Assembly (NCBI GenBank): GCA_014526335.1
Contig: JACTAT010000337.1
Location: 481,407-545,406, forward strand
DNA length: 64,000 nt
Direction: 5' to 3'
From: Chrysaora quinquecirrha
Lineage: Eukaryota; Cnidaria; Scyphozoa; Semaeostomeae; Pelagiidae
Shown here: positions 1 through 64,000 of the stretch, piece after piece
How the letters are laid out: each line of letters begins with the position of its first letter
Position numbering within the stretch: the stretch's first letter is position 1
Translations under genes and position numbers: made by a program
Notes under the pieces: generated by a model
Seen by the model: the letters and a program-made list of their open reading frames with translations, nothing else
What the model was told of the DNA's origin: nothing
Databases searched by the model: none

Positions 1-801
1 AATTTGAGATGGAAGACAGAGGAGAAATTCCCTACTGCCTAGGCATGTCAATCAAGAGAGACAGAGTTGCTAAGGTTCTTCACATCAATCAAAGAGCTTA
101 CATCGAAAATGTGTTGAAGAGATTCGACATGTTTAACTGCAAACCATTTTCATTTGCAATGGAAGTAGGAAAGAAATATGAAAGATTGAAAGATGGTGAA
201 AAGTCAGCAAATTTAATGAATATCAAGCTTCTGTTGGCTCACTCATGTATGCAGCTATCGCTACCTGTCCCGATATATCAGTTGTAGTCGGAACTCTGAA
301 CCAATTTATGTCTAATCCAGGACAAGAACACTTTCAATGCATTAAAAGAATCCTATAATATTTGAAAGGAACATTAAACTTTTCGTTTAAAGTTTGGATC
401 TCAAAATGGTTGGACTGTAAAAGTCTACATCAGGATATATTTTGAAATTGAAAATTGGGCTAGATCATGGAAAACGAGAAAGCAATCAGTGGCTGCACTA
501 TCTTCGACTAAAGTCGAATACATTTCACTATGTTCTGCTGCTCAAGAAACAGTTTGGATGCATAATCTATTTCAAAGTTTTTGGGTTTGAACAAACTGGC
601 CCTACTACAACATAGGAGGATAACCAAGGTGCTATAGCTCTATCTAAAAATCCAAAAGGCCACCAAAGCACCAAGCATGTTGATATCAAATATCATTATA
701 TAAGAGAAACTACAGAGAAAGGAGATATGGAGCTAAAATATTGTCCAACAGAAAGAATGTTTGCTGAAATTCTAACAAAAGCATTGACATTCGTTACACT
801 T
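1..801 (+). pseudogene. Ty1/copia retrotransposon pol fragment (RT end and RNase H)
   Basis: This is the C-terminal part of a copia-type polyprotein, entering from outside the window. The first 92 codons read as the end of reverse transcriptase: a GEIPYCLGMSIKRD-like stretch followed by YIENVLKRFDM, as in copia RT. After a frameshift near 220 the downstream frame has the usual VGSLMYA and KRIL-YLKGT block. RNase H follows, with AALSSTKVEYISL and CSAAQETVW, then the copia closing motif around STKHVDIKYH and AEILTKAL. In-frame stops (near 350 and 618) and frameshifts make it non-functional. I found no LTR or primer-binding site, so only this internal piece can be defended. The copia assignment is firm from motif order; boundaries are approximate. 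Confidence 0.88.
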
Positions 802-3800
802 GCTGCGTTTCCTTTGTTATGTTAATTTGCTTAAGTATAGTCTAACATATCATTGATGCTTGTAGGCCTACTTGCTTGATTATGCTTCGTGCTTTAGTAT
901 TTCTTACGCTGAAGTTTTACTCTTAAATCTCTTTAGACAACACTTTGAGTTTATGATTTCATTCAGCTGTGGCTGAATAGCATTGAACTCATCCTTGAAC
1001 TTTTTTTTGCTTGGTTTATGATTGTGTTTCTTCGTCCAGGTGAAATAGTTCCCCTCTCTTGGATGCCTGCTTTGCTTTTCCTACTGTGCACTCTCCCTTC
1101 TGCAAGTTCCGCTTGTGTGTATAGCCTTGACAACTCGGACTTTATATATCGAGCACATTGATTTGCTTCTCACGTCCTTCCTTTTTGCTTTTTGTCAGGC
1201 CAAGGTGCAGGAGCTGAGAACATGACAGGTTGCCCTGCAAAGAGGGGATGCCATGTCATTGCCACCATCATTATATCATCGTTGTTGTTGTCAGTGTTGC
1301 TCATTGTTTTCAAGTTCTCCAGTTATGGGCTCTTATCTTAATGAACTCTAGGGATACCCGATATACACTCGACCACTTCCATTGATGTTGCCAACAGATT
1401 AGCGAAACTTTGTGGTTCACTGTAATGTGACGCACTACTCATACTCACTAGTGCGTGATTTTCTTGCTTGTTGCCCAAATCTAAAATGGCCTTCCTTTCC
1501 TTTTTTCTTTTTTGGCCTGAAGAATTTGGAGAATTTTTTCAAGTTTCATGTCTAGTGTTTCTTGTTTTTTTTTTAACATTTCAAGAATTTGGCTTTGGAC
1601 ACCTTGTGTCTCTAAGGAGATATCTGATGAATTTTATTTGATCCAGCAATGGGCCCAATCTTTCCTTGCCATTGGGATCTGCTTTATCGTAAACTGTTGC
1701 CTTTTCATTTTCAGAGCTCTTTTCATGCTTTTTATCTTCAACTATTCCAGTCGGTGATGCTGATGCTTGCTGTTTCCATTGGAACACCAAATCCAGGGAA
1801 TCAAGTGCTGTCAAGGATCATGTGATATTTCTTCTGATTTCATCCGAGGATTCCAGCCGTTTCTCAGGGCTTTTCGCTGACGGATTAGCATCATCAGGAT
1901 TAAAAAGTTGTTTTCAGCAGCACTGAGCTCTTTCACAAACTCGGACATGCAATGTATCAAGTTGTTGTTGTTACCTAGGTATAGCATAGATTGAAATTCA
2001 TTCAAGAGTCATGAAATTTAGGACTTAGGTGAAGTAATTTTACAGTGAATAAATCAGAATGGCGAATTCAGGAAGAAAGAGGAAGCATATATAACAAATG
2101 CTTTGACTGAATGCCAATGACAATGATGTTAAATTATATTCTAAAAATACGTTACCTGTGTATTGTTTTTGGCTACCACAAAATCTCTTTTTCTTCCCAC
2201 ATTGAATATATTATCTCCTGGCTATATATTATTATATTATTTTATGTTGGGAAATTATATTTGATAATTGCATTTCTGCTTAATATGACTCTATTCCGTG
2301 AAGGCAGTCTTATGTCTTTGTTCTTCAACCAGCAGTTAACTTTTGGCAAAGCCAGGCCTGGTGACCTTGCAGCTATCTTTTTTAATGGCAATTACAATTT
2401 TCACTAACCAGCGTTTCCTATGGGAATCTAGTCCTTGGACTTTCATATTGTTTTTAAAAACAGTAGGTGTTCTGAATTTGATAGGCATGATTTATCTTCG
2501 CTGCTTCTAACCACACAAAGACGATTCACTGATTACCAAGGAAAGAGAGGGATATCTATTTATTGTTAGACTCGAAATTTAATCAATTCAATCACCTTGT
2601 GTATGGTGTTTCCTGTTTATTGCATACTTTTGCAAAAATGCAGCCCCCAGGGATTGGGCCCTTGTGCTCTACTATTGTAGCTCAACGATCAATCAATCGA
2701 CAACACATTTTAGCACTTAATTTTGAGTTCGCTTTGAAATCGTGTTTATAGGCTTTATTGATGACAACATTTCCTTAGCTACATGGAGGGGGAAATAATT
2801 TCCTTGAAAATCTCGTACACCATTTCTAAAAAAACTTTTGTTTATAAAGAAATCCCTTCAAAACCCTATTGTTTGAAAGGAAACCTTGAATGCTGTTTCC
2901 AAGAGTGAATTGCCCCTTGCTTTACACCACAAGAAAAAACGTTTAAAAAAGATCATTAAAAAAATGAGTGAAGATTATATATGCAAAAAACCCCAACAAA
3001 TCAATAGAAATTAGTACTTTACTTCTATTGACTGTGGCGAAAAGCAGTGGTGTAGCCAGACATCAAATACTGGAGGGGCAAAATGAATTGAAAAACGTGA
3101 ACATGAAAGAATTATTACTCTTACAAAATTTAATGTTTGGCTTTAATGGGCAAACTTATGTTTACGTCTACCGACATTAAATTTTGCTCACAAGGAAATC
3201 GTACACAATTGGATGCAAGATTCTATTCACCAAAAATCCCAAAATCCTTTACAATCCTCTCCCTGTCAGGGAAACCTCACCAAGCTCGTTGCAGAGGAGT
3301 GATTCACTCCCCGGACTCGCGTGCACCCTTGCTGAGATTTCCATTGTTCTCATAAAAATACTTTAAAAATCCTTTTGTTTAAATGGGAATCTGGTACGCC
3401 TTTGCTCAAACTCATTTTCATGCTCGTGAGAACTCAGATCTTTAACTTTTACACTTTTACATTTAGACTCAGTCTAGGAAAACAGGTTGTGAGGTCATCT
3501 TATTTTATCTTCAACAAACAAATAGGTCTACTTAAATAAACTAGAAAATAGAATTGCATTAAAGAGTCACTTCTGCAAATTTCTAAATTCAATTCCGAAA
3601 AAATCCTGCATTCATGACACTAACTCATAGTTAAAATAAGACTAAAAACATTGGTAGGTTGAAAAACTCTGACAATGTATATAACAAGATTGAAAAACAA
3701 ATTAAATGAATTTCTGGTTTGCCTGTGACTGAAAAGAGATGAATATCTAAAAGTTCTTAGAATTTTATAAGTCTTGCGTGCCTTTTCTTCTCAGCTTCTA

Positions 3801-3954
3801 TAAAAGAAAACATATTTACAGCCATGAGGACAACTTCCAAACTTTGTAACATTTGAGATTGTGAATATATTTTTGAGACTTTTGCCGTAGATAACCGCTT
3901 CTTGCAACAGTTCTATAAAGGTTTTAAAATGGTTTTAAGGTTTTTATCTTTGTT
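802..3954. other. No gene recognised
   Basis: Roughly 3.1 kb of AT-rich sequence. Short minus-strand frames at 1581-2005 run head to tail and are rich in Lys, Glu and Asn, but match no family I know. At 3046-3061 the sequence CAGTGGTGTAGCCAGA resembles the termini of some hAT-like repeats, but I could not find a matching opposite end or target duplication. Nothing else stands out. Confidence 0.5.
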
Positions 3955-5300
3955 TTAAAATGGCTCCTGTGAACAGCGCTTATTACTGGTGTAGGGCAAC
4001 TTCCACCAAAAGTCTAATTGGCTGGACAAAATAATTTCCACCAGTTGGCAGTGATGTGCAATGCAGTTATCCACGCATTTCAAGAACTCCAACTGGTAAG
4101 CTTTTCTGGTTGCATGTCTAACAAGGAGGGCGTACCTTGACTGAAGATCAGAAAATTCAGCATTTTCTTTCTGCATTTGTGTATAAGCATTTGAAAAGTC
4201 CTTCTACAGCAAGTGTGTCTTCTTCAAAGGTTTAACCATTGCGTTTTTGCTCAGGAACGTCTTAACCTTTATAGGAAATTCCGCATACATCTTATCATTT
4301 CAGATCTTGGCACATTCTTTTATCAAGCACATGTTGCCAGCCCTTTTCATCGTCAGCCCTGGGTACTTTTCCATCTATTGTGTCTGGCAGTGTAAGCCTG
4401 ACGATTTTTCTTGTCAGCTGTGCCATGTCTGTTCTATGGGATTAAATCTTGAATGGCCAGGAGCATAGCAGGGAACAACGAGAGAATCTAATCCAGCATT
4501 CATCCACAAAAGACCCAGAGACATGAAAATTGTGATGCCTTTTACTCCCCAATCTAGATCACCATCTGCAATTGCCGCCATATTTCTGACTTCTCTGCTT
4601 TTTCCCTCCTGCTCAATTAAATTTATTGTGATTTACATACAATATTTTTGTGCTTTCTATCACACGTTAAGAATACAGTTGAACAAGCAGCAGTCATTTG
4701 ACTTTGGGGCGATTCAGCTTGTCCTCCTATAGAGAAGTCTTTTCGGCCAGAACTTCGAGCAAACTTTACACTTCCGACATAGATCTTTTCTTTCTTAACT
4801 GAAGTTCTTGACTTGGTGGCAGGGAACTGCTTCTCCTTGGCCTATTTCACAAAATCTGATTTCCAGCAGAATCAAGTTTGCAGTTTGGATTCGGAAAGTC
4901 GTGACCGAGGTAATTTGGTGAATTTTCTTTCAAGTAGAAAGTCCTTATCTGGCTACAAAGACTTGTTGCTGGTAAGCCAACTTCGACTTTATTCTTGTTA
5001 TCTAGTGAAAGCGTTAGCTTATTTTCTTGGCACAAGCTAGCCATTTCGTTTACTAAGTTCACTTGTGAATAAGTGAAATGGAAATCTTTGTGAAATTCTT
5101 TTCTTTGCTGTTTTGTTTAGGTGGAACTTGAGCACCGATGAGACAAATCAAACATTTTCTGCTTGCTGTGTTCCTCCTCAGTGGCCACATCAAACGATGT
5201 ATTGTATATTTGCTTATATCCAATCCAAGAGTTTTCTTCACGTGACTCCATATATTGCTCAAAGATACTCCATTTGTGTACATGACGGTATCTCTTCATC
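3955..5300 (-). pseudogene. Decayed DDE-type transposase with a Tc1/IS630-like NPIE motif
   Basis: A minus-strand coding remnant split over several frames. From about 5290 down it reads a helix-turn-helix-like segment (SKYTIHRLMWPLRRNT), then KLTLSLDNKNKVEVG, the block expected around a first catalytic Asp, then SPNYLGHDFP. Near 4560-4410 a second frame reads ADGDLDWGVKGITIF and APGHSRFNPIEQTW; the NPIE motif resembles the catalytic region of Tc1/mariner and IS630-type transposases. The C-terminal part, RYALLVRHATRKAYQLEF, ends near 3955. Many stops and shifts show it is dead. I recall similar frames as repeated, unannotated proteins in marine invertebrates. The family is tentative; its coding origin is much firmer. 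Confidence 0.6.
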
Positions 5301-6485
5301 TAAGATGTGCTTGAGCCGAATTTTACTCAATGAATAACCTCACGCAAGGAACAAGTTCTAGACACAGATCATGTATGGCCTGCTTTCCTGGTTTTTTTCT
5401 TTTAACTTAAAGAGAAAAAAAGGAAAATAATGAAGATTCCCCTAGAAGTGTAGTAAAACATGATTTTTCTCTTGCCTAGTTGGGCCCTGCACTTTTACAA
5501 CACTTCTTCGTTCTTTGTGTATTGATATGGTGGGGCCTATATTTTTCTTTCTCAAAAAATCATTTTACAAACAGTTCTAAATCTCCTGAAAATGTGTACA
5601 AAGGCTGGGGCTCTTGAACAAGAGCTTTTTTCATTTTTGTTACTAGGTACCACCAATTATTATTCCCATGATTGTTCTCAGCTCGGAAGTAAATCTAAAA
5701 AAAAAAACAAATTTCAAGTTTGGGCAAAGAGGTGTATTTACCTTGACTGATTAAATCTTCATTACAATCTTCTTCCTATGATGAATCTGATTCAAACAGC
5801 CAATCCAACTCCCTATCACTATAACTAGGTTGCATTCTTCTGATTATTTAAACATCTCTACCTGTTACAGTTGGAAGTTCTGGTTTGAATTGATACAATT
5901 CCCATTCCCATGTTATTTTTATATCTAGCAACCACGTTGAAACCGAGAACAAAGGTATATGGATCGTTTGTTTCTGAAGTCATGGAATGATTCAATTTAT
6001 GGGTTCATAGTGAGTTCCAGTGTGATTTAAACTCAAAGAGCTAAAAAGATACAATTGAAAGACCAGTAGAAGTTATGTGAAACCTCCCTATTGGAGGTGT
6101 TGCTGTAGAGTGCGATAGTGGATGAATATTTTAGAATAATGTGTTTTCTTGTGCATCGCACACCTGGTTTCTGTATGGATGCATTTGCCCTTTCAATATC
6201 CTGATTGGTATTTTCAATTTTTGGCAAATTATTGGGCTAATTAAATTTTTACTTTTACTTGATCTTATTTAGAAATTGAATCCCAAAGCTTGGGCAGATA
6301 TTTCCTTCTGAGCATCAAATTTGTGAATTAAAAGTTTGCTGTATTTTTTAACTAATACGCATTGATTAGAGCTTTTTTCTCGCTTCTTTATAAAATTTGC
6401 GTTTTATTTAGGGGATGAAATTATTCACATTTCATTCAGCTCGCATCAATTTCAGACAAACAATTCCTGCAAAAGTCTTAGGTCT
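5301..6485. other. No gene recognised
   Basis: About 1.2 kb of AT-rich intergenic sequence with short poly-A and poly-T runs. No coding frame, structural RNA or repeat pair is visible. Confidence 0.5.
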
Positions 6486-6489
6486 TAGA

Positions 6490-6800
6490 AAACAATTCAT
6501 ATAAGCACTGAGTTGATAGCACCAAAAAATCCTTTCCCAATAGAGACCTATAATTCGTATAATATTGGCATACAATGCGTATAAAATTCACATCAATTTC
6601 GTATAAAATTTGTATCAAATTCTTATTAAATTCACATCAAATTCTTATCCAATTCGTATCAAATTGGTATAAAAGAGAGAAGGAATTTGTTTACAATTCA
6701 TATACGTAATTTGCTTTATACAAATTAATATGTATAATACATTTTCTCCACAGGGAAATAATTCTTATAAATTCGTATAAAATCTATACAATTAATTGAA
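6490..6800. repeat. Degenerate short repeats of AATTCGTATAAA type
   Basis: About 300 bp in which variants of AATTCGTATAAA recur, mostly in the same orientation and roughly every 12-13 bp in the densest part: ATTCGTATAATATTGG, AATGCGTATAAAATTC, TTTCGTATAAAATTTG, AATTCGTATCAAATTGG, then AATTCTTATAAATTCG near the end. The density is far above the surroundings. It could be a decayed microsatellite or the repeated binding-site region of a small DNA transposon. No terminal inverted repeat was found. Confidence 0.6.
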
Positions 6801-7254
6801 GACCTTCCCTAAATAGATGTTAAAGCTGTTAAAGATGTTAAAGCTCGAATTTACATTTGGCCTTTGTCTGTTGTCGACTCCTAACAATTTTCAGCTTATG
6901 TAGGTTCCTAGCAAAAACTCAAGCCTTATCCCTAGGCTGTACTTTCCCTTGCCTTGCCTTGCCTCTGTCAAATCTACTCACAAATATATGTTTTGAAACT
7001 AGATGTAGAGCTATTCCTTTCAAACTATACCAACAATAGTTACATTAAAATCCCCTTGAACATAATATCTATATTTCAGTACACTTCTAGCGTAAATTCA
7101 ACTAATTAGTAATATAAAATGTTAAAGCAGCGCACCACATCAAAGAATCATGAGGGGTATTTTGGGTATTGCAGGTTTCAGGGGTAAAATGTGCCCTGTA
7201 TATCGTTATTGACGTTTCACAATGTGATATGTGGTATTTTGCAAGCCTTTCAAG

Positions 7255-7292
7255 CAGTGGCGGCTGGGACATAAATTTGGTATTATTAGTCT
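7255..7292 (+). repeat. hAT left terminal inverted repeat
   Basis: Starts CAGTGGCGGCT and ends in GTATTATTAGTCT; pairs with 12171-12207 on the other strand, with a divergent centre of about 14 bp. Confidence 0.9.
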
Positions 7293-7482
7293 TGTAACAA
7301 AAAGTGCGCTGAAGGCGCACTAATCTAGGGGGATCTTGGGGCTTGCTTCCCGGAAATTTTTTAGATTTGATGTCTCTGAAATCACTCTGGTGGCAATTTT
7401 CAGATCCAGTTCAGAAGATTACTATTTGAATAAATGGATTTGTTTGTGGCTCACTGAACAATAACGTAATAAGAAAATTATT

Positions 7483-7645
7483 AATGAAAATTAGAAAGCA
7501 TTTCTAATTTGAGTTAAAGCGGGAGTGAGCGTTCTGGTCTCCCTGTTGGGCCTCTTGCCAGGGTCTCTGTGCCGTTTCAAGGCTGTCTTGTGTATAAAGG
7601 GCTGAAAAATTGTTGGGAACTTTCTCATTCATATTTGCAAAATTT
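7483..7645 (+). repeat. Internal duplication A, copy 1
   Basis: A 163-bp stretch starting AATGAAAATTAGAAAGCATT recurs almost unchanged at 8398-8560. I saw only two single-base differences (near GTGCCGTTTC/GTGCTGTTTC and CAAGG/CGAGG). It lies in the non-coding 3' part of the hAT element. Confidence 0.93.
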
Positions 7646-8246
7646 GTGAAGTGAATGAGCGAAGAAGATGAAGAAGACATCGTCGAGTGATTCAGCTAAG
7701 TGTTTTTTACTTATTCTTATCTTTGTTGGTTTGGTCATGTCCTTCTGAGCTTGCAGTAAAATAATTTGTGTAGGTCTTGTAGGCCTAAATTCCAGCTATC
7801 GATGTGCGTTGCTGCACGTGTGGTATGGTAATCAGCACCTAATGAACTGCTCGAGGTCTTCACCTGTGTTTCAATTTTTTCTTGCAGATTCAATATGTTA
7901 AATCATGAGATACATGCTGCTGTTCCCAGCTTTGGGAATTATTGTTATGCTCAATTAGCTTTGAGCTGTGTGAAATGTTGTGTGCTCCAGCTTGTTCGGA
8001 GCTGTGCTTTTGTGCAAAACGATTCTTTGAAATCGAGTGTTAATTTTTATGCTCTATTATAGAGCCTTGTGTGTGTCGTGTGCTGCCTGTTGCTGCAACC
8101 TATTGCCTTTTCATGTTTTATGCTCCTTGCAAATTTACTTTTTGCATTAATTGCTTTTTGCAGTGTATTTGCTGGACTGTGTTCTGTCAATTTGGCCATC
8201 GGTTGGTTGTTTGGTGGGGGAGAACACTTCGTGTTCTTGTGGCGGG

Positions 8247-8396
8247 AAAACAGGTTTTTCTTCACCAAACCCCAACCGAACACAGGCCATCATGCTAACT
8301 TGTTATGTTAGACATAATTCTCAACAGCTCTGAGGGGCATGGCCAAATTTAATGGTGGTTCAGATTTGGGTTTGTGGTTGCGAACGACCAGGCTTT
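8247..8396 (+). repeat. Internal duplication B, copy 1
   Basis: Starts at AAAACAGGTTTTTCTTCACC and ends at GACCAGGCTTTA; recurs at 8642-8862, where the second copy carries about 70 extra bases after CCCCAACC. Confidence 0.9.
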
Positions 8397-8397
8397 A

Positions 8398-8560
8398 AAT
8401 GAAAATTAGAAAGCATTTCTAATTTGAGTTAAAGCGGGAGTGAGCGTTCTGGTCTCCCTGTTGGGCCTCTTGCCAGGGTCTCTGTGCTGTTTCGAGGCTG
8501 TCTTGTGTATAAAGGGCTGAAAAATTGTTGGGAACTTTCTCATTCATATTTGCAAAATTT
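8398..8560 (+). repeat. Internal duplication A, copy 2
   Basis: Second copy of 7483-7645. It is followed by block B', so the order A-x-B-A'-y-B' points to one tandem duplication of a segment about 0.9 kb long, followed by loss from the second copy. Confidence 0.93.
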
Positions 8561-8641
8561 CCCACCCGCCCTCCCATTCCTGTGTGCTGGATAGTTACTG
8601 GCCATAACTTTCTGGCATGCCTTGTACACAGGCCCGCGTGA

Positions 8642-8862
8642 AAAACAGGTTTTTCTTCACCAAACCCCAACCTTTGGGCTGAAATTTCGATTATTTGCAA
8701 TTGGGCCTGTGTACATTCGCCCAACCTGCTCCTATGATGACAGAACACAGGCCATCATGCTAACTTGTTATTTTAGACATAAGGCTCAACAGCTCTGAGG
8801 GGCATGGCCAAATTTAATGGTGGTTCGGATTTGGGTTTGTGGTTGCGAACGACCAGGCTTTA
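8642..8862 (+). repeat. Internal duplication B, copy 2
   Basis: Matches 8247-8396 in two blocks (8642-8672 and 8743-8862) separated by about 70 bp that copy 1 lacks. Together with block A it shows a tandem duplication inside the hAT element. Confidence 0.88.
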
Positions 8863-8918
8863 ATTCTTCAATTTTTGTTTAACAAACAAGGGCTAAACTT
8901 CATTTCTGTCCTTTTTAG

Positions 8919-11660
8919 CTATTTACGAGAAAATCTGTCCATTCGTTTTTGATTATATGATTTTAATCTTGCGACAATATTTCTCTTAAATTCAGGTTGC
9001 TCTGCTAGCCATCTTAAGGTTTTATGCTCAACCTGAAGCATCAACAACATTTCCTTTCGTTTTTGAAGCATTCTAGATCTTCCCGCTGAGACAACCCTCT
9101 TCATTCGGCTGAACACTCCCTCACCGTGTACACTGGTCAAGGGTGTTACAGCAGCAAGCTCAAGAATTTTCATTGCTTGAGGTAGTGCATCTGCAAGCTC
9201 AGCTGTTTTGATGACGTTAAGCAAATCTTGTATTGACGGCTTTCCTATTATCACAGCCTCAGCATCATATTCTGTCACACCAGCTACCTCAAATTCATTT
9301 CCGTCCCCGACATTCACATACGTCACACTACTGGCTGCTGACGCTTAGGCTTTTGCTCTTTTTGCTTTCCTCTTTGCAATAATAGCATCCTGTTCTTTTA
9401 GCGTTTTGTCAATAAGCAAACCGATTTTTCGGTTATTATAGATCACATTCAAGCAGTGTTCCAGCCCAATTGCATCAGGAACTACGCCTGGATATAATTC
9501 CTTGAGCTCATTGATTACCGATTTGTGATCTTTTGACGAGAGTTTCTTCATTTTTTTAAACTCTATAGGATGAATCAGCTGCATCAATTTGAATTTGGTC
9601 AAATTATTGAATCTCCAGTTCATTTGTTTGGAGAATTCTTGAGTACCCTTTTCGCAATATCAGTTAGTTGATGTTTCCAGCCATGTTCTGAAGCATCCAT
9701 TTCACTGTCTATTCAACGCCATCCTTGCCTTCATTGAACTCATGGTATTTCGGGATCACGCGCCAAGGTTTCCTCCCAAATCTGATCAAAATTAATATCT
9801 TTAAGTACCCTCTGAAAGTTGCTTAACATTGACAACAGCTGCAAAGGGTCTAATGTAGGCTTTTGCATCATTTTAGTAATCGGGCCACAGTATTCAAATA
9901 TTTTGCGGTATAGCTTCAACAGGAAAACAAACTGTACATGTTGTATCTTAACACAGATCCCTCTCGCAGTTGCTCATGTCTCAGTCTTCTCTTTTGAACC
10001 CCTTGCCATCTCAAACAAAATTGTGCCTATTTCTTCATACGAAGAATCTATAGCTCAAATGGCAGTATCGCGAGATAACTAGCATGTATCTTCAGGCTTA
10101 GGGAGACTGCGACCAAGCAGATGAGTGCGTTTCGGGCTGCTCCTAAAAAGGTGATGACCCGATTTACAGTTTCAAAGAAAGCAGAAACTTCTTTGACATT
10201 CTTTGATGTTGTGGAAGCAGACAACGCCATCCTGTGTGCCACACAACAGTTATAATAGGCAAATGGAAATTTCTCCATAATTTGCCCTTAACTCTGTTAA
10301 GTTCACCACTCATTGATGCTGCTCCATCGTAAGATTGCCAAACCAGTTTTGAGGCGCATTTTCAGGTGTAACTTTGAATTTTTCCAGAGTGTTCCAAAGA
10401 ATCTTGGTAAGACCATTAGCAGACTGGTCACCTGATGAATCAATCAGTGCCAGCATATGTTCTTCTATTTCAAAATTGTTTAATAATCTAACCAATACTA
10501 CAGACTGCTCAACGTTACTAAAGTCACTAGTATCATCCATCATTACGGATATATATACGGCATTATCAATGTGTTTTTGAATTTCGTTCTTCACCTCCTC
10601 AAAAATACATTCGATGAGATCGTTCTGGGACTTGTGAGAGGTGTAAGTTATGTTTTCGTTATCCAAAATGCTCTTAATTCACTGCTATAGATCCCTAGAA
10701 GATCAAGCAATTCGTCATGCCCACGAAAGCCTTGTACCGCCAAGAAGACAGCAACGTCAATATGATGATGCAGCATGCGGCAATATTTTGATGCATTGTG
10801 GTTGTGCTGCGCAATCTCCCTTCATTTTGCGTTGTCAAGAGCTGCTGCAACATCAACGTTTCCAAGAAGGGTGTATGCTGTGTAATTACCCAGATGCATT
10901 TTTGATGCTTGATGTCTGTCTGCAATCAGCCATAAATTCGATCCATATGACTTGTACCCAGTTTCACTCACAAAAGACACTTTCTTCATCTATAAGAAAA
11001 TAAACATTTGTCTTAACAACATACGTAAGCTGCATCCTTATAATCTAAAAAATTCACTTTGAACTTCCACTCTCTATATATCTATTAGAAAATCAAAATA
11101 AATTAAACACATGAAAAATGTTATTGAAAAGCACACCTGAGTTCGAAGGCACTGCCACAAGCATGAAGCCCCGGGTTCCATGGCAGCTTCATGCTACACA
11201 TAATCTAGCATCAAATTAGTTGAAATCGATTTCTAATAATACCACTGATTTTGAGTGGCGGCTTTTGGATGAGACATAGAAAACCACAGTGATGTCAGAT
11301 GGCAATGTGGCTCTTTAGTTTTTTTTATAAATCTTGAAGAATTTTCTAAAAATGTTTTTAAAAGGCTTGACCACTATGTACAATCGAATTGGAAAGAAAA
11401 ATTCGAATAGATCTTGCCAAATTTTGAAGCATTTAGTCAATAAATTAATACTGTAGTCCATATACATACATTTATTTGGAAAATGAAATAGGTATAAAAT
11501 AGACAAAATACATCAATAATAGCTACTAACCTTATCCAGGTCTCCCATGACAAGACAAGGCCAACAGAAGTAGGTGTTCTTCTCTCCATCACCACATTTC
11601 CAAGGAAATACTGAGTCTCTCGATCAGTCTTTCAAAAAAAAATTGGGGCAAGGTCTTCCA
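8919..11660 (-). pseudogene. hAT transposase with TTF-type zinc finger, decayed
   Basis: Minus-strand transposase of the zinc-finger (TTF) hAT type, read N to C. Near 11640-11530 a Cys-rich segment (CGDGEKNTYFCWPCLVMG) fits the TTF finger. Near 10800-10690 AVQGFRGHDELLDLLG is the conserved block after it. At 10666-10310 comes the core with SVMMDDTSDFSNVEQ, where the Asp pair sits at the catalytic position. At 10278-10048 HRMALSASTTSKNV follows. The C-terminal dimerisation region at 9326-8919 has GEGVFSRMKRV. A single TAA at 9345-9347 separates the last two frames, which otherwise join directly. Other breaks need shifts or introns. It lies antisense within exact hAT ends, so it is that element's own gene. 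Confidence 0.85.
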
Positions 11661-12170
11661 TCACTTTTGAAACACAAATGTTGTTCGTGCGTCAAACTTC
11701 TTCGAGTTGAAAGAAGTGAAAAAACAGAAACAAGTTGATTCATTGCGGAAAAACAATTTTGATTTGAACATGAACGTCTAAACCGCAGTTATTAGTTTGA
11801 AGATTCTAATAACGCCATCAACAAGTAGGGTGCTTTTTATTGATGAGTACGTCACTTCCGCAATAAAAAATACAAAGAAAAAGCCTTCTCTCGTTATTGG
11901 AATGTTGAGGCTAATAACTCGGCTGGCCAGTAAAATAATCTCTTTGCAATACGTCATTCAAAGGGCTTTAATAATCTATCATTCAAACTGGATGTCTATC
12001 AATATCGTCCCTCAATAAAAGGGGATTAGCGATACTTTTGACAACAAAATACATTTCCTTGATGAATGAAAGGTCTTCAAAACCTCGCAGGAAAATCAAA
12101 ATAGGTAACAAAAATTAAAAGCGATAAAAAATGTAAAAAAAAATAAATACTTGTTGAAAAAACTGGTATT

Positions 12171-12207
12171 AGACTAATAATACTAAAAATGCAACAAGCC
12201 GCCACTG
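12171..12207 (-). repeat. hAT right terminal inverted repeat
   Basis: Reverse complement starts CAGTGGCGGCT and carries GTATTATTAGTCT at the same offset, less one base, as the left end. Confidence 0.9.
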
Positions 12208-12215
12208 CTTTCAAG

Positions 12216-13991
12216 CAACAGAAAAAGTGCCATAGCTGAAGGAAAGCTTAAAGTTACCAGAGATCAATACAAGAAAAAAATTCAAAATGAAGATGACGTT
12301 AATGTTTTGAGTTGTGACATTGATATTTAATTGGGCAACTTTTCGGGAGAGATCTGTCTCCCATCATCGGGCAATGAGAAATGTGGTTTCTTTCCTATTT
12401 ATTGCAAAGGTCGGATGAAAAGGTGTGAAATTAACAGGACCTGCGAGGAAGCTTGGGAATTTTTTGGCCTCAATTTCTAAGATTTGTGGCGCCAAAATTG
12501 TGTTCAGTACAACTTTTGATGTGATTCAACCAGATTTCCGGGATTTAGTAAGATACTTTATCGATACCAGGAGTTGATATAACTGAGTGAATGCTTCTTT
12601 AACAAGTCTGTTTTTCCAGTTCTTGTCCTCACCAATCACTGAAATGCTATCCCAATCCATCTAGTGATTTTCCGTCCAACAACGATTCGGAAGATCACTT
12701 TTGTCAATTCGACCATGGGTCACATTTGATTTATTTTCTTAACCTAGTTCCTGTCTCTCTTTTCGATTGTCCTTTATATGATTTAGGACAATCTCTACAT
12801 GGTATTTTTTATACCATGTTTGATTTTTGGAGATCTTAAACTTTGTCTTTTGGTTTTTAAAGTGACTTTTTAAGTGTATTAAGGGAATAAAAAACCCAGG
12901 CAGAATACTGAGGATGACAAATAGGAGACGAAATGTTCTATGAACCTGCCATACATCAGAGGGACAAGTTAAAAAATCCGTCAATCTTTGTGTAAACAAG
13001 ATATAAGGTGTACTTTTTATTCCTGAGGATAACTGTGCTCCATGATTATCAATGTTTGCTGATGGCAAAATATTTTACATTTGGTGCACCATACAATGTT
13101 GCTATGTTTGTAAAAAACAGCAAACAATTTGGGGTATTTCGCTATTTCTATGTGCAGTAATCGAGATTCAGCAATTTTTTCCTGCAGTATTGGGACACCT
13201 CTGAAGTACCCCTCTACAATTTTTAGCCTTTTTCATCAAACGGCAAACTGTGCATCATCTTTAAAGTTTGAATATAAAAACAGATGAGAATAGGATCGAG
13301 TAAAGAAAATAGCTACTGTATTAAAATGAATGCAATATTTATCTATCTTTATCTTTCAGTGCAGCTTCTCAACTGCAGCAGCTGAAGGTGGTGATTCATT
13401 AGAGATTTCATGATCCTTTAGACAATGAAACACGTCAATCAGCACGATATGAAACATTGAGTTTAGAGATAAGATATCCGGACATCCATGTTTGGATTGC
13501 CCATCCCATGCTGCACCCTATGCTGCATTGTCCATCCCATGTTGCATCATACAGTTGAGAGGATGTTGCTGAAGATAAAGAAGAGGCTAAATTATACAAT
13601 AGAAATGGCATTGGCCTCTTTCCTAAATGAAGAAGAAACAAAATTTTGTGTTTCTCAGTGCTCTCTTTGCGCGGCCCCATTTTTTTAAGCAATGTGTGGA
13701 CTCATAATCCTACTCCAGGTAACGTTTTCACATACAACTGACAAAATGCTCCAATGAAGTCAATGAAATAACGCTAGCTTAAGGCCTTTGGGAACATTGC
13801 AGAGGGCATAAGACACAATAATAGCAATATAGCCACTTCTTTAGCGCCATATATCCCCAGTGCTCCTAGAGTAACCAAGAATATCAGAAAGAAGACAAAA
13901 AACAGAGGTAGAGTTAATTACAGGACTAACCCTGAATTCATGATAACTTTTCCATTCCACTATACATTTTCAAGCAAGTTGCATATTATCA
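12216..13991. other. No gene recognised
   Basis: About 1.8 kb between two transposons. It holds short frames only and a small repeat of CCCATGCTGC-like words at 13498-13550. I see no motif, RNA gene or paired repeat. Confidence 0.5.
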
Positions 13992-14000
13992 CGAGTCCAA

Positions 14001-14187
14001 TAGACTTGCTCCAAGTCTATTTCCTTTCTTCATCAGTATTTTACAGCGGAAATAATTTCCTCGCGAAAATGCGAAGGAGCGAAAATTGAAAACGAGGCGG
14101 GACGGGGGGAAGGAAAGAAATGAAAGTGGAGGAGGAAATAGACTTGTAATCCTCGCAACCTCATGAATATTAATGAGCTTCATAACA
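14001..14187 (+). repeat. Left terminal inverted repeat of the DUF6589/RecQ element
   Basis: 187 bp pairing with 21859-21991. About 50 bp in its centre (GAAGGAGCG onward, including a G-rich run) is missing from the right copy. Confidence 0.93.
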
Positions 14188-14790
14188 TGTGATCAAACTC
14201 ATGCAGCCTTCAAGGGGGGGATGCAGAATTCTCAGAAACAAAAATGGCTGCTGTAACAACGCCGGTAAAAGTGACAAAAACTGTTACATCTGATTCTTGT
14301 AAGAGGTATTGCGCTATTTGTGCCCAAGATATTCAGTTAAAGTACAATAATCCAAAGGATCTGACTATTAATCTTTGGCGAAATGATAACAAGACAGATC
14401 ATTGTAAAGTTGTTGAGGATTTCTTGGCAAAATCTTTTTCGTGACAGTGATTTTAGAGTGGTTTGCAAATCTTGTTTCCGAGGAGCACAAAATTTCAAGA
14501 AAGCAAGGGATCAAAAGGTTCTTCAGCTGGAGTCAACGAGGAAGGAGATCGTACCATTGCACCTCTCCAAGCGTGTAAAAAGAGGAGTGCTGTCAGAAAT
14601 TCAAGCTGCTGACATGCAAGGAGCTTGTGGACGGCCTAAATCGAGGAGAAAAATCGAAGTCGGCGGCGGTGATGCAGATTCAGAAGACGTGGTCGTGAAC
14701 CCTTTCCACAGTTTTCCAACAGCCTTGCTCGGGCAAAACATGTCCCAACAGAGCAGCATAAAGGTTGATACAATTTATTATTATACCTTT

Positions 14791-14980
14791 ATCAATACAG
14801 TATTACCCCGGCACCAAGAAACTTCTTTTGTAAAACCAGGCTGCCTGGTTTCTTATAAATATTATATTAAATGTTATATTAAGCCAAATATTTGACAATA
14901 ACTACGGTGCCATCTGGCAGGCTGCAGCTTCTTCTATCTTATAAGTCGGTGTCTTAGTGGTGGGGTAATACTGTATTGAT
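14791..14980. mobile_element. 190-bp MITE
   Basis: Perfect 19-bp inverted ends, ATCAATACAGTATTACCCC and its complement, with weaker pairing inside (GGCACCAAGA against TTAGTGGTG). It sits in intron 1 of the DUF6589-like gene. No clear target duplication. Confidence 0.85.
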
Positions 14981-15085
14981 TGTTCCTTTGGCAGGTCCAC
15001 ATCGACATTGCTTGCTGTCCAATTTTTAAACCTGCTTAAACAATGTACAAGCAATGCCTACACTTACTGTACTTTATTCAGGATA

Positions 15086-15477
15086 CACGTATTTTTTTAT
15101 AAGAAACTGCTTATAAAGAAACTCAACTCCTCAGATTGCCAACAATTAAAAAACTCCAGTAATGGGAAAATAAAACTTAAAGAAACTATTTATGTTAATC
15201 ACGGAAAACCCTAGCATATTTTTACTTTATTTCCGCTTGTTTCCTACAGTATATCGCATTACTCGCAAGGTACTTGAGCAACATCTAGACATTGAAAAAG
15301 GCTTCTGAAAACATTGTTTTGAAAATGTTTATGAAGGCACAGGTAGTGAACATTGAAGATTGTTATGGAACATTTAAGAAACTTGTAAGAAACTCTGAGT
15401 ACTGAAAATTTGATAATTTTTAAGAAACTTTTAGCACTGGCCCAAATTTTTAGTTTCTTATAAAAAGCATGTATGTG
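15086..15477. mobile_element. 392-bp CAC...GTG element with TAAGAAAC repeats
   Basis: Begins CACGTATTTTTTTATAAGAA and ends TTTCTTATAAAAAG followed by CATGTATGTG, with TA on both sides (15084-15085, 15478-15479). About seven copies of (T)AAGAAACT in both orientations cluster near the two ends. It is non-coding, in intron 1 of the DUF6589-like gene, and belongs to the same structural group as 15497-15754, 28521-28896 and 52989-53363. Confidence 0.8.
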
Positions 15478-15496
15478 TACAAGTCCTCCTAGTATA

Positions 15497-15754
15497 CACT
15501 CATTTTTTACTAAAAAAGCTGAGGTCGGGTGCTGTGTAGAGTTGATTTAGTTTTTGCCACTGGCTCCAAGTAACTTTGGTCAAAACAGTTGCTACATGTT
15601 ACTGTGCAGTATCAAAACAATTTTGAGTGACCTAGACCTGCAAATTACAAAAGTTTCTTAGCTTTGTACATTCAGGTCAAGTAGTTTCTTAAGTTTGAAA
15701 AAATAGAGCCTCTGTTTCTTTTGGGTTGTTTCTTACTGTATGAGAAACTGAGTG
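15497..15754. mobile_element. 258-bp CAC...GTG element with TAAGAAAC repeats
   Basis: Starts CACTCATTTTTTAC and ends GAAACTGAGTG, flanked by TA at 15495-15496 and 15755-15756. Several GTTTCTTA words lie in its right half. It lies 19 bp from the similar element at 15086-15477 and shares that element's octamer. Confidence 0.65.
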
Positions 15755-18672
15755 TAATCCATGACCATGTAGAAGTCCTTGTTTTTATATATTTTGAAGG
15801 TAATAGTTATTGAAAAGTCTGGGATGATGCTGCATGCTGTCATAAGTGATGACCATAAGAGCCTTGTTCGTGGAATCATTGCCAATGATCCATCTGTCAT
15901 TGCAGAATGTGCCTTCAAAAATTCAGAAATAAGAGACAAAATGATAAAATGTGTGACCAAAGAAATCTCCAAGGATTGTTGCAAAATAAGTACTTCAAGT
16001 CCCTCACCATTTAAATTTGACAAAATACAATACAGATTCTTTGAAGGAAGAAGATATTAAGTTATTGACCTCTGCATCATATACACCTGGAGCTATAGAA
16101 AAGCCAGAGCTGCAGCAAACATGTAATTATGCAGATGTAAATTTTAGCCTTGCAGGTGATAATGTTAACTTGTCAAAGAGTTCAAGGAAAACAGCAAAAC
16201 ATGATCAAAAGAAACAGTATAATTTGTTCAACTGCATTTCTACGAAGCACAGAGTCTCATATGACAAAGAAATTGCAAAAGTGGTTCCTACAGAGACAAA
16301 GCCAGCAGATGTACCCCTATCAATTTTTTTCATGGACAGAGAAGATAATGACAAGGTTCGAGGTGAATTCAAAACAATTATTGGTTGGACAGTTGCAGAG
16401 TTACGCACAGATTTTGGTTGGATGAAAAAATATCTGCCAAGTAGAATTGGTCATGAGTACATGAAGGAAACTGCTACTAAATCAGAACAAGTAAGTTCAG
16501 CACTTCCAAGATTTATGTACTTTTTGGAATGTTTTTAACTATGATTATGAATAATGTTATTAACAAGCACATAGCACTTAACCTTTTGCAATATTGCCTG
16601 GAGTATAATAAAACTGAAAGAAATAAGTGATATGTTGTATTGAATCACATGATTTCCATTTCAATTGATCTACAGTATGTTCATTTGATTATCAGGTGTG
16701 TCTAGGCGTATTACATAAAGATGAAAATATCAGTGATGAAATGATCGATATTATGACATTTTGCATCAGTTTGTACCAAGTGATGGAGAAAGTATCAAAC
16801 CAGTTTTGTGTTTTGGAGATGAGCTCACATGTGAGAGGTTACACAATGCCCAGGAGGACAGAAGGGACTCTTCAACTGTGACAACTAGACTTGAAGGACT
16901 AATTGGCTGCATAGCTGACTTCCATGCTTTTGGCAACTTTTTGGGTGTAAGAGTTTTCCTTTCAAATTTCATTCACCCATTTATGTCCTGAAAAAGATGA
17001 TAAGAAAATTTCTGAAGGGTAAAGATAATCAATAAATTTGCACTATTTGCATCCTTGCATTAAGTCTGATTGATTTTATTTTAAGTGCCCAAAATAAAAA
17101 GAGCACTCTGGTGTCAATAGTTTGGAAACAAAGATTTCATTTTCATTTGATGCAAACTCATGTGATAGCCTACAATGACTTGAGACAGACTTAAAAATTA
17201 TGACACAATTCTTCTGTTCTCCATGTAATTCAAGTGTAAGTCAATTGGTTTGGTGCTTTTAAAGGTATCAGTAATTCTGAACAAAAAATAAATTTGATTT
17301 ACAGGTTGTGTGGCACCTTCTTTATGACAAAGATTCAAGTCGTGATATTGGTACTCTTTATGCTGCAAAAAACTTCCTGCATGCCACAAAAGTTCAGGAT
17401 GATCCTATGAAAGATGTTGATGCAACCATTGATTTCCTGACAGAATACACAAAAGCCATGATACTTGCTGCACTTGAAGAACTTATTCAACAAAAAAAAG
17501 TTACAGCAAATCATTTACCATTGCAAGAAGAGACAGCAATGAATGACATATTGGACCTTATGGTTGACATTGCTTTTCCTGCCATTCACTCTCAGTTTGA
17601 AGATGAAAATATATACAAGTGCAAGCACTGCAACAAGAGCTTCAAAAAAGTGGCAACCCTGCGAAAACACATAAAAGCAAAGCACTCAGATGATTCAAAT
17701 GTGAAATATGTGGAGCACCCTTTGATGGAACCACAGGAGAAAAAATGTCATTATTGTGGAAAGGAGACCAGAAGCCAAGCAGCATTAAAGAAACATCTCA
17801 CAAAATTCCATCCAGATGTATTGACAGGCTCAAGAGATGATGAGAATCAGTTTGAGCCAACAACATCCAATAACTTTGTCTGTGAGGTTTGTGGAAAAAG
17901 GTACAAGCGAAGTGGCAATTTAAGAAATCACCTAAGAGATGCACATGCACCCAAAAGCATTTCAGTCAATGACGAAGAGCATGTCACAAGACAGCCTAGT
18001 ACATCCTCAGTTTCTGACAACGTTTTGCGATATTCCTCAAATGCTTTGGCATTGGGGCTCCTTGCACTTGATTTTGAGGATGCAAGACAGCATGCAGATG
18101 GTGAGCGTATACTGCGTCTTTACAAGATCATTTTTCTCCTGTACCGATTAGATGGTCGAACCAAATATACATACTACACATTTCTCATGTTTGCCCAAAT
18201 CTACTATTTGCTGCCACCAAAGCTGTCTTTTGACCTTGTCTGGAATCGCTTTATAAATAGCACTGGGAAAGTGGATAATAATAAGGAAATAGATAGAGCA
18301 GTGGAACACTGGAACAAATTATTCAAGTTAGACTGCAGAGAGTTTCAAGGTAAAATCACAGATGAAAGCATCAAAAGGGCAAGCAATTCTTACCAAGAGA
18401 TGGAAGCTGCTATGAACAATTTTGACACTGTCAACAATTTAAAGAAGCCATCAGGGAAGCACAGAAAACGCAACACAAATAGTGATATCATTGCTCTCAG
18501 TCAACAGTTGATAAAAGGAGAAGTCTTCAGAGAAAAGCCTGGGAGATGCCATTCTGCCTTTCCTACTTTCCCTTCAAACATATTTGCTGGAATAGATGTT
18601 CCTGTCTTAAAGGAATGGATGTCAAAAAAGTTAAAACATTTTAAAGAATTGAATGTTTATGCCAAATTGTGA

Positions 18673-19179
18673 AAGCCAGCTGTTCATTAAAAGAAGGATT
18701 GAGCAAGGTACAAAACTGTCATTGAAATGAAAATCATACCGCAACATCCCAAAAATGTCCCACTTTAGGAAACCACAAAACTTGATCATTATGCCTATTG
18801 TATCACAGAAACTGGTTTTTTTCTCCACTTTAACAATGGTCCAGTTACAGTGTGTTTAACCCAATTCCATATGGCCTTTTTCCTAGCTACCATTTATGTG
18901 GGGGGATTCTTTCCACCCCCTCTGAAAACTGCCTTGGACTCGTCAGAATTCAATACAACTTGGCACACTTACAGAGCAAGTCATTTGTAGTACATAGCGC
19001 AATTTGGGTGTGGATGTCATGCCTTATGACATCACAGTGATGTCATAAAGTTGAAAATCTGTCAAAATCAGGCTTTCAAGATAAATTTGAATACAAAGAA
19101 GATTTTGCATGAACTTTATGCAGTTTCTGATTGTCATGTTAATGCATTTAACACAACACTGAAGATAAGCACTGGTTCT
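18673..19179. other. Shared 3' region of convergent genes, with a perfect palindrome
   Basis: Non-coding stretch between the ends of the DUF6589-like and RecQ-like genes. At 19024-19048 TTATGACATCAC and its complement flank a single A, a 25-bp perfect palindrome with TGACATCA at its core. A similar hairpin with the same core occurs at 24808-24836 within another element. It could fold in RNA from either strand; I see no sign of a protein. Confidence 0.6.
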
Positions 19180-21716
19180 CTAATCATCACTTGCATAAGA
19201 GGAGGAATCCGAAGATAAAACAAAATTTGCCCTTTGTTGCTGGCCTCTTTCTGTATCCTCATCACTGCTGTTTGTACTATTGTCTTCATCACTGTCAGTG
19301 GATAAATTGCAGTCTTTTCCATTCTTATCATGTTTGTCCAAGTCACTTGGTAGAGAAATTCCTTTGTCATTAATATGATATTCTTCATTCAACTGATTTA
19401 TCATGCTGTGTATCTCAGTAACATGATCGATGTTAAGAATACTTGTTTTTAGCCAGACTGACTGCTTCTTCTGTAACCTTTCCACATTGTCAACAATTTC
19501 ATTTACAGCACACAGTGGAAAACCAGATGTGAAGTCTGCTCCAACAACAGATTTTTTACAGGTCTCTGTTAACTGATTGTGGTAGTCCAAAAGCAGCCTC
19601 TCTAAGTCCTTTCTGTAAGCATCTGAAAAAACTTCTTTCATTCGTAAGTTTCTGTCTAAATCCTCATCAAGTACTACTTCCTTCTGCTGAAATGACATTT
19701 CTATAGGAGAACTGATATTTTCTTTGTCAGACACACATCCATTATCTGCACAAAAACAGGAAGTAGCACAAATGTCACAACAATCATGTTTAACTATGCT
19801 TGAATCAACATTACAACCAAAACATTTGAGAATCACTTTGCGTCTACAAACATTTGTGTTGTTCAAATAAAATTTCATTTTATTTTTTAATTTTCTTCCT
19901 GATGTACACCTTGGATAACGTATTAAGACGGCATTGCTTGGCTGTCCATCCGGGCCTGCTCTGCCACTTTCTTGTACATAGTCATCAATGTCAGTGGGTG
20001 GACCAAAATGAACAATCAGATGCAAATTTTTGCAATCAACTCCCATTCCAAATGCCGTTGTTGCTATTAAAACTCTAACTGTGCCATCATCTTGGCAGTT
20101 ATATGCAGGATTGAACTCAGTTGTAAATTTACTATAATCTGCTTCTCAATTTCTGGCAAGGCAGTTGCAGTCAGTACGATAAATGGTACCTTGCTTTGCA
20201 ACAGGGATCGAAGCTCATGAAGCCTGAAATATGATTCCCTGAAGGCCTGAGTCTTTCCACTTGATGATCCCCTATTAGAGGAAATATGTCATGTTAGCAA
20301 TTAGTTAATACAACAAAGAAGTGTGAAGTGGAATTCCACGATTTCATGACTTGTTGCTTTCTGCATCATGATTTTTTATTGTATCAGGTTAATGGCCTTC
20401 CCCTTCCAGAATAGATTGAATTTAATTACTTGTTAATCTCTTGTAAAGTGGGAATTCTAATCATTTAACTTCAAAAACATCACTAATTTATCACAGCAAT
20501 ATACTGGTAGAATTATACTGCACATATAGATTTTACTTTAGTCTTATTTGGCACTTGCACATCACACAATACCCAAGAAAGCTCATTGAAAAAGATTTTG
20601 TTTTGAGACATTCATCTTCCTTTTTTATTAGAATGTGATGCTGGTTGAAGTTAAAGATGAAGTTTCATGAACATTTTGAAAAGAATAGGTCAATTCATAA
20701 AATGCCCAAATCTTGATTTAATGACCTTCTCTTAAATATTCATGAAACTGCTGAAGGAGTCAACAATAATATAAGTTGTACTGTACATGTCAAAGGAAAT
20801 TATTTTATATGATATTGATACCTTTATTCCATTCTACAAGTATCATCAGTTTGAATCACAATGCTGCCAAAAATGGTCTGTTACAGTTGATGTCAGTTCA
20901 GGGGTAGGGATATGGAAATGAGATTTCAATGGGGCAGGGCAGGAGTACTGCTTTTATAGAATTACAATATCGAGGAATTATGTACTTTCCACAAAGCACA
21001 TATGTCAGTCTGCAGAGTATGGCACATTTCAACGAGATCTCCAGTGACAGTGTGCAAGGAGAAATTTCATTTTGTTCCCTATAGGCCTAGTCTATTTTGA
21101 ATATAGCTTTGAAGCGACACTAACATACGAATAATACCCTTACCATTTTACTACACAATGAGCCTCATCAATTGCAACCATTCGTATTTCACATGAAGAT
21201 CTAAGAAAGGACCTGTGGGTATCCAGCACTGCTTCTGGAGAGGCAAAGATAATCTGTGATGTGGTGGTGAAATCTTCTTTATCTGGCTTTGAATGTCCTG
21301 CAGTTGTTTTGGAAGATGACAGCTCCTTTCGCACCAAGGCGGCTGACTTTGATTTTGCCACCACTAAATTTGTTCATCTGGTCTTCAATCAAGGAAATAA
21401 GAGGCTGAATGACGAGAACTTGCGCCTTGTGAGGCATTGAACTGATCAGCTCTCCAGTCTGAGGGAAGGCTGTCGATGGTAGGCGTTCATGTTCGCAAGA
21501 AAGCAATCTGTCGTACAAGTCAAATACAACTGGAGCCAACTGATAAATCACAGACTTTCCACTTCCAGTTGGCTGTGATACAAAAATATCTCTTCCTTGC
21601 AGCATCCCAGTCAAGGCACTCCTTTGAAAAGGTTTCAACGTGCGAAATTCTAAGAAACTCTGGGCAGCATCCACTGCTTTTTCCATGAGAGAAAGATTCA
21701 CTACTCGCGCCGCCAT
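19180..21716 (-). pseudogene. RecQ-like DNA helicase within the 8-kb element, internally deleted
   Basis: Two exons. Exon 1 (21716-21144) has FVSQPTGSGKSVIYQ (Walker A), QVLVIQPLISLIEDQMNK (motif Ia) and AIDEAHCVVKW (DEAH box). A one-T insertion near 21365 shifts the frame between them. The donor GTAAGG at 21143 and the acceptor at 20272 rejoin the frame as KW-GSSSGKT. Exon 2 (20271-19180) has VPFIVLTATAL (motif III), then jumps almost directly to DDGTVRVLIATTAFGMGVDC (motif V): the part holding motif IV is missing. Motif VI reads YVQESGRAGPDG, with Pro where RecQ proteins have the second Arg. A Cys-rich zinc-binding segment (CCDICA) and an acidic Ser-rich tail follow. RecQ enzymes unwind DNA 3' to 5'; this copy should be inactive. 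Confidence 0.85.
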
Positions 21717-21858
21717 TACTTCCAACTTCATCCACATCCACAACAACTGATGCCAACAACTGAGTACCCCCGTTTCGCGAAGATCTGATGAAACATGATT
21801 GGTTCATCTGACCTTCACAAAGCGTGCCGCGGCGTACACGATTCTGTCTGCTTGCATT

Positions 21859-21991
21859 GTTATGAAGCTCATTAATATTCATGAGGTTGCGAGGATTACA
21901 AGTCTATTTCCATTTCATTGCATTTTCGCGAGGAAATTATTTCCGCTGTAAAATACTGATGAAGAAAGGAAATAGACTTGGAGCAAGTCTA
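21859..21991 (-). repeat. Right terminal inverted repeat of the DUF6589/RecQ element
   Basis: Read on the minus strand it matches the left end from TAGACTTGCTCC through CGCGAAAATGC, then from GGAAATAGACTTGTAATCC to CTTCATAACA. Confidence 0.93.
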
Positions 21992-22133
21992 CGAGTCCAA
22001 CAGCCCAACAGAGCCAATGTGAAGGGTGTGACTAGGAAAATCTTGTGGGGGTTTTTTCTAATTCTATTTTTGAACCATTAACTTGCTTTTTTACTCTCCA
22101 ACACCTTTTTTCGTATTTTCTCTAAAGTTTCAA

Positions 22134-24165
22134 TCAGTAAAAAATGAACCCAATTTGGATTATAAATTGCTCTAACTTAAATGTCAGTTTTTTCCACACT
22201 GTTATAAGATAAGTTGATACTACGCAAAGAGCTGTGCAAAATACTACCTTTCTTTCAAGAAAAGTAATTCCAACTGAACTTCTTCGGCCAGAGTATTGTG
22301 CAGATCTACGAAGAAGCCCCCCAAGTCCAAGCAAAGCACAGAAATGGTAGTAACAGGAATCTAGAGGTTCATTAACAGAGACCAGAATCTTTTGGGAAAG
22401 ACCATCTGGGTGACTTGACAAGAGCAGAGTTTGATCATCAGTTCAATAGTTTAGCCTTGGAAGCACAACAATCCCTTGGTCTGGGGCATGGATATCCTTT
22501 ACCCACAGAAACCTAAGGCAGTCCGGATTCTCTGGGTGTATTTCAATGTTGAGGAAAACCTTTTCTATGTCCCTGGCCTTGCAAGAGGCATCATACACAA
22601 CCCGTAACTTGGTGGTCACGGCATCCTCCCGAATAGCAGCTCTATGGGGAAGTTAATGGATTTTCCCTGGAGACTTAAGTTCAGAGACCTGCTCAACGAT
22701 ACCATCTTTAACCTACTGTGAAATAACTTATTTGTCAGACTCTTCAACCTATCTACACTGTTATGATAATTTGAAAGCAATGGCTGATGTGCAACTTTTC
22801 CAAGGTAATCTAAAGAATATATTTTGCCAGTGTGTACAATATTGCAAACCACATTAGCATGAAATTCATCTTCTGTTCTAACCCCATATGCTTTCCAAAT
22901 CCCACAGCTAATTCATATTATCAGTAAGCTCTTGTTTCCCAAAAGTCATACATAGAAAAAATCTGAACATATCAAGCAGTCAACTTCTAGAGTGTCTTCA
23001 TACATGCTAACATCTGAGAAAAATATGTTATTCAAATTTGAAAACTTGCGCTTTACAACCTCAACATGAATATTAGAGATACTAGCAATATCATCTACAA
23101 TGAAGGCTTCTATTTGCACTCCTTCTCTCTCTATCCGACATCCCTAAAGACAAATCTACCACATCTCTAAACTTCACTTCTGCATCCTTCTTTCCAAATG
23201 ACTTGATCCAAAGGCTCTCCTTTCTCACTGGTCCCAATCCTATCCTTTCTACTGCTCTAGCTGTAATAAAAGATTTATGGCTTCCTGTATCAAACAGGAC
23301 TCTCACCTTGTATTTACTTTTGCCATTCACATTAGCTAGAGCAGTCTGCCATAACAGACTAATTCCTGAACCAGTACACCCCGTCCAAGTGCTAGTATTG
23401 GGGTGAAGCAGCAACGCATTGGGCACATTAGGCTTAGGCTGCATTTCCTTATCCTCAGTTGAGATGGCAAAATGATGCTTGCCCTTATAGCCTGAATTAA
23501 AGCAAAACAAACATTTAACATACTTAAAAAAAACTTTCTTACGATCTGAAGGGTCCTTCACTTTCCCACAGATTTCAGCTGCATGTAGAACACATCATAC
23601 TTCAAGTATAACAGACTCTTCTTCATTGCTTCTCTCCCAGAATAGAGAGGAGATGCCATGCTAGGCCCTTGCTGCCTACTAGGCTGTTGCTGTGGCCGTT
23701 CACCACCTTGTTCTTGTCTCCCATTTACACCAGCTTGTTGTTTCTTTAGAATTGGTACATGGCCTTCCAGAACATCTAGCTCCTTATCCAAATTCTTCAG
23801 CAGATCATCCACATTCCAATCCATATGAATGTTCTTCCCAAAACAAATCATATTGTGCCTCAGCGACTGAGGAATCTTTTCCATTAAAACTGGAATGACA
23901 AGACTTGAATATGACACCTTGTCAATTTTCTGGGCTTCAAGCGCACAAAAATGAGTCTCGATTTGATCTCTCAGAGTTCGCAATCTTTCCACAATGATCT
24001 CCCTGTACACTGCGGCTAAGCTCAACAATTTATTAACATGTGCTCTTTTTAAGACACCAGGCCTTTGCAGCAGTTCTACCACTGCATCGTAATCGGCCTC
24101 CGTTAGCGAGAATCTAGTAACAATGGCACTCTTGAATCCGTCCCAGAATTCTTGCCATTCTACAA
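22134..24165 (-). pseudogene. BEL/Pao retrotransposon remnant (gag-like, protease, RT pieces)
   Basis: Minus-strand fragments in BEL/Pao order. At 24165-23558 a gag-like (DUF1759-type) region has ADYDAVVELLQRPGV, ending in a Gln-rich stretch. At 23561-23091 a protease-like (DUF1758-type) region has VRVLFDTGSHKSFIT, the aspartic-protease DTG. Toward 22600-22480 RT pieces remain, such as TKLRVVYDASCKA and LNIEIHPENPDCLRFLW, and weaker coding traces run to about 22134. Integrase and LTRs are not seen. Many stops and deletions show it is old. The family call is firm; the ends are approximate. Confidence 0.78.
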
Positions 24166-24559
24166 TGACAAATCTCTAAATACAATAGTTGTACACAAAA
24201 ACTTAGTAGTTTAAGTTAACATAACATTAATCAGTTTCCTTGTCTCAATCTGAATACGAGGCTATTACACATTTACTCCAATACACAGAAGTAGGAAGAA
24301 AATATTTTAATCTTTGAATAGTAAATCTTTATTGCAGTATTAAAATGAATGAACCTAAGAAAATACTGAAATCTATATGCATAACTGAGAAAACACGATA
24401 AGTAGATGTGAGCATGCAGGGTTTTCCCAACATTTTCATTGGATTCTTGAACAGACGTGTTTGTATCTCTCTGATCACCAGCTGTTTTTTAAACCTTTTA
24501 AGAACTTTTTCATCTCCCATTCTGAACACTTGCTTGTGTTTGAATGAGACTAAGACTAA

Positions 24560-25129
24560 TAGACAGGGTTTTTTCTTCAACAATCGAAACATGTGAACAA
24601 TTGTTAAGTTAATGAAACAGGTATTATACTTCCTCTGGCATAATGGCATTAGATACAGTATATTCCATGCCGGTCATGCCTGTAATTCACTTTTCCTGGA
24701 ATTTTCAAGCATCGGGACATAAATTTTTGAATTAAGCACCCAGAAATCCGTTCCAACGTTAATTCTGAGTTATCTTTCCTTGTTGTTCTGCCTGTTTTAA
24801 GACTATGATGACATCATCAAATAAAGATGATGTCATAACCAAAAATTTAAAATTTGGTAAAGTCAAGAAATTCTACATCGTTCGAAAGCTCTGACTGTGT
24901 AGAGCTCATATATGAAGTTAGTTTGGTCATAATTTGTACTTGCGAAGTTTTATAGGGGTTCCAAGTACATTTTTCACATGTTGATGACGTAAGCAAAAAA
25001 GTCAACTTCCGGTCAAAATTTTTTTGGCCCATCTCGGATTTGAAATCTCCATGGTCGATTTAGTCAAAATGTGTAATAAAATTTGAGGTTAGGCTTTGAG
25101 CCAGTTTTTTCAAGAAAAAACCCTGTCTA
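24560..25129. mobile_element. 570-bp non-autonomous element, TAA target duplication
   Basis: Inverted ends TAGACAGGGTTTTTTCTT and complement, flanked by TAA at 24557-24559 and 25130-25132. It is non-coding. It carries a hairpin at 24808-24836, ATGACATCATC pairing with GATGATGTCAT around a 7-base loop. TAA/TTA duplications are typical of PIF/Harbinger, but the ends do not match the two Harbinger elements in this window. Confidence 0.82.
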
Positions 25130-25239
25130 TAAGGGATGGGACTGAAGACGATGAGTAACTTTAGGACTAAGGAATGAGACTCAAGACCATGAGTAATTTC
25201 AGGACTCTAATCAAAAACCCAAATAAAGTGCCTGCTTAG

Positions 25240-25621
25240 TCCACATGTGTCTCACAGGCTTGTATGGAACAGATTCTACAAATCTAAGCCAGGTGCAGCA
25301 AGAAATATTCCTCTTGACTTGGCTTTGCAACACTATAATAAGCTAATCAAAACAGTAATTAGGAACCTAGGGCTAAATGGATTAAATAAATATGCTATCC
25401 ATTGTTACTGCAAAGAACTTGGTACCAATAAGCAGATACTTGATAATTTTGATAGCAGCTACCATGTAATAAATCTACCTATTCCACAAGCAAGCAAACG
25501 TTTCTTCTTTGATAGAGGTGCCATAATTGTAAGTAAAATCTCACCAGCGGTGTCCAAGCAATCCAAGTTCCTATCTTATGTTTTTGCGCAAAATTTATTT
25601 ATCAAAGTGAGGCTAGCCTAG
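25240..25621 (+). pseudogene. DUF6589-like C-terminal fragment
   Basis: An open stretch of about 125 codons reading HRLVWNRFYKSKPGAARN and LALQHYNKLIKTVIRNLG. It aligns with the tail of the gene at 14244-18672 (LVWNRFINSTGKVDNN and AVEHWNKLFK there). It lacks zinc fingers and the GDELT region, and just upstream lies the 24560-25129 element. It is a fragment of a second, diverged copy. It is followed by a stop and by no other recognisable part. Confidence 0.7.
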
Positions 25622-27427
25622 TTGCTGTTTCTGACATTGCAATTATGTGTGAGGTTGGTAAATTTTACTGTTCTTGCTTCTGAATGATATAGCATGCTAT
25701 TATGCTATATGAAAGTATGATACCATGCTATCATATAAATAAAATATAGCATGCTCTCATGCTGTATTATTGCTACCTGCTACCTGTTTCCATCTGATGC
25801 AACATGTTTCTCAGCGATTCTGTTGTCTTTTTATGTCCGAAATGCTAGTAACTTCAGCAGCACAGTTTTTCCTTATATGTAGTATATGAGTTTTCTTATA
25901 TTGTTATTATGATATATGCATGTTTATGTCATGTATGTTTATCATCAATACAGTACAATACAATACAATACAATACAATCAATCAATACAATAGCTTTTT
26001 TTATTTATTTACTTTCTTTTATATAAATTTCTTTATGTGTTTATTTATCATGCTTATTATATTCACATTATATTCACAACTGGGCTGTATAGTATTGGTA
26101 TAATCATTGGGAGTTACAAAGTATGGTGAAAAGTGTAATGATAAATCCAGTGGTTTTAGGTGGTTGCAAGCCAGTCTGCATTCCATGCAGGTTCCGCCAC
26201 AGATCTGTGACAGGAAACAAAATTTTGAAAATCCCGCCAACAAATTCTTGGCGGAATATTTTTGTTGTTTGGCGTTTGGCGGCAGCATTGGCATAACAAT
26301 TTAATTTTTCTTTTCGGGGAGTTCTAAGCTGTGTGCCAGCCAGGAGATATTTTTCCTCAGTGCCTAAAATGCATCCTGGGATACATGGAGGGGAATTTCC
26401 AATACATGGGTGAGGCAAAGTGCCTTCTGGGCTTCTTGGATCGACTTTTGTTTTCTTTCCATCTTTTCTGGGTCTGGCTCTTCAAGAAAAATTCAACTTG
26501 ACATGTGACATGATGATTTGTTGATGAGTTGAGTTGGAAGATTTGAATTGAAAGATGAGTTATTCAACCACCAAAAAAGGTTAGATTTCAAATTTACTTT
26601 GTAAAATTATCAGAGCCTACACCCACACCATACTAATAAAACAAGAAATTACCTAGGTTAGGCCTATGGCCTTCGCTATCTAGCAGGCCTAGCTAAATGA
26701 TTGTGCCGTGGCAAGTCTGTCCTTCTGTGGCAGAAATGTCCTGTGACGTACAACATATAATAAACCAATGGCTGACCAGGGCCGTGCATTTCTATTATGA
26801 CGTTTATATCGTCGTCATTCCCATTGTTTTCTGTGAAACTGGGGGTTCAGCATTTCATTTCTTCTCTTTAACAGCGAAATCTAAAATTTAGCGAATATTG
26901 GCGAATGTGCTGAGTATGACATCTTTTCTGAGAGCAATCTTAGGCCGGTCTGGGTTTGCTGGATGCTAAATTTCAGTATAGTAGCTAATTTGAAAAGACT
27001 GAAAGTTGAATCTCACGATTGGAAATTTATACTTCAGCTGCTTTGCATTACTATTTACTGGCAGCTAGGCCCACTTCGCCTGCACAGTTTTCTGAAACTT
27101 CGACAGGCCTAACATGATGGATGGGCCGACAACCTACTTTGCCTTCGGTCTTGCTATTTTGTTGACAGAAATATACCTATGCCTTGCTTTGGAAGCAGTT
27201 TGTCGGTCTTATATCTTTAAGGATTAGCTGGCAGGTATTGCTTTTCCCTGACATTTCTATGGACCTTAAAGAAACACTCTAGAATTTAGATATTAGCAGA
27301 TTAGAGCAGATACCTTCAGCTGACTCTTACCACAGCCTGTTGATTCAGACATTACCTATATGGTTATGTTTTGGCAGTGAGAACACCAATATAATGGAAC
27401 AAAATTCATGCTACAGAGAATTTCATT
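25622..27427. other. No gene recognised; palindromes and a microsatellite
   Basis: About 1.8 kb. At 25688-25768 the word TAGCATGCT and inverted forms recur, making AT-rich hairpins. A (CAATA)n run follows. Around 26234-26275 a CCGCCAACAAATTCTTGGCGG hairpin lies within degenerate sequence. No convincing coding exon. Confidence 0.5.
25946..25993 (+). repeat. (CAATA)n microsatellite
   Basis: Seven to eight near-perfect pentamers, one with CAGTA. Confidence 0.95.
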
Positions 27428-29188
27428 TTAATAACACCCATAATTTGCAATAAATTGTTCTATTGTTAACATGTTAGATCTGTTTCTGATACTGAAATTT
27501 AGATCAAGAATTTTACAAGTGTTTCTTAGTAAATCGACTAATGCTGGTTCACAACTGAAAACATATATATCTTTCAGCATCTTGTGATTTTTCAGCTTGA
27601 TTGCTATAGCTTCATTACTTTCAAACCCCTTGCACATATTGTACAAGGAGATCGTCTTCAAAGCTGGGAGCTGCATAGTAATTGAGAAAGCATCTCCAAC
27701 TGGCTGAGCTCTCATGGTGTAATTTCGTCCAATTTCAATAAAACTGAAAGAAAAAGAAGAAAAATGGGAATATGAACAAATGATAGCACAATATTGATCC
27801 AGTGATAAACTACTTGTACTTCAATGACTAAATGACCAAATGCTTCATGAAAAATATGCTATTTCTGTGTTTTCATTAATACGAAAACTGTGAAAAATTT
27901 GGTTTTTTGAAACATTTGATGAAGTTGAAAAAGAAGTTCTAGTTAACTGTATTCTATTCATGTTTTTTTGCGATAATGCAGTACATCATGGTCAACTATC
28001 CCTTCCAAAGATCTTAGCTTTCTGCAATTTTCTATACTCTATTTTATGTTATTTATAATACCTCAGTTTTTGAAGTGGACATACAAAATCAAGTGGTCCA
28101 CAATCACTTTGAGCCAGTGAAAGTGCTTGCAGCTCTTTGAGGGTGCCAAGTTGTTCCACTGATTCAGGAACCATGTGAGAACATCCCTGTACATCCAACA
28201 TTTTCAGATGACGTTGGTTATTTATTACAAACTGAAGAATCTGAAGAAAAAAGGAATTATTTGATTAGTCCTTGCTCTCAGCAGCAAACAGTAAGGGGGA
28301 AATTGGGCACATTCTGTCCTCGAAACAAAGGTAGAAAATCTGTATGGAATGAATAACTTTAATATTCTTTTGCGATTGTTTTCATAAATTTTATAGTGTT
28401 CTGTTTCTTAATTTCTGGAGTTATTAATATATCTGACTTTAACTATAATGGTTTGATGTTTAACTTGTAATAGATCAACTGCCTTATTAATAGCGAAGGA
28501 ATGCTGGTTTTGATGAAATACACGTTTTTTTTTATAAGGAACACCTTTATAAGGAACTCGAGGCTGAAAATTCCCTAAAAATTAAGGAACTTTAAGGAAC
28601 TGCCGAGGCTCGGATGAAAAACTAAGAAACTCTTTTTTAAAGAACAAGACGGAATGTACGAAAAGGAACAGAACTACAATATATTTCCCATCGTTCTTCC
28701 CCATAAGGCTCCATTTATACTTAAAGTTTGAAATGTAGTTTATATGGATTTGCTGTAAAAATTAGTATTTATACATATCCCACAACAAGGAACAGTATAA
28801 GGAACTTTCAGTCTCATTTTGTTGAAAACTTAAGGAACTCCAGCCTCAACTCAGACCAAAGGTTCCATATAAAACATATAAAAAAAAAAAATAGTGATTT
28901 TCTAATAGACGATCAGGCCAGATCCAAGTGTCTCAACTTGTTCATAAATTTATATCCCCTTCTCTTGTCCGTTATTAAAAGATACATAATGTGTTCAATG
29001 TTACTACATTGAAATACTTTTGAAGCCAATCTTCTTGGGTTCAAATAATCTGCTATACATAAAGAAAGACCCCACAGTCCATCTTTCGAAGACTCCAGAA
29101 GGAGTAACTGAAGCAACTGGATATGATCGAACACAACTGAATGAGCGACTGGAGGCAAGTTTACTACTTTTGCGATGAGCTTTTCCAT
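27428..29188 (-). CDS. Leucine-rich-repeat protein, three exons
   Basis: Exon 1 (29188 to about 28913) starts MEKLIAKVVNLPPVAHSVVF, an F-box-like opening, and ends in KLRHLDLA, the start of an LRR. Exon 2 (28240-28062) has HLKMLDVQGCSHMVPESV and LKELQALSLAQ, clear LRR units, bounded by AG at 28241 and GT at 28061. Exon 3 (27743-27428) joins in frame (CPLQKLSFIEIG) and contains LPALKTISLYNM, ending at TAA. Exon 1 has no clean donor before its stop, and a 376-bp element (28521-28896) lies just beyond it, so the first junction is unsettled; an exon could be lost. LRRs bind proteins, and an F-box/LRR substrate receptor is possible but unproven. It does not look transposon-derived. Confidence 0.6.
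28521..28896. mobile_element. 376-bp CAC...GTG element with TAAGGAAC repeats
   Basis: Starts CACGTTTTTTTTTATAAGGA and ends in CATATA, an A run and ATAGTG; TA precedes it and AT follows. Inside, TAAGGAAC or close forms occur about nine times. It sits in intron 1 of the LRR gene. The ends are slightly worn, so the right boundary is less sure than in the related elements. Confidence 0.75.
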
Positions 29189-30507
29189 TCTAATTCTTTC
29201 TGGCAGATTGCAGCGTGTTTGTTGGTTTGGAAAATAATGTGGTTTCGCGATAGATCTCTTCCCTTTTATGATAGTACTGACGCAAGAAAAACTTCCTTTT
29301 CCTTTTTTTCAAAGGAGCGGAGGCGGAGCGGAGGTAGTATTAAATTGTAAGAAGAGTGGAATTTCCTTCTTTTTTTCAGGTGTAAGCAGTTTTTGCGTAA
29401 AATGCAACACGTCAAAAGGTTCGCGACACCTGGGTAAAGAGAGCAATGAAATCGGGAAAATACAGTAAGATCTTTCCGGTTTTTGCTGTCCTGTGAAAAT
29501 CTTTGAAACAAGTTTTTCTGGAATTTTGTATACCTACCTTAACAAGTATCTATCCCAATCCCTTTGAAGTTTCAGGTATTGACCGAATTTTTTTCTTTCT
29601 AGAGAAAGAAAGTTTGAATGAGGTCTGGAAGCTGTCTGATAAAGATGATCAATACTCTGTTCACGGCTTCGGCTTTCAGAATGCCTTATCAAAGGCGTTT
29701 GGCAAAAACCAATTTTTGAAATCAGTCTTTTCAGTTTCTCAGTAGTTCAGCAATATCTTACGGATAGTTTGAGGAAAAGCAAGCATGCCTTCTTTTTTTC
29801 TTTAAGATTAATGAATTTCGATGGAGTGGTTGGGTAATTGCTATAGAGAGGTAGGTATATGTGTACGCCTGGGGGTGGATCAATAAATAACTACGGAAAG
29901 ATTTTGAAATGATAGCTCCATAGCTCCATAGCCAGGGCATCATCTTGAAAACATACCGCATAACCAGTGAGAAATCTTCCCCAAAAAAATGAAGAATAGA
30001 AATCACATTCACTGCTGCACTCTAACATTTACCCATACCACCCATAAGCAGGGCAAAAGTTTTATTAACTGTAACACTGATCTAAACTCTGGTTTTTTAG
30101 TCGGTTTTTTACGCGGGTTTTTACTATATTTGTCAAATAGTGCACTGTTGCTGTTTCGTCCAATCCACCCTAACATAGGGTGCGTTATCCGAACCAAAAC
30201 TACATCCGAGGGGCAATTCATTATTCAAACGGTGTACGATATTGTAACTAAAACAAAAGAACTTTCGAGGTATTTCGGTGAAAACTATAGGTTTTAGAGC
30301 AAGGGTTTACGAGACAGAGAAAGAGTGAATCGTCACTTGACTATATACAGTATATCAAGTTGACTGCTCGGTGAATAATAATATATTATGGGCCCTGAGA
30401 ATTTTTTTCCATGAAACGAACACAGAGCGATCGCAGCAAATATAAAATTGATACATTGATACTCAACCCCTCCTTTTGGAACATCTATTGTAAATGAGTT
30501 TCGGCAA
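29189..30507. other. Upstream region of the LRR gene; no other gene recognised
   Basis: About 1.3 kb. It should hold the promoter and 5' UTR of the minus-strand LRR gene; I see no clear TATA box. A GC-rich purine repeat (GGAGCGGAGGCGGAGCGGAG) lies at 29314-29333. Confidence 0.4.
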
Positions 30508-30887
30508 CTACTCTTAGGTGCCTAATTGCTTGGGAGGTCGGAGTAGGTGAAGGGGTTGGAACTTCAGTCAGGATCTAATTAGCGACGGGGGGTCGAAATA
30601 AACGGGGGGGTTGGGCTTTGTTTGACAAACTTTATTAGGAAACTGCTGAAACGCAGTGCTACGGGGCCTTATAGTACTTATAGGCAAGTAAATCCTTAGT
30701 TCTTACCAAAGCCGTATACAAGTGAAATTTCACATCGAGAACGTCAGAGTAAGTTTAGTGAAAAAAAATCAACATCAATATCAATGCAAATCTTAATAAG
30801 TGGGGGGTCCTAATAAGAGTGGGGGGCTGGAATTTTTTCGAAAAATTAATTAGCGGGAGGGGACGTCAGTTAGGCACCTAAGAGTAG
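30508..30887. mobile_element. 380-bp MITE
   Basis: Inverted ends CTACTCTTAGGTGCCTAATT and the complementary GTTAGGCACCTAAGAGTAG. The interior has G-rich words (GGGGGGTCGAAATAAACGGG; GGGGGGTCCTAATAAG) with no coding frame. No target duplication visible. Confidence 0.82.
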
Positions 30888-30893
30888 CTACGT

Positions 30894-31033
30894 ACCCTGG
30901 GTTCGATAGCCTAAAATAGGGTATGGCGCAAAAAGAGAGAAAAAAGGAAGAGGAGACGAAAAATATACACTATTTCATCCTTTCTTGTTTTCTTACCTCT
31001 TTTTGCGCCAAACCAAGGCTCTGGAACCCAGGA
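30894..31033. mobile_element. 140-bp foldback element
   Basis: CCCTGGGTTC at the left pairs with GGAACCCAGG at the right, and TGGCGCAAAAAGAG pairs with CTCTTTTTGCGCCA inside, so most of it folds as one long hairpin. It begins seven bases after the preceding MITE ends. Confidence 0.78.
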
Positions 31034-31931
31034 TAGTTCTGACGTCCTTTGAGTATTCCTACAACAAGCCTGGTGTAGACATGTGTTTGCCCGTGTTTAT
31101 CAGTTTTTCATCGATTTTCTCCCTTGTATGGGTTATTTTTCTTTCATTTCCTTAACTTAAGTCAACTTAAAACTTAAAGTTAAACTTTCAGTTATTAAAT
31201 TTAAGTATACGATGAACCTTAAAAACTGTCATATAAGTCACAAGTAAGTCGAGCATGCTTTTGCGTCCATGATATTTGTGTAGCAAAATGTTTCCTTTGT
31301 TTATTCTCTGCAGTAAAACACTTCAACTCCAACTTGTTCAGTAGGATTTTTAACTTATAGGTTAATTTTTTTTTGGTTTGCTTTCTTTTAGAAAGAAAAT
31401 TAGAGTAGTCAGTAGTCTATATCGGATGAATAACAAATAGTTGCTGTGGAATTCTGGGAAAATAGATAAGATATCATAAAATAGACAAAAAAAACAAACA
31501 AAAAGGGGACTAGGGATATGAACTGTTAGTCCCCCTAACGGGATCTCCTTTAAAATTGTACACCATTGCAAGAAACATCACATATTTAATACAATTGGTA
31601 CTGGTATAGTATAGCAAGCAAGGCATTTTTTAAGGATTGTTAACTAGTGGGACAAACTTGTGAAGAGGGGCCCAAAAATTCAGGTATTCAAAAGAATGAA
31701 TGGGTTGACCGTCTCGATTTGCCGACTAAACAAAGTCAAAGAAAAAAAAACATCTTTCTGATCCATCAAATGGGCGTGGGAGGGTACTTAAATTTTGATG
31801 GGCACGAGTAAAATGGGGGCGCTGCAGTAGAGCGTGCGCCGAATGTGCACCCTATTGGGGGTCCGAAAATTTGAAGAGCACTGAAGCTAGAATCACTCAA
31901 ATGGCCCTTTCCGAATTCTTATAATGCTTTT
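31034..31931. other. No gene recognised
   Basis: About 0.9 kb with A-rich runs; no coding, RNA or paired repeat features seen. Confidence 0.5.
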
Positions 31932-31934
31932 TTA

Positions 31935-32190
31935 AGCCCGGCGCACACTAGAGCTATCAGCTGAGCTGAATGTCACTCTTGAAAAATTTCTGAGCTGTTT
32001 CCTCAAGTCTGCGATTTCGGTCACTTGTGCCATTGGCGCAGGTTATTCAACATGTTGAATAATTTCTTGCACGAGTGAATATTTCCTCACAGTGTGCGCG
32101 CGTTCTGAGCTGTCAGCTCAGCACTCGACAGAAATGCGCATGCGCTTTTCCATAGTTACAGCTGTTCCATAGTTACAAAAACACAACAAG
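31935..32190 (+). repeat. Harbinger left inverted repeat
   Basis: 256 bp, from AGCCCGGCGCAC to AAACACAACAAG, pairing with 34891-35161. It contains GAGCTGTCAGCTC, itself palindromic. Confidence 0.9.
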
Positions 32191-32235
32191 ATGCACGCGC
32201 TTTGACAGTGACACAAGCACACCGGAAGAATCGAC

Positions 32236-34111
32236 ATGGCGGAAAAGACCTCAATAATTGCCGAAGCAGTCCTAGAAGATAAGTTGGCTGATTTTTGGCC
32301 TGATTATCTGTGTCTTTACGATGTATGGTGTCCCGAATTTAAGAATCGGAAGTTACGGGATAAGGCCTTTCAAGATCTTGCCGAAAAGCTTTGAACTACA
32401 TGTAAGTCTTCAGTGATTCTTAGTCTTTATATTTTTTTTCAAACAGCCACTGTGTCATTTGAATGTGTGGTAAATAATTTAATGTGAAATTATAGGTGAT
32501 TGGGTCAAAGCAAAAATCAGGGCCCTGAGAAACAGCTTTAGCAAAGCAAAGAAGCCACCACCTAGTGGAAGTTCAAGGAAAAACCCTACAAAACGTACAA
32601 TGTGGTTGCTTGAAAAACTCCAATTTTTAACGCCTCATGTGGCAACTGAAGAAATTGAGACAGTTAAATAACAGTCTTGGTAATGAAAAAATTACAGCAA
32701 ATATTCTTGCTTCAAAAAGCAGTATGACTAAATAACCATATTGTTCTGCCACGGAACAGATCCATGATTATTAAAAAAGTTTTTTAAAAGTTCCCTTTGT
32801 GATTTTGCATCTCTTGGTGCATCGCGGAGGGTGGTTGGCTGTATGCTGTGTAGAACTTGTTCACTTCTCCAGGCACCTCCTACCAGTGTGTGATCTGTAT
32901 TCTCTGTGTCTGCAACTGATGTGTAATTTGCTTTGTTTTTTTCAACCATTAAATTGTGTAAGCAACATGCTGCAAAATTACATCTGTTTTCAGGCGATAG
33001 TTTGATAGTTGTTAAAATACCCTCCACCTGTGGGCTAAAAGGCGGAAGGCATTTTCAAGAACTCTACGTGCTCATGTTAATCTGTAATTGAATATGCGAT
33101 TCTCTTTCTCTAAATTGCGATAAGGGTACGGCTTCATTAATCTGGTACTCAAAGGAAAGGCATCATCCCCAACAACATGATATGATATCTTTGTTGATAT
33201 CCCTTTTAATTCAACTTCATCCAGGAGATCCAAAGAATTTGTGCTTAGTGCTCTTTTCAACACTGAGTGACTCAGTCTGAGTCACCAAATACACCAGCAT
33301 CTCCTGCCCTGCCAGCTGCCCCAACATCAACATATATAAATTTATAATTGGCCTCAACCATGGCTAATAAAATTACACTAAAAAATGCTTATAGTTAAAG
33401 AATTAAGAGCCTGTTTCTGCTGGTTGTTGAATGGCAATGTGCTTTCCATCTATGGCTCCTAAACAGCATGGATAATTCCACTGTCTATTAAATTCTATTG
33501 GAGTAGCCAGTCTTCTTTATTGCTTGGAGTCTGAAAAATATAATTATTCTTTAATGTTTTAGGAATCTAGTGGCAGTTGCAGTACTCCAACAACAGAGCT
33601 AAGTTTAGGAAATGATGTTAATGGCAGTGAAAGTGAAGATGATTCTCTTGATCCATCAGCTGCAAGTAGCCCAACGAATCTAGGAAAGGATGGCAGTGAT
33701 CAAGTGACTGGAAGGTCTACAAGCGAACCACTTAGAAAACCATCCACATCTAGAAGGAAACAAGCCGAAGAAGAATATCAATTGATTAAAATTTATCGCT
33801 ATCAATAGCTAACAAAATAAAAGAAAAGAGTAGAAAAGAAGAATGATACAGTTTTTGAAGCTTTTGGAAATTATGTAGCACAGGCATTGTCTGAGTTAGA
33901 TAGCCAAGTAAGCCATATGGCACAAAATAAAATAAACAACATCATTTTCCAAGCACAGGCTGGATTACTTACCCAGGAAATGCAAGCACAGACAATGATG
34001 GAACCCCCTAGAAATTTCTTCCATCCGATCATGCAACCTAGTATGTCATCAAGCCCGCAACCTCAAATGTATGGGCAGAATAGTGCGCCTTACGGAGATG
34101 ACCACTATTGA
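32236..34111 (+). pseudogene. Harbinger MADF/Myb-like DNA-binding protein
   Basis: ATG 32236 opens MAEKTSIIAEAVLEDKLADF, a MADF start with FWPDYLCLYDVWCPEF. Splicing GT at 32403 to AG at 32496-32497 keeps the frame into CDWVKAKIRALRNSFSKA, the rest of the MADF three-helix domain. One in-frame TGA at 32392-32394 interrupts exon 1. A last exon (33563-34111) encodes a Ser/Thr-rich linker and a BESS-like end with ALSELDSQVSHMAQNKI, but it has its own stops near 33807. In Harbinger elements this protein binds DNA and carries the nuclease into the nucleus. The exons interleave with those of the minus-strand transposase. Confidence 0.75.
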
Positions 34112-34890
34112 ACACTTGAAGTAGATTGTAAACTTACCCAAGTAATCCTATATATTTTACTAATACTGTTTGCTTCTACTTTTTTACTATGTTATAGTTA
34201 TATATAAATAAACATTAAGATTCACCTTTAAATAAATAAACATTAAGATTCACCTTTAAATATTTAACAGCATACAATGCTTGACAAGTTTCTTCCACAA
34301 TACCAGATATTGTTCTCTCACCAATGCGGTATTGGAAAGAAAGACTTCTAAATGTCTCTCCTATAAAAAGAAGGCCTAAGTGTTTTTACATAGAGTAATG
34401 ATTATTTCAAAATAAATAATTATGTATGGCAGTTCATAGATAAGAACGTCCATATGAAGCAGCAAACAAGGTGTAGGTAGTTGAACACTGAAATTAAAAG
34501 TACCTATCTATCTAGGCCTATTAAGAAAAAAAATAACGAAACACAAACCTATGGTCAAAAATCGTAATGTCACGGAAAGTCTTTCAACAGGCTTTAATGA
34601 GCAACGTAGTTGTGTGTCTTCTTTTTCAATTATTGGTCTTACTAGTGTTAAAACTTCTTCGAATGAAGTTCTATCTAGCCAGTGAAATTGTCTAAATTTT
34701 TCTGGATCTTCGCAATCCAGCTCTCTTACGATATCTGCAAATGCTCCTTGCGTTTGGCGACGTGAAATCCAAGATTTTATCCACGTCTTACGATTGAACG
34801 TCTTTTTCTCCGTCGCAGTAATAAAATCAGGAGCAAAATCTCTTCATCTTCCGACGAGCTTGAATCTTGGCTTTCGTCAACATTCGCCAT
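32728..34890 (-). pseudogene. HARBI1-like Harbinger transposase
   Basis: The minus-strand start at 34890 reads MANVDESQDSSSSEDEE, then after a frameshift SWISRRQTQGAFADIV and DRTSFEEVLTLVRPIIEKED. A short exon at about 34370-34255 has FRSLSFQYRIGERTISGIV, the helix-turn-helix. The exon from 33529 contains [13 protein letters not shown], the first catalytic Asp (DG-KH). The next part has IYVDVGAAGRAGDAGVF (second Asp) and, after a frame break, the ENAFRLLAHRWR-like block with the catalytic Glu. The end at 33027-32728 has CNFAACCLHNLM. All three acidic residues can be found, but stops and shifts break the reading frame. It is the nuclease that cuts the element ends. Confidence 0.82.
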
Positions 34891-35161
34891 CTTGTTGTGT
34901 TTTTGTAACTATGGAAAAGCTGTAACTATGGAAAAGCGCATGGGCATTCATGTAGAGTGCTGAGCTGATAGCTCAGAACGCGCGCCCACTGTGAGGAATT
35001 ATTCACTCGTGCAAGAAATAATTCATCATGTTGAATAACCTGCACCGATGGCACGAGTGACCAAACTCACAGAATACGACACCGCACACTTGAGGAAACA
35101 GCTCAGACATCTTTCATGAGTGACACTCAGCTCAGCTGATAGCTCTTGTGTGCGCTGGGCT
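34891..35161 (-). repeat. Harbinger right inverted repeat
   Basis: 271 bp, pairing with 31935-32190; includes two direct copies of GTAACTATGGAAAAGC. Confidence 0.9.
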
Positions 35162-35164
35162 TTA

Positions 35165-37027
35165 TACTTCGTAAATACTTCGTATTCTTCAGATATAGAG
35201 TTAGTTACGCGACCAAGCAACAAGCAAGCAAAATCGTCAATACATATTCAACGCCCATTTAACACATGGTCCACAAAGAATTATTCTTTGGTGTTTCTGT
35301 TTAAGATCATCCAAACAGGGGCCCATATTTTGGGGCAAAAAGGTTGTTTTTTTCTTCATTACTGGGGCACGAAAAGGGGCCTACTGGGGCAATTGCCCCA
35401 AAAACCCCCTTAAAAAATGCCCTAATAGCAAGAGAGTGAGGCAAGAGCAGGGGAAATTTCCGTCCAGGAATAAATGACTGATTAAATTTATTAAATAAGT
35501 ATAAATTTAAGTTTAAGAAAAATAAAAGAGAAAATCTCTTTGAGAAACATCATGTAAGTATCAAATTAACTTACCGACACTCCAGATAGTTATCCTTTTT
35601 CCGCTATAAACCCTTTGGTTTCAGCTTCAATTTTGCGCTACCAGAAATCATAATTATCAACATTCCAAATATATTGCGGAAATTATGTTGCTTGGCACAA
35701 GTACTTCTTAGATCTGAGGCTATCTGTGGCTTGTCCTGGACTTGTCTCGCAAGAAGCGGGGCAGTGAGGCAGCAGTTGGTAACTATGACGCAATGGGGTG
35801 CGGAAGCCATGGAACCCGCAGAAAACTGTCTCAATCTTTATTTCCATGTGAAATTGTGTGCCTCTGAACATAGAGCTTTTGCTGACCACTTTACATTTTC
35901 AAGACCATCCCAAACTTTGAAAGCATGATGCGGTTTGTTTGATATGGTACACCTTTTTGTATGTTTTTCTTTTTAATAGGATCTCTGGGACGTGTTAGGA
36001 TATGCAACTTTGATTAGGTTCGTTATGATTTGGCAGAGCACAGAAAACCTTGTTATGAAAATTCATTTTGCAAATAAGCTGCGGGGCAGGCAACTTGTGG
36101 TTCACTTCAAATTTCATAAGCGGCAGCACCCCTTACTTTTCTATAATTTTGGTTCGTTGTTTTTTCTTACTGTGCAATGACAGAAATTTCTCGCATAATC
36201 ACGAGCGGGGGAGGAATACATAATCTATGTTGGGTACCGGGGACGCGCTGCTCAAAAGGGTATCGGTATTCATGATTTTATTATAAACATGGTTTGTAAT
36301 TTTTTAAAAATTGATATGAAGAGGGGTATTGCCAGAATCTGTATTAACTTGCGAAAAACATTCTTGTTTAAATTTGTTTTCACTTTTTCCATAGAAACTT
36401 GATTGGAAATGGCACATTATAGGATACACTTTTTACGCAACTGGTCAATATTAGGGCGTATTTTTTGGTCACATTCTGTTTTCAGCAGACGCCTTCTCTT
36501 TTCGGTATTCGGAAAACGGCAGGTTTGGTAGGCCTCCAAAACCTTCTGTCCCCGAAGCTCCCACCGAAGCTGGAAGGTTTCGCAGACATCCCAAGGAATC
36601 TCGTTCTCGCTATAAAATGATTGGTTTAGTTCGGTTTTGTTCTGATCAGCCTAGCGTATTCTAAGCAGCTTGAGGGCTGGGTCAAAAGTAAAAGTTGCTG
36701 CTTATAAAAGAAATAGCTTATAAAAAAGTGTAATTTAGAGCCCGATTTAGTACATGCCTTGTTGTGGGAAATGTTTGAATAAAAACCCCAACATGGGACG
36801 GCCTTAGAGATTACCCCGGGTCGATAGGATGCTCTCTCAAAGAGGCAATTCAAATTGATATATACTCTAAGGTGCCAAACAAAAGTACTACTTTATATCA
36901 AAATACAGAATACTGTAAGTATTCAGATTGTTATGACCATCCAATATGACAATTTTTTGCTAAAGCAAAGCATACAGTACAATAGAAACAAAAAAGTAAA
37001 AAAAGTGAAATGAAAAAAACTCAAAGG
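35165..37027. other. No gene recognised
   Basis: About 1.9 kb. It contains GGGGCA-rich stretches at 35318-35405 like worn transposon ends, and at 36696-36731 CTTATAAAAAAGTGTA, which resembles the right end of the CAC...GTG elements but has no partner. No coding exon. Confidence 0.45.
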
Positions 37028-37100
37028 TGTGGCCTGAGGAAAAGGGCGCGGCCTGAGGAGGAAAGGGCACGGCCTGAGGAGGAAGAGGCGCAGCTTGAGG
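37028..37100 (+). repeat. 20-21-bp minisatellite (GGCCTGAGGAGGAAAGGGC)
   Basis: About three and a half copies of a purine-rich unit just upstream of the kinase gene's first exon. Confidence 0.85.
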
Positions 37101-37155
37101 AGAACACAAGGAGACAAGGGATGGGAAGCAATTTGTTTCAACGGCCCAAATCGCA

Positions 37156-39251
37156 ATGGCGGAATCTAGCAGTGTTAAAGCCCGCACTGAGGAAATGCAC
37201 AGCCTGAAATCCGGCATTGTCAGTGAGAGAGACAAATGGATTGTCGAGTGGTACGTTGCTGTTGTTAAATATTTTAAAGTTAAAGTTAAATATTTGCTAG
37301 CAAGAGAAAAATTCGTCTGGTTTTCATTTTTTTGAAGGCCGTTCATCCTCGCTGATAATAGGCTTAGGCCACAAGGCAACGGCAAGACATGCAGCATAAC
37401 CTTTTGTGTCTTATCACATAGAGGCAGTCATGAACGCTGACACGAGGCTAGGTCAAAAGGGTAGATGAAAACATCCATGTCATGTTGGCGTTGTTCTCTC
37501 TGGGCTGATAAATATTTTGTGAATACTTTTCATGTAAATAAAATAAAAATAACCAAAATAAAAATTTCGATTTGAAATGAAACCAAACTAGAAAAGTGAC
37601 CCTTGAAAAAAGTTGGCTACACATGTCCTGATTATGAACTTTTTCTGATGACGCCTGGTCCATACCTGCCATATCAGTCCATTAGAAACCATACTACTCA
37701 AGGATGCCATTCAATCACATTTGTTACGCATGTTAAACATTACTAAAACACCTCAATGTTTCTATGACAAAGTCCTCATCACTCATTATAACCCTTCAAT
37801 ATTCTATCTACACCTTTTACATGACCACACTGACTTTACCAAAGCTAATAATGTGGGCAAGTTTATCGAAATTCAATTGTAAAACCCAAACAGGATTTAT
37901 TTACTGGCTCTTGATTTAACTTAAATATAGCTCTGTAGCCATGCCAAAAATGAAATATATTTATTATGTCTTGTTAAACTTCCAAAGGATTTTTTTTACT
38001 GTTTCCTTTTTTGATGACAGGTTGTCCAAAAATCTAGTGTTACAGCAAAAAAGCAAAGTAGAAGTGAAGAATGTCTGTGAGAGAATCCAGAAAACATTAG
38101 GAGAAGCTGTACCAGCAAATGTGATTGGTAAGTGTTTTCGTGTTGTTTTTGGCTCGAGAGTGAAAAATTTTCAAGACAGCAAACGAGTAAGATGCTACTA
38201 TGGTGTAAAGTTTTTGTATGGAGATGTTGATAGCAGGGATGAGGCAGGTGTAGAAATGGTGGTATCAAATTGTGAAGCACAAAATGAGATTGCAGTTGGC
38301 CAGAAAAAGGAGCAGTTGGATCAAACAAAGTTAGTGCCTGAAAGTGTCCGTTTTAGGAAAGCTGTAAATTTATATAGAAATGAAAGGATGGAGAAAGAAA
38401 AGCTGCAGGTTACTCTAGAGAAAGAAAAAGAGCTTTCAAAATACAGCAAAAGTCTGCAGTTGCCATCATCTATGTTCCTGGATAGTGATGAGTTAGTGGA
38501 GGTGCCTGATAGTAAAAATCATGCAGGTACCTTTGGGTCTTGCTGTCTGTTTACATATAGGGGTATTGATGTTGCTGTCAAAGCATATCATGAGCTGGAG
38601 AGTTTCTCTGATGATGCAATGAAACGGTTAGTGCTCAGGGAGGCAAATGTGCTGCTTAATTTGCATGCTCACAGAGGGATCCCAAAGTTTCTCGGTGTAA
38701 TCATTGAAAGCAAGCCATACCGTCTTGTTACAAGTTTTCATGGGATTAACAGAAAATCCACAACAATCAGAGAAATTCTTAAAATTGAAACCAATGAAAT
38801 TGTCGATGCTGTGCCAAAGCACAAGGAAGACTGGTGGAAAGTCTTTGCAAGCCTTGCTGATGTTTTGCTGCATGTCCACACAACTGGATATGTGCATGGA
38901 GACATAAAGTCAGACAATGTCTTGGTAGAAGCTGGAATGTCTGCTGTCATTGTTGATTTTGGAAAAAGTGTTCTTTCCACAAAATCAAAATTAAACATAA
39001 TCCCATCTGCTGAAAGAGATGAATACAAATTAAAGTATCCATGGGTAGCTCCAGAAATTGTTAATGGTATCAAGCCACTGTCAAGGGAAAGTGATGTTTT
39101 TGCTTATGGATGTCTTGTCAGCAAGGTTGTTAAAGCCTGTAAGTTGAAAAGCAAGAGACTTCATGACATTATATCAAATACAGTTGTTCCTGATGCAGAC
39201 AAAAGAATTTGCCTCACTAGAATACAAAATATATTGTCTGGATATTTTTAA
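37156..39251 (+). CDS. Protein kinase domain protein, two exons, about 441 aa
   Basis: Exon 1 (37156-37250) starts MAESSSVKARTEEM and ends in mid-codon after VE. The GTACGT donor and the AG at 38019-38020 join it as EW-LSKNLVLQQK. Exon 2 runs to the TAA at 39251. The N-terminal half is Lys/Glu-rich with a likely coiled coil (MEKEKLQVTLEKEKELSKY). The kinase fold follows: GTFGSCC (glycine loop), VAVKAY (ATP-binding Lys), LREANVLL (helix-C Glu), YVHGDIKSDNVLV (catalytic loop, with HGD instead of HRD), IVDFGKSV (DFG) and WVAPEI (APE). All catalytic residues are present, so activity is plausible; substrate is unknown. It is the longest unbroken gene here apart from the integrase-protease exon. 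It could be a host gene or element-borne; no inverted ends flank it. Confidence 0.78.
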
Positions 39252-40167
39252 AAAAGTATAGACTGCTTTTAAAGATTTATAAATCCCAAAAAACCCCACA
39301 CATGCTTTCTTATGATTATTTTTTCATAATCAGAAGAAAGCATTCTTGATCACATCTATGATACTGTAAATGATGAATCCAACATGCCCTTGCCTAAATT
39401 AAGGTGCCTATTCCGTATGCACAAACAGTATATTCTAAAAATTTACAAACTTTTGGCATCATTTTCATTGGATACACCTGGTATGTCAAATATGGTGGAG
39501 CTATTCTAAAATCATCATTATTGATGTTTTCATATGAACTCCCAAATATATTTCTAAAATAATCACAAAGGGTATTTGAATTGTTCATTTATAGTAGACA
39601 AAATCTGACAAAAAGGGCATGTTTACTGGTTGCAATAATAGATTTTTTGCTATCACTTAACAAAGTATATAATTGCCTTTGCTATCCAGAGCAATAAGAT
39701 CCTTTTTCTTTAAGTTATACAGTATGGTTTAGACTGATTACGAAAATACAGTTAATCCCATTAAGCTTAATTACAATAGTGCCCTAAATAGGTACTTTAG
39801 TTGCAGGGTTTGATATATTCTTAATCCGACTTCCTTTACCAGAGGAGACATGCCCTAGTTCCAGAAAGTTTTTACTTTGCACAATTTAACATTAGAATTC
39901 AATTCTTATTCACTGAAAAATTGAAATATTTCCCCTTAATGCCCAGAAGATGTTGCCAGGCAAATTTGTCCTCAGCAAGAAACCTCACTGAGTTAAGCTC
40001 AAGCCCCACGTCAAGGGTTTGCCCATTGCTTGAGTTTCCGTTTTTAAGCAGAAGGAACCCCACCAGTTCTTTGGCAACATTAAAACTGGGGGAAATCAAA
40101 CTGCAACAAATTTTTTTTAATGTTAAATGCTATTTACAACTGTAAAGTAGGTAGAATTTAATTGCAA
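39252..40167. other. 3' flank of the kinase gene; nothing else recognised
   Basis: AT-rich. The first 60 bases after the stop have no AATAAA signal that I can see. Remaining sequence shows no coding or repeat structure. Confidence 0.45.
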
Positions 40168-41130
40168 AGTAATATCCAAAGATAAAGATATAATGCAATG
40201 ACAGCAGCATCCAGTGATAACATTGTCGATTGAGGAGTAATATCCAAGATAAAGTTATAATGCAATGACAGCAGTATCCAGTGATAACATTGTCGATTGA
40301 AGAGTAATATCCAAAGATAAAGATATATGGCAATGACAGCAGCATCCAGTGATAACATTGTCGATTGAAGAGTAATATCCAAAGATAAAGATATAATGCA
40401 ATGACAGCAGCATCCAGTGATAACATTGTCAAAGATAAAGATATATGGCAATGACAGCAGCATCCAGTGATAACATTGTCGATCGAAGAGTAATATCCAA
40501 AGATAAAGATATATGGCAATGACAGCAGCATCCAGTGATAACATTGTCGATTGAAGAGTAATATCCAAAGATAAAGATATAATGTAATATCCAAAGATAA
40601 AGATATAATGCAATGACAGCAGCATCCAGTGATAACATTGTCGATTGAAGAGTAATATCCAAAGATAAAGATATATGGCAATGACAGCAGCATCCAGTGA
40701 TAACATTGTCGATTGAAGAGTAATATCCAAAGACAAAGATATAATGCAATGACAGCAGCATCCAGTGATAACATTGTCGATTGAAGAGTAATATCCAAAG
40801 ATAAAGATATAATGCAATGACAGCAGCATCCAGTGATAACATTGTCGATTGAAGAGTAATATCCAAAGATAAAGATATATGGCAATGACAGCAGCATCCA
40901 GTGATAACATTGTCGATTGAAGAGTAATATCCAAAGATAAAGATATATGGCAATGACAGCAGCATCCAGTGATAACATTGTCGATTGAAGAGTAATATCC
41001 AAAGATAAAGATATAATGCAATGACAGCAGCATCCAGTGATAACATTGTCGATTGAAGAGTAATATCCAAAGATAAAGATATATGGCAATGACAGCAGCA
41101 TCCAGTGATAACATTGTCGATCGAAGAGTA
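40168..41130. repeat. Minisatellite array 1, 67-68-bp unit, about 14 copies
   Basis: Unit contains CAGCAGCATCCAGTGATAAC and AGAGTAATATCCAAAGATAA. Copies differ mainly by ATATGG/ATAATG before CAATGACAGC. One unit is short (near 40430) and one has an extra 34 bp (near 40571). Long minus-strand open frames occur in all three frames only because the unit lacks stops there and is not a multiple of three. Confidence 0.97.
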
Positions 41131-41177
41131 ATACGAGCAGAACGATTAATACGATCGAAGAGTGATATCAGCAGCAA

Positions 41178-43448
41178 CGATAAAGACAAGGGAATGATGA
41201 GAAAATTCAGCAACAGTTCTTCTTCAGCAGCAACGATAAAGACAAGGGAATGATGAGAAAATTCAGCAACAGTTTTTCTTCAGCAGCAACGATAAAGACA
41301 AGGGAATGATGAGAAAATTCAGCAACAGTTCTTCTTCAGCAGCAACGATAAAGACAAGATAATGATGGTAGAATTCAGCAACAGTTCTTCTTCAGCAGCA
41401 ACGATAAAGACAAGGGATGATGGTAGAATTCAGCAACAGTTCTTCTTCAGCAGCAACGATAAAGACAAGGGATGATGGTAGAATTCAGCAACAGTTCTTC
41501 TTCAGCAGCAACGATAAAGACAAGGGATGATGGTAAAATTCAGCAACAGTTCTTCTTCAGCAGCAATGATAAAGACAAAGGAATGATGGTAGAATTCAGC
41601 AACAGTTCTTCTTCAGCAGCAACGATAAAGACAAGGGAATGATGAGAAAATTCAGCAACAGTTCTTCTTCAGCAGCAACGATAAAGACAAGATAATGATG
41701 GTAGAATTCAGCAACAGTTCTTCTTCAGCAGCAACGATAAAGACAAGGGAATGATTAGAAAATTCAGCAACAGTTCTTCTTCAGCAGCAACGATAAAGAC
41801 AAGGGATGATGGTAGAATTCAGCAACAGTTCTTCTTCAGCAGCAACGATAAAGACAAGGGAATGATGAGAAAATTCAGCAACAGTTCTTCTTCAGCAGCA
41901 ACGATAAAGACAAGATAATGATGGTAGAATTCAGCAACAGTTCTTCTTCAGCAGCAACGATAAAGACAAGGGATGATGGTAAAATTCAGCAACAGTTCTT
42001 CTTCAGCAGCAACGATAAAGACCAAGGAATGATGAGAAAATTCAGCAACAGTTCTTCTTCAGCAGCAACGATAAAGACAAGGGAATGATGAGAAAATTCA
42101 GCAACAGTTCTTCTTCAGCAGCAACGATAAAGACAAGGGATGATGGTAGAATTCAGCAACAGTTCTTCTTCAGCAGCAATGATAAAGACAAGGGATGATG
42201 GTAGAATTCAGCAACAGTTCTTCTTCAGCAGCAACGATAAAGACAAGGGATGATGGTGAAATTCAGCAACAGTTCTTCTTCAGCAGCAACGATAAAGACA
42301 AGGGATGATGGTAAAATTCAGCAACAGTTCTTCTTCAGCAGCAACGATAAAGACAAAGGAATGATGGTAGAATTCAGCAACAGTTCTTCTTCAGCAGCAA
42401 CGATAAAGACAAGGGAATGATGAGAAAATTCAGCAACAGTTCTTCTTCAGCAGCAACGATAAAGACAAGGGATGATGCTAAAATTCAGCAACAGTTCTTC
42501 TTCAGCAGCAACGATAAAGACCAAGGAATGATGGTAGAAGTCAGCAACAGTTCTTCTTCAGCAGCAACGATAAAGACAAGGGATGATGGTAGAATTCAGC
42601 AACAGTTCTTCTTCAGCAGCAACGATAAAGACAAGGGAATGATGAGAAAATTCAGCAACAGTTCTTCTTCAGCAGCAACGATAAAGACAAGATAATGATG
42701 GTAGAATTCAGCAACAGTTCTTCTTCAGCAGCAACGATAAAGACAAGGGATGATGGTAAAATTCAGCAACAGTTCTTCTTCAGCAGCAACGATAAAGACC
42801 AAGGAATGATGAGAAAATTCAGCAACAGTTCTTCTTCAGCAGCAACGATAAAGACAAGGGAATGATGAGAAAATTCAGCAACAGTTCTTCTTCAGCAGCA
42901 ACGATAAAGACAAGGGATAATGGTAGAATTCAGCAACAGTTCTTCTTCAGCAGCAATGATAAAGACAAGGGATGATGGTAGAATTCAGCAACAGTTCTTC
43001 TTCAGCAGCAACGATAAAGACAAGGGATGATGGTGAAATTCAGCAACAGTTCTTCTTCAGCAGGAACGATAAAGACAAGGGATGATGGTAAAATTCAGCA
43101 ACAGTTCTTCTTCAGCAGCAACGATAAAGACAAAGGAATGATGGTAGAATTCAGCAACAGTTCTTCTTCAGCAGCAACGATAAAGACAAGGGAATGATGA
43201 GAAAATTCAGCAACAGTTCTTCTTCAGCAGCAACGATAAAGACAAGGGATGATGGTAAAATTCAGCAACAGTTCTTCTTCAGCAGCAACGATAAAGACCA
43301 AGGAATGATGGTAGAAGTCAGCAACAGTTCTTCTTCAGCAGCAACGATAAAGACAAGGGAATGATGAGAAAATTCAGCAACAGTTCTTCTTCAGCAGCAA
43401 CGATAAAGACAAGGGATGATGGTAAAATTCAGCAACAGTTCTTCTTCT
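41178..43448. repeat. Minisatellite array 2, 54-56-bp unit, about 41 copies, 777-bp higher-order period
   Basis: Unit contains TTCAGCAACAGTTCTTCTTC and AGCAGCAACGATAAAGACAA, with variants GGGAATGATGAGAAAA, GGGATGATGGTAGAA, GATAATGATGGTAGAA and CCAAGGAATGATG. The order of variants repeats: ACAAGATAATG occurs at 41910 and 42687, ACCAAGGAATGATGAG at 42021 and 42798, ACCAAGGAATGATGGTAGAAG at 42520 and 43297, each 777 bp apart. So a 14-unit block has been duplicated. The short link 41131-41177 mixes words from arrays 1 and 2. Confidence 0.97.
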
Positions 43449-46400
43449 AACAAGATTGGAGGTAGGTTTTAATGTTTCGTGTTTATAGCTTTATTAATTT
43501 CCCAATTTTACCATTATATTTATTCTGTATCATGTATAAGTCTTGCTCTAGTCACCAGAGACCATTGTGAAAATCGTTCATAATCCTTCGTTGACATTAG
43601 TATCCAGCCTTCTCCTTGATAATGTATAGGGTCCCAGAGACCTTGATATTGATCCCTAAGAAATCTCCTCATAAGTGGCGTAAGATCTTCTATTGTAAGA
43701 AATGCACCAACTTTTGAATTATTTGAGGCTCTCCAAGCAAGAAAATTGTTGAGTTGGTCTTTTGAAACTATTGCAAAGTGGTGGCCAGTGATAATTTTAT
43801 TATTATTCTTCTTTAATTCTTCAAATAGATACCTTCTTACATCTGAGTTCAAACCAAGGAGGATTATGTCTTGACCATAAAGCATTCTAAGAGTTTCTTC
43901 CTAAAAAGGATAAAAATGAATAGACTTGAATGGGAAATAGTTTTACCCCATTGTCTAGTTTGAAAAGTAGTCTTTTCATGTCAAGGAAATATAGAGTTTC
44001 TAATTAGACAAAGTAGAAAGGAACTTACATCAATTTGTATTTGCTCTTGGTCGAATCTTTTAAAATAATCCACCAGGCTATTGTCACTTACATTTTCTGG
44101 AAAAGAAATTCAAAAGTCTTCAGGATAATTGGATGATGATCCCAATTCAATTAAGTCTTTAGATGGGAGCATCGATAGCTATGTGGTAAGGGGCAGCGAA
44201 CTCTTGCCTTTATCAGAATCGGCAAATTTGTTCTATCTGTTATGTTTTTTCTTAGTTTTTCTATCTATCTTTACTATGTTGCTTCAGCTGGCGACCTCTT
44301 GTCTTGCTTCCATCACCTCTTCCCTTACGCAAGGAAACAATCTCATCCCACAAGAAGCTGGTCGTCAGGTGATTTTCATCTCGTCACATCTCATCTCATC
44401 TCTCATCTTCGTAAAGGGTTTGGCTTCATTGGGATGCTGGGAGTAATAGCCTAAGATTCCAAATTTCATTAAAGGGCGAATACAAATTTATTGTGGGATG
44501 AAATCTCCCATTTCCAACAGCAACCTATGTGATCTTCAAATCTCAAGCAAAATGTTTCACTTTCAAATATAGATATTATAGATATTAAATTTGTTAATTA
44601 TTACCTCTCCACAGACTTGGACTTGATAGGTCTGCGTGTGTTCCACTGACAATGTGCCTGGCCAACATCTCTCTAACATCATCCATGTCGAAAATGGTGA
44701 AGTCTGCTGCTGTATAATTTGCAAAAGAAATCAACCAGCAAATGGCAAAAAGACCACATTGAGTTGATTCATCTTGTCCATTGAAAGGAAGAACTTTTTC
44801 AGTCAAGGTAAGAGCAGCAGTGTAGTTGTTGTTAAACAAAGCCTGCTTGAGATTCTTAACTTCAGACTCATGGTTAAGGCCCAAAGAATAACAAATTGAG
44901 AATGTTGATGAACTGAAATCAACTAAGAAAACCCACCAATGCTGATCAACATTTGCGGGAAATAAAATTCTATTCAGGAAAGGAGGCAGACATTTTTTGA
45001 AACCTTTCTTTGATAATGAGTAGAAAGGGTTCTTTATGAGCTGGTAGGTTATAAGTGGATCTACTACATATGCTGATGGACACTGGGTGTTAATTGCTTG
45101 GCCTACAGCATGAATTATACTGTCATTGACCAGCGAATTACCCTTCAGTGTCCTTAGATCGTGTGCATTAACGTGAGGAAACAAATCTGACACTTCCTGG
45201 CTGTCATCCACAACAGAAGAGTCTCTCATGATATCATGGGGAGAAAAGTCCTTCTTCTTCTGAAAAATTTCGTTTTCGTCCTCGACAATAAGAACATCAT
45301 GTCGGACTTTAAATTTGTAAATTCCAAAACCTTGACTATACGTCAGCTGCCACAAGTAAACAAGACAATTAACACTGCTGTACTCCAAAACACCTTCGAT
45401 ACTGTCAAGAATAATGCAGTCTTTCTCACGAAATACCATTGTGATATAATGGCTTTGAGCATTGATCAGCATCAACCTTTCACTTTGCTTTACATCTAAA
45501 AATCGTAAAAGAGCCTGATACATGACCTCAGGCTCGTTTTCAAGAGAAGAGGGATCTGCATTTGTGAAAAAAGAATGCAAATGCGTATTTATCTGGGCAT
45601 ATTCATACCCAGCATGATTGGCTGCATTCAGCACAACATCGATGTTGTAATCACCTGCAAGTGATCTAAAATTTTCCAGATCATTGTTGATGTTTTGTAA
45701 AGAGGCCTGTTGAATCCAGCATGCATCAGCAATTCGATTCATTGTCTCAGGCTCGATGGAAGATAGAATTGTGTTGTTAAGGGCACACATTCCACATAAT
45801 GTGGTACTGCCTTGCATTTGGACATGCATTGGTGAATTTCCGTGCATGAAAGTTTTGATGAAAATCTTCTCCTTCAGAGAGGAAGGATATGGCATGAATG
45901 CAACATCAAGAAAATATTTAAGATTTTTCATGGTTGAAGATGACCAGCTTTCAGGTTCCTGACTGCTAGATATCAGCTTCAGCCTGAAATGCTCAAGCGC
46001 AATTCTTGTTTCTGCATCCTCTTCGTTCGTCAAGAGAAAGGAACACTTATTAATGGCATTAGCAAACAGCTTTTTTAAATGGACATGGTCTGCATCTGTT
46101 GAATTCGGATTTACATTTGATTCCAATATTACAAAGCTGGTCAAGCTTGTTTTCTCATTTCTGCGTTTTAAAGGGGGAGAGCTACTACTCTTATGTTTAG
46201 TAGAGCGTTTTCTTTTATCTTTTTTTGACTTGTGCGCGGTGGATTTTGCAGATGGCAATTTCTGTTTCACCCCAAATCTTTCAGCAAAAGAGAGTGCCAT
46301 TTGCTGGCAGCAAGCATGCTGACAAAAGCACTGTGGGTCTGTAAAACAGTCGACACAATTATGGCTGGTATCTATATTGAGGTATTCCAAAAGAATATCG

Positions 46401-49400
46401 CTCAACCAGACTCTTCGTTTCCTTTCCCATGCCACGGAGCCATAGAGAAAATTCGAGAAGCCAAGCGTTTTCAAATCATCCATGCCCCTGGTAAAAAGGT
46501 CATGAAGATGATGTTGCTTAGCAGGATCAGCTTCTCCATAAAGAACAGACAAAACACCGTAGTCAAGAGTCTGAAAATATTTACCGAACAGCTTATTAGT
46601 ACTCTTTGGTTCGGTTTTGCTTCTTTTAAGCTTGTTCCTGTACATGGTACGCCTTGTTTGCAAGCCAAAGTCACAAATAGCATCAAGAAGTTGTTTTTTG
46701 CTTCGCAATGAAGCGGATGCTTCAGGAGAGAGGCTATCATTGGCTTCTGCTGTTTTATGCAAAACCATTTCCCCTTCGAAAAAATTCTTCTTGTATGTAG
46801 TCTGCCCATCAGGTAGTTGCAAGCGATACATGCCCTCAGGTAATGTCTCAAGCACTTTAGCAATAACATTAGTGGGCGCAAAAGGATCTTGGGTCCTTTT
46901 AACACTGGAGGAAATTTTAAAGGCGGGATTTCTGATAAGAACAGAATCTCCAACACTAAATTTATCGCCTGGAGAATGCTTAATGCTTCGCTCAATGTTT
47001 CTATGAATAGTCAACTCTGTTGACTCAAGAATGCGGAGCTGCAACACATGTTTAGAGAATGTATTGCGGAAAAGAGAAGAAGAGAATTTGACAGTGCTGA
47101 ATTCTTCTTCATGCTCAACTTGAGAGTCGTCTTCTTGAGAATCGTTGATACCCTCAAGACTCTCAGATGTCAAATCATTGGCAAAAGTATTGGCAAAAAG
47201 AGTTTTGGAGAGAGATGTTCCAAGGCAAGATTGCATGATGTCTTCAACAGAGCATGATTCAGAGCAATCAACAGAAGAAGCATTGCTTAAAACATCAACT
47301 TCATCGTCAACCTCAATATCACCGTCATCAACTGCCACTCCTGTCGATTCTCCCTCAGTATCGAGATGAAATGTGCTGTCATCAGGAACAACAGTGAAGT
47401 TCAGGGAACTTGCTTCTCGGTTTCTGTATACCCGAAAAGGGATATCATCGATGGTGGAGTGATAGGACTTGTTTATCTTATCTGCTATTCCGGGGAGTAG
47501 CAGAGGCCATGTTTTACCTTGCTCCTCTAAAGAGCAGTTTTGAAGAAGCCTTCGAAGATATTCCTTTACAGTCTGATTAAGACGTTCCACTTGCCCTTGG
47601 TGCTGTGGAGTATATGACTTGCCTCTAACCACGCGAAAACCGTAATCCTTACTTAACTGCCATAAGCTTATTTACAAATTCTTTGCCGTTGTCGGATTGA
47701 AGAATTTGAGGAGGACCCTCGACATCAAACAGAAACTTGACTACATTGTATACATGTGAAGCTTTCTTCCGTTGCAATGGAAATAGCCAACAAAATTTGC
47801 TGAAACAGCACTTGATTGACAAAATGTAACGAAAGCCCCACTGATTATTTCTCATGAATTCCCTTTTTTTTTAGGAGCAAGATCAATAAGATCATACTGG
47901 AGGCGTTCGTGTGGATGGAAAGAACGGATGGGCTTTGGAGGAGGAGCTTCAGTCATTCTCAAAGGTACATTGAGACGGCAAGTTTCACATTCTTGAAGAA
48001 ACTTACGGATCTCTTGAAACACACCCTTGTAATAAAATTTCAAATTGAAAGATTTGCTGAGAGCATTTATTCCCCCAGGAAGACAAGATTTAGAGCCATC
48101 AGCTGTCTGTGTACAGTGAAGACTCTCAAGAACCTTCACAAGAATCTCTTTGTTAATGATTTCTCTCGATTCTAAGAGGAGTTTCGTGCCTTTGTTGTAC
48201 GTGTTGTGAATTACAACAGGCAAACCATCGTACTGACTGAGAACAAAGTTGCCGAGAATGTCTAATTTCAGTTGGTAAATGGGTTTTATTTTATTTTTAT
48301 TATAAAAAGGTTGCGGAGATTTTTTAACGAATTTTTCAACAGCTAACCTCTGTTCTTTGTTGCAAAATGCTGCAGAATGTCTGAAATGGTTAGGCATATC
48401 GTATCGAAGAATTAAAAACTTCAATAACATATTTTTCAAAGGGCCAGAGAAAGGACCTCGAAATGACAATTCGGAAGAGTCGAAAGGCAATTTCAACACT
48501 TCCTCGATCTGTTTGGCATTCCTGTCCAAAGGAATTTGAAAAGATGCATTGGAAGAGTTAGTTTCGGGCTGTTCAACAGTTACTGAAGTCTGAGAAACAG
48601 ATGGTTCATGGACAGCAGAAACATTTTCTTGACCTGAAACCAAAACGATTGATTATTCAATTATAATTGTTTTAAATACTGAAAATTGTGTTTATACACT
48701 TAAGGTTCAAAAAGTATTGCACCACCATTTTAGCAAAGTTTAGTGAAACTAGGAATTGACTGACTATCTTTAGTGAAAACACAATCGTACAAAAACTGCA
48801 TTGCAAAATCTCCGCCTGAAACATTGTCGACATTGATACCTTTTAGTTCATCCCGGAAAGCCCTTTTCAACCAATCACACATTCGGTTATTTAACACATT
48901 CTTTGTAGGCTATCATCTCAAAATATCTTAAGCCTAAACATCTAAAAACACAAGAGGAGATCCATTTCGGTCCGTTCCCAAACAGGTACCGATAGGCCTT
49001 CCATGCAAACCAGACTAGTTTGGCTTCAATACCGTACCAAAGCGGTAAGGATAAAAAAGCGTCCTTGTTTTGATCGGATCCGTTTTGGTCCCGTTTGAAC
49101 GTATGAATCCGATTCACAAAGCGCACGGTGAATAAATGAAGATTTTTTTCTCATGAAAATCCAAGTTAACTTTTTGCAGAGGCCTTGATATTTAGGCATC
49201 AAACCTTCTCAATCCTAGATATATGCGAACTTTTCACTTTGATAATCTAATTGCTTCAATTAAACGGCCGTATCGTCTTCTAGTCTTTACGGAAAAATCA
49301 GGAAAACATACTGTCTCTTATTCACAAAGCAAACACATGTTATTCAAAAACCAGCAGAATGGTGAATATTTTCGCGCCAAAAGATTCAGTCTGGGGATTA

Positions 49401-50159
49401 TGAGCCATCGCTAGCCGTCATTTTAATCAAGGTGGTGCAATTCTTGTGGAAACTGTTTAGTTATGAATTTTTATATCTTCCTTTAGCATTTTAGGACTAA
49501 ACTTTTTAGATCATGATATTTTAATACCCGAAGAATAGTACATCAGTATAAAGGCAACTATTTCGTTCTTAAAAGAAGGGCACTTGGGGACTGGAGATTA
49601 AATGAACCTTTTACAGAAGTGTGGGCCCGGGCGATTATCCTCTCCTCGTGAAACTCCTGGAATAACGAGGCTTAAGAAGAGGTAGCGTAGCAAAGTAAGC
49701 TTCAAGTTCGTCAATAATGAAAGAAAACAAATCTGCCCTGATAAATGTCGAAAATAGCTGCAGAAACTCTGGAAACAAGATGCAAGTTACTAATAGAAGG
49801 TTGAATGCCTCGCTGGGCTGATAAGCTGAGACTTAAATCCTTTCTTTTGTTTTTGCTCCAACAAAACGTGAATTGGAGCGAAATTGGCTGCGCTACCTCT
49901 CATGAAGCGACCGCAGTCTCCATCGTTTCACACGGAGAGAAATCCCTTGCTTAAGATGTCCGCCATCTTCCAGAAAAATGTTGCACCGACCCAGACCTTA
50001 CTGAAAAGGTCTACAAAACGACAATCATGCCATTAGGCAACTGTGATAGTTAATCTTATTCCTAATGCCTGGCCGTGTAGACAATGCACGTTACAGCCTT
50101 AGCCTATCATTAAGATTTAGTGTGGAACTAAAATTGTTTCAGAATGTTTTTTAATTTTT

Positions 50160-50283
50160 GGAATTGCGATAAACATTTTCGGGCATACTCAAAAGATGTT
50201 TTTGCCTGACACTCCTCAGGTTATGAACTTCAGAAACAGACTGAAACAAATAACCAAGGTGGAATTTAATTTTAATGAAGTAC
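50160..50283 (+). repeat. Penelope-like terminal repeat fragment
   Basis: GGGCATACTCAAAAGATGTT, then CTGACACTCCTCAGGTTATG and CAAGGTGGAATTTA, match the left arm of the foldback element at 55523-55740 in the same orientation (about 120 bp). Confidence 0.75.
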
Positions 50284-51589
50284 GTATTCACAATAGCTTT
50301 CCGTTTGTGACAAACCAACGAAATTCGGAAAATGGTACACTTAGAAATATTTTCCCGAAATGGTTGCCGAGAAAGAATGATTGTGATCAAACCCGGATTG
50401 AACCTTTGATTTCCTGACTTAGCTACGCTTTAGAACAAACTTCCTTGGGATTTTAAGAAAGAATCCTCAACGCAAAAGGTTTTTGGACCTGTCAAACCTG
50501 CCTCTTTCACAAGACGGTGCTAAAAAATGAACACCTCTACAAAAATGCTTCTACTGGAAACAAAGTGTCCAAAAAGTACGGCCTAAAAATGTCTGAGCAG
50601 TGAATACGAGGAACAAAAGAAACTGTTCTGAAAAGCTTATGAATTCTTCCGACGTATTTCTTATCGAAACATATGGGACAGAGACCGTTTTATCTTAGAA
50701 GCAGGTTAGTAACTTTGCATCTCGTTTACAAGGATTCATCAGACCAGGTAGAAAACATAAACAGAAACTTAATTTCAGCATCTAAGTTTGTGGTGATATA
50801 GATACAACTCTTTATAGTATTTTCTAGTTAATAATCATAAGCTATGACATTTCTACCTCTTTCATGTCTTTGTTGGGCCTGTTATTTTTAAGTCAGGTTA
50901 ATTAAAAGGAAATATTTCTGAATTTTTCAGAATCACAATTGCAACTGTTTGCTAAGAATGTTCATCCATATATCAAGAATAGTATCTCATTTCAGCAGAC
51001 ATACTATTTCTATAAAAATTGTATTGGCACCCTGGTCGTAGACCAGGGGGTAGGCAACCTTTAAAGAGAGTGCCTATAATGTTTCATCTAGGTGGGCCAG
51101 CAAACAGAGGCAAATCCAAGGAGTGATGGGGTTTGTCCTAATTTTCAATGAATCTGTCCTTCACAATTTTATTGACAATGAAAAAATGAGCTGCAAAGTT
51201 GCTAACCCACCTCAAAGATAAAACTGTCTCTGCCTCATACATCTTGTACTGGGAAACCTGTCCAATGCACTTCTTCAAACTTGTAGTACTCCTTTATTTT
51301 AGATATTGAAACTGGAATGTTCATTGTTTAAGGCATAGGTTATTGTTTTGAAATACTTCTTATTATATATATGTATAACTCAATAGCATGTAATTGTTGG
51401 AATTATTTTTCTACGTTAACTCTGTTTTGTGTAATTTTTAATGATAAACACTTGACAATTGTAAGGTGTAGTAATGCTGCAGAACTTTTATCAAAATATG
51501 ATTTAAAACAGTCTGTTCTTGCCTCGTTATTATTTCTATCTATTTTATCACTATTATGCCTATCATTTCTATCATTATTATTCCCATCA

Positions 51590-51690
51590 TTTTTATTATT
51601 GTTATTATAATTATAATTATAATTATAATAATAATAATTATTATTATTATAAGTACAATATTATTACTATTATTAATATCTTGATTGTTG
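51590..51690. repeat. AT-rich low-complexity tract (ATT/ATAATT)n
   Basis: Runs of ATT, AAT and TATAAT repeats in the intron. Confidence 0.9.
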
Positions 51691-51885
51691 TATTAAGAAA
51701 AGTAACAAATACTTGCTTACAAGGATATATTTATTGGTTACAAACAGGTTCCTTTAACAATGATTTAACAAAAAAAAATCATGTTACAAAGGCATAAGAA
51801 TAATTGTTACCTTCTTCTGCACACATTGATGTCAATGCTTCCAGAAATTCCTTGTCGAAATCTGACAGTGCCATTTCTTCAGCGT

Positions 51886-52986
51886 CTGAAATGGAATCAC
51901 CAAATCTTAGAATATGGTCAGTGCTTTAAAAAATTGGACAGAAACTCAGGCTTTGTAGCCAAATGACAATTATTCAGAAACTATGAAATTACTAGAAAGG
52001 CTCAAATGTATTCATTGTGTTACATATTAGAAGGAATGTTACATTAATTTCAACTATATCTGAAAGTCTTGTCTACATACTATGCCACATGTCTTTATAA
52101 CTACTTAATGATAGTAAAGAGACTTGAACATTTACATTTAAAACACTAAATCAACTACAAAGAAGAGCATCAGAGATGGATGATTATCTCAAAAACTCTC
52201 AATGACAGTGAAAGACTACAGAAAGGTAATTTACTGATTCAAATCTTGTGCATGTGTGATTTCTACTGTTGGTTGCTGTTTGATGCATAAGTACAAAGGA
52301 GCAATTATGGAACCTCAAGACTGCAGTAAAATACGAAGAGTATGACAATTATTTTCATGCAATAAAAGTAAAAAACTCCAAGTAGGGCACCAATATTTAA
52401 GTTCCACTTTTCATTGAAAATTTTAATGAGTTAGAATTAATTAAACTTTTGAACCAGGGCAACCCCAAATGTAGCAGATTGTCAATTCAAGTGATTTTTT
52501 TAGTAAGTCTGTCTTCATTAACCATATTGGCAAGTAGCAGCTGAAATGCAGTAAATAACTGTTTTTTGTGTTATTTTGGAGGCTTGTTATTGAAGTGAAA
52601 GCAACAAATAGTATGACTTTTATCCACTTATTTTATTGCAAGAAGCCTTGTGTAGTACGAGAAACTACAGATACATGAAGCCCTTTATGTGAACTTCAGG
52701 AAATTCCAATTGAAAGAAACTTAATCTTTTTGGAACTTTCATGATTTATATGTTTATGATTATCAATACAATAAGTAGATCTCTATTACTATATTTCAAA
52801 TCTATATTGCAAGGATCACCATCAGTCTTCAATGTCTTAATGGTTTTGAAATATTTTATAAACAATATACTTCCAGTTAACATTCCTGCATTTTCCTTTT
52901 TCTTCTCAAAGATATCATAGTATGCTACCTTTGAATTGCTTTAGATAATAAGGCATTTTCTATTTTGTCTTGAGAACTTGAGAAAT
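51886..52986. other. Intron or 5' flank of the integrase-protease gene
   Basis: AT-rich, no coding exon or repeat pair seen. Confidence 0.45.
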
Positions 52987-52988
52987 TA

Positions 52989-53363
52989 CACTCTTTTTTT
53001 TTATAAGAATAAAGTTTATAAGAATATTGAGGCTCAGAATCATCCAATTTTTAAGAACATTGTAAGAATATGCTCAGCCTCAGCTCGCATATTTGTGCCT
53101 CATTTTTCAGCAATTGCCTGTTTTGCAATGTTAAAAAGAAACTTCATGATTGTTAAACAACATTCTTATTGTTATAATAGTTGAATTTTTCTTTCGCTCC
53201 GCCATTTCCTCGTAATTTTTCTTTTAACTATGTTCCCCTGAAACCATATCATGTTTGAAAAAAATAAATATACTTTAAGAATATTTTCAGGCTCAAAACG
53301 AAAATTTCTTAAGAATATTGAGGCTGGGCAAAATTTATAGTATTCTTATAAAAAAAAAGAGTG
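52989..53363. mobile_element. 375-bp CAC...GTG element with TAAGAATA repeats
   Basis: Starts CACTCTTTTTTTTTATAAGA and ends TCTTATAAAAAAAAAGAGTG, flanked by TA at 52987-52988 and 53364-53365. Its inverted end is 20 bp or more. TAAGAATA or near forms occur about eight times. It is non-coding and is the cleanest member of the group. Confidence 0.88.
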
Positions 53364-53970
53364 TATTGCAGAAACCTAATAGTTTCAATTTTTTTTATAA
53401 TTTAACATCCCAACAAACTTAAGAATAACTTACAATTAATGGTAAACTTATATTAAAATTTTTTAAATTTGCTCTTTATATATATAACTTTATTATTCTT
53501 TTTTCACTTTCACTTTCTCTACTAATTTGTTTCATTTCATAATCTATCTTTGCTTTTCAGTCAGGTTAAGCTGCCCATCCCTGTGAGTAATAGTGTTTAG
53601 GCGTTTTCAGCCTGGTTTGGTATTTCCTGATCTTTGTTTTCCTCCGGATCTCTGATGAAATTAAAAGGAAAAATACTTTTTCTTTAGATATGGAGGATCT
53701 TTTTCCGCGATAGGGTAGACTTAATCCATTTCAACTATCTTATAGATAGTATCTACTGTACCTATATAATCTAGATTACTTAGGCCTATACAAAATAGTC
53801 TCTCTCTATCGAGTTGGGGCAGCAAAAAAAAGGATTATATTTATTTAGGCCCTGAAAGGAATACATTAGGCCTACCTAGTATGTATTGGGATAAATAAAA
53901 ATAGAGCGCACATTTCTCAACTTCAGACTAGTTACTAATTACTGAAGCTTAATAAAGTTTCAAAACTTAC

Positions 53971-54130
53971 ATTTTGTTCTTCTTTCGTTAATTCGATCGT
54001 GATCGTCAGCAGCGAGAGTACTGAAATTCGTTGAGATATGTATGCACACCAACAACGAACGAGAGCGCAATTTGACTCGCGAAAATATTCTCAGGAACTT
54101 CTTCTTATTGCTCAATCTAACCCCCCGTCC
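53971..54130 (-). other. Possible 5' exon of the integrase-protease gene
   Basis: On the minus strand a consensus donor (AAAAT followed by GTAAGTTTTG) lies at 53970. Joined to the acceptor at 51886 it would precede the ATG at 51874. It could be a 5' UTR exon; the start of transcription is not visible. Weak evidence. Confidence 0.3.
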
Positions 54131-54439
54131 CCCTGACGACTCATCACACATCCTGTCTTACATCACAATCCATTGCGCGATTCTGATTGGTCTAAAATGC
54201 TGCTGACGTAGTTGGACATACTTGCCACGAAAGCCAGACTTGCCACGCTACAAATGATTCAATAGACCTATGGGCCAAAACCAATGACCAAAAACAGTAA
54301 ATATTATGATAACTTCTGAGACATTTTTACAATTTTATAAATACTTCATGCACAAATTTAAAAATACAAAAAGTACAATTTTCACACTGACCCCATGCAG
54401 TGTGACCCTAAGCTTTTCTTCCTGGCACCACCCCTGGGT

Positions 54440-54970
54440 TTTCATGCATTGACTTGTACTTTCCATTCAAAGTGTTTCGTCTGTCAACAAAAATGTACTG
54501 GTGCACATACTTGTTCTGTTTGTCAAGAATTTGTACATGTCATTTGTGGAAAAGGTTTTTAAGAAGAAGGATATAGGGAAAAGGTCATCTGCAACAACTG
54601 CAACATCACAGGTGAGCCATCAAGAAAACAACTTTGTGATTAATTAGATATAAACTGAGTACAGACCTAAAGCACCAAATTCCAAAGCAACCGAAAAAGC
54701 CAAAAAAAGATGCTGGAGAAACACATTGTTTTTGCTTGGATTGCTTTGGAGCAGAGAAAGACCCATATGTATATGTAATGTCACGATGAGATAAAATTAC
54801 TAAAGAACGCCACATCAGTCGAAGACACCAAGGCAAAACCATCAGAGAAGTTGCAATCCGAGATTTTGAGTATAACAGCACTGTCTTTGAAGAAGCAAAC
54901 ATTTGCAACAAAAAAGCAGAAACCCCTCCCTACCGAAAATATTTTGTCAAGAAACAAAAGCAGAATTGAT
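54440..54970 (+). pseudogene. Decayed zinc-finger coding fragment
   Basis: One frame reads CTFHSKCFVCQQKCTGAHTC, then SVCQEFVHVICG, a stop, and EKVICNNCNI, a ladder of Cys pairs with a His, as in a PHD- or RING-like finger. Farther on, HCFCLDCFGAEKDPY and RHISRRHQGKTIREVAIRD may be a further part. It is broken by stops. Such fingers occur in some integrase-type transposons, and it lies upstream of the integrase gene but on the opposite strand. I do not recognise the family. Confidence 0.45.
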
Positions 54971-55522
54971 TTTTTTGAAAGCGAAACAACTTCTTTGATT
55001 GGTTCTCTGGAGATACGAATATGAATTGCCCTTCATTGATTAATTGATTCATGAGCGGAAACCCTAGATACCTTGTGTGTGTATTAGATCATTTAAGTAA
55101 AAAATTCGATGTAATTGTGTCTCTTCTCAAGTTTGGTTACGTTTTGTGTATCTTTCTAGCGGATTTTATATCTAAGTCTGATTATCCTCCAATTAACCTC
55201 TGCTAAGAAGACCCAGAGATCGTTTTTGGCACAATTTAGAAGATTTAAAGTTTATTTAAGCTATTGCTTAAATACACATAAACATACACATAACTAATTG
55301 CAGTTTTTGTAATAAAGCGACTGCTGTTGTTTTCCAATATACAAATGCTCCTTTGCAGCTACGATACAAAGGAGTCCTGTTCACATATTTCTAACTATTA
55401 ACAAAATGCCCCCTTTTTTAATTCAAACTTTTTTTACCTAAAGAGCATTTGGAAGTACAGTTTCCTTCAATTTTCAATTAAGCATAGGTAACTCACTTTG
55501 CTCATTGATTTTTTATATTAAT
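54971..55522. other. No gene recognised
   Basis: About 550 bp of AT-rich intergenic sequence. Confidence 0.45.
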
Positions 55523-56347
55523 GATGTCAAAATTGCAATGAATAGCAGAATCATTGTCGGGCATACTTAAAAGCTTTTTTCGTCTGACACTCCTCAGATT
55601 ATGAATGTCAGAAACAGACCAAAACAATAGACTAAGGTGGAATTTATACCCAGATGGGGCTTGAAATGCATCAATCAGAAAGAACAAAAAGCTGAATTGA
55701 TATTGTGTTTAAAACACCAATCAGCTGGTCGAATACAGTGTTTGGCACTCGGAAAGTTCTACCATCCATTCAAAAGGATTACCTACGTACCACACAAAAA
55801 GTTTGGTCATCTATGAATTTTGGTGCTGGCATGATGCCAGGTACGTAGGTCGTACTTCGCAGAGATTAGGTGATAGGATAAAACAGCATGTTCCTACTAA
55901 TATTCGTCTGCCTAATTTTACGATTCAGCCATAGAACAACATCTACTTGATAACCCTATTTGTGCGGAAAATTACAGTGAGGATTCTTTCAGAATCATTG
56001 GCAAAGCAAGATTTTTGTTTCACTTAGGGGTTTTGGAATCTGTCTACATCAAAACCAAATGGCCGGTTCTGTGTAGACAGAAAGAGTGCGTTTTCTCACT
56101 TGGACTCCTCAAATAATTCTGTTGGTCTTCCCACTGTATCCGACCAGCTGATTGGTGTTTTAAACACAATGCCAATTCAGCTTTTCGTTCTTTCTGATTG
56201 GTGCATTTCGAGCCGCATCTGCGTATAAATTCCACATTAGTCTATTTTTTCGGTCTGTTTATTACGTTCATACTCTGAGGAGTGTCAGACTAAAAGAGCC
56301 TTTAAGTATGCCTAAAAATGATTCCGCTATTCATCACAATTTTGAAG
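55523..56347. mobile_element. Foldback Penelope-like retroelement remnant
   Basis: Two arms of about 216 bp (55523-55740 and 56132-56347) are inverted copies, with 80-90% identity by eye; both carry CTGACACTCCTCAG and AAAACACCAATCAGCTGGTC. Between them lies a GIY-YIG endonuclease fragment. Penelope-like elements often have inverted or tandem terminal repeats and a GIY-YIG domain after the RT. No RT is left here. Confidence 0.82.
55741..56050 (+). pseudogene. Penelope GIY-YIG endonuclease fragment
   Basis: Reads VIYEFWCWHDARYVGRTSQR and LGDRIKQHVP, the YVG-RT-RL-RI-H signature of Penelope-type GIY-YIG domains, followed by stops. The upstream RT is missing, so this is the 3' end of a 5'-truncated copy. 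Confidence 0.78.
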
Positions 56348-56659
56348 TTTTGTACAACTCAAAGACTGTTAATGATGTCACTGATCTATTACCAACTTTA
56401 CCCCCTCATTTCATGATATTGTGCAAACATTGGGGGGTTCATAGTTTCTAGTTAGCAATGTGTTAAGCTACATTTCTGCGCAATAAGTTTTTAGTTTTAC
56501 GATATGTGCAACGGAAATGGATTTCTGGGCCGGATGGAATGCTACAGGCGACGGCGTATATGTATATTGATGCTGGAAGTCATAAAAAATCCTCAAGTCA
56601 TATGAGGATTCAAACATCCTCAAGCCTCCTAAATATATGAGCAATATTGTCCAAATAAT

Positions 56660-57270
56660 ATAAGACTGGCAATTTAAGGTTCAACAATTGGTAGAAGGAT
56701 GGATGCTGGTCTCACACGATGACACAACAGCCAACTGGGTCGCAAGAGAGCTGGGCAGAAATCCAGAGAGGAGAATTGGACATTGATGCAAGACTGAGCC
56801 ACGTTTTCCATAGGCGCCTCAAGCAAACTTTGAAATTTTTTTAATGGGAAAGAAGAAAGCATAAAATGATTCCTTGTGACCGATAAAGATAATAGCAGTA
56901 AACCACTTGGTGAGGTACTACCAAAAAATGCTCGGTTTACGAGTGAGCTTTGTTTAGGAGATTTTAAAAACAATCCTTTGAGAAAACAATTCTTGTCAAA
57001 TTTGAAGTTACAGAAAAAGAATATGCTGTTAAAGCTGATGAAGGTCAAATATACAAGTGCATATACACAAATGAAGAAATGTATACAATGCTGGGAAAAG
57101 AAGTCTGCTTTGTTGTGGACATTGCATTGGCAAAAGGTGGCCCAGAGGCCATCGTTGAGTCTTATTATTCTGTTATGAAATCTCAACAGCAGTCTGGTGG
57201 TCAAACAAATGAAACTCTCTCCCTGAGGACAAAGCTTGATTGGTACCTTCCAAATGTTTTGCAAGATTGA
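56660..57270 (+). pseudogene. Unrecognised decayed repeat protein
   Basis: Two overlapping frames. The second reads LGKEVCFVVDIALAKGGPEA and IVESYYSVMKSQQQSGGQTN, ending in LDWYLPNVLQD. This block looks conserved and I associate it with unannotated repeated proteins in cnidarians, without a known function. Upstream parts are shifted and interrupted. It precedes the second RecQ-like gene by about 600 bp in the same direction and may have been part of the same element. Confidence 0.5.
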
Positions 57271-57850
57271 AGAATAGAAGTTGCAAAGTTATATTTGGAG
57301 GGCTTAAAAGCATAAACTTCCTATCCTATCATTGGAGATTACAGATGCTTTTCAAGCAGTAGTAAAGTCATCAATAAAATAAAATGTAGATGCTGTAAAT
57401 GTAGTGTGGCTTGTTGGATGAAAACCTATTGTACCTGTTCATCTATGAACATTGACAATACCTTTTTTTTAATTTGTTCGTTTGTTAAGAGGTTTTTTAA
57501 AATTTGAAATTTTTAAACTGACAGACGGTGCTTCATTCTCAAATATTTAAACTTATATAATAATTAACAGATATTAAAAATATTAATATATTCAGAATCT
57601 CCATCAAATATCAATGAAGAAAAATATTCAAAGGCTAAATAATAGGGTTTGGCGTGTAGAACACAATAAGAGTAAAGAGATACGGGACACCTTACCCTGG
57701 GTGCCAAACTCTAGAAATTAAAAAATGAGAGTCTGGTTCAGTGCACCCTGACCTGGTTCTGATGAGCCTGTTTTGACCAATGAGGAGCCAGTATATGTAT
57801 CTGTGTAAGTGTAAAATGTCATGGTAAAACAATGTCCAGCACTTGAAATA
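57271..57850. other. No gene recognised
   Basis: About 580 bp of AT-rich spacer. A weak pair, GTTTGGCG at 57648 and GTGCCAAAC at 57701, frames 60 bp; too short to call. Confidence 0.4.
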
Positions 57851-59467
57851 ACCTTATGTGTAAAACGCTGAACAGAAGAGAATATCAATTGATAATGGTG
57901 TCTGCAAACATTAAGTTCAAAGATGCTGTTGAAGCTGTTATCGATGAATTTTTTCCTCATGTTGTGGATCTCAACAGAGAGCAGATGAAAGCATTGAAAG
58001 CTTTTTTTGTTGAAAAACAGGACTCATTTGCAACTGGCTTCGGAAAGTCACTGATATTTCAGGTGGTGCCTCTCATCGCAAAGAAGTTAGGCCTTGTGGA
58101 GAAACCAGTGGTAGTTTTTATATCACCTTTGTTGGCTGTGATGAAACTGAAGTGTGCTGATGACAACCGTCCTGGTGTCAAAGCATGCTGCCTTCACAAT
58201 GAAGACATTGATTTTGAAAGTCTCATGCCATGTGACTACTAGGTAGTTTATGCCACTCCAGAGACTTTGTTGGGCAAAATGTTATTTTACTTGTTGCTGA
58301 TGAAGCACATTGTGTACCGAAATTGTGAGTATCATATGGCCACTTTATATTTTTTTCGCACACTTTTTTCAAACTTTTAGAGCTACAGTGCAGGACTTTA
58401 AATTTTCAGGGGTTTCACTACATAGCAATGCACTACTTGGTTCTGAGGTGTCTAAAGAATTGGCCCGCTGTTTCTTAATTGTTTATATTTTTTCAACCCC
58501 TCAAAGCTATATAAAACCCCTCACTTTCTTCCAGCTTGTTTAATGAAATGTTTTGTACTTCTTCATCCCAATATAATTCGTACCTCTCCCAAGTTTCCTT
58601 CAGTAAGAGCTGGGAAAAATTCTGTTCTCATCATTCCAGAAATAGTTTGAAATTTCAGTCTATTTTCAAAAGCTGTAATTTTTTACAGTCTGCCGCACAG
58701 TTTGTGTTATTTTTCAGGTGAACCGTGATTTAAGAGTTATTTTTCTGTTTTCTAGGAATTCTTTGATTTGTTGATGTCACTTTGATCAAAAGAAACTCAA
58801 ACATTTATTCAAGATGGAGTTCTTGTACACCAAGTAATTGCCACCAAATAACTTCATAGCATTGTTCAAAGAGCTTGAATATTGTAAAGCAAGCTGGAGA
58901 TAAAAATGATGACTTTGCCAACCTTTTGCTAATATTAACTGCGTACCTTTCAAGCATCAATCTTCATATTCATTAAGAAAATAAATATGTTGCAGCTGTC
59001 AGAAGTGCGGGCAATGTTAACCAATTTTTATGCAACAACAAAAACTTCCTTGTGTCCACATCTAAATATAGACATTTTAATTGGTACATACTGATCGTAT
59101 CTGCAAGGGTTGTATCCTAAAATGTGCTAGTATTTTCATACCATTGTTAAGAGTGATCAAACTGACATCAAAACATCAGAGAACTCAGGGAAATGCTTAT
59201 TAAAATAAAAAAGCATCATGTGAATGTATAGGCAGTGAATGTTCCATAACAATCTGACTTTCAACCTAGCTACCAATGGAATCATGTCCTTTATGAGTAA
59301 TGCACTTAGATTTGCAGTTGGGATGAAATCAGTGCTTCTGAGCTGTGATTCTGGCCTCAGACTCTTAGTAGTGTCAAGATCTGATCCTGTTATTCTCAAT
59401 GGAACACCCATAAGATTGAACCAATGGACTGATCAATTTTGATTCTCATTTGACATGTGTTTGACTT

Positions 59468-59827
59468 TTACAAAAAATCACCGATAACCTGGTAGCTGCA
59501 ATGAAGAATCTCCTTTTTTGTTTCTAATTGCTGAATATTGTTAGGTGAAGATGCTGGAATTTCTTGCATTGGAATATGAGGATCATTTCTATAAACATTG
59601 TCATTCACGCAGACAATTTTGAGAGTATTTTCATCAACAAATTGTATTCCTAGATTGACATCAGGTTCTGCTTCTTTTTTGATAATTTCATTACCATTGC
59701 TTTTGATAGCCTCTATTGACATTAATGTCTTTCCCAGGTCTTCCATTCCTTTCGTCAACTGAATAACAATAACATCTTTGTTTTTGCCTGTCTCATCCAA
59801 TTTTACTAAAACGCTTTGGCGAGACAT
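59468..59827 (-). CDS. Hypothetical 119-aa frame
   Basis: Open frame starting MSRQSVLVKLDETGKNKDVI, on the opposite strand within the long intron of the second RecQ-like gene. The composition is protein-like (Ile/Val/Asp/Lys mix, no low complexity), but I recognise no domain, signal or neighbour. It could be an exon of an inserted element or chance. Confidence 0.25.
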   Translation of the reverse strand: MSRQSVLVKLDETGKNKDVIVIQLTKGMEDLGKTLMSIEAIKSNGNEIIKKEAEPDVNLGIQFVDENTLKIVCVNDNVYRNDPHIPMQEIPASSPNNIQQLETKKEILHCSYQVIGDFL

Positions 59828-61337
59828 AGATATCCCACAGACTGAGAAAAGTTGGTAAGCCTAAAAGTTATGAAAATAAACAGTAAGAGAACTTTTGAAA
59901 CACTGGGTAAATCTTTTCAGCCCTCCTCGTATTGTCTCTGTAGTGCTCTAGAGGGATTGATATGTAGTTTCTTGTTGTTCGTGCAATGTGTCAGAATTGC
60001 AATTGAATTTTTTGAAAATTTACACTGACTGTAATCTTCTGGGAATCTTCTGCCCAATGGTTATGCTGCTTTACATGCTGATAATTAGTTAAGTGCTGGT
60101 ATGCCTGCCTTCAAATAGCATTCTTATTCAAATGTGCAACGAAGAACCTAATTGGGGAAAAGAATGGAATTCTGTATGTACTCTGTGCGTACTCATGTAA
60201 TGCAAATTTGAATCATCTTGATATCATTTTTTTCATTATTTAAAGGGACAAGTGCAGAACGAGCAAAGCAAAGTATGTGGAAGGAGATTCAGTGAAATAA
60301 AGCATGCCTTCAGAGTCCCATTCTCTAAACTTGGGATCATACAAACCCAGGTACCTGATGTACGAAAGCTAGCACTGACAGCTACTGCAGACAAAGCAAA
60401 CAGAAAAAACATTGTAAAATCTTTGTGCATGAAATGATGTGTTATGTTCAGAGTTAGCCCCAATAGACCAAACATTAGACTTTTTGTTTTGAAAAGGACA
60501 AAGCTGGAGGTTCGTGAGCATCAATTGATGGTGGACGGACTTGAGAAAGAGCAGAAAAAGTTTCTCAAATCAATGATTTACTGTCAGAGCATAGAAGCTG
60601 TTGCAAAATATTCACACACTTCAAGTTGGAGTCGAGCAATACATTGTTTCATTCATCGCCCTGTAAGTCGTCATCAAAATTGCCCTTGGTTGCATGTACC
60701 ACAGAAAGACCTCAGACAAACAGAAGAACAAGATCCTCGATGACATGTCCAAAGAAAATGGATTTTATAGAGTTGTTGTGACAACTACGTCTTTAGTGAT
60801 GGGTGTTGACATAAAGGACATACCGTATGTTATCCATTACGGCTCACCTCTGGACATAGAAGATTACATCCAAAGGGTAGGTCAAGCTGCATGGGATAAA
60901 TCGATTTCATTTGCACTTATGTCCTGCACGGGCCGACAGCTTGAAAAGGCTTCAATACCAATGAAAGATTATGCTTCACTCAAAGATGGCTGATATCAAG
61001 AAGCTCTTTACTGTCTGTTAGACCGTGCATGCCATGTTGTAAGGCCCAACCTCCAACACAAATGTTGTTCTTATTGCATTTCTATCTGAAATTGCAATGG
61101 TGGAGGTTGCTTTTTTCGCAAACCACCATTTATGTGTACTGACGACGATCGTCTGTAACCCTTGAGATTGGTAGATGAAGGAGATAAAGAGTCGCTGTCT
61201 TCACTGCTGAATGAGTACAGGTTAAAAGTCGAGCATTTTAAAGAATCAAATTATTTGTTTACACATCCACAGTTCCTACCAAGCTTTACAGATGATATGA
61301 TTGCTGATGTGATTGAACAATTGGCACTAGTAAATAG

Positions 61338-62741
61338 TTTAGATAGATAGATAGATAAACTTTATTAACAGAGGATAAACCAAGTTAGCCTAGCAATTAA
61401 TCTTCGCCTGGGTCCTCTCTACTAGCTACAAAATAAAAATATGATACAATTTGACGATTTTTAAAAAGAAAGTGTCGTTTAAGTTTCTAAAAAACCTTTG
61501 TAACATTTTTCATTTTAAAGCAAAATTTAAGTATTTAAATCTGAAGGTCAAGATAGTGCTCATACAGTTTTCTTTTGAAAATTCCCAATGACGTTGACTG
61601 TCGAATTTCAAATGGAAGCTCATTCCATATTTTACTTCCGTTTATTGCTACTGACTAATCAGCCTTTTTCAGTTTTGATTTGGGTACATATAAGTTGTTG
61701 AGTGATGAACTTCTCATCGATCGTTGTTCAACTTCATTTTGATGAGTGAACAGATCTGTCATTTTGGAGCTAGTCCATTTAGAGCCTTGTAGACTACTAT
61801 GGCTGTTTTGAATTTAATCCTTTGTTGTACAGGCAGCCACTTTAGCTTTTTAAACAGTGGTCCTGAATGCTCACGGCCCGGAAGGTCATAAATCATCCTA
61901 GCTGCTCTCTTTTGAAGCTTCAATTGTGAGGATATCTTCGTAGAAGACTCCTAAACCACACTGCAGTAATCAAAATAGACTTGTATAAAGTTTTGATAGA
62001 ACAGTTTCTCGTATCAAATGGCAGGTTAGACTTGATCCTACGAAATAAAGCAAGGTTGCGACTTACAGTATTACATACGCATTTAGAGTGATCATTCCAT
62101 GCCAGATCTTGGTCAATAATAACTCCTAGAAGCTTTTCTTTCTGAATCTGAGATAACAGCTGCTCATTCAACCTCACATCAAGTAACTGATTTTGTTGGC
62201 TTTTTCCAGCATTGAACGCTTTTGTTGTGTCTTGACTAGGAGAGTCTTTGTTTTTTTTACATTGACAGCCATCTTGTTTTCTCTGCACCACGTTGCAATT
62301 TGTCCAGCAGATGTGTTCAACTTTGTTTCAATCTCTTGGATGGTCCTTCCAGAAATGGACACGGTGCTATCATCTGCATACATTTCTAATGTACCTTCTT
62401 TGATCTCTAATGGTATGTCATTCATGAACAAAATGAATAATAATGGCCCTAAATTTGAGCCTTGTGGTACCCCTGACTTTACAACCTCAGGACCTGAGAT
62501 GTTATTTTTAAAATTTTCCATTTACTTACGTTCATTCTTTCATGGTTGAAAAGATCAAATGCTTTTCTCAGGTCGAGCAGAATAACGCCTGTCATGAGGT
62601 CATCGTTCATAGACCTCAACCATCGGGTGTTAGGTTGGGAAGAGCAGTCTCACATGAGTGCACTGCTCTAAAACCCAACTGAGCTACGTAAAGGAGTCCA
62701 TTAATGTCCAGGTGTATCAGACGTGTTACAGCATACCTCTG
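61338..62741 (-). mobile_element. 5'-truncated LINE, 3' part of reverse transcriptase
   Basis: Minus-strand RT with QLGFRAVHSCETAL, ILLDLRKAFDLFNHE, SGVPQGSNLGPLLFILFMND and EMYADDSTVSI (the YADD catalytic box), then C-terminal domains with frame breaks. The 3' end is AATAAAGTTTATC followed by (TATC)n, a short-repeat tail at 61338-61354. The RT pattern is of the CR1/Jockey type; the exact clade is not determined. It lies inside the tail of the RecQ-like pseudogene, so it jumped later. No target duplication was identified. Confidence 0.85.
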
Positions 62742-63041
62742 TAATATCAAAGAAAGATGCAGGTGAGATTGTGCTAATATTCAAAGATGTCTTCAATGAT
62801 ATAAGTGAGGGGAATGAGAGGGAAGCCTTGAAATTAGTGGACTTGACAGAAGTGCAGGGCAATGATGGAATAGATTAATGGTTAGCATATGCAATGGATG
62901 AGTCCATCAATATTTTTGATGAAGAAGGTTCAGTAAACAAAAACTTATCTCAGGATACTTCATTGCTTTTTGATGAAACTTTTCTGACACCGAGCCTATA
63001 GATTTTTTGGATTAGAACGTGCCATTGAGACCATTTCAAAT

Positions 63042-63427
63042 AAGGACCTCATTTCCAAAGAAATTGAAAATTAGGTCATATAGAAATTGCGACTTGAGAT
63101 TCGAATGCAGCACCTTTTTTTTATTTTTGAGGCAAAATTTTACGCTTCTGTTCCTAACGATGTTGATTTTGTAGTGATTAATAGTTTGAAATTTTATCAG
63201 GGGTTTGACAGTGAAAATGATTCAGCGTGTAAAATTTCAACCGTGGCGATTTTTCACGGTCAAATCCTTTATAGAATTTTAAACTTTTAACACCTATAAA
63301 ATCAATATCTTAAGGTTTGTTAGTGCATAAAACTTTGCCTTGACACTAAAAAGAAGGTGCTGCATTCAAATCTGAAGTCGGAATTTCTCTATGACTTAAT
63401 TTTCAATTTCTTTGGAAACAAGGCCAT
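63042..63427. mobile_element. 386-bp MITE
   Basis: Inverted arms of about 75 bp: TTTCCAAAGAAATTGAAAAT to GAATGCAGCACC on the left (to 63117) and the complement at 63349-63416, about 90% alike. No coding frame; target duplication unclear. Confidence 0.82.
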
Positions 63428-63455
63428 ACATATATTTAGCAATTTGCCCAGCTTA

Positions 63456-64000
63456 AGCCTGGTACTCACTTGAGGTTTATCACGATTATCCCGATTACGA
63501 TTACCCCGACTAAATTCCTTGACAGCAGGGGGCATAGGTTTAGACATGTACTCACTTGCAACTAGTTTTTAATTGTCACGAGAAAATGGCCGCTCATAGA
63601 AATTAAAAACTTCTGTCAATGATGGGTACTGTCTATATCTTACGAAAACGTAGAGAGAGACGAGAAAAACAGAAAGAACTACAACGCCGAAAACGAAGAT
63701 TGTGGGTGAGGGAAATTTTCAGAAACAAGACATCAAGCGAATATCATGGACTTGTTGAAGAGCGGAGGTTGAACGATCATGAATTCCACTACACATATCT
63801 GCGAATGTCAAAGGAACGTTTTGATCATCTTTACAGTCTTGTAGAAGCCAAAATAACGAAGAAAGACACCCGTTTTCGTAAAGCTATTCCTGCTCGTCAA
63901 AGGTTGGTTATCACATTGAGATATCTTGCAACAGGCTGTTCTCAGCAAACGCTAAGTTATTCATTTCGAGTTGGCCCTTCGACAGTCAGCAATATTATAA
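63456..64000 (+). mobile_element. Second PIF/Harbinger element, 5' part
   Basis: Starts AGCCTGGTACTCACTTGAGG just after TTA (63453-63455), like the AGCCCGG start and TTA flank of the element at 31935. It runs out of the window; its other end cannot be seen. ACGATTATCCCGATTACGATTA is a short internal direct repeat. Confidence 0.75.
63619..64000 (+). CDS. HARBI1-like transposase, N-terminal part, open to the window end
   Basis: From ATG 63619 (a second ATG follows at once) the frame stays open for 127 codons to the end. It begins with a very basic segment (RKRRERREKQKELQRRKRR), likely nuclear-targeting, then EYHGLVEERRLNDHEFHYTY and MSKERFDHLYSLVEAKI, then ARQRLVITLRYLATGCSQQT with SFRVGPSTVSNII, the helix-turn-helix found before the nuclease core in Harbinger transposases. 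The catalytic residues lie beyond the window. Unlike the first Harbinger copy, no breaks are seen, so this may be younger. Confidence 0.85.
   Translation, partial: MMGTVYILRKRRERREKQKELQRRKRRLWVREIFRNKTSSEYHGLVEERRLNDHEFHYTYLRMSKERFDHLYSLVEAKITKKDTRFRKAIPARQRLVITLRYLATGCSQQTLSYSFRVGPSTVSNII

Follow-up and report, generated by a model that had tools for sequence, protein, structure and literature searches.

Introduction

AcademH is a helicase-encoding lineage of Academ DNA transposons and has target-site duplications of 9 or 10 bp, and its sister lineage, AcademX, encodes a nuclease instead of the helicase and has duplications of 3 or 4 bp, as both are described in the cited section of PMC10045372. 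The reference list of that paper includes Kojima 2020 (Mob DNA 11:15), which, by its title, named AcademH as a DNA transposon of animals and fungi with a helicase. KolobokH, in the cited section of PMC9587614, is a DDD/E transposase lineage that encodes a RecQ helicase; one rhodophyte Kolobok carries RecQ on the complementary strand, and the Kolobok target-site duplication is TTAA.

The locus described here lies within a 64,000-nucleotide stretch of the Chrysaora quinquecirrha genome (the window). It shares a helicase gene and 9-bp duplications with AcademH, and none of the features cited for AcademH was seen to differ, the comparison being one of descriptions. The element is very probably a defective member of a new AcademH-type family, likened to AcademH by these cited features. 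We take its DUF6589 protein as the most likely transposase, of the DDD/E type, and its RecQ-type helicase as the most likely partner of that protein. Because the element fits AcademH, which has been reported before from animals and fungi, we regard it as a good specimen and not as a new class. The initial annotation of this DNA knew of no named superfamily with the gene pair; that view does not stand, given AcademH, with its helicase and 9- or 10-bp duplications (PMC10045372), and KolobokH, a second DDD/E lineage with RecQ (PMC9587614), as the cited sections describe them.

Results

The window element is 7,991 bp long (14001-21991) and consists of long terminal inverted repeats (TIRs) and two genes (Table 1). 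It had been proposed to be a TIR transposon whose limits can be fixed to the nucleotide, with a perfect 9-bp duplication, and both ends were indeed located, with CGAGTCCAA at either side; the proposed convergence of the genes also holds, the DUF6589 gene being on the plus strand and the helicase gene on the minus strand. The TIR arms are identical over their outer 72 bp and, beyond the gap in the right arm, identical again over the inner 54 bp. Allowing up to three mismatches, the two element ends were the sole occurrences of the 19-bp tip in the window (mean of 0.00 in 100 shuffles), and the left TIR, entire or partial, was found with 97-100% identity at other places in the genome. No empty site for the window insertion was found: the joined flanks gave 22 matches, made up of the window's own two flanks and 20 short repeats (~50 bp, query 16-70).

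Table 1. Positions of the features of the element within the window.
Feature	Position	Strand	Basis and remarks
Left 9-bp target-site duplication, CGAGTCCAA	13992..14000	none	Perfect match to right copy
Left TIR	14001..14187	+	Repeat comparison; also genome copies elsewhere
Terminal palindrome, TAGACTTG-CTC-CAAGTCTA	14001..14019	+	Single-strand DNA fold
Third TAGACTTG half-site within left TIR	14139..14146	+	Sequence; candidate transposase site
Putative transposase exon 1	14244..14763	+	Frame breaks inside; open in L015; start codon and splice site predicted from sequence
Putative transposase exon 2	15800..16490	+	Junction at 16049/16050 where L015 and L017 have ~590 bp more; splice sites predicted
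Putative transposase exon 3	16696..16946	+	GDELT and DFH; frame breaks upstream of GDELT; splice sites predicted
Putative transposase exon 4	17305..18672	+	C2H2 fingers inside DUF6589; NKEIDRAVEH
Helicase exon 2	19180..20271	-	Helicase_C and RecQ zinc-binding region; L015 and L017 have ~280 bp more near 20093; splice site predicted
Helicase exon 1	21144..21716	-	DEAD domain; reading frame interrupted, but uninterrupted in L017; start codon and splice site predicted
Right TIR	21858..21991	-	Without an internal stretch present in the left TIR
Third TAGACTTG half-site within right TIR	21899..21906	-	Sequence
Terminal palindrome, identical in sequence to left tip	21973..21991	-	Sequence
Right 9-bp target-site duplication, CGAGTCCAA	21992..22000	none	Perfect match to left copy

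The DUF6589 profile (Pfam PF20231) matched exon 4 of the plus-strand gene with an E value of 2.7e-16 and exon 3 with an E value of 0.00031, the latter under the family cut-off. The Asp codons in exon 3 are at 16818-16820 (GDELT) and 16917-16919 (DFH), and the candidate Glu codon within NKEIDRAVEH of exon 4 is at either 18304-18306 or 18286-18288. In an alignment of 48 rows, the candidate Glu was present in 45 and GDxLT in all four of the rows that reach that region; the motif pair was seen in 12 loci. C2H2 fingers are encoded on the same strand. We agree with the initial annotation in seeing the DUF6589-like protein as the candidate transposase, most likely of the DDD/E type.

In the window, the helicase gene matched the Pfam DEAD and Helicase_C domains over the cut-off and RecQ_Zn_bind under it, and in copy L017 all three matches were over the cut-off. 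When PDB sequences were ranked against the helicase, the RecQ entries 1oyw (E = 1.2e-22) and 4tmu came first and BLM came next. The gene product is, judged from its sequence, a RecQ-type helicase, the type named at the outset.

The genome was searched for other copies with 9-bp duplications, a check put forward with the initial annotation, and perfect 9-bp duplications, varied in sequence, were present in all seven copies for which both ends were available (the window, L019-L022, L058 and L060, the last two found by a scan demanding an 8-, 9- or 10-bp duplication). The window copy is a real but defective element; we call it broken because stretches of ~590 and ~280 bp are missing relative to L015 and L017, and because its reading frame is interrupted in three exons (transposase 1 and 3, helicase 1) at places where a sister copy reads through. 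The initial annotation did not mention this damage. The left end alone is intact in L015 and the right end alone in L017, while L016 and L018 have one end each within the stretch examined, and no copy among those examined combines both ends with both genes open. Four short elements of 200-225 bp have the same ends and lack the genes. Copies of this kind had been named as a case against a two-gene element, and they do exist, but because they are made of the two ends alone we read them as deletion derivatives and not as a simpler ancestor. A scan of viral contigs revealed no relative.

The two genes were found together at many places in the genome, which bears out the proposed link between them. 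A RecQ-like helicase lies within 10 kb of 59 of the 87 merged DUF6589 loci, compared with a mean of 5.1 and a maximum of 13 in 1000 random placements, and in every such pair the two genes occupy opposite strands, converging at 34 loci and diverging at 25, with 0 tandem pairs; one tandem pair emerges at 20 kb. The remaining 28 loci had no helicase within 10 kb in the lists compared. The switch between convergent and divergent layouts tracks the transposase tree, and the helicase tree contains the same three locus groups. Its nine transposon rows are not united in a clade that excludes other animal proteins. Among the paired loci, L036 has the divergent layout within a convergent group. The pair also occurs under different ends, some of them without confirmation by a duplication (none was found pairing the ends of L055, L056, L057, L059 or L061). 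Occurrence of the pair outside the ends of the window element, the other case raised against the original proposal, is real, but we take these loci to be related families that share both genes, and not host genes swallowed once. In L059, a repeat-rich stretch separates the two genes.

Discussion

A KolobokH-like element would also combine a DDD/E transposase with a RecQ helicase, and the rhodophyte Kolobok with RecQ on the complementary strand (cited section of PMC9587614) lends this some appeal, but the duplications here are 9 bp long and varied in sequence in 7/7 copies, whereas KolobokH duplicates TTAA, making such an affiliation highly improbable. AcademX, as described in the cited section of PMC10045372, differs from the window element in both its nuclease and its 3- or 4-bp duplications, and was rejected because the duplications here are 9 bp. 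Quite improbable, too, is that a DDE superfamily of its own, still without a name, acquired a RecQ helicase independently and resembles AcademH superficially: the match to AcademH is by description, and DUF6589 is unnamed in the literature searched, yet duplication length, helicase and animal host all agree with the cited features of AcademH.

We find it scarcely credible that an ordinary TIR element with 9-bp duplications, for example a Mutator-like one, captured two host genes on a single occasion. Long TIRs and 9-bp duplications are also usual for Mutator-like elements, and the window element shares both, but there was no MULE transposase domain among the Pfam matches listed for 8 ORF pieces (E up to 1; for the largest piece, the best 25 of 35), and Mutator-like elements were rejected on this ground. 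One-off capture was rejected because the gene pair recurs: 59 loci have it, the convergent and the divergent layout are both represented, and the ends are not always the same. Helitrons are likewise helicase-bearing eukaryotic DNA transposons; they encode a Pif1-type helicase and a Rep nuclease and have neither TIRs nor target-site duplications, and were rejected because the window element has both.

For an AcademH-type element, we propose that the DUF6589 protein would bind the TAGACTTG sites of the ends via its zinc fingers, excise the element and join it to the target with 9-bp staggered nicks, which would yield 9-bp duplications. The RecQ-type helicase would open the ends or the target, or help to clear the strand left behind, and the short copies may be mobilised by the machinery of the element. 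This would make DUF6589, an uncharacterised Pfam family, the probable transposase of Academ-type elements that carry a helicase. A single genome here supplies three lineages, including long copies that are nearly identical and short copies with two ends, from which to ask why a DDE transposon would need a helicase. Less expected were the opposite-strand rule, the layout flip that follows the transposase tree and the self-palindromic tips; the first and last of these are features that any mechanism must account for.

The tip of the window element folds as single-strand DNA at -5 kcal/mol, and 2 of 200 shuffles were equally good. Two sister families keep the 7-bp stem TAGACTT/AAGTCTA around a 5-nt middle that is GCTCC in one and ACCCC/ACCCT in the other, and in a divergent family the ends look unrelated, yet the tip is TACCC-T-GGGTA. 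The single-strand fold of the latter is weak (-0.4 kcal/mol; 106 of 200 shuffles equally good), which counts against a hairpin role in the divergent family. We consider it unlikely that the tips are obligatory self-palindromes upon which the transposase and the opposite-strand RecQ act as extruded or single-stranded hairpins, with the helicase part of the cleavage machinery in a hairpin-dependent DDE mechanism. The heptamer TAGACTT also occurs inside the presumed TIR of the sister family L055/L056.

The window element and its copies

The element is a real transposon with well-set bounds (table), flanked on both sides by a perfect duplication, CGAGTCCAA. The arms of its terminal inverted repeats (TIRs) are identical over the outer 72 bp and again over the inner 54 bp, and between these parts the right arm lacks a stretch that is present in the left. 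Each arm ends in a 19-bp tip, TAGACTTGCTCCAAGTCTA, that is an inverted repeat in itself (8-bp stem) and that, at up to three mismatches, occurs within the window only at the two ends of the element; a third TAGACTTG can be read inside each TIR.

Features of the window, with positions counted along it
Feature	Position	Strand	Size	Remarks
Transposon	14001-21991		7,991 bp	Bounded by TIRs and 9-bp duplication
Left TIR	14001-14187
Right TIR	21858-21991
Open frame	37920-39251	+	443 aa	Protein kinase domain, E 3.2e-21
Adjoining tandem arrays	40161-43447			68-bp unit (~14 copies) and 56-bp unit (41 copies)
Two long open frames	44594-48652	-	1025 and 266 aa
Second RecQ-like helicase fragment	60751-61119	+		C343:542157-542525; degenerate, same broad family, 35% identity, 2 TGA

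Exon pieces on the + strand match DUF6589 (E 2.7e-16, with a second piece at 0.00031, below the family cut-off), three C2H2 fingers lie inside this match, and the - strand carries DEAD and Helicase_C pieces; start codons and splice sites of both genes were predicted from the sequence. Relative to two other copies in the same genome, L015 and L017, the window copy lacks ~590 bp at 16049/16050 and ~280 bp near 20093, and its frame is broken in transposase exons 1 and 3 and in helicase exon 1. All four transposase exons are open in L015, the helicase of which has stops, and both helicase exons are open in L017, the transposase of which changes frame; each gene therefore exists in an open version. 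None of the copies compared had both genes open plus both ends.

When the first 200 bp of the element were used to search the 328-Mb genome (740 contigs), at least 14 matches were found, a lower bound with 10 candidates scored. Among them are the window copy and four others, L015 to L018, all of them long or truncated; a further four, 200-225 bp in size, consist only of the two ends, each with a perfect 9-bp duplication (AACTTTACC, ACTGTCTGC, TCTGTCTTG and CTAAAACCG). By eye, no sequence is common to the duplications.

Several copies bear traces of other elements. Two are nested within L016 (850-4873 and 5058-8164), with perfect TIRs of 74 and 21 bp and perfect 9-bp duplications, and the left part of L017 (1-336), as read by eye, has been replaced by LINE endonuclease-like sequence. 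A related near-palindromic tip, TAGACTTACCCTTAGTCTA, lies at L053:114-132, past the point at which the right end of L015 is lost; that end may thus have been replaced, or joined, by a sister element.

DUF6589 and helicase genes form an opposite-strand unit

Genome searches gave 101 DUF6589 matches (92 of the 240 first candidates scored), merging with neighbours into 87 loci, and 125 helicase matches (125 of 219 candidates scored), merging into 123. A helicase lies within 10 kb of 59 of the 87 DUF6589 loci, in convergent (34) or divergent (25) and never in tandem orientation, leaving 28 unpaired. The counts at 5 kb were 34 convergent, 24 divergent, 0 tandem and 29 unpaired, and at 20 kb 34, 25, 1 and 27. 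When the helicases were instead scattered at random, strand included, across the spans observed on these contigs, 1000 trials gave a mean of 5.1 pairs within 10 kb and never more than 13. Set against chance, these counts show that the DUF6589 gene and the helicase persist as a unit on opposite strands.

Two divergent loci, L058 and L060, have TIRs starting TACCCTGGGTACCAGAGCC, are flanked by perfect 9-bp duplications (CGGAAATAC and CTCAAATGG, respectively) and are ~99% identical in their aligned pieces. The scan that yielded these ends required a duplication, and with that requirement it gave no convincing end pair for L055, L056, L057, L059 or L061. Six left ends in the genome, including that of L058, share 99-100% identity across 201 bp; among the matches of the genome searches above, DUF6589 lies near all six and a helicase near five, the exception being on contig C292. 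We infer that this family moved recently.

Sequence was returned with only 30 of the 101 DUF6589 matches, and the transposase tree accordingly holds 29 rows: from these 30 loci L025 and L050 were dropped, each being the repeat of a locus, and L061 was added. Of the rows, 14 are convergent, 9 are divergent and 6 lack a helicase partner. One clade (support 100/99) takes eight of the nine divergent rows in this tree, for which the program gave a warning about adjoining long branches; the ninth, the short L036, falls within the convergent side. Clustering as good was seen in 0 of 500 shufflings of the layout labels, a contrast to which near-copies contribute. In the helicase tree (nine loci plus 16 proteins chosen among the 120 listed of 358 matches) the loci fall into the three groups of the transposase tree and stand clear of five RecQ proteins, two with bacterial names; 10 of its 25 rows are less than half filled, and four of those five proteins have a deviating composition. 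The nine transposon helicases do not form one clade separate from other animal proteins. We take the agreement of the two trees to mean that transposase and helicase travelled together, with layout flips being rare.

The two proteins

In the two helicase exons of L017, DEAD, Helicase_C and RecQ_Zn_bind all score above their cut-offs, and the matches of exon 2 are led by the RecQ entries 1oyw (E 1.2e-22; from E. coli) and 4tmu, with BLM next. Relatives among the matches listed are named from Clytia, Montipora, Dendronephthya, Mytilus, Mercenaria, Amphiura and others; one, with a name tag that we take to denote the jellyfish Aurelia, matches at 85% across half of the query.

Relatives of the DUF6589 protein include Clytia and Hydra. 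The host genome is probably cnidarian. In an alignment of 48 relatives, 45 rows retain the VEH Glu (2 gaps, 1 Gln) and 43 a second Glu six residues earlier, and GDxLT is present in all four of the rows that cover it. GDxLT followed by DFH was found at 12 distinct loci (17 matches) with a pattern that allowed alternative letters at several places and demanded most of the motif, and this result thus speaks to spread rather than conservation. The best 60 of 207 matches to solved structures all fall on the zinc-finger stretch, with a profile that hardly covers the GDxLT/DFH part.

Relation to known transposons and a possible mechanism

The initial annotation held that no superfamily has a pair of the DUF6589/helicase type, a statement that fails against published passages on AcademH and KolobokH, both of which bear a helicase (PMC10045372, PMC9587614), of RecQ type in KolobokH (PMC9587614). 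AcademH elements have 9 or 10 bp duplications and AcademX 3 or 4 bp, a difference tied to helicase versus nuclease (PMC10045372); Academ is counted among the DDD/E superfamilies (PMC9587614), and AcademH is reported at low copy number from three fungal phyla (PMC10799480). As far as we can see, the window transposon is probably a new family of the kind described in 2020. Neither the opposite-strand rule nor palindromic tips are stated in the parts of the literature on Academ-type and helicase-bearing transposons that we searched; the original AcademH paper may contain them.

The ends and the duplications are there to be read; on them a mechanism can be proposed. Most likely, the zinc-finger DUF6589 candidate transposase would bind the repeated TAGACTTG sites in the ends, cut, and insert with a 9-bp stagger, and the helicase would help by acting on the ends, on the target or on the gap left in the donor. 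As single strands the two 19-nt tips tested fold well (-5 and -3.8 kcal/mol) and the divergent-family tip weakly (-0.4 kcal/mol); an equally good reading of the palindrome is as two transposase sites placed head to head. In the sister family L055/L056, the ends of which are presumed and unconfirmed by duplication, the TAGACTT/AAGTCTA stem is kept and the middle altered to ACCCC or ACCCT.

Elsewhere in the window, the 266-aa frame gives a below-cut-off match to the integrase zinc-binding family PF17921, and the stretch holding it is therefore perhaps an LTR- or Ginger-like element.
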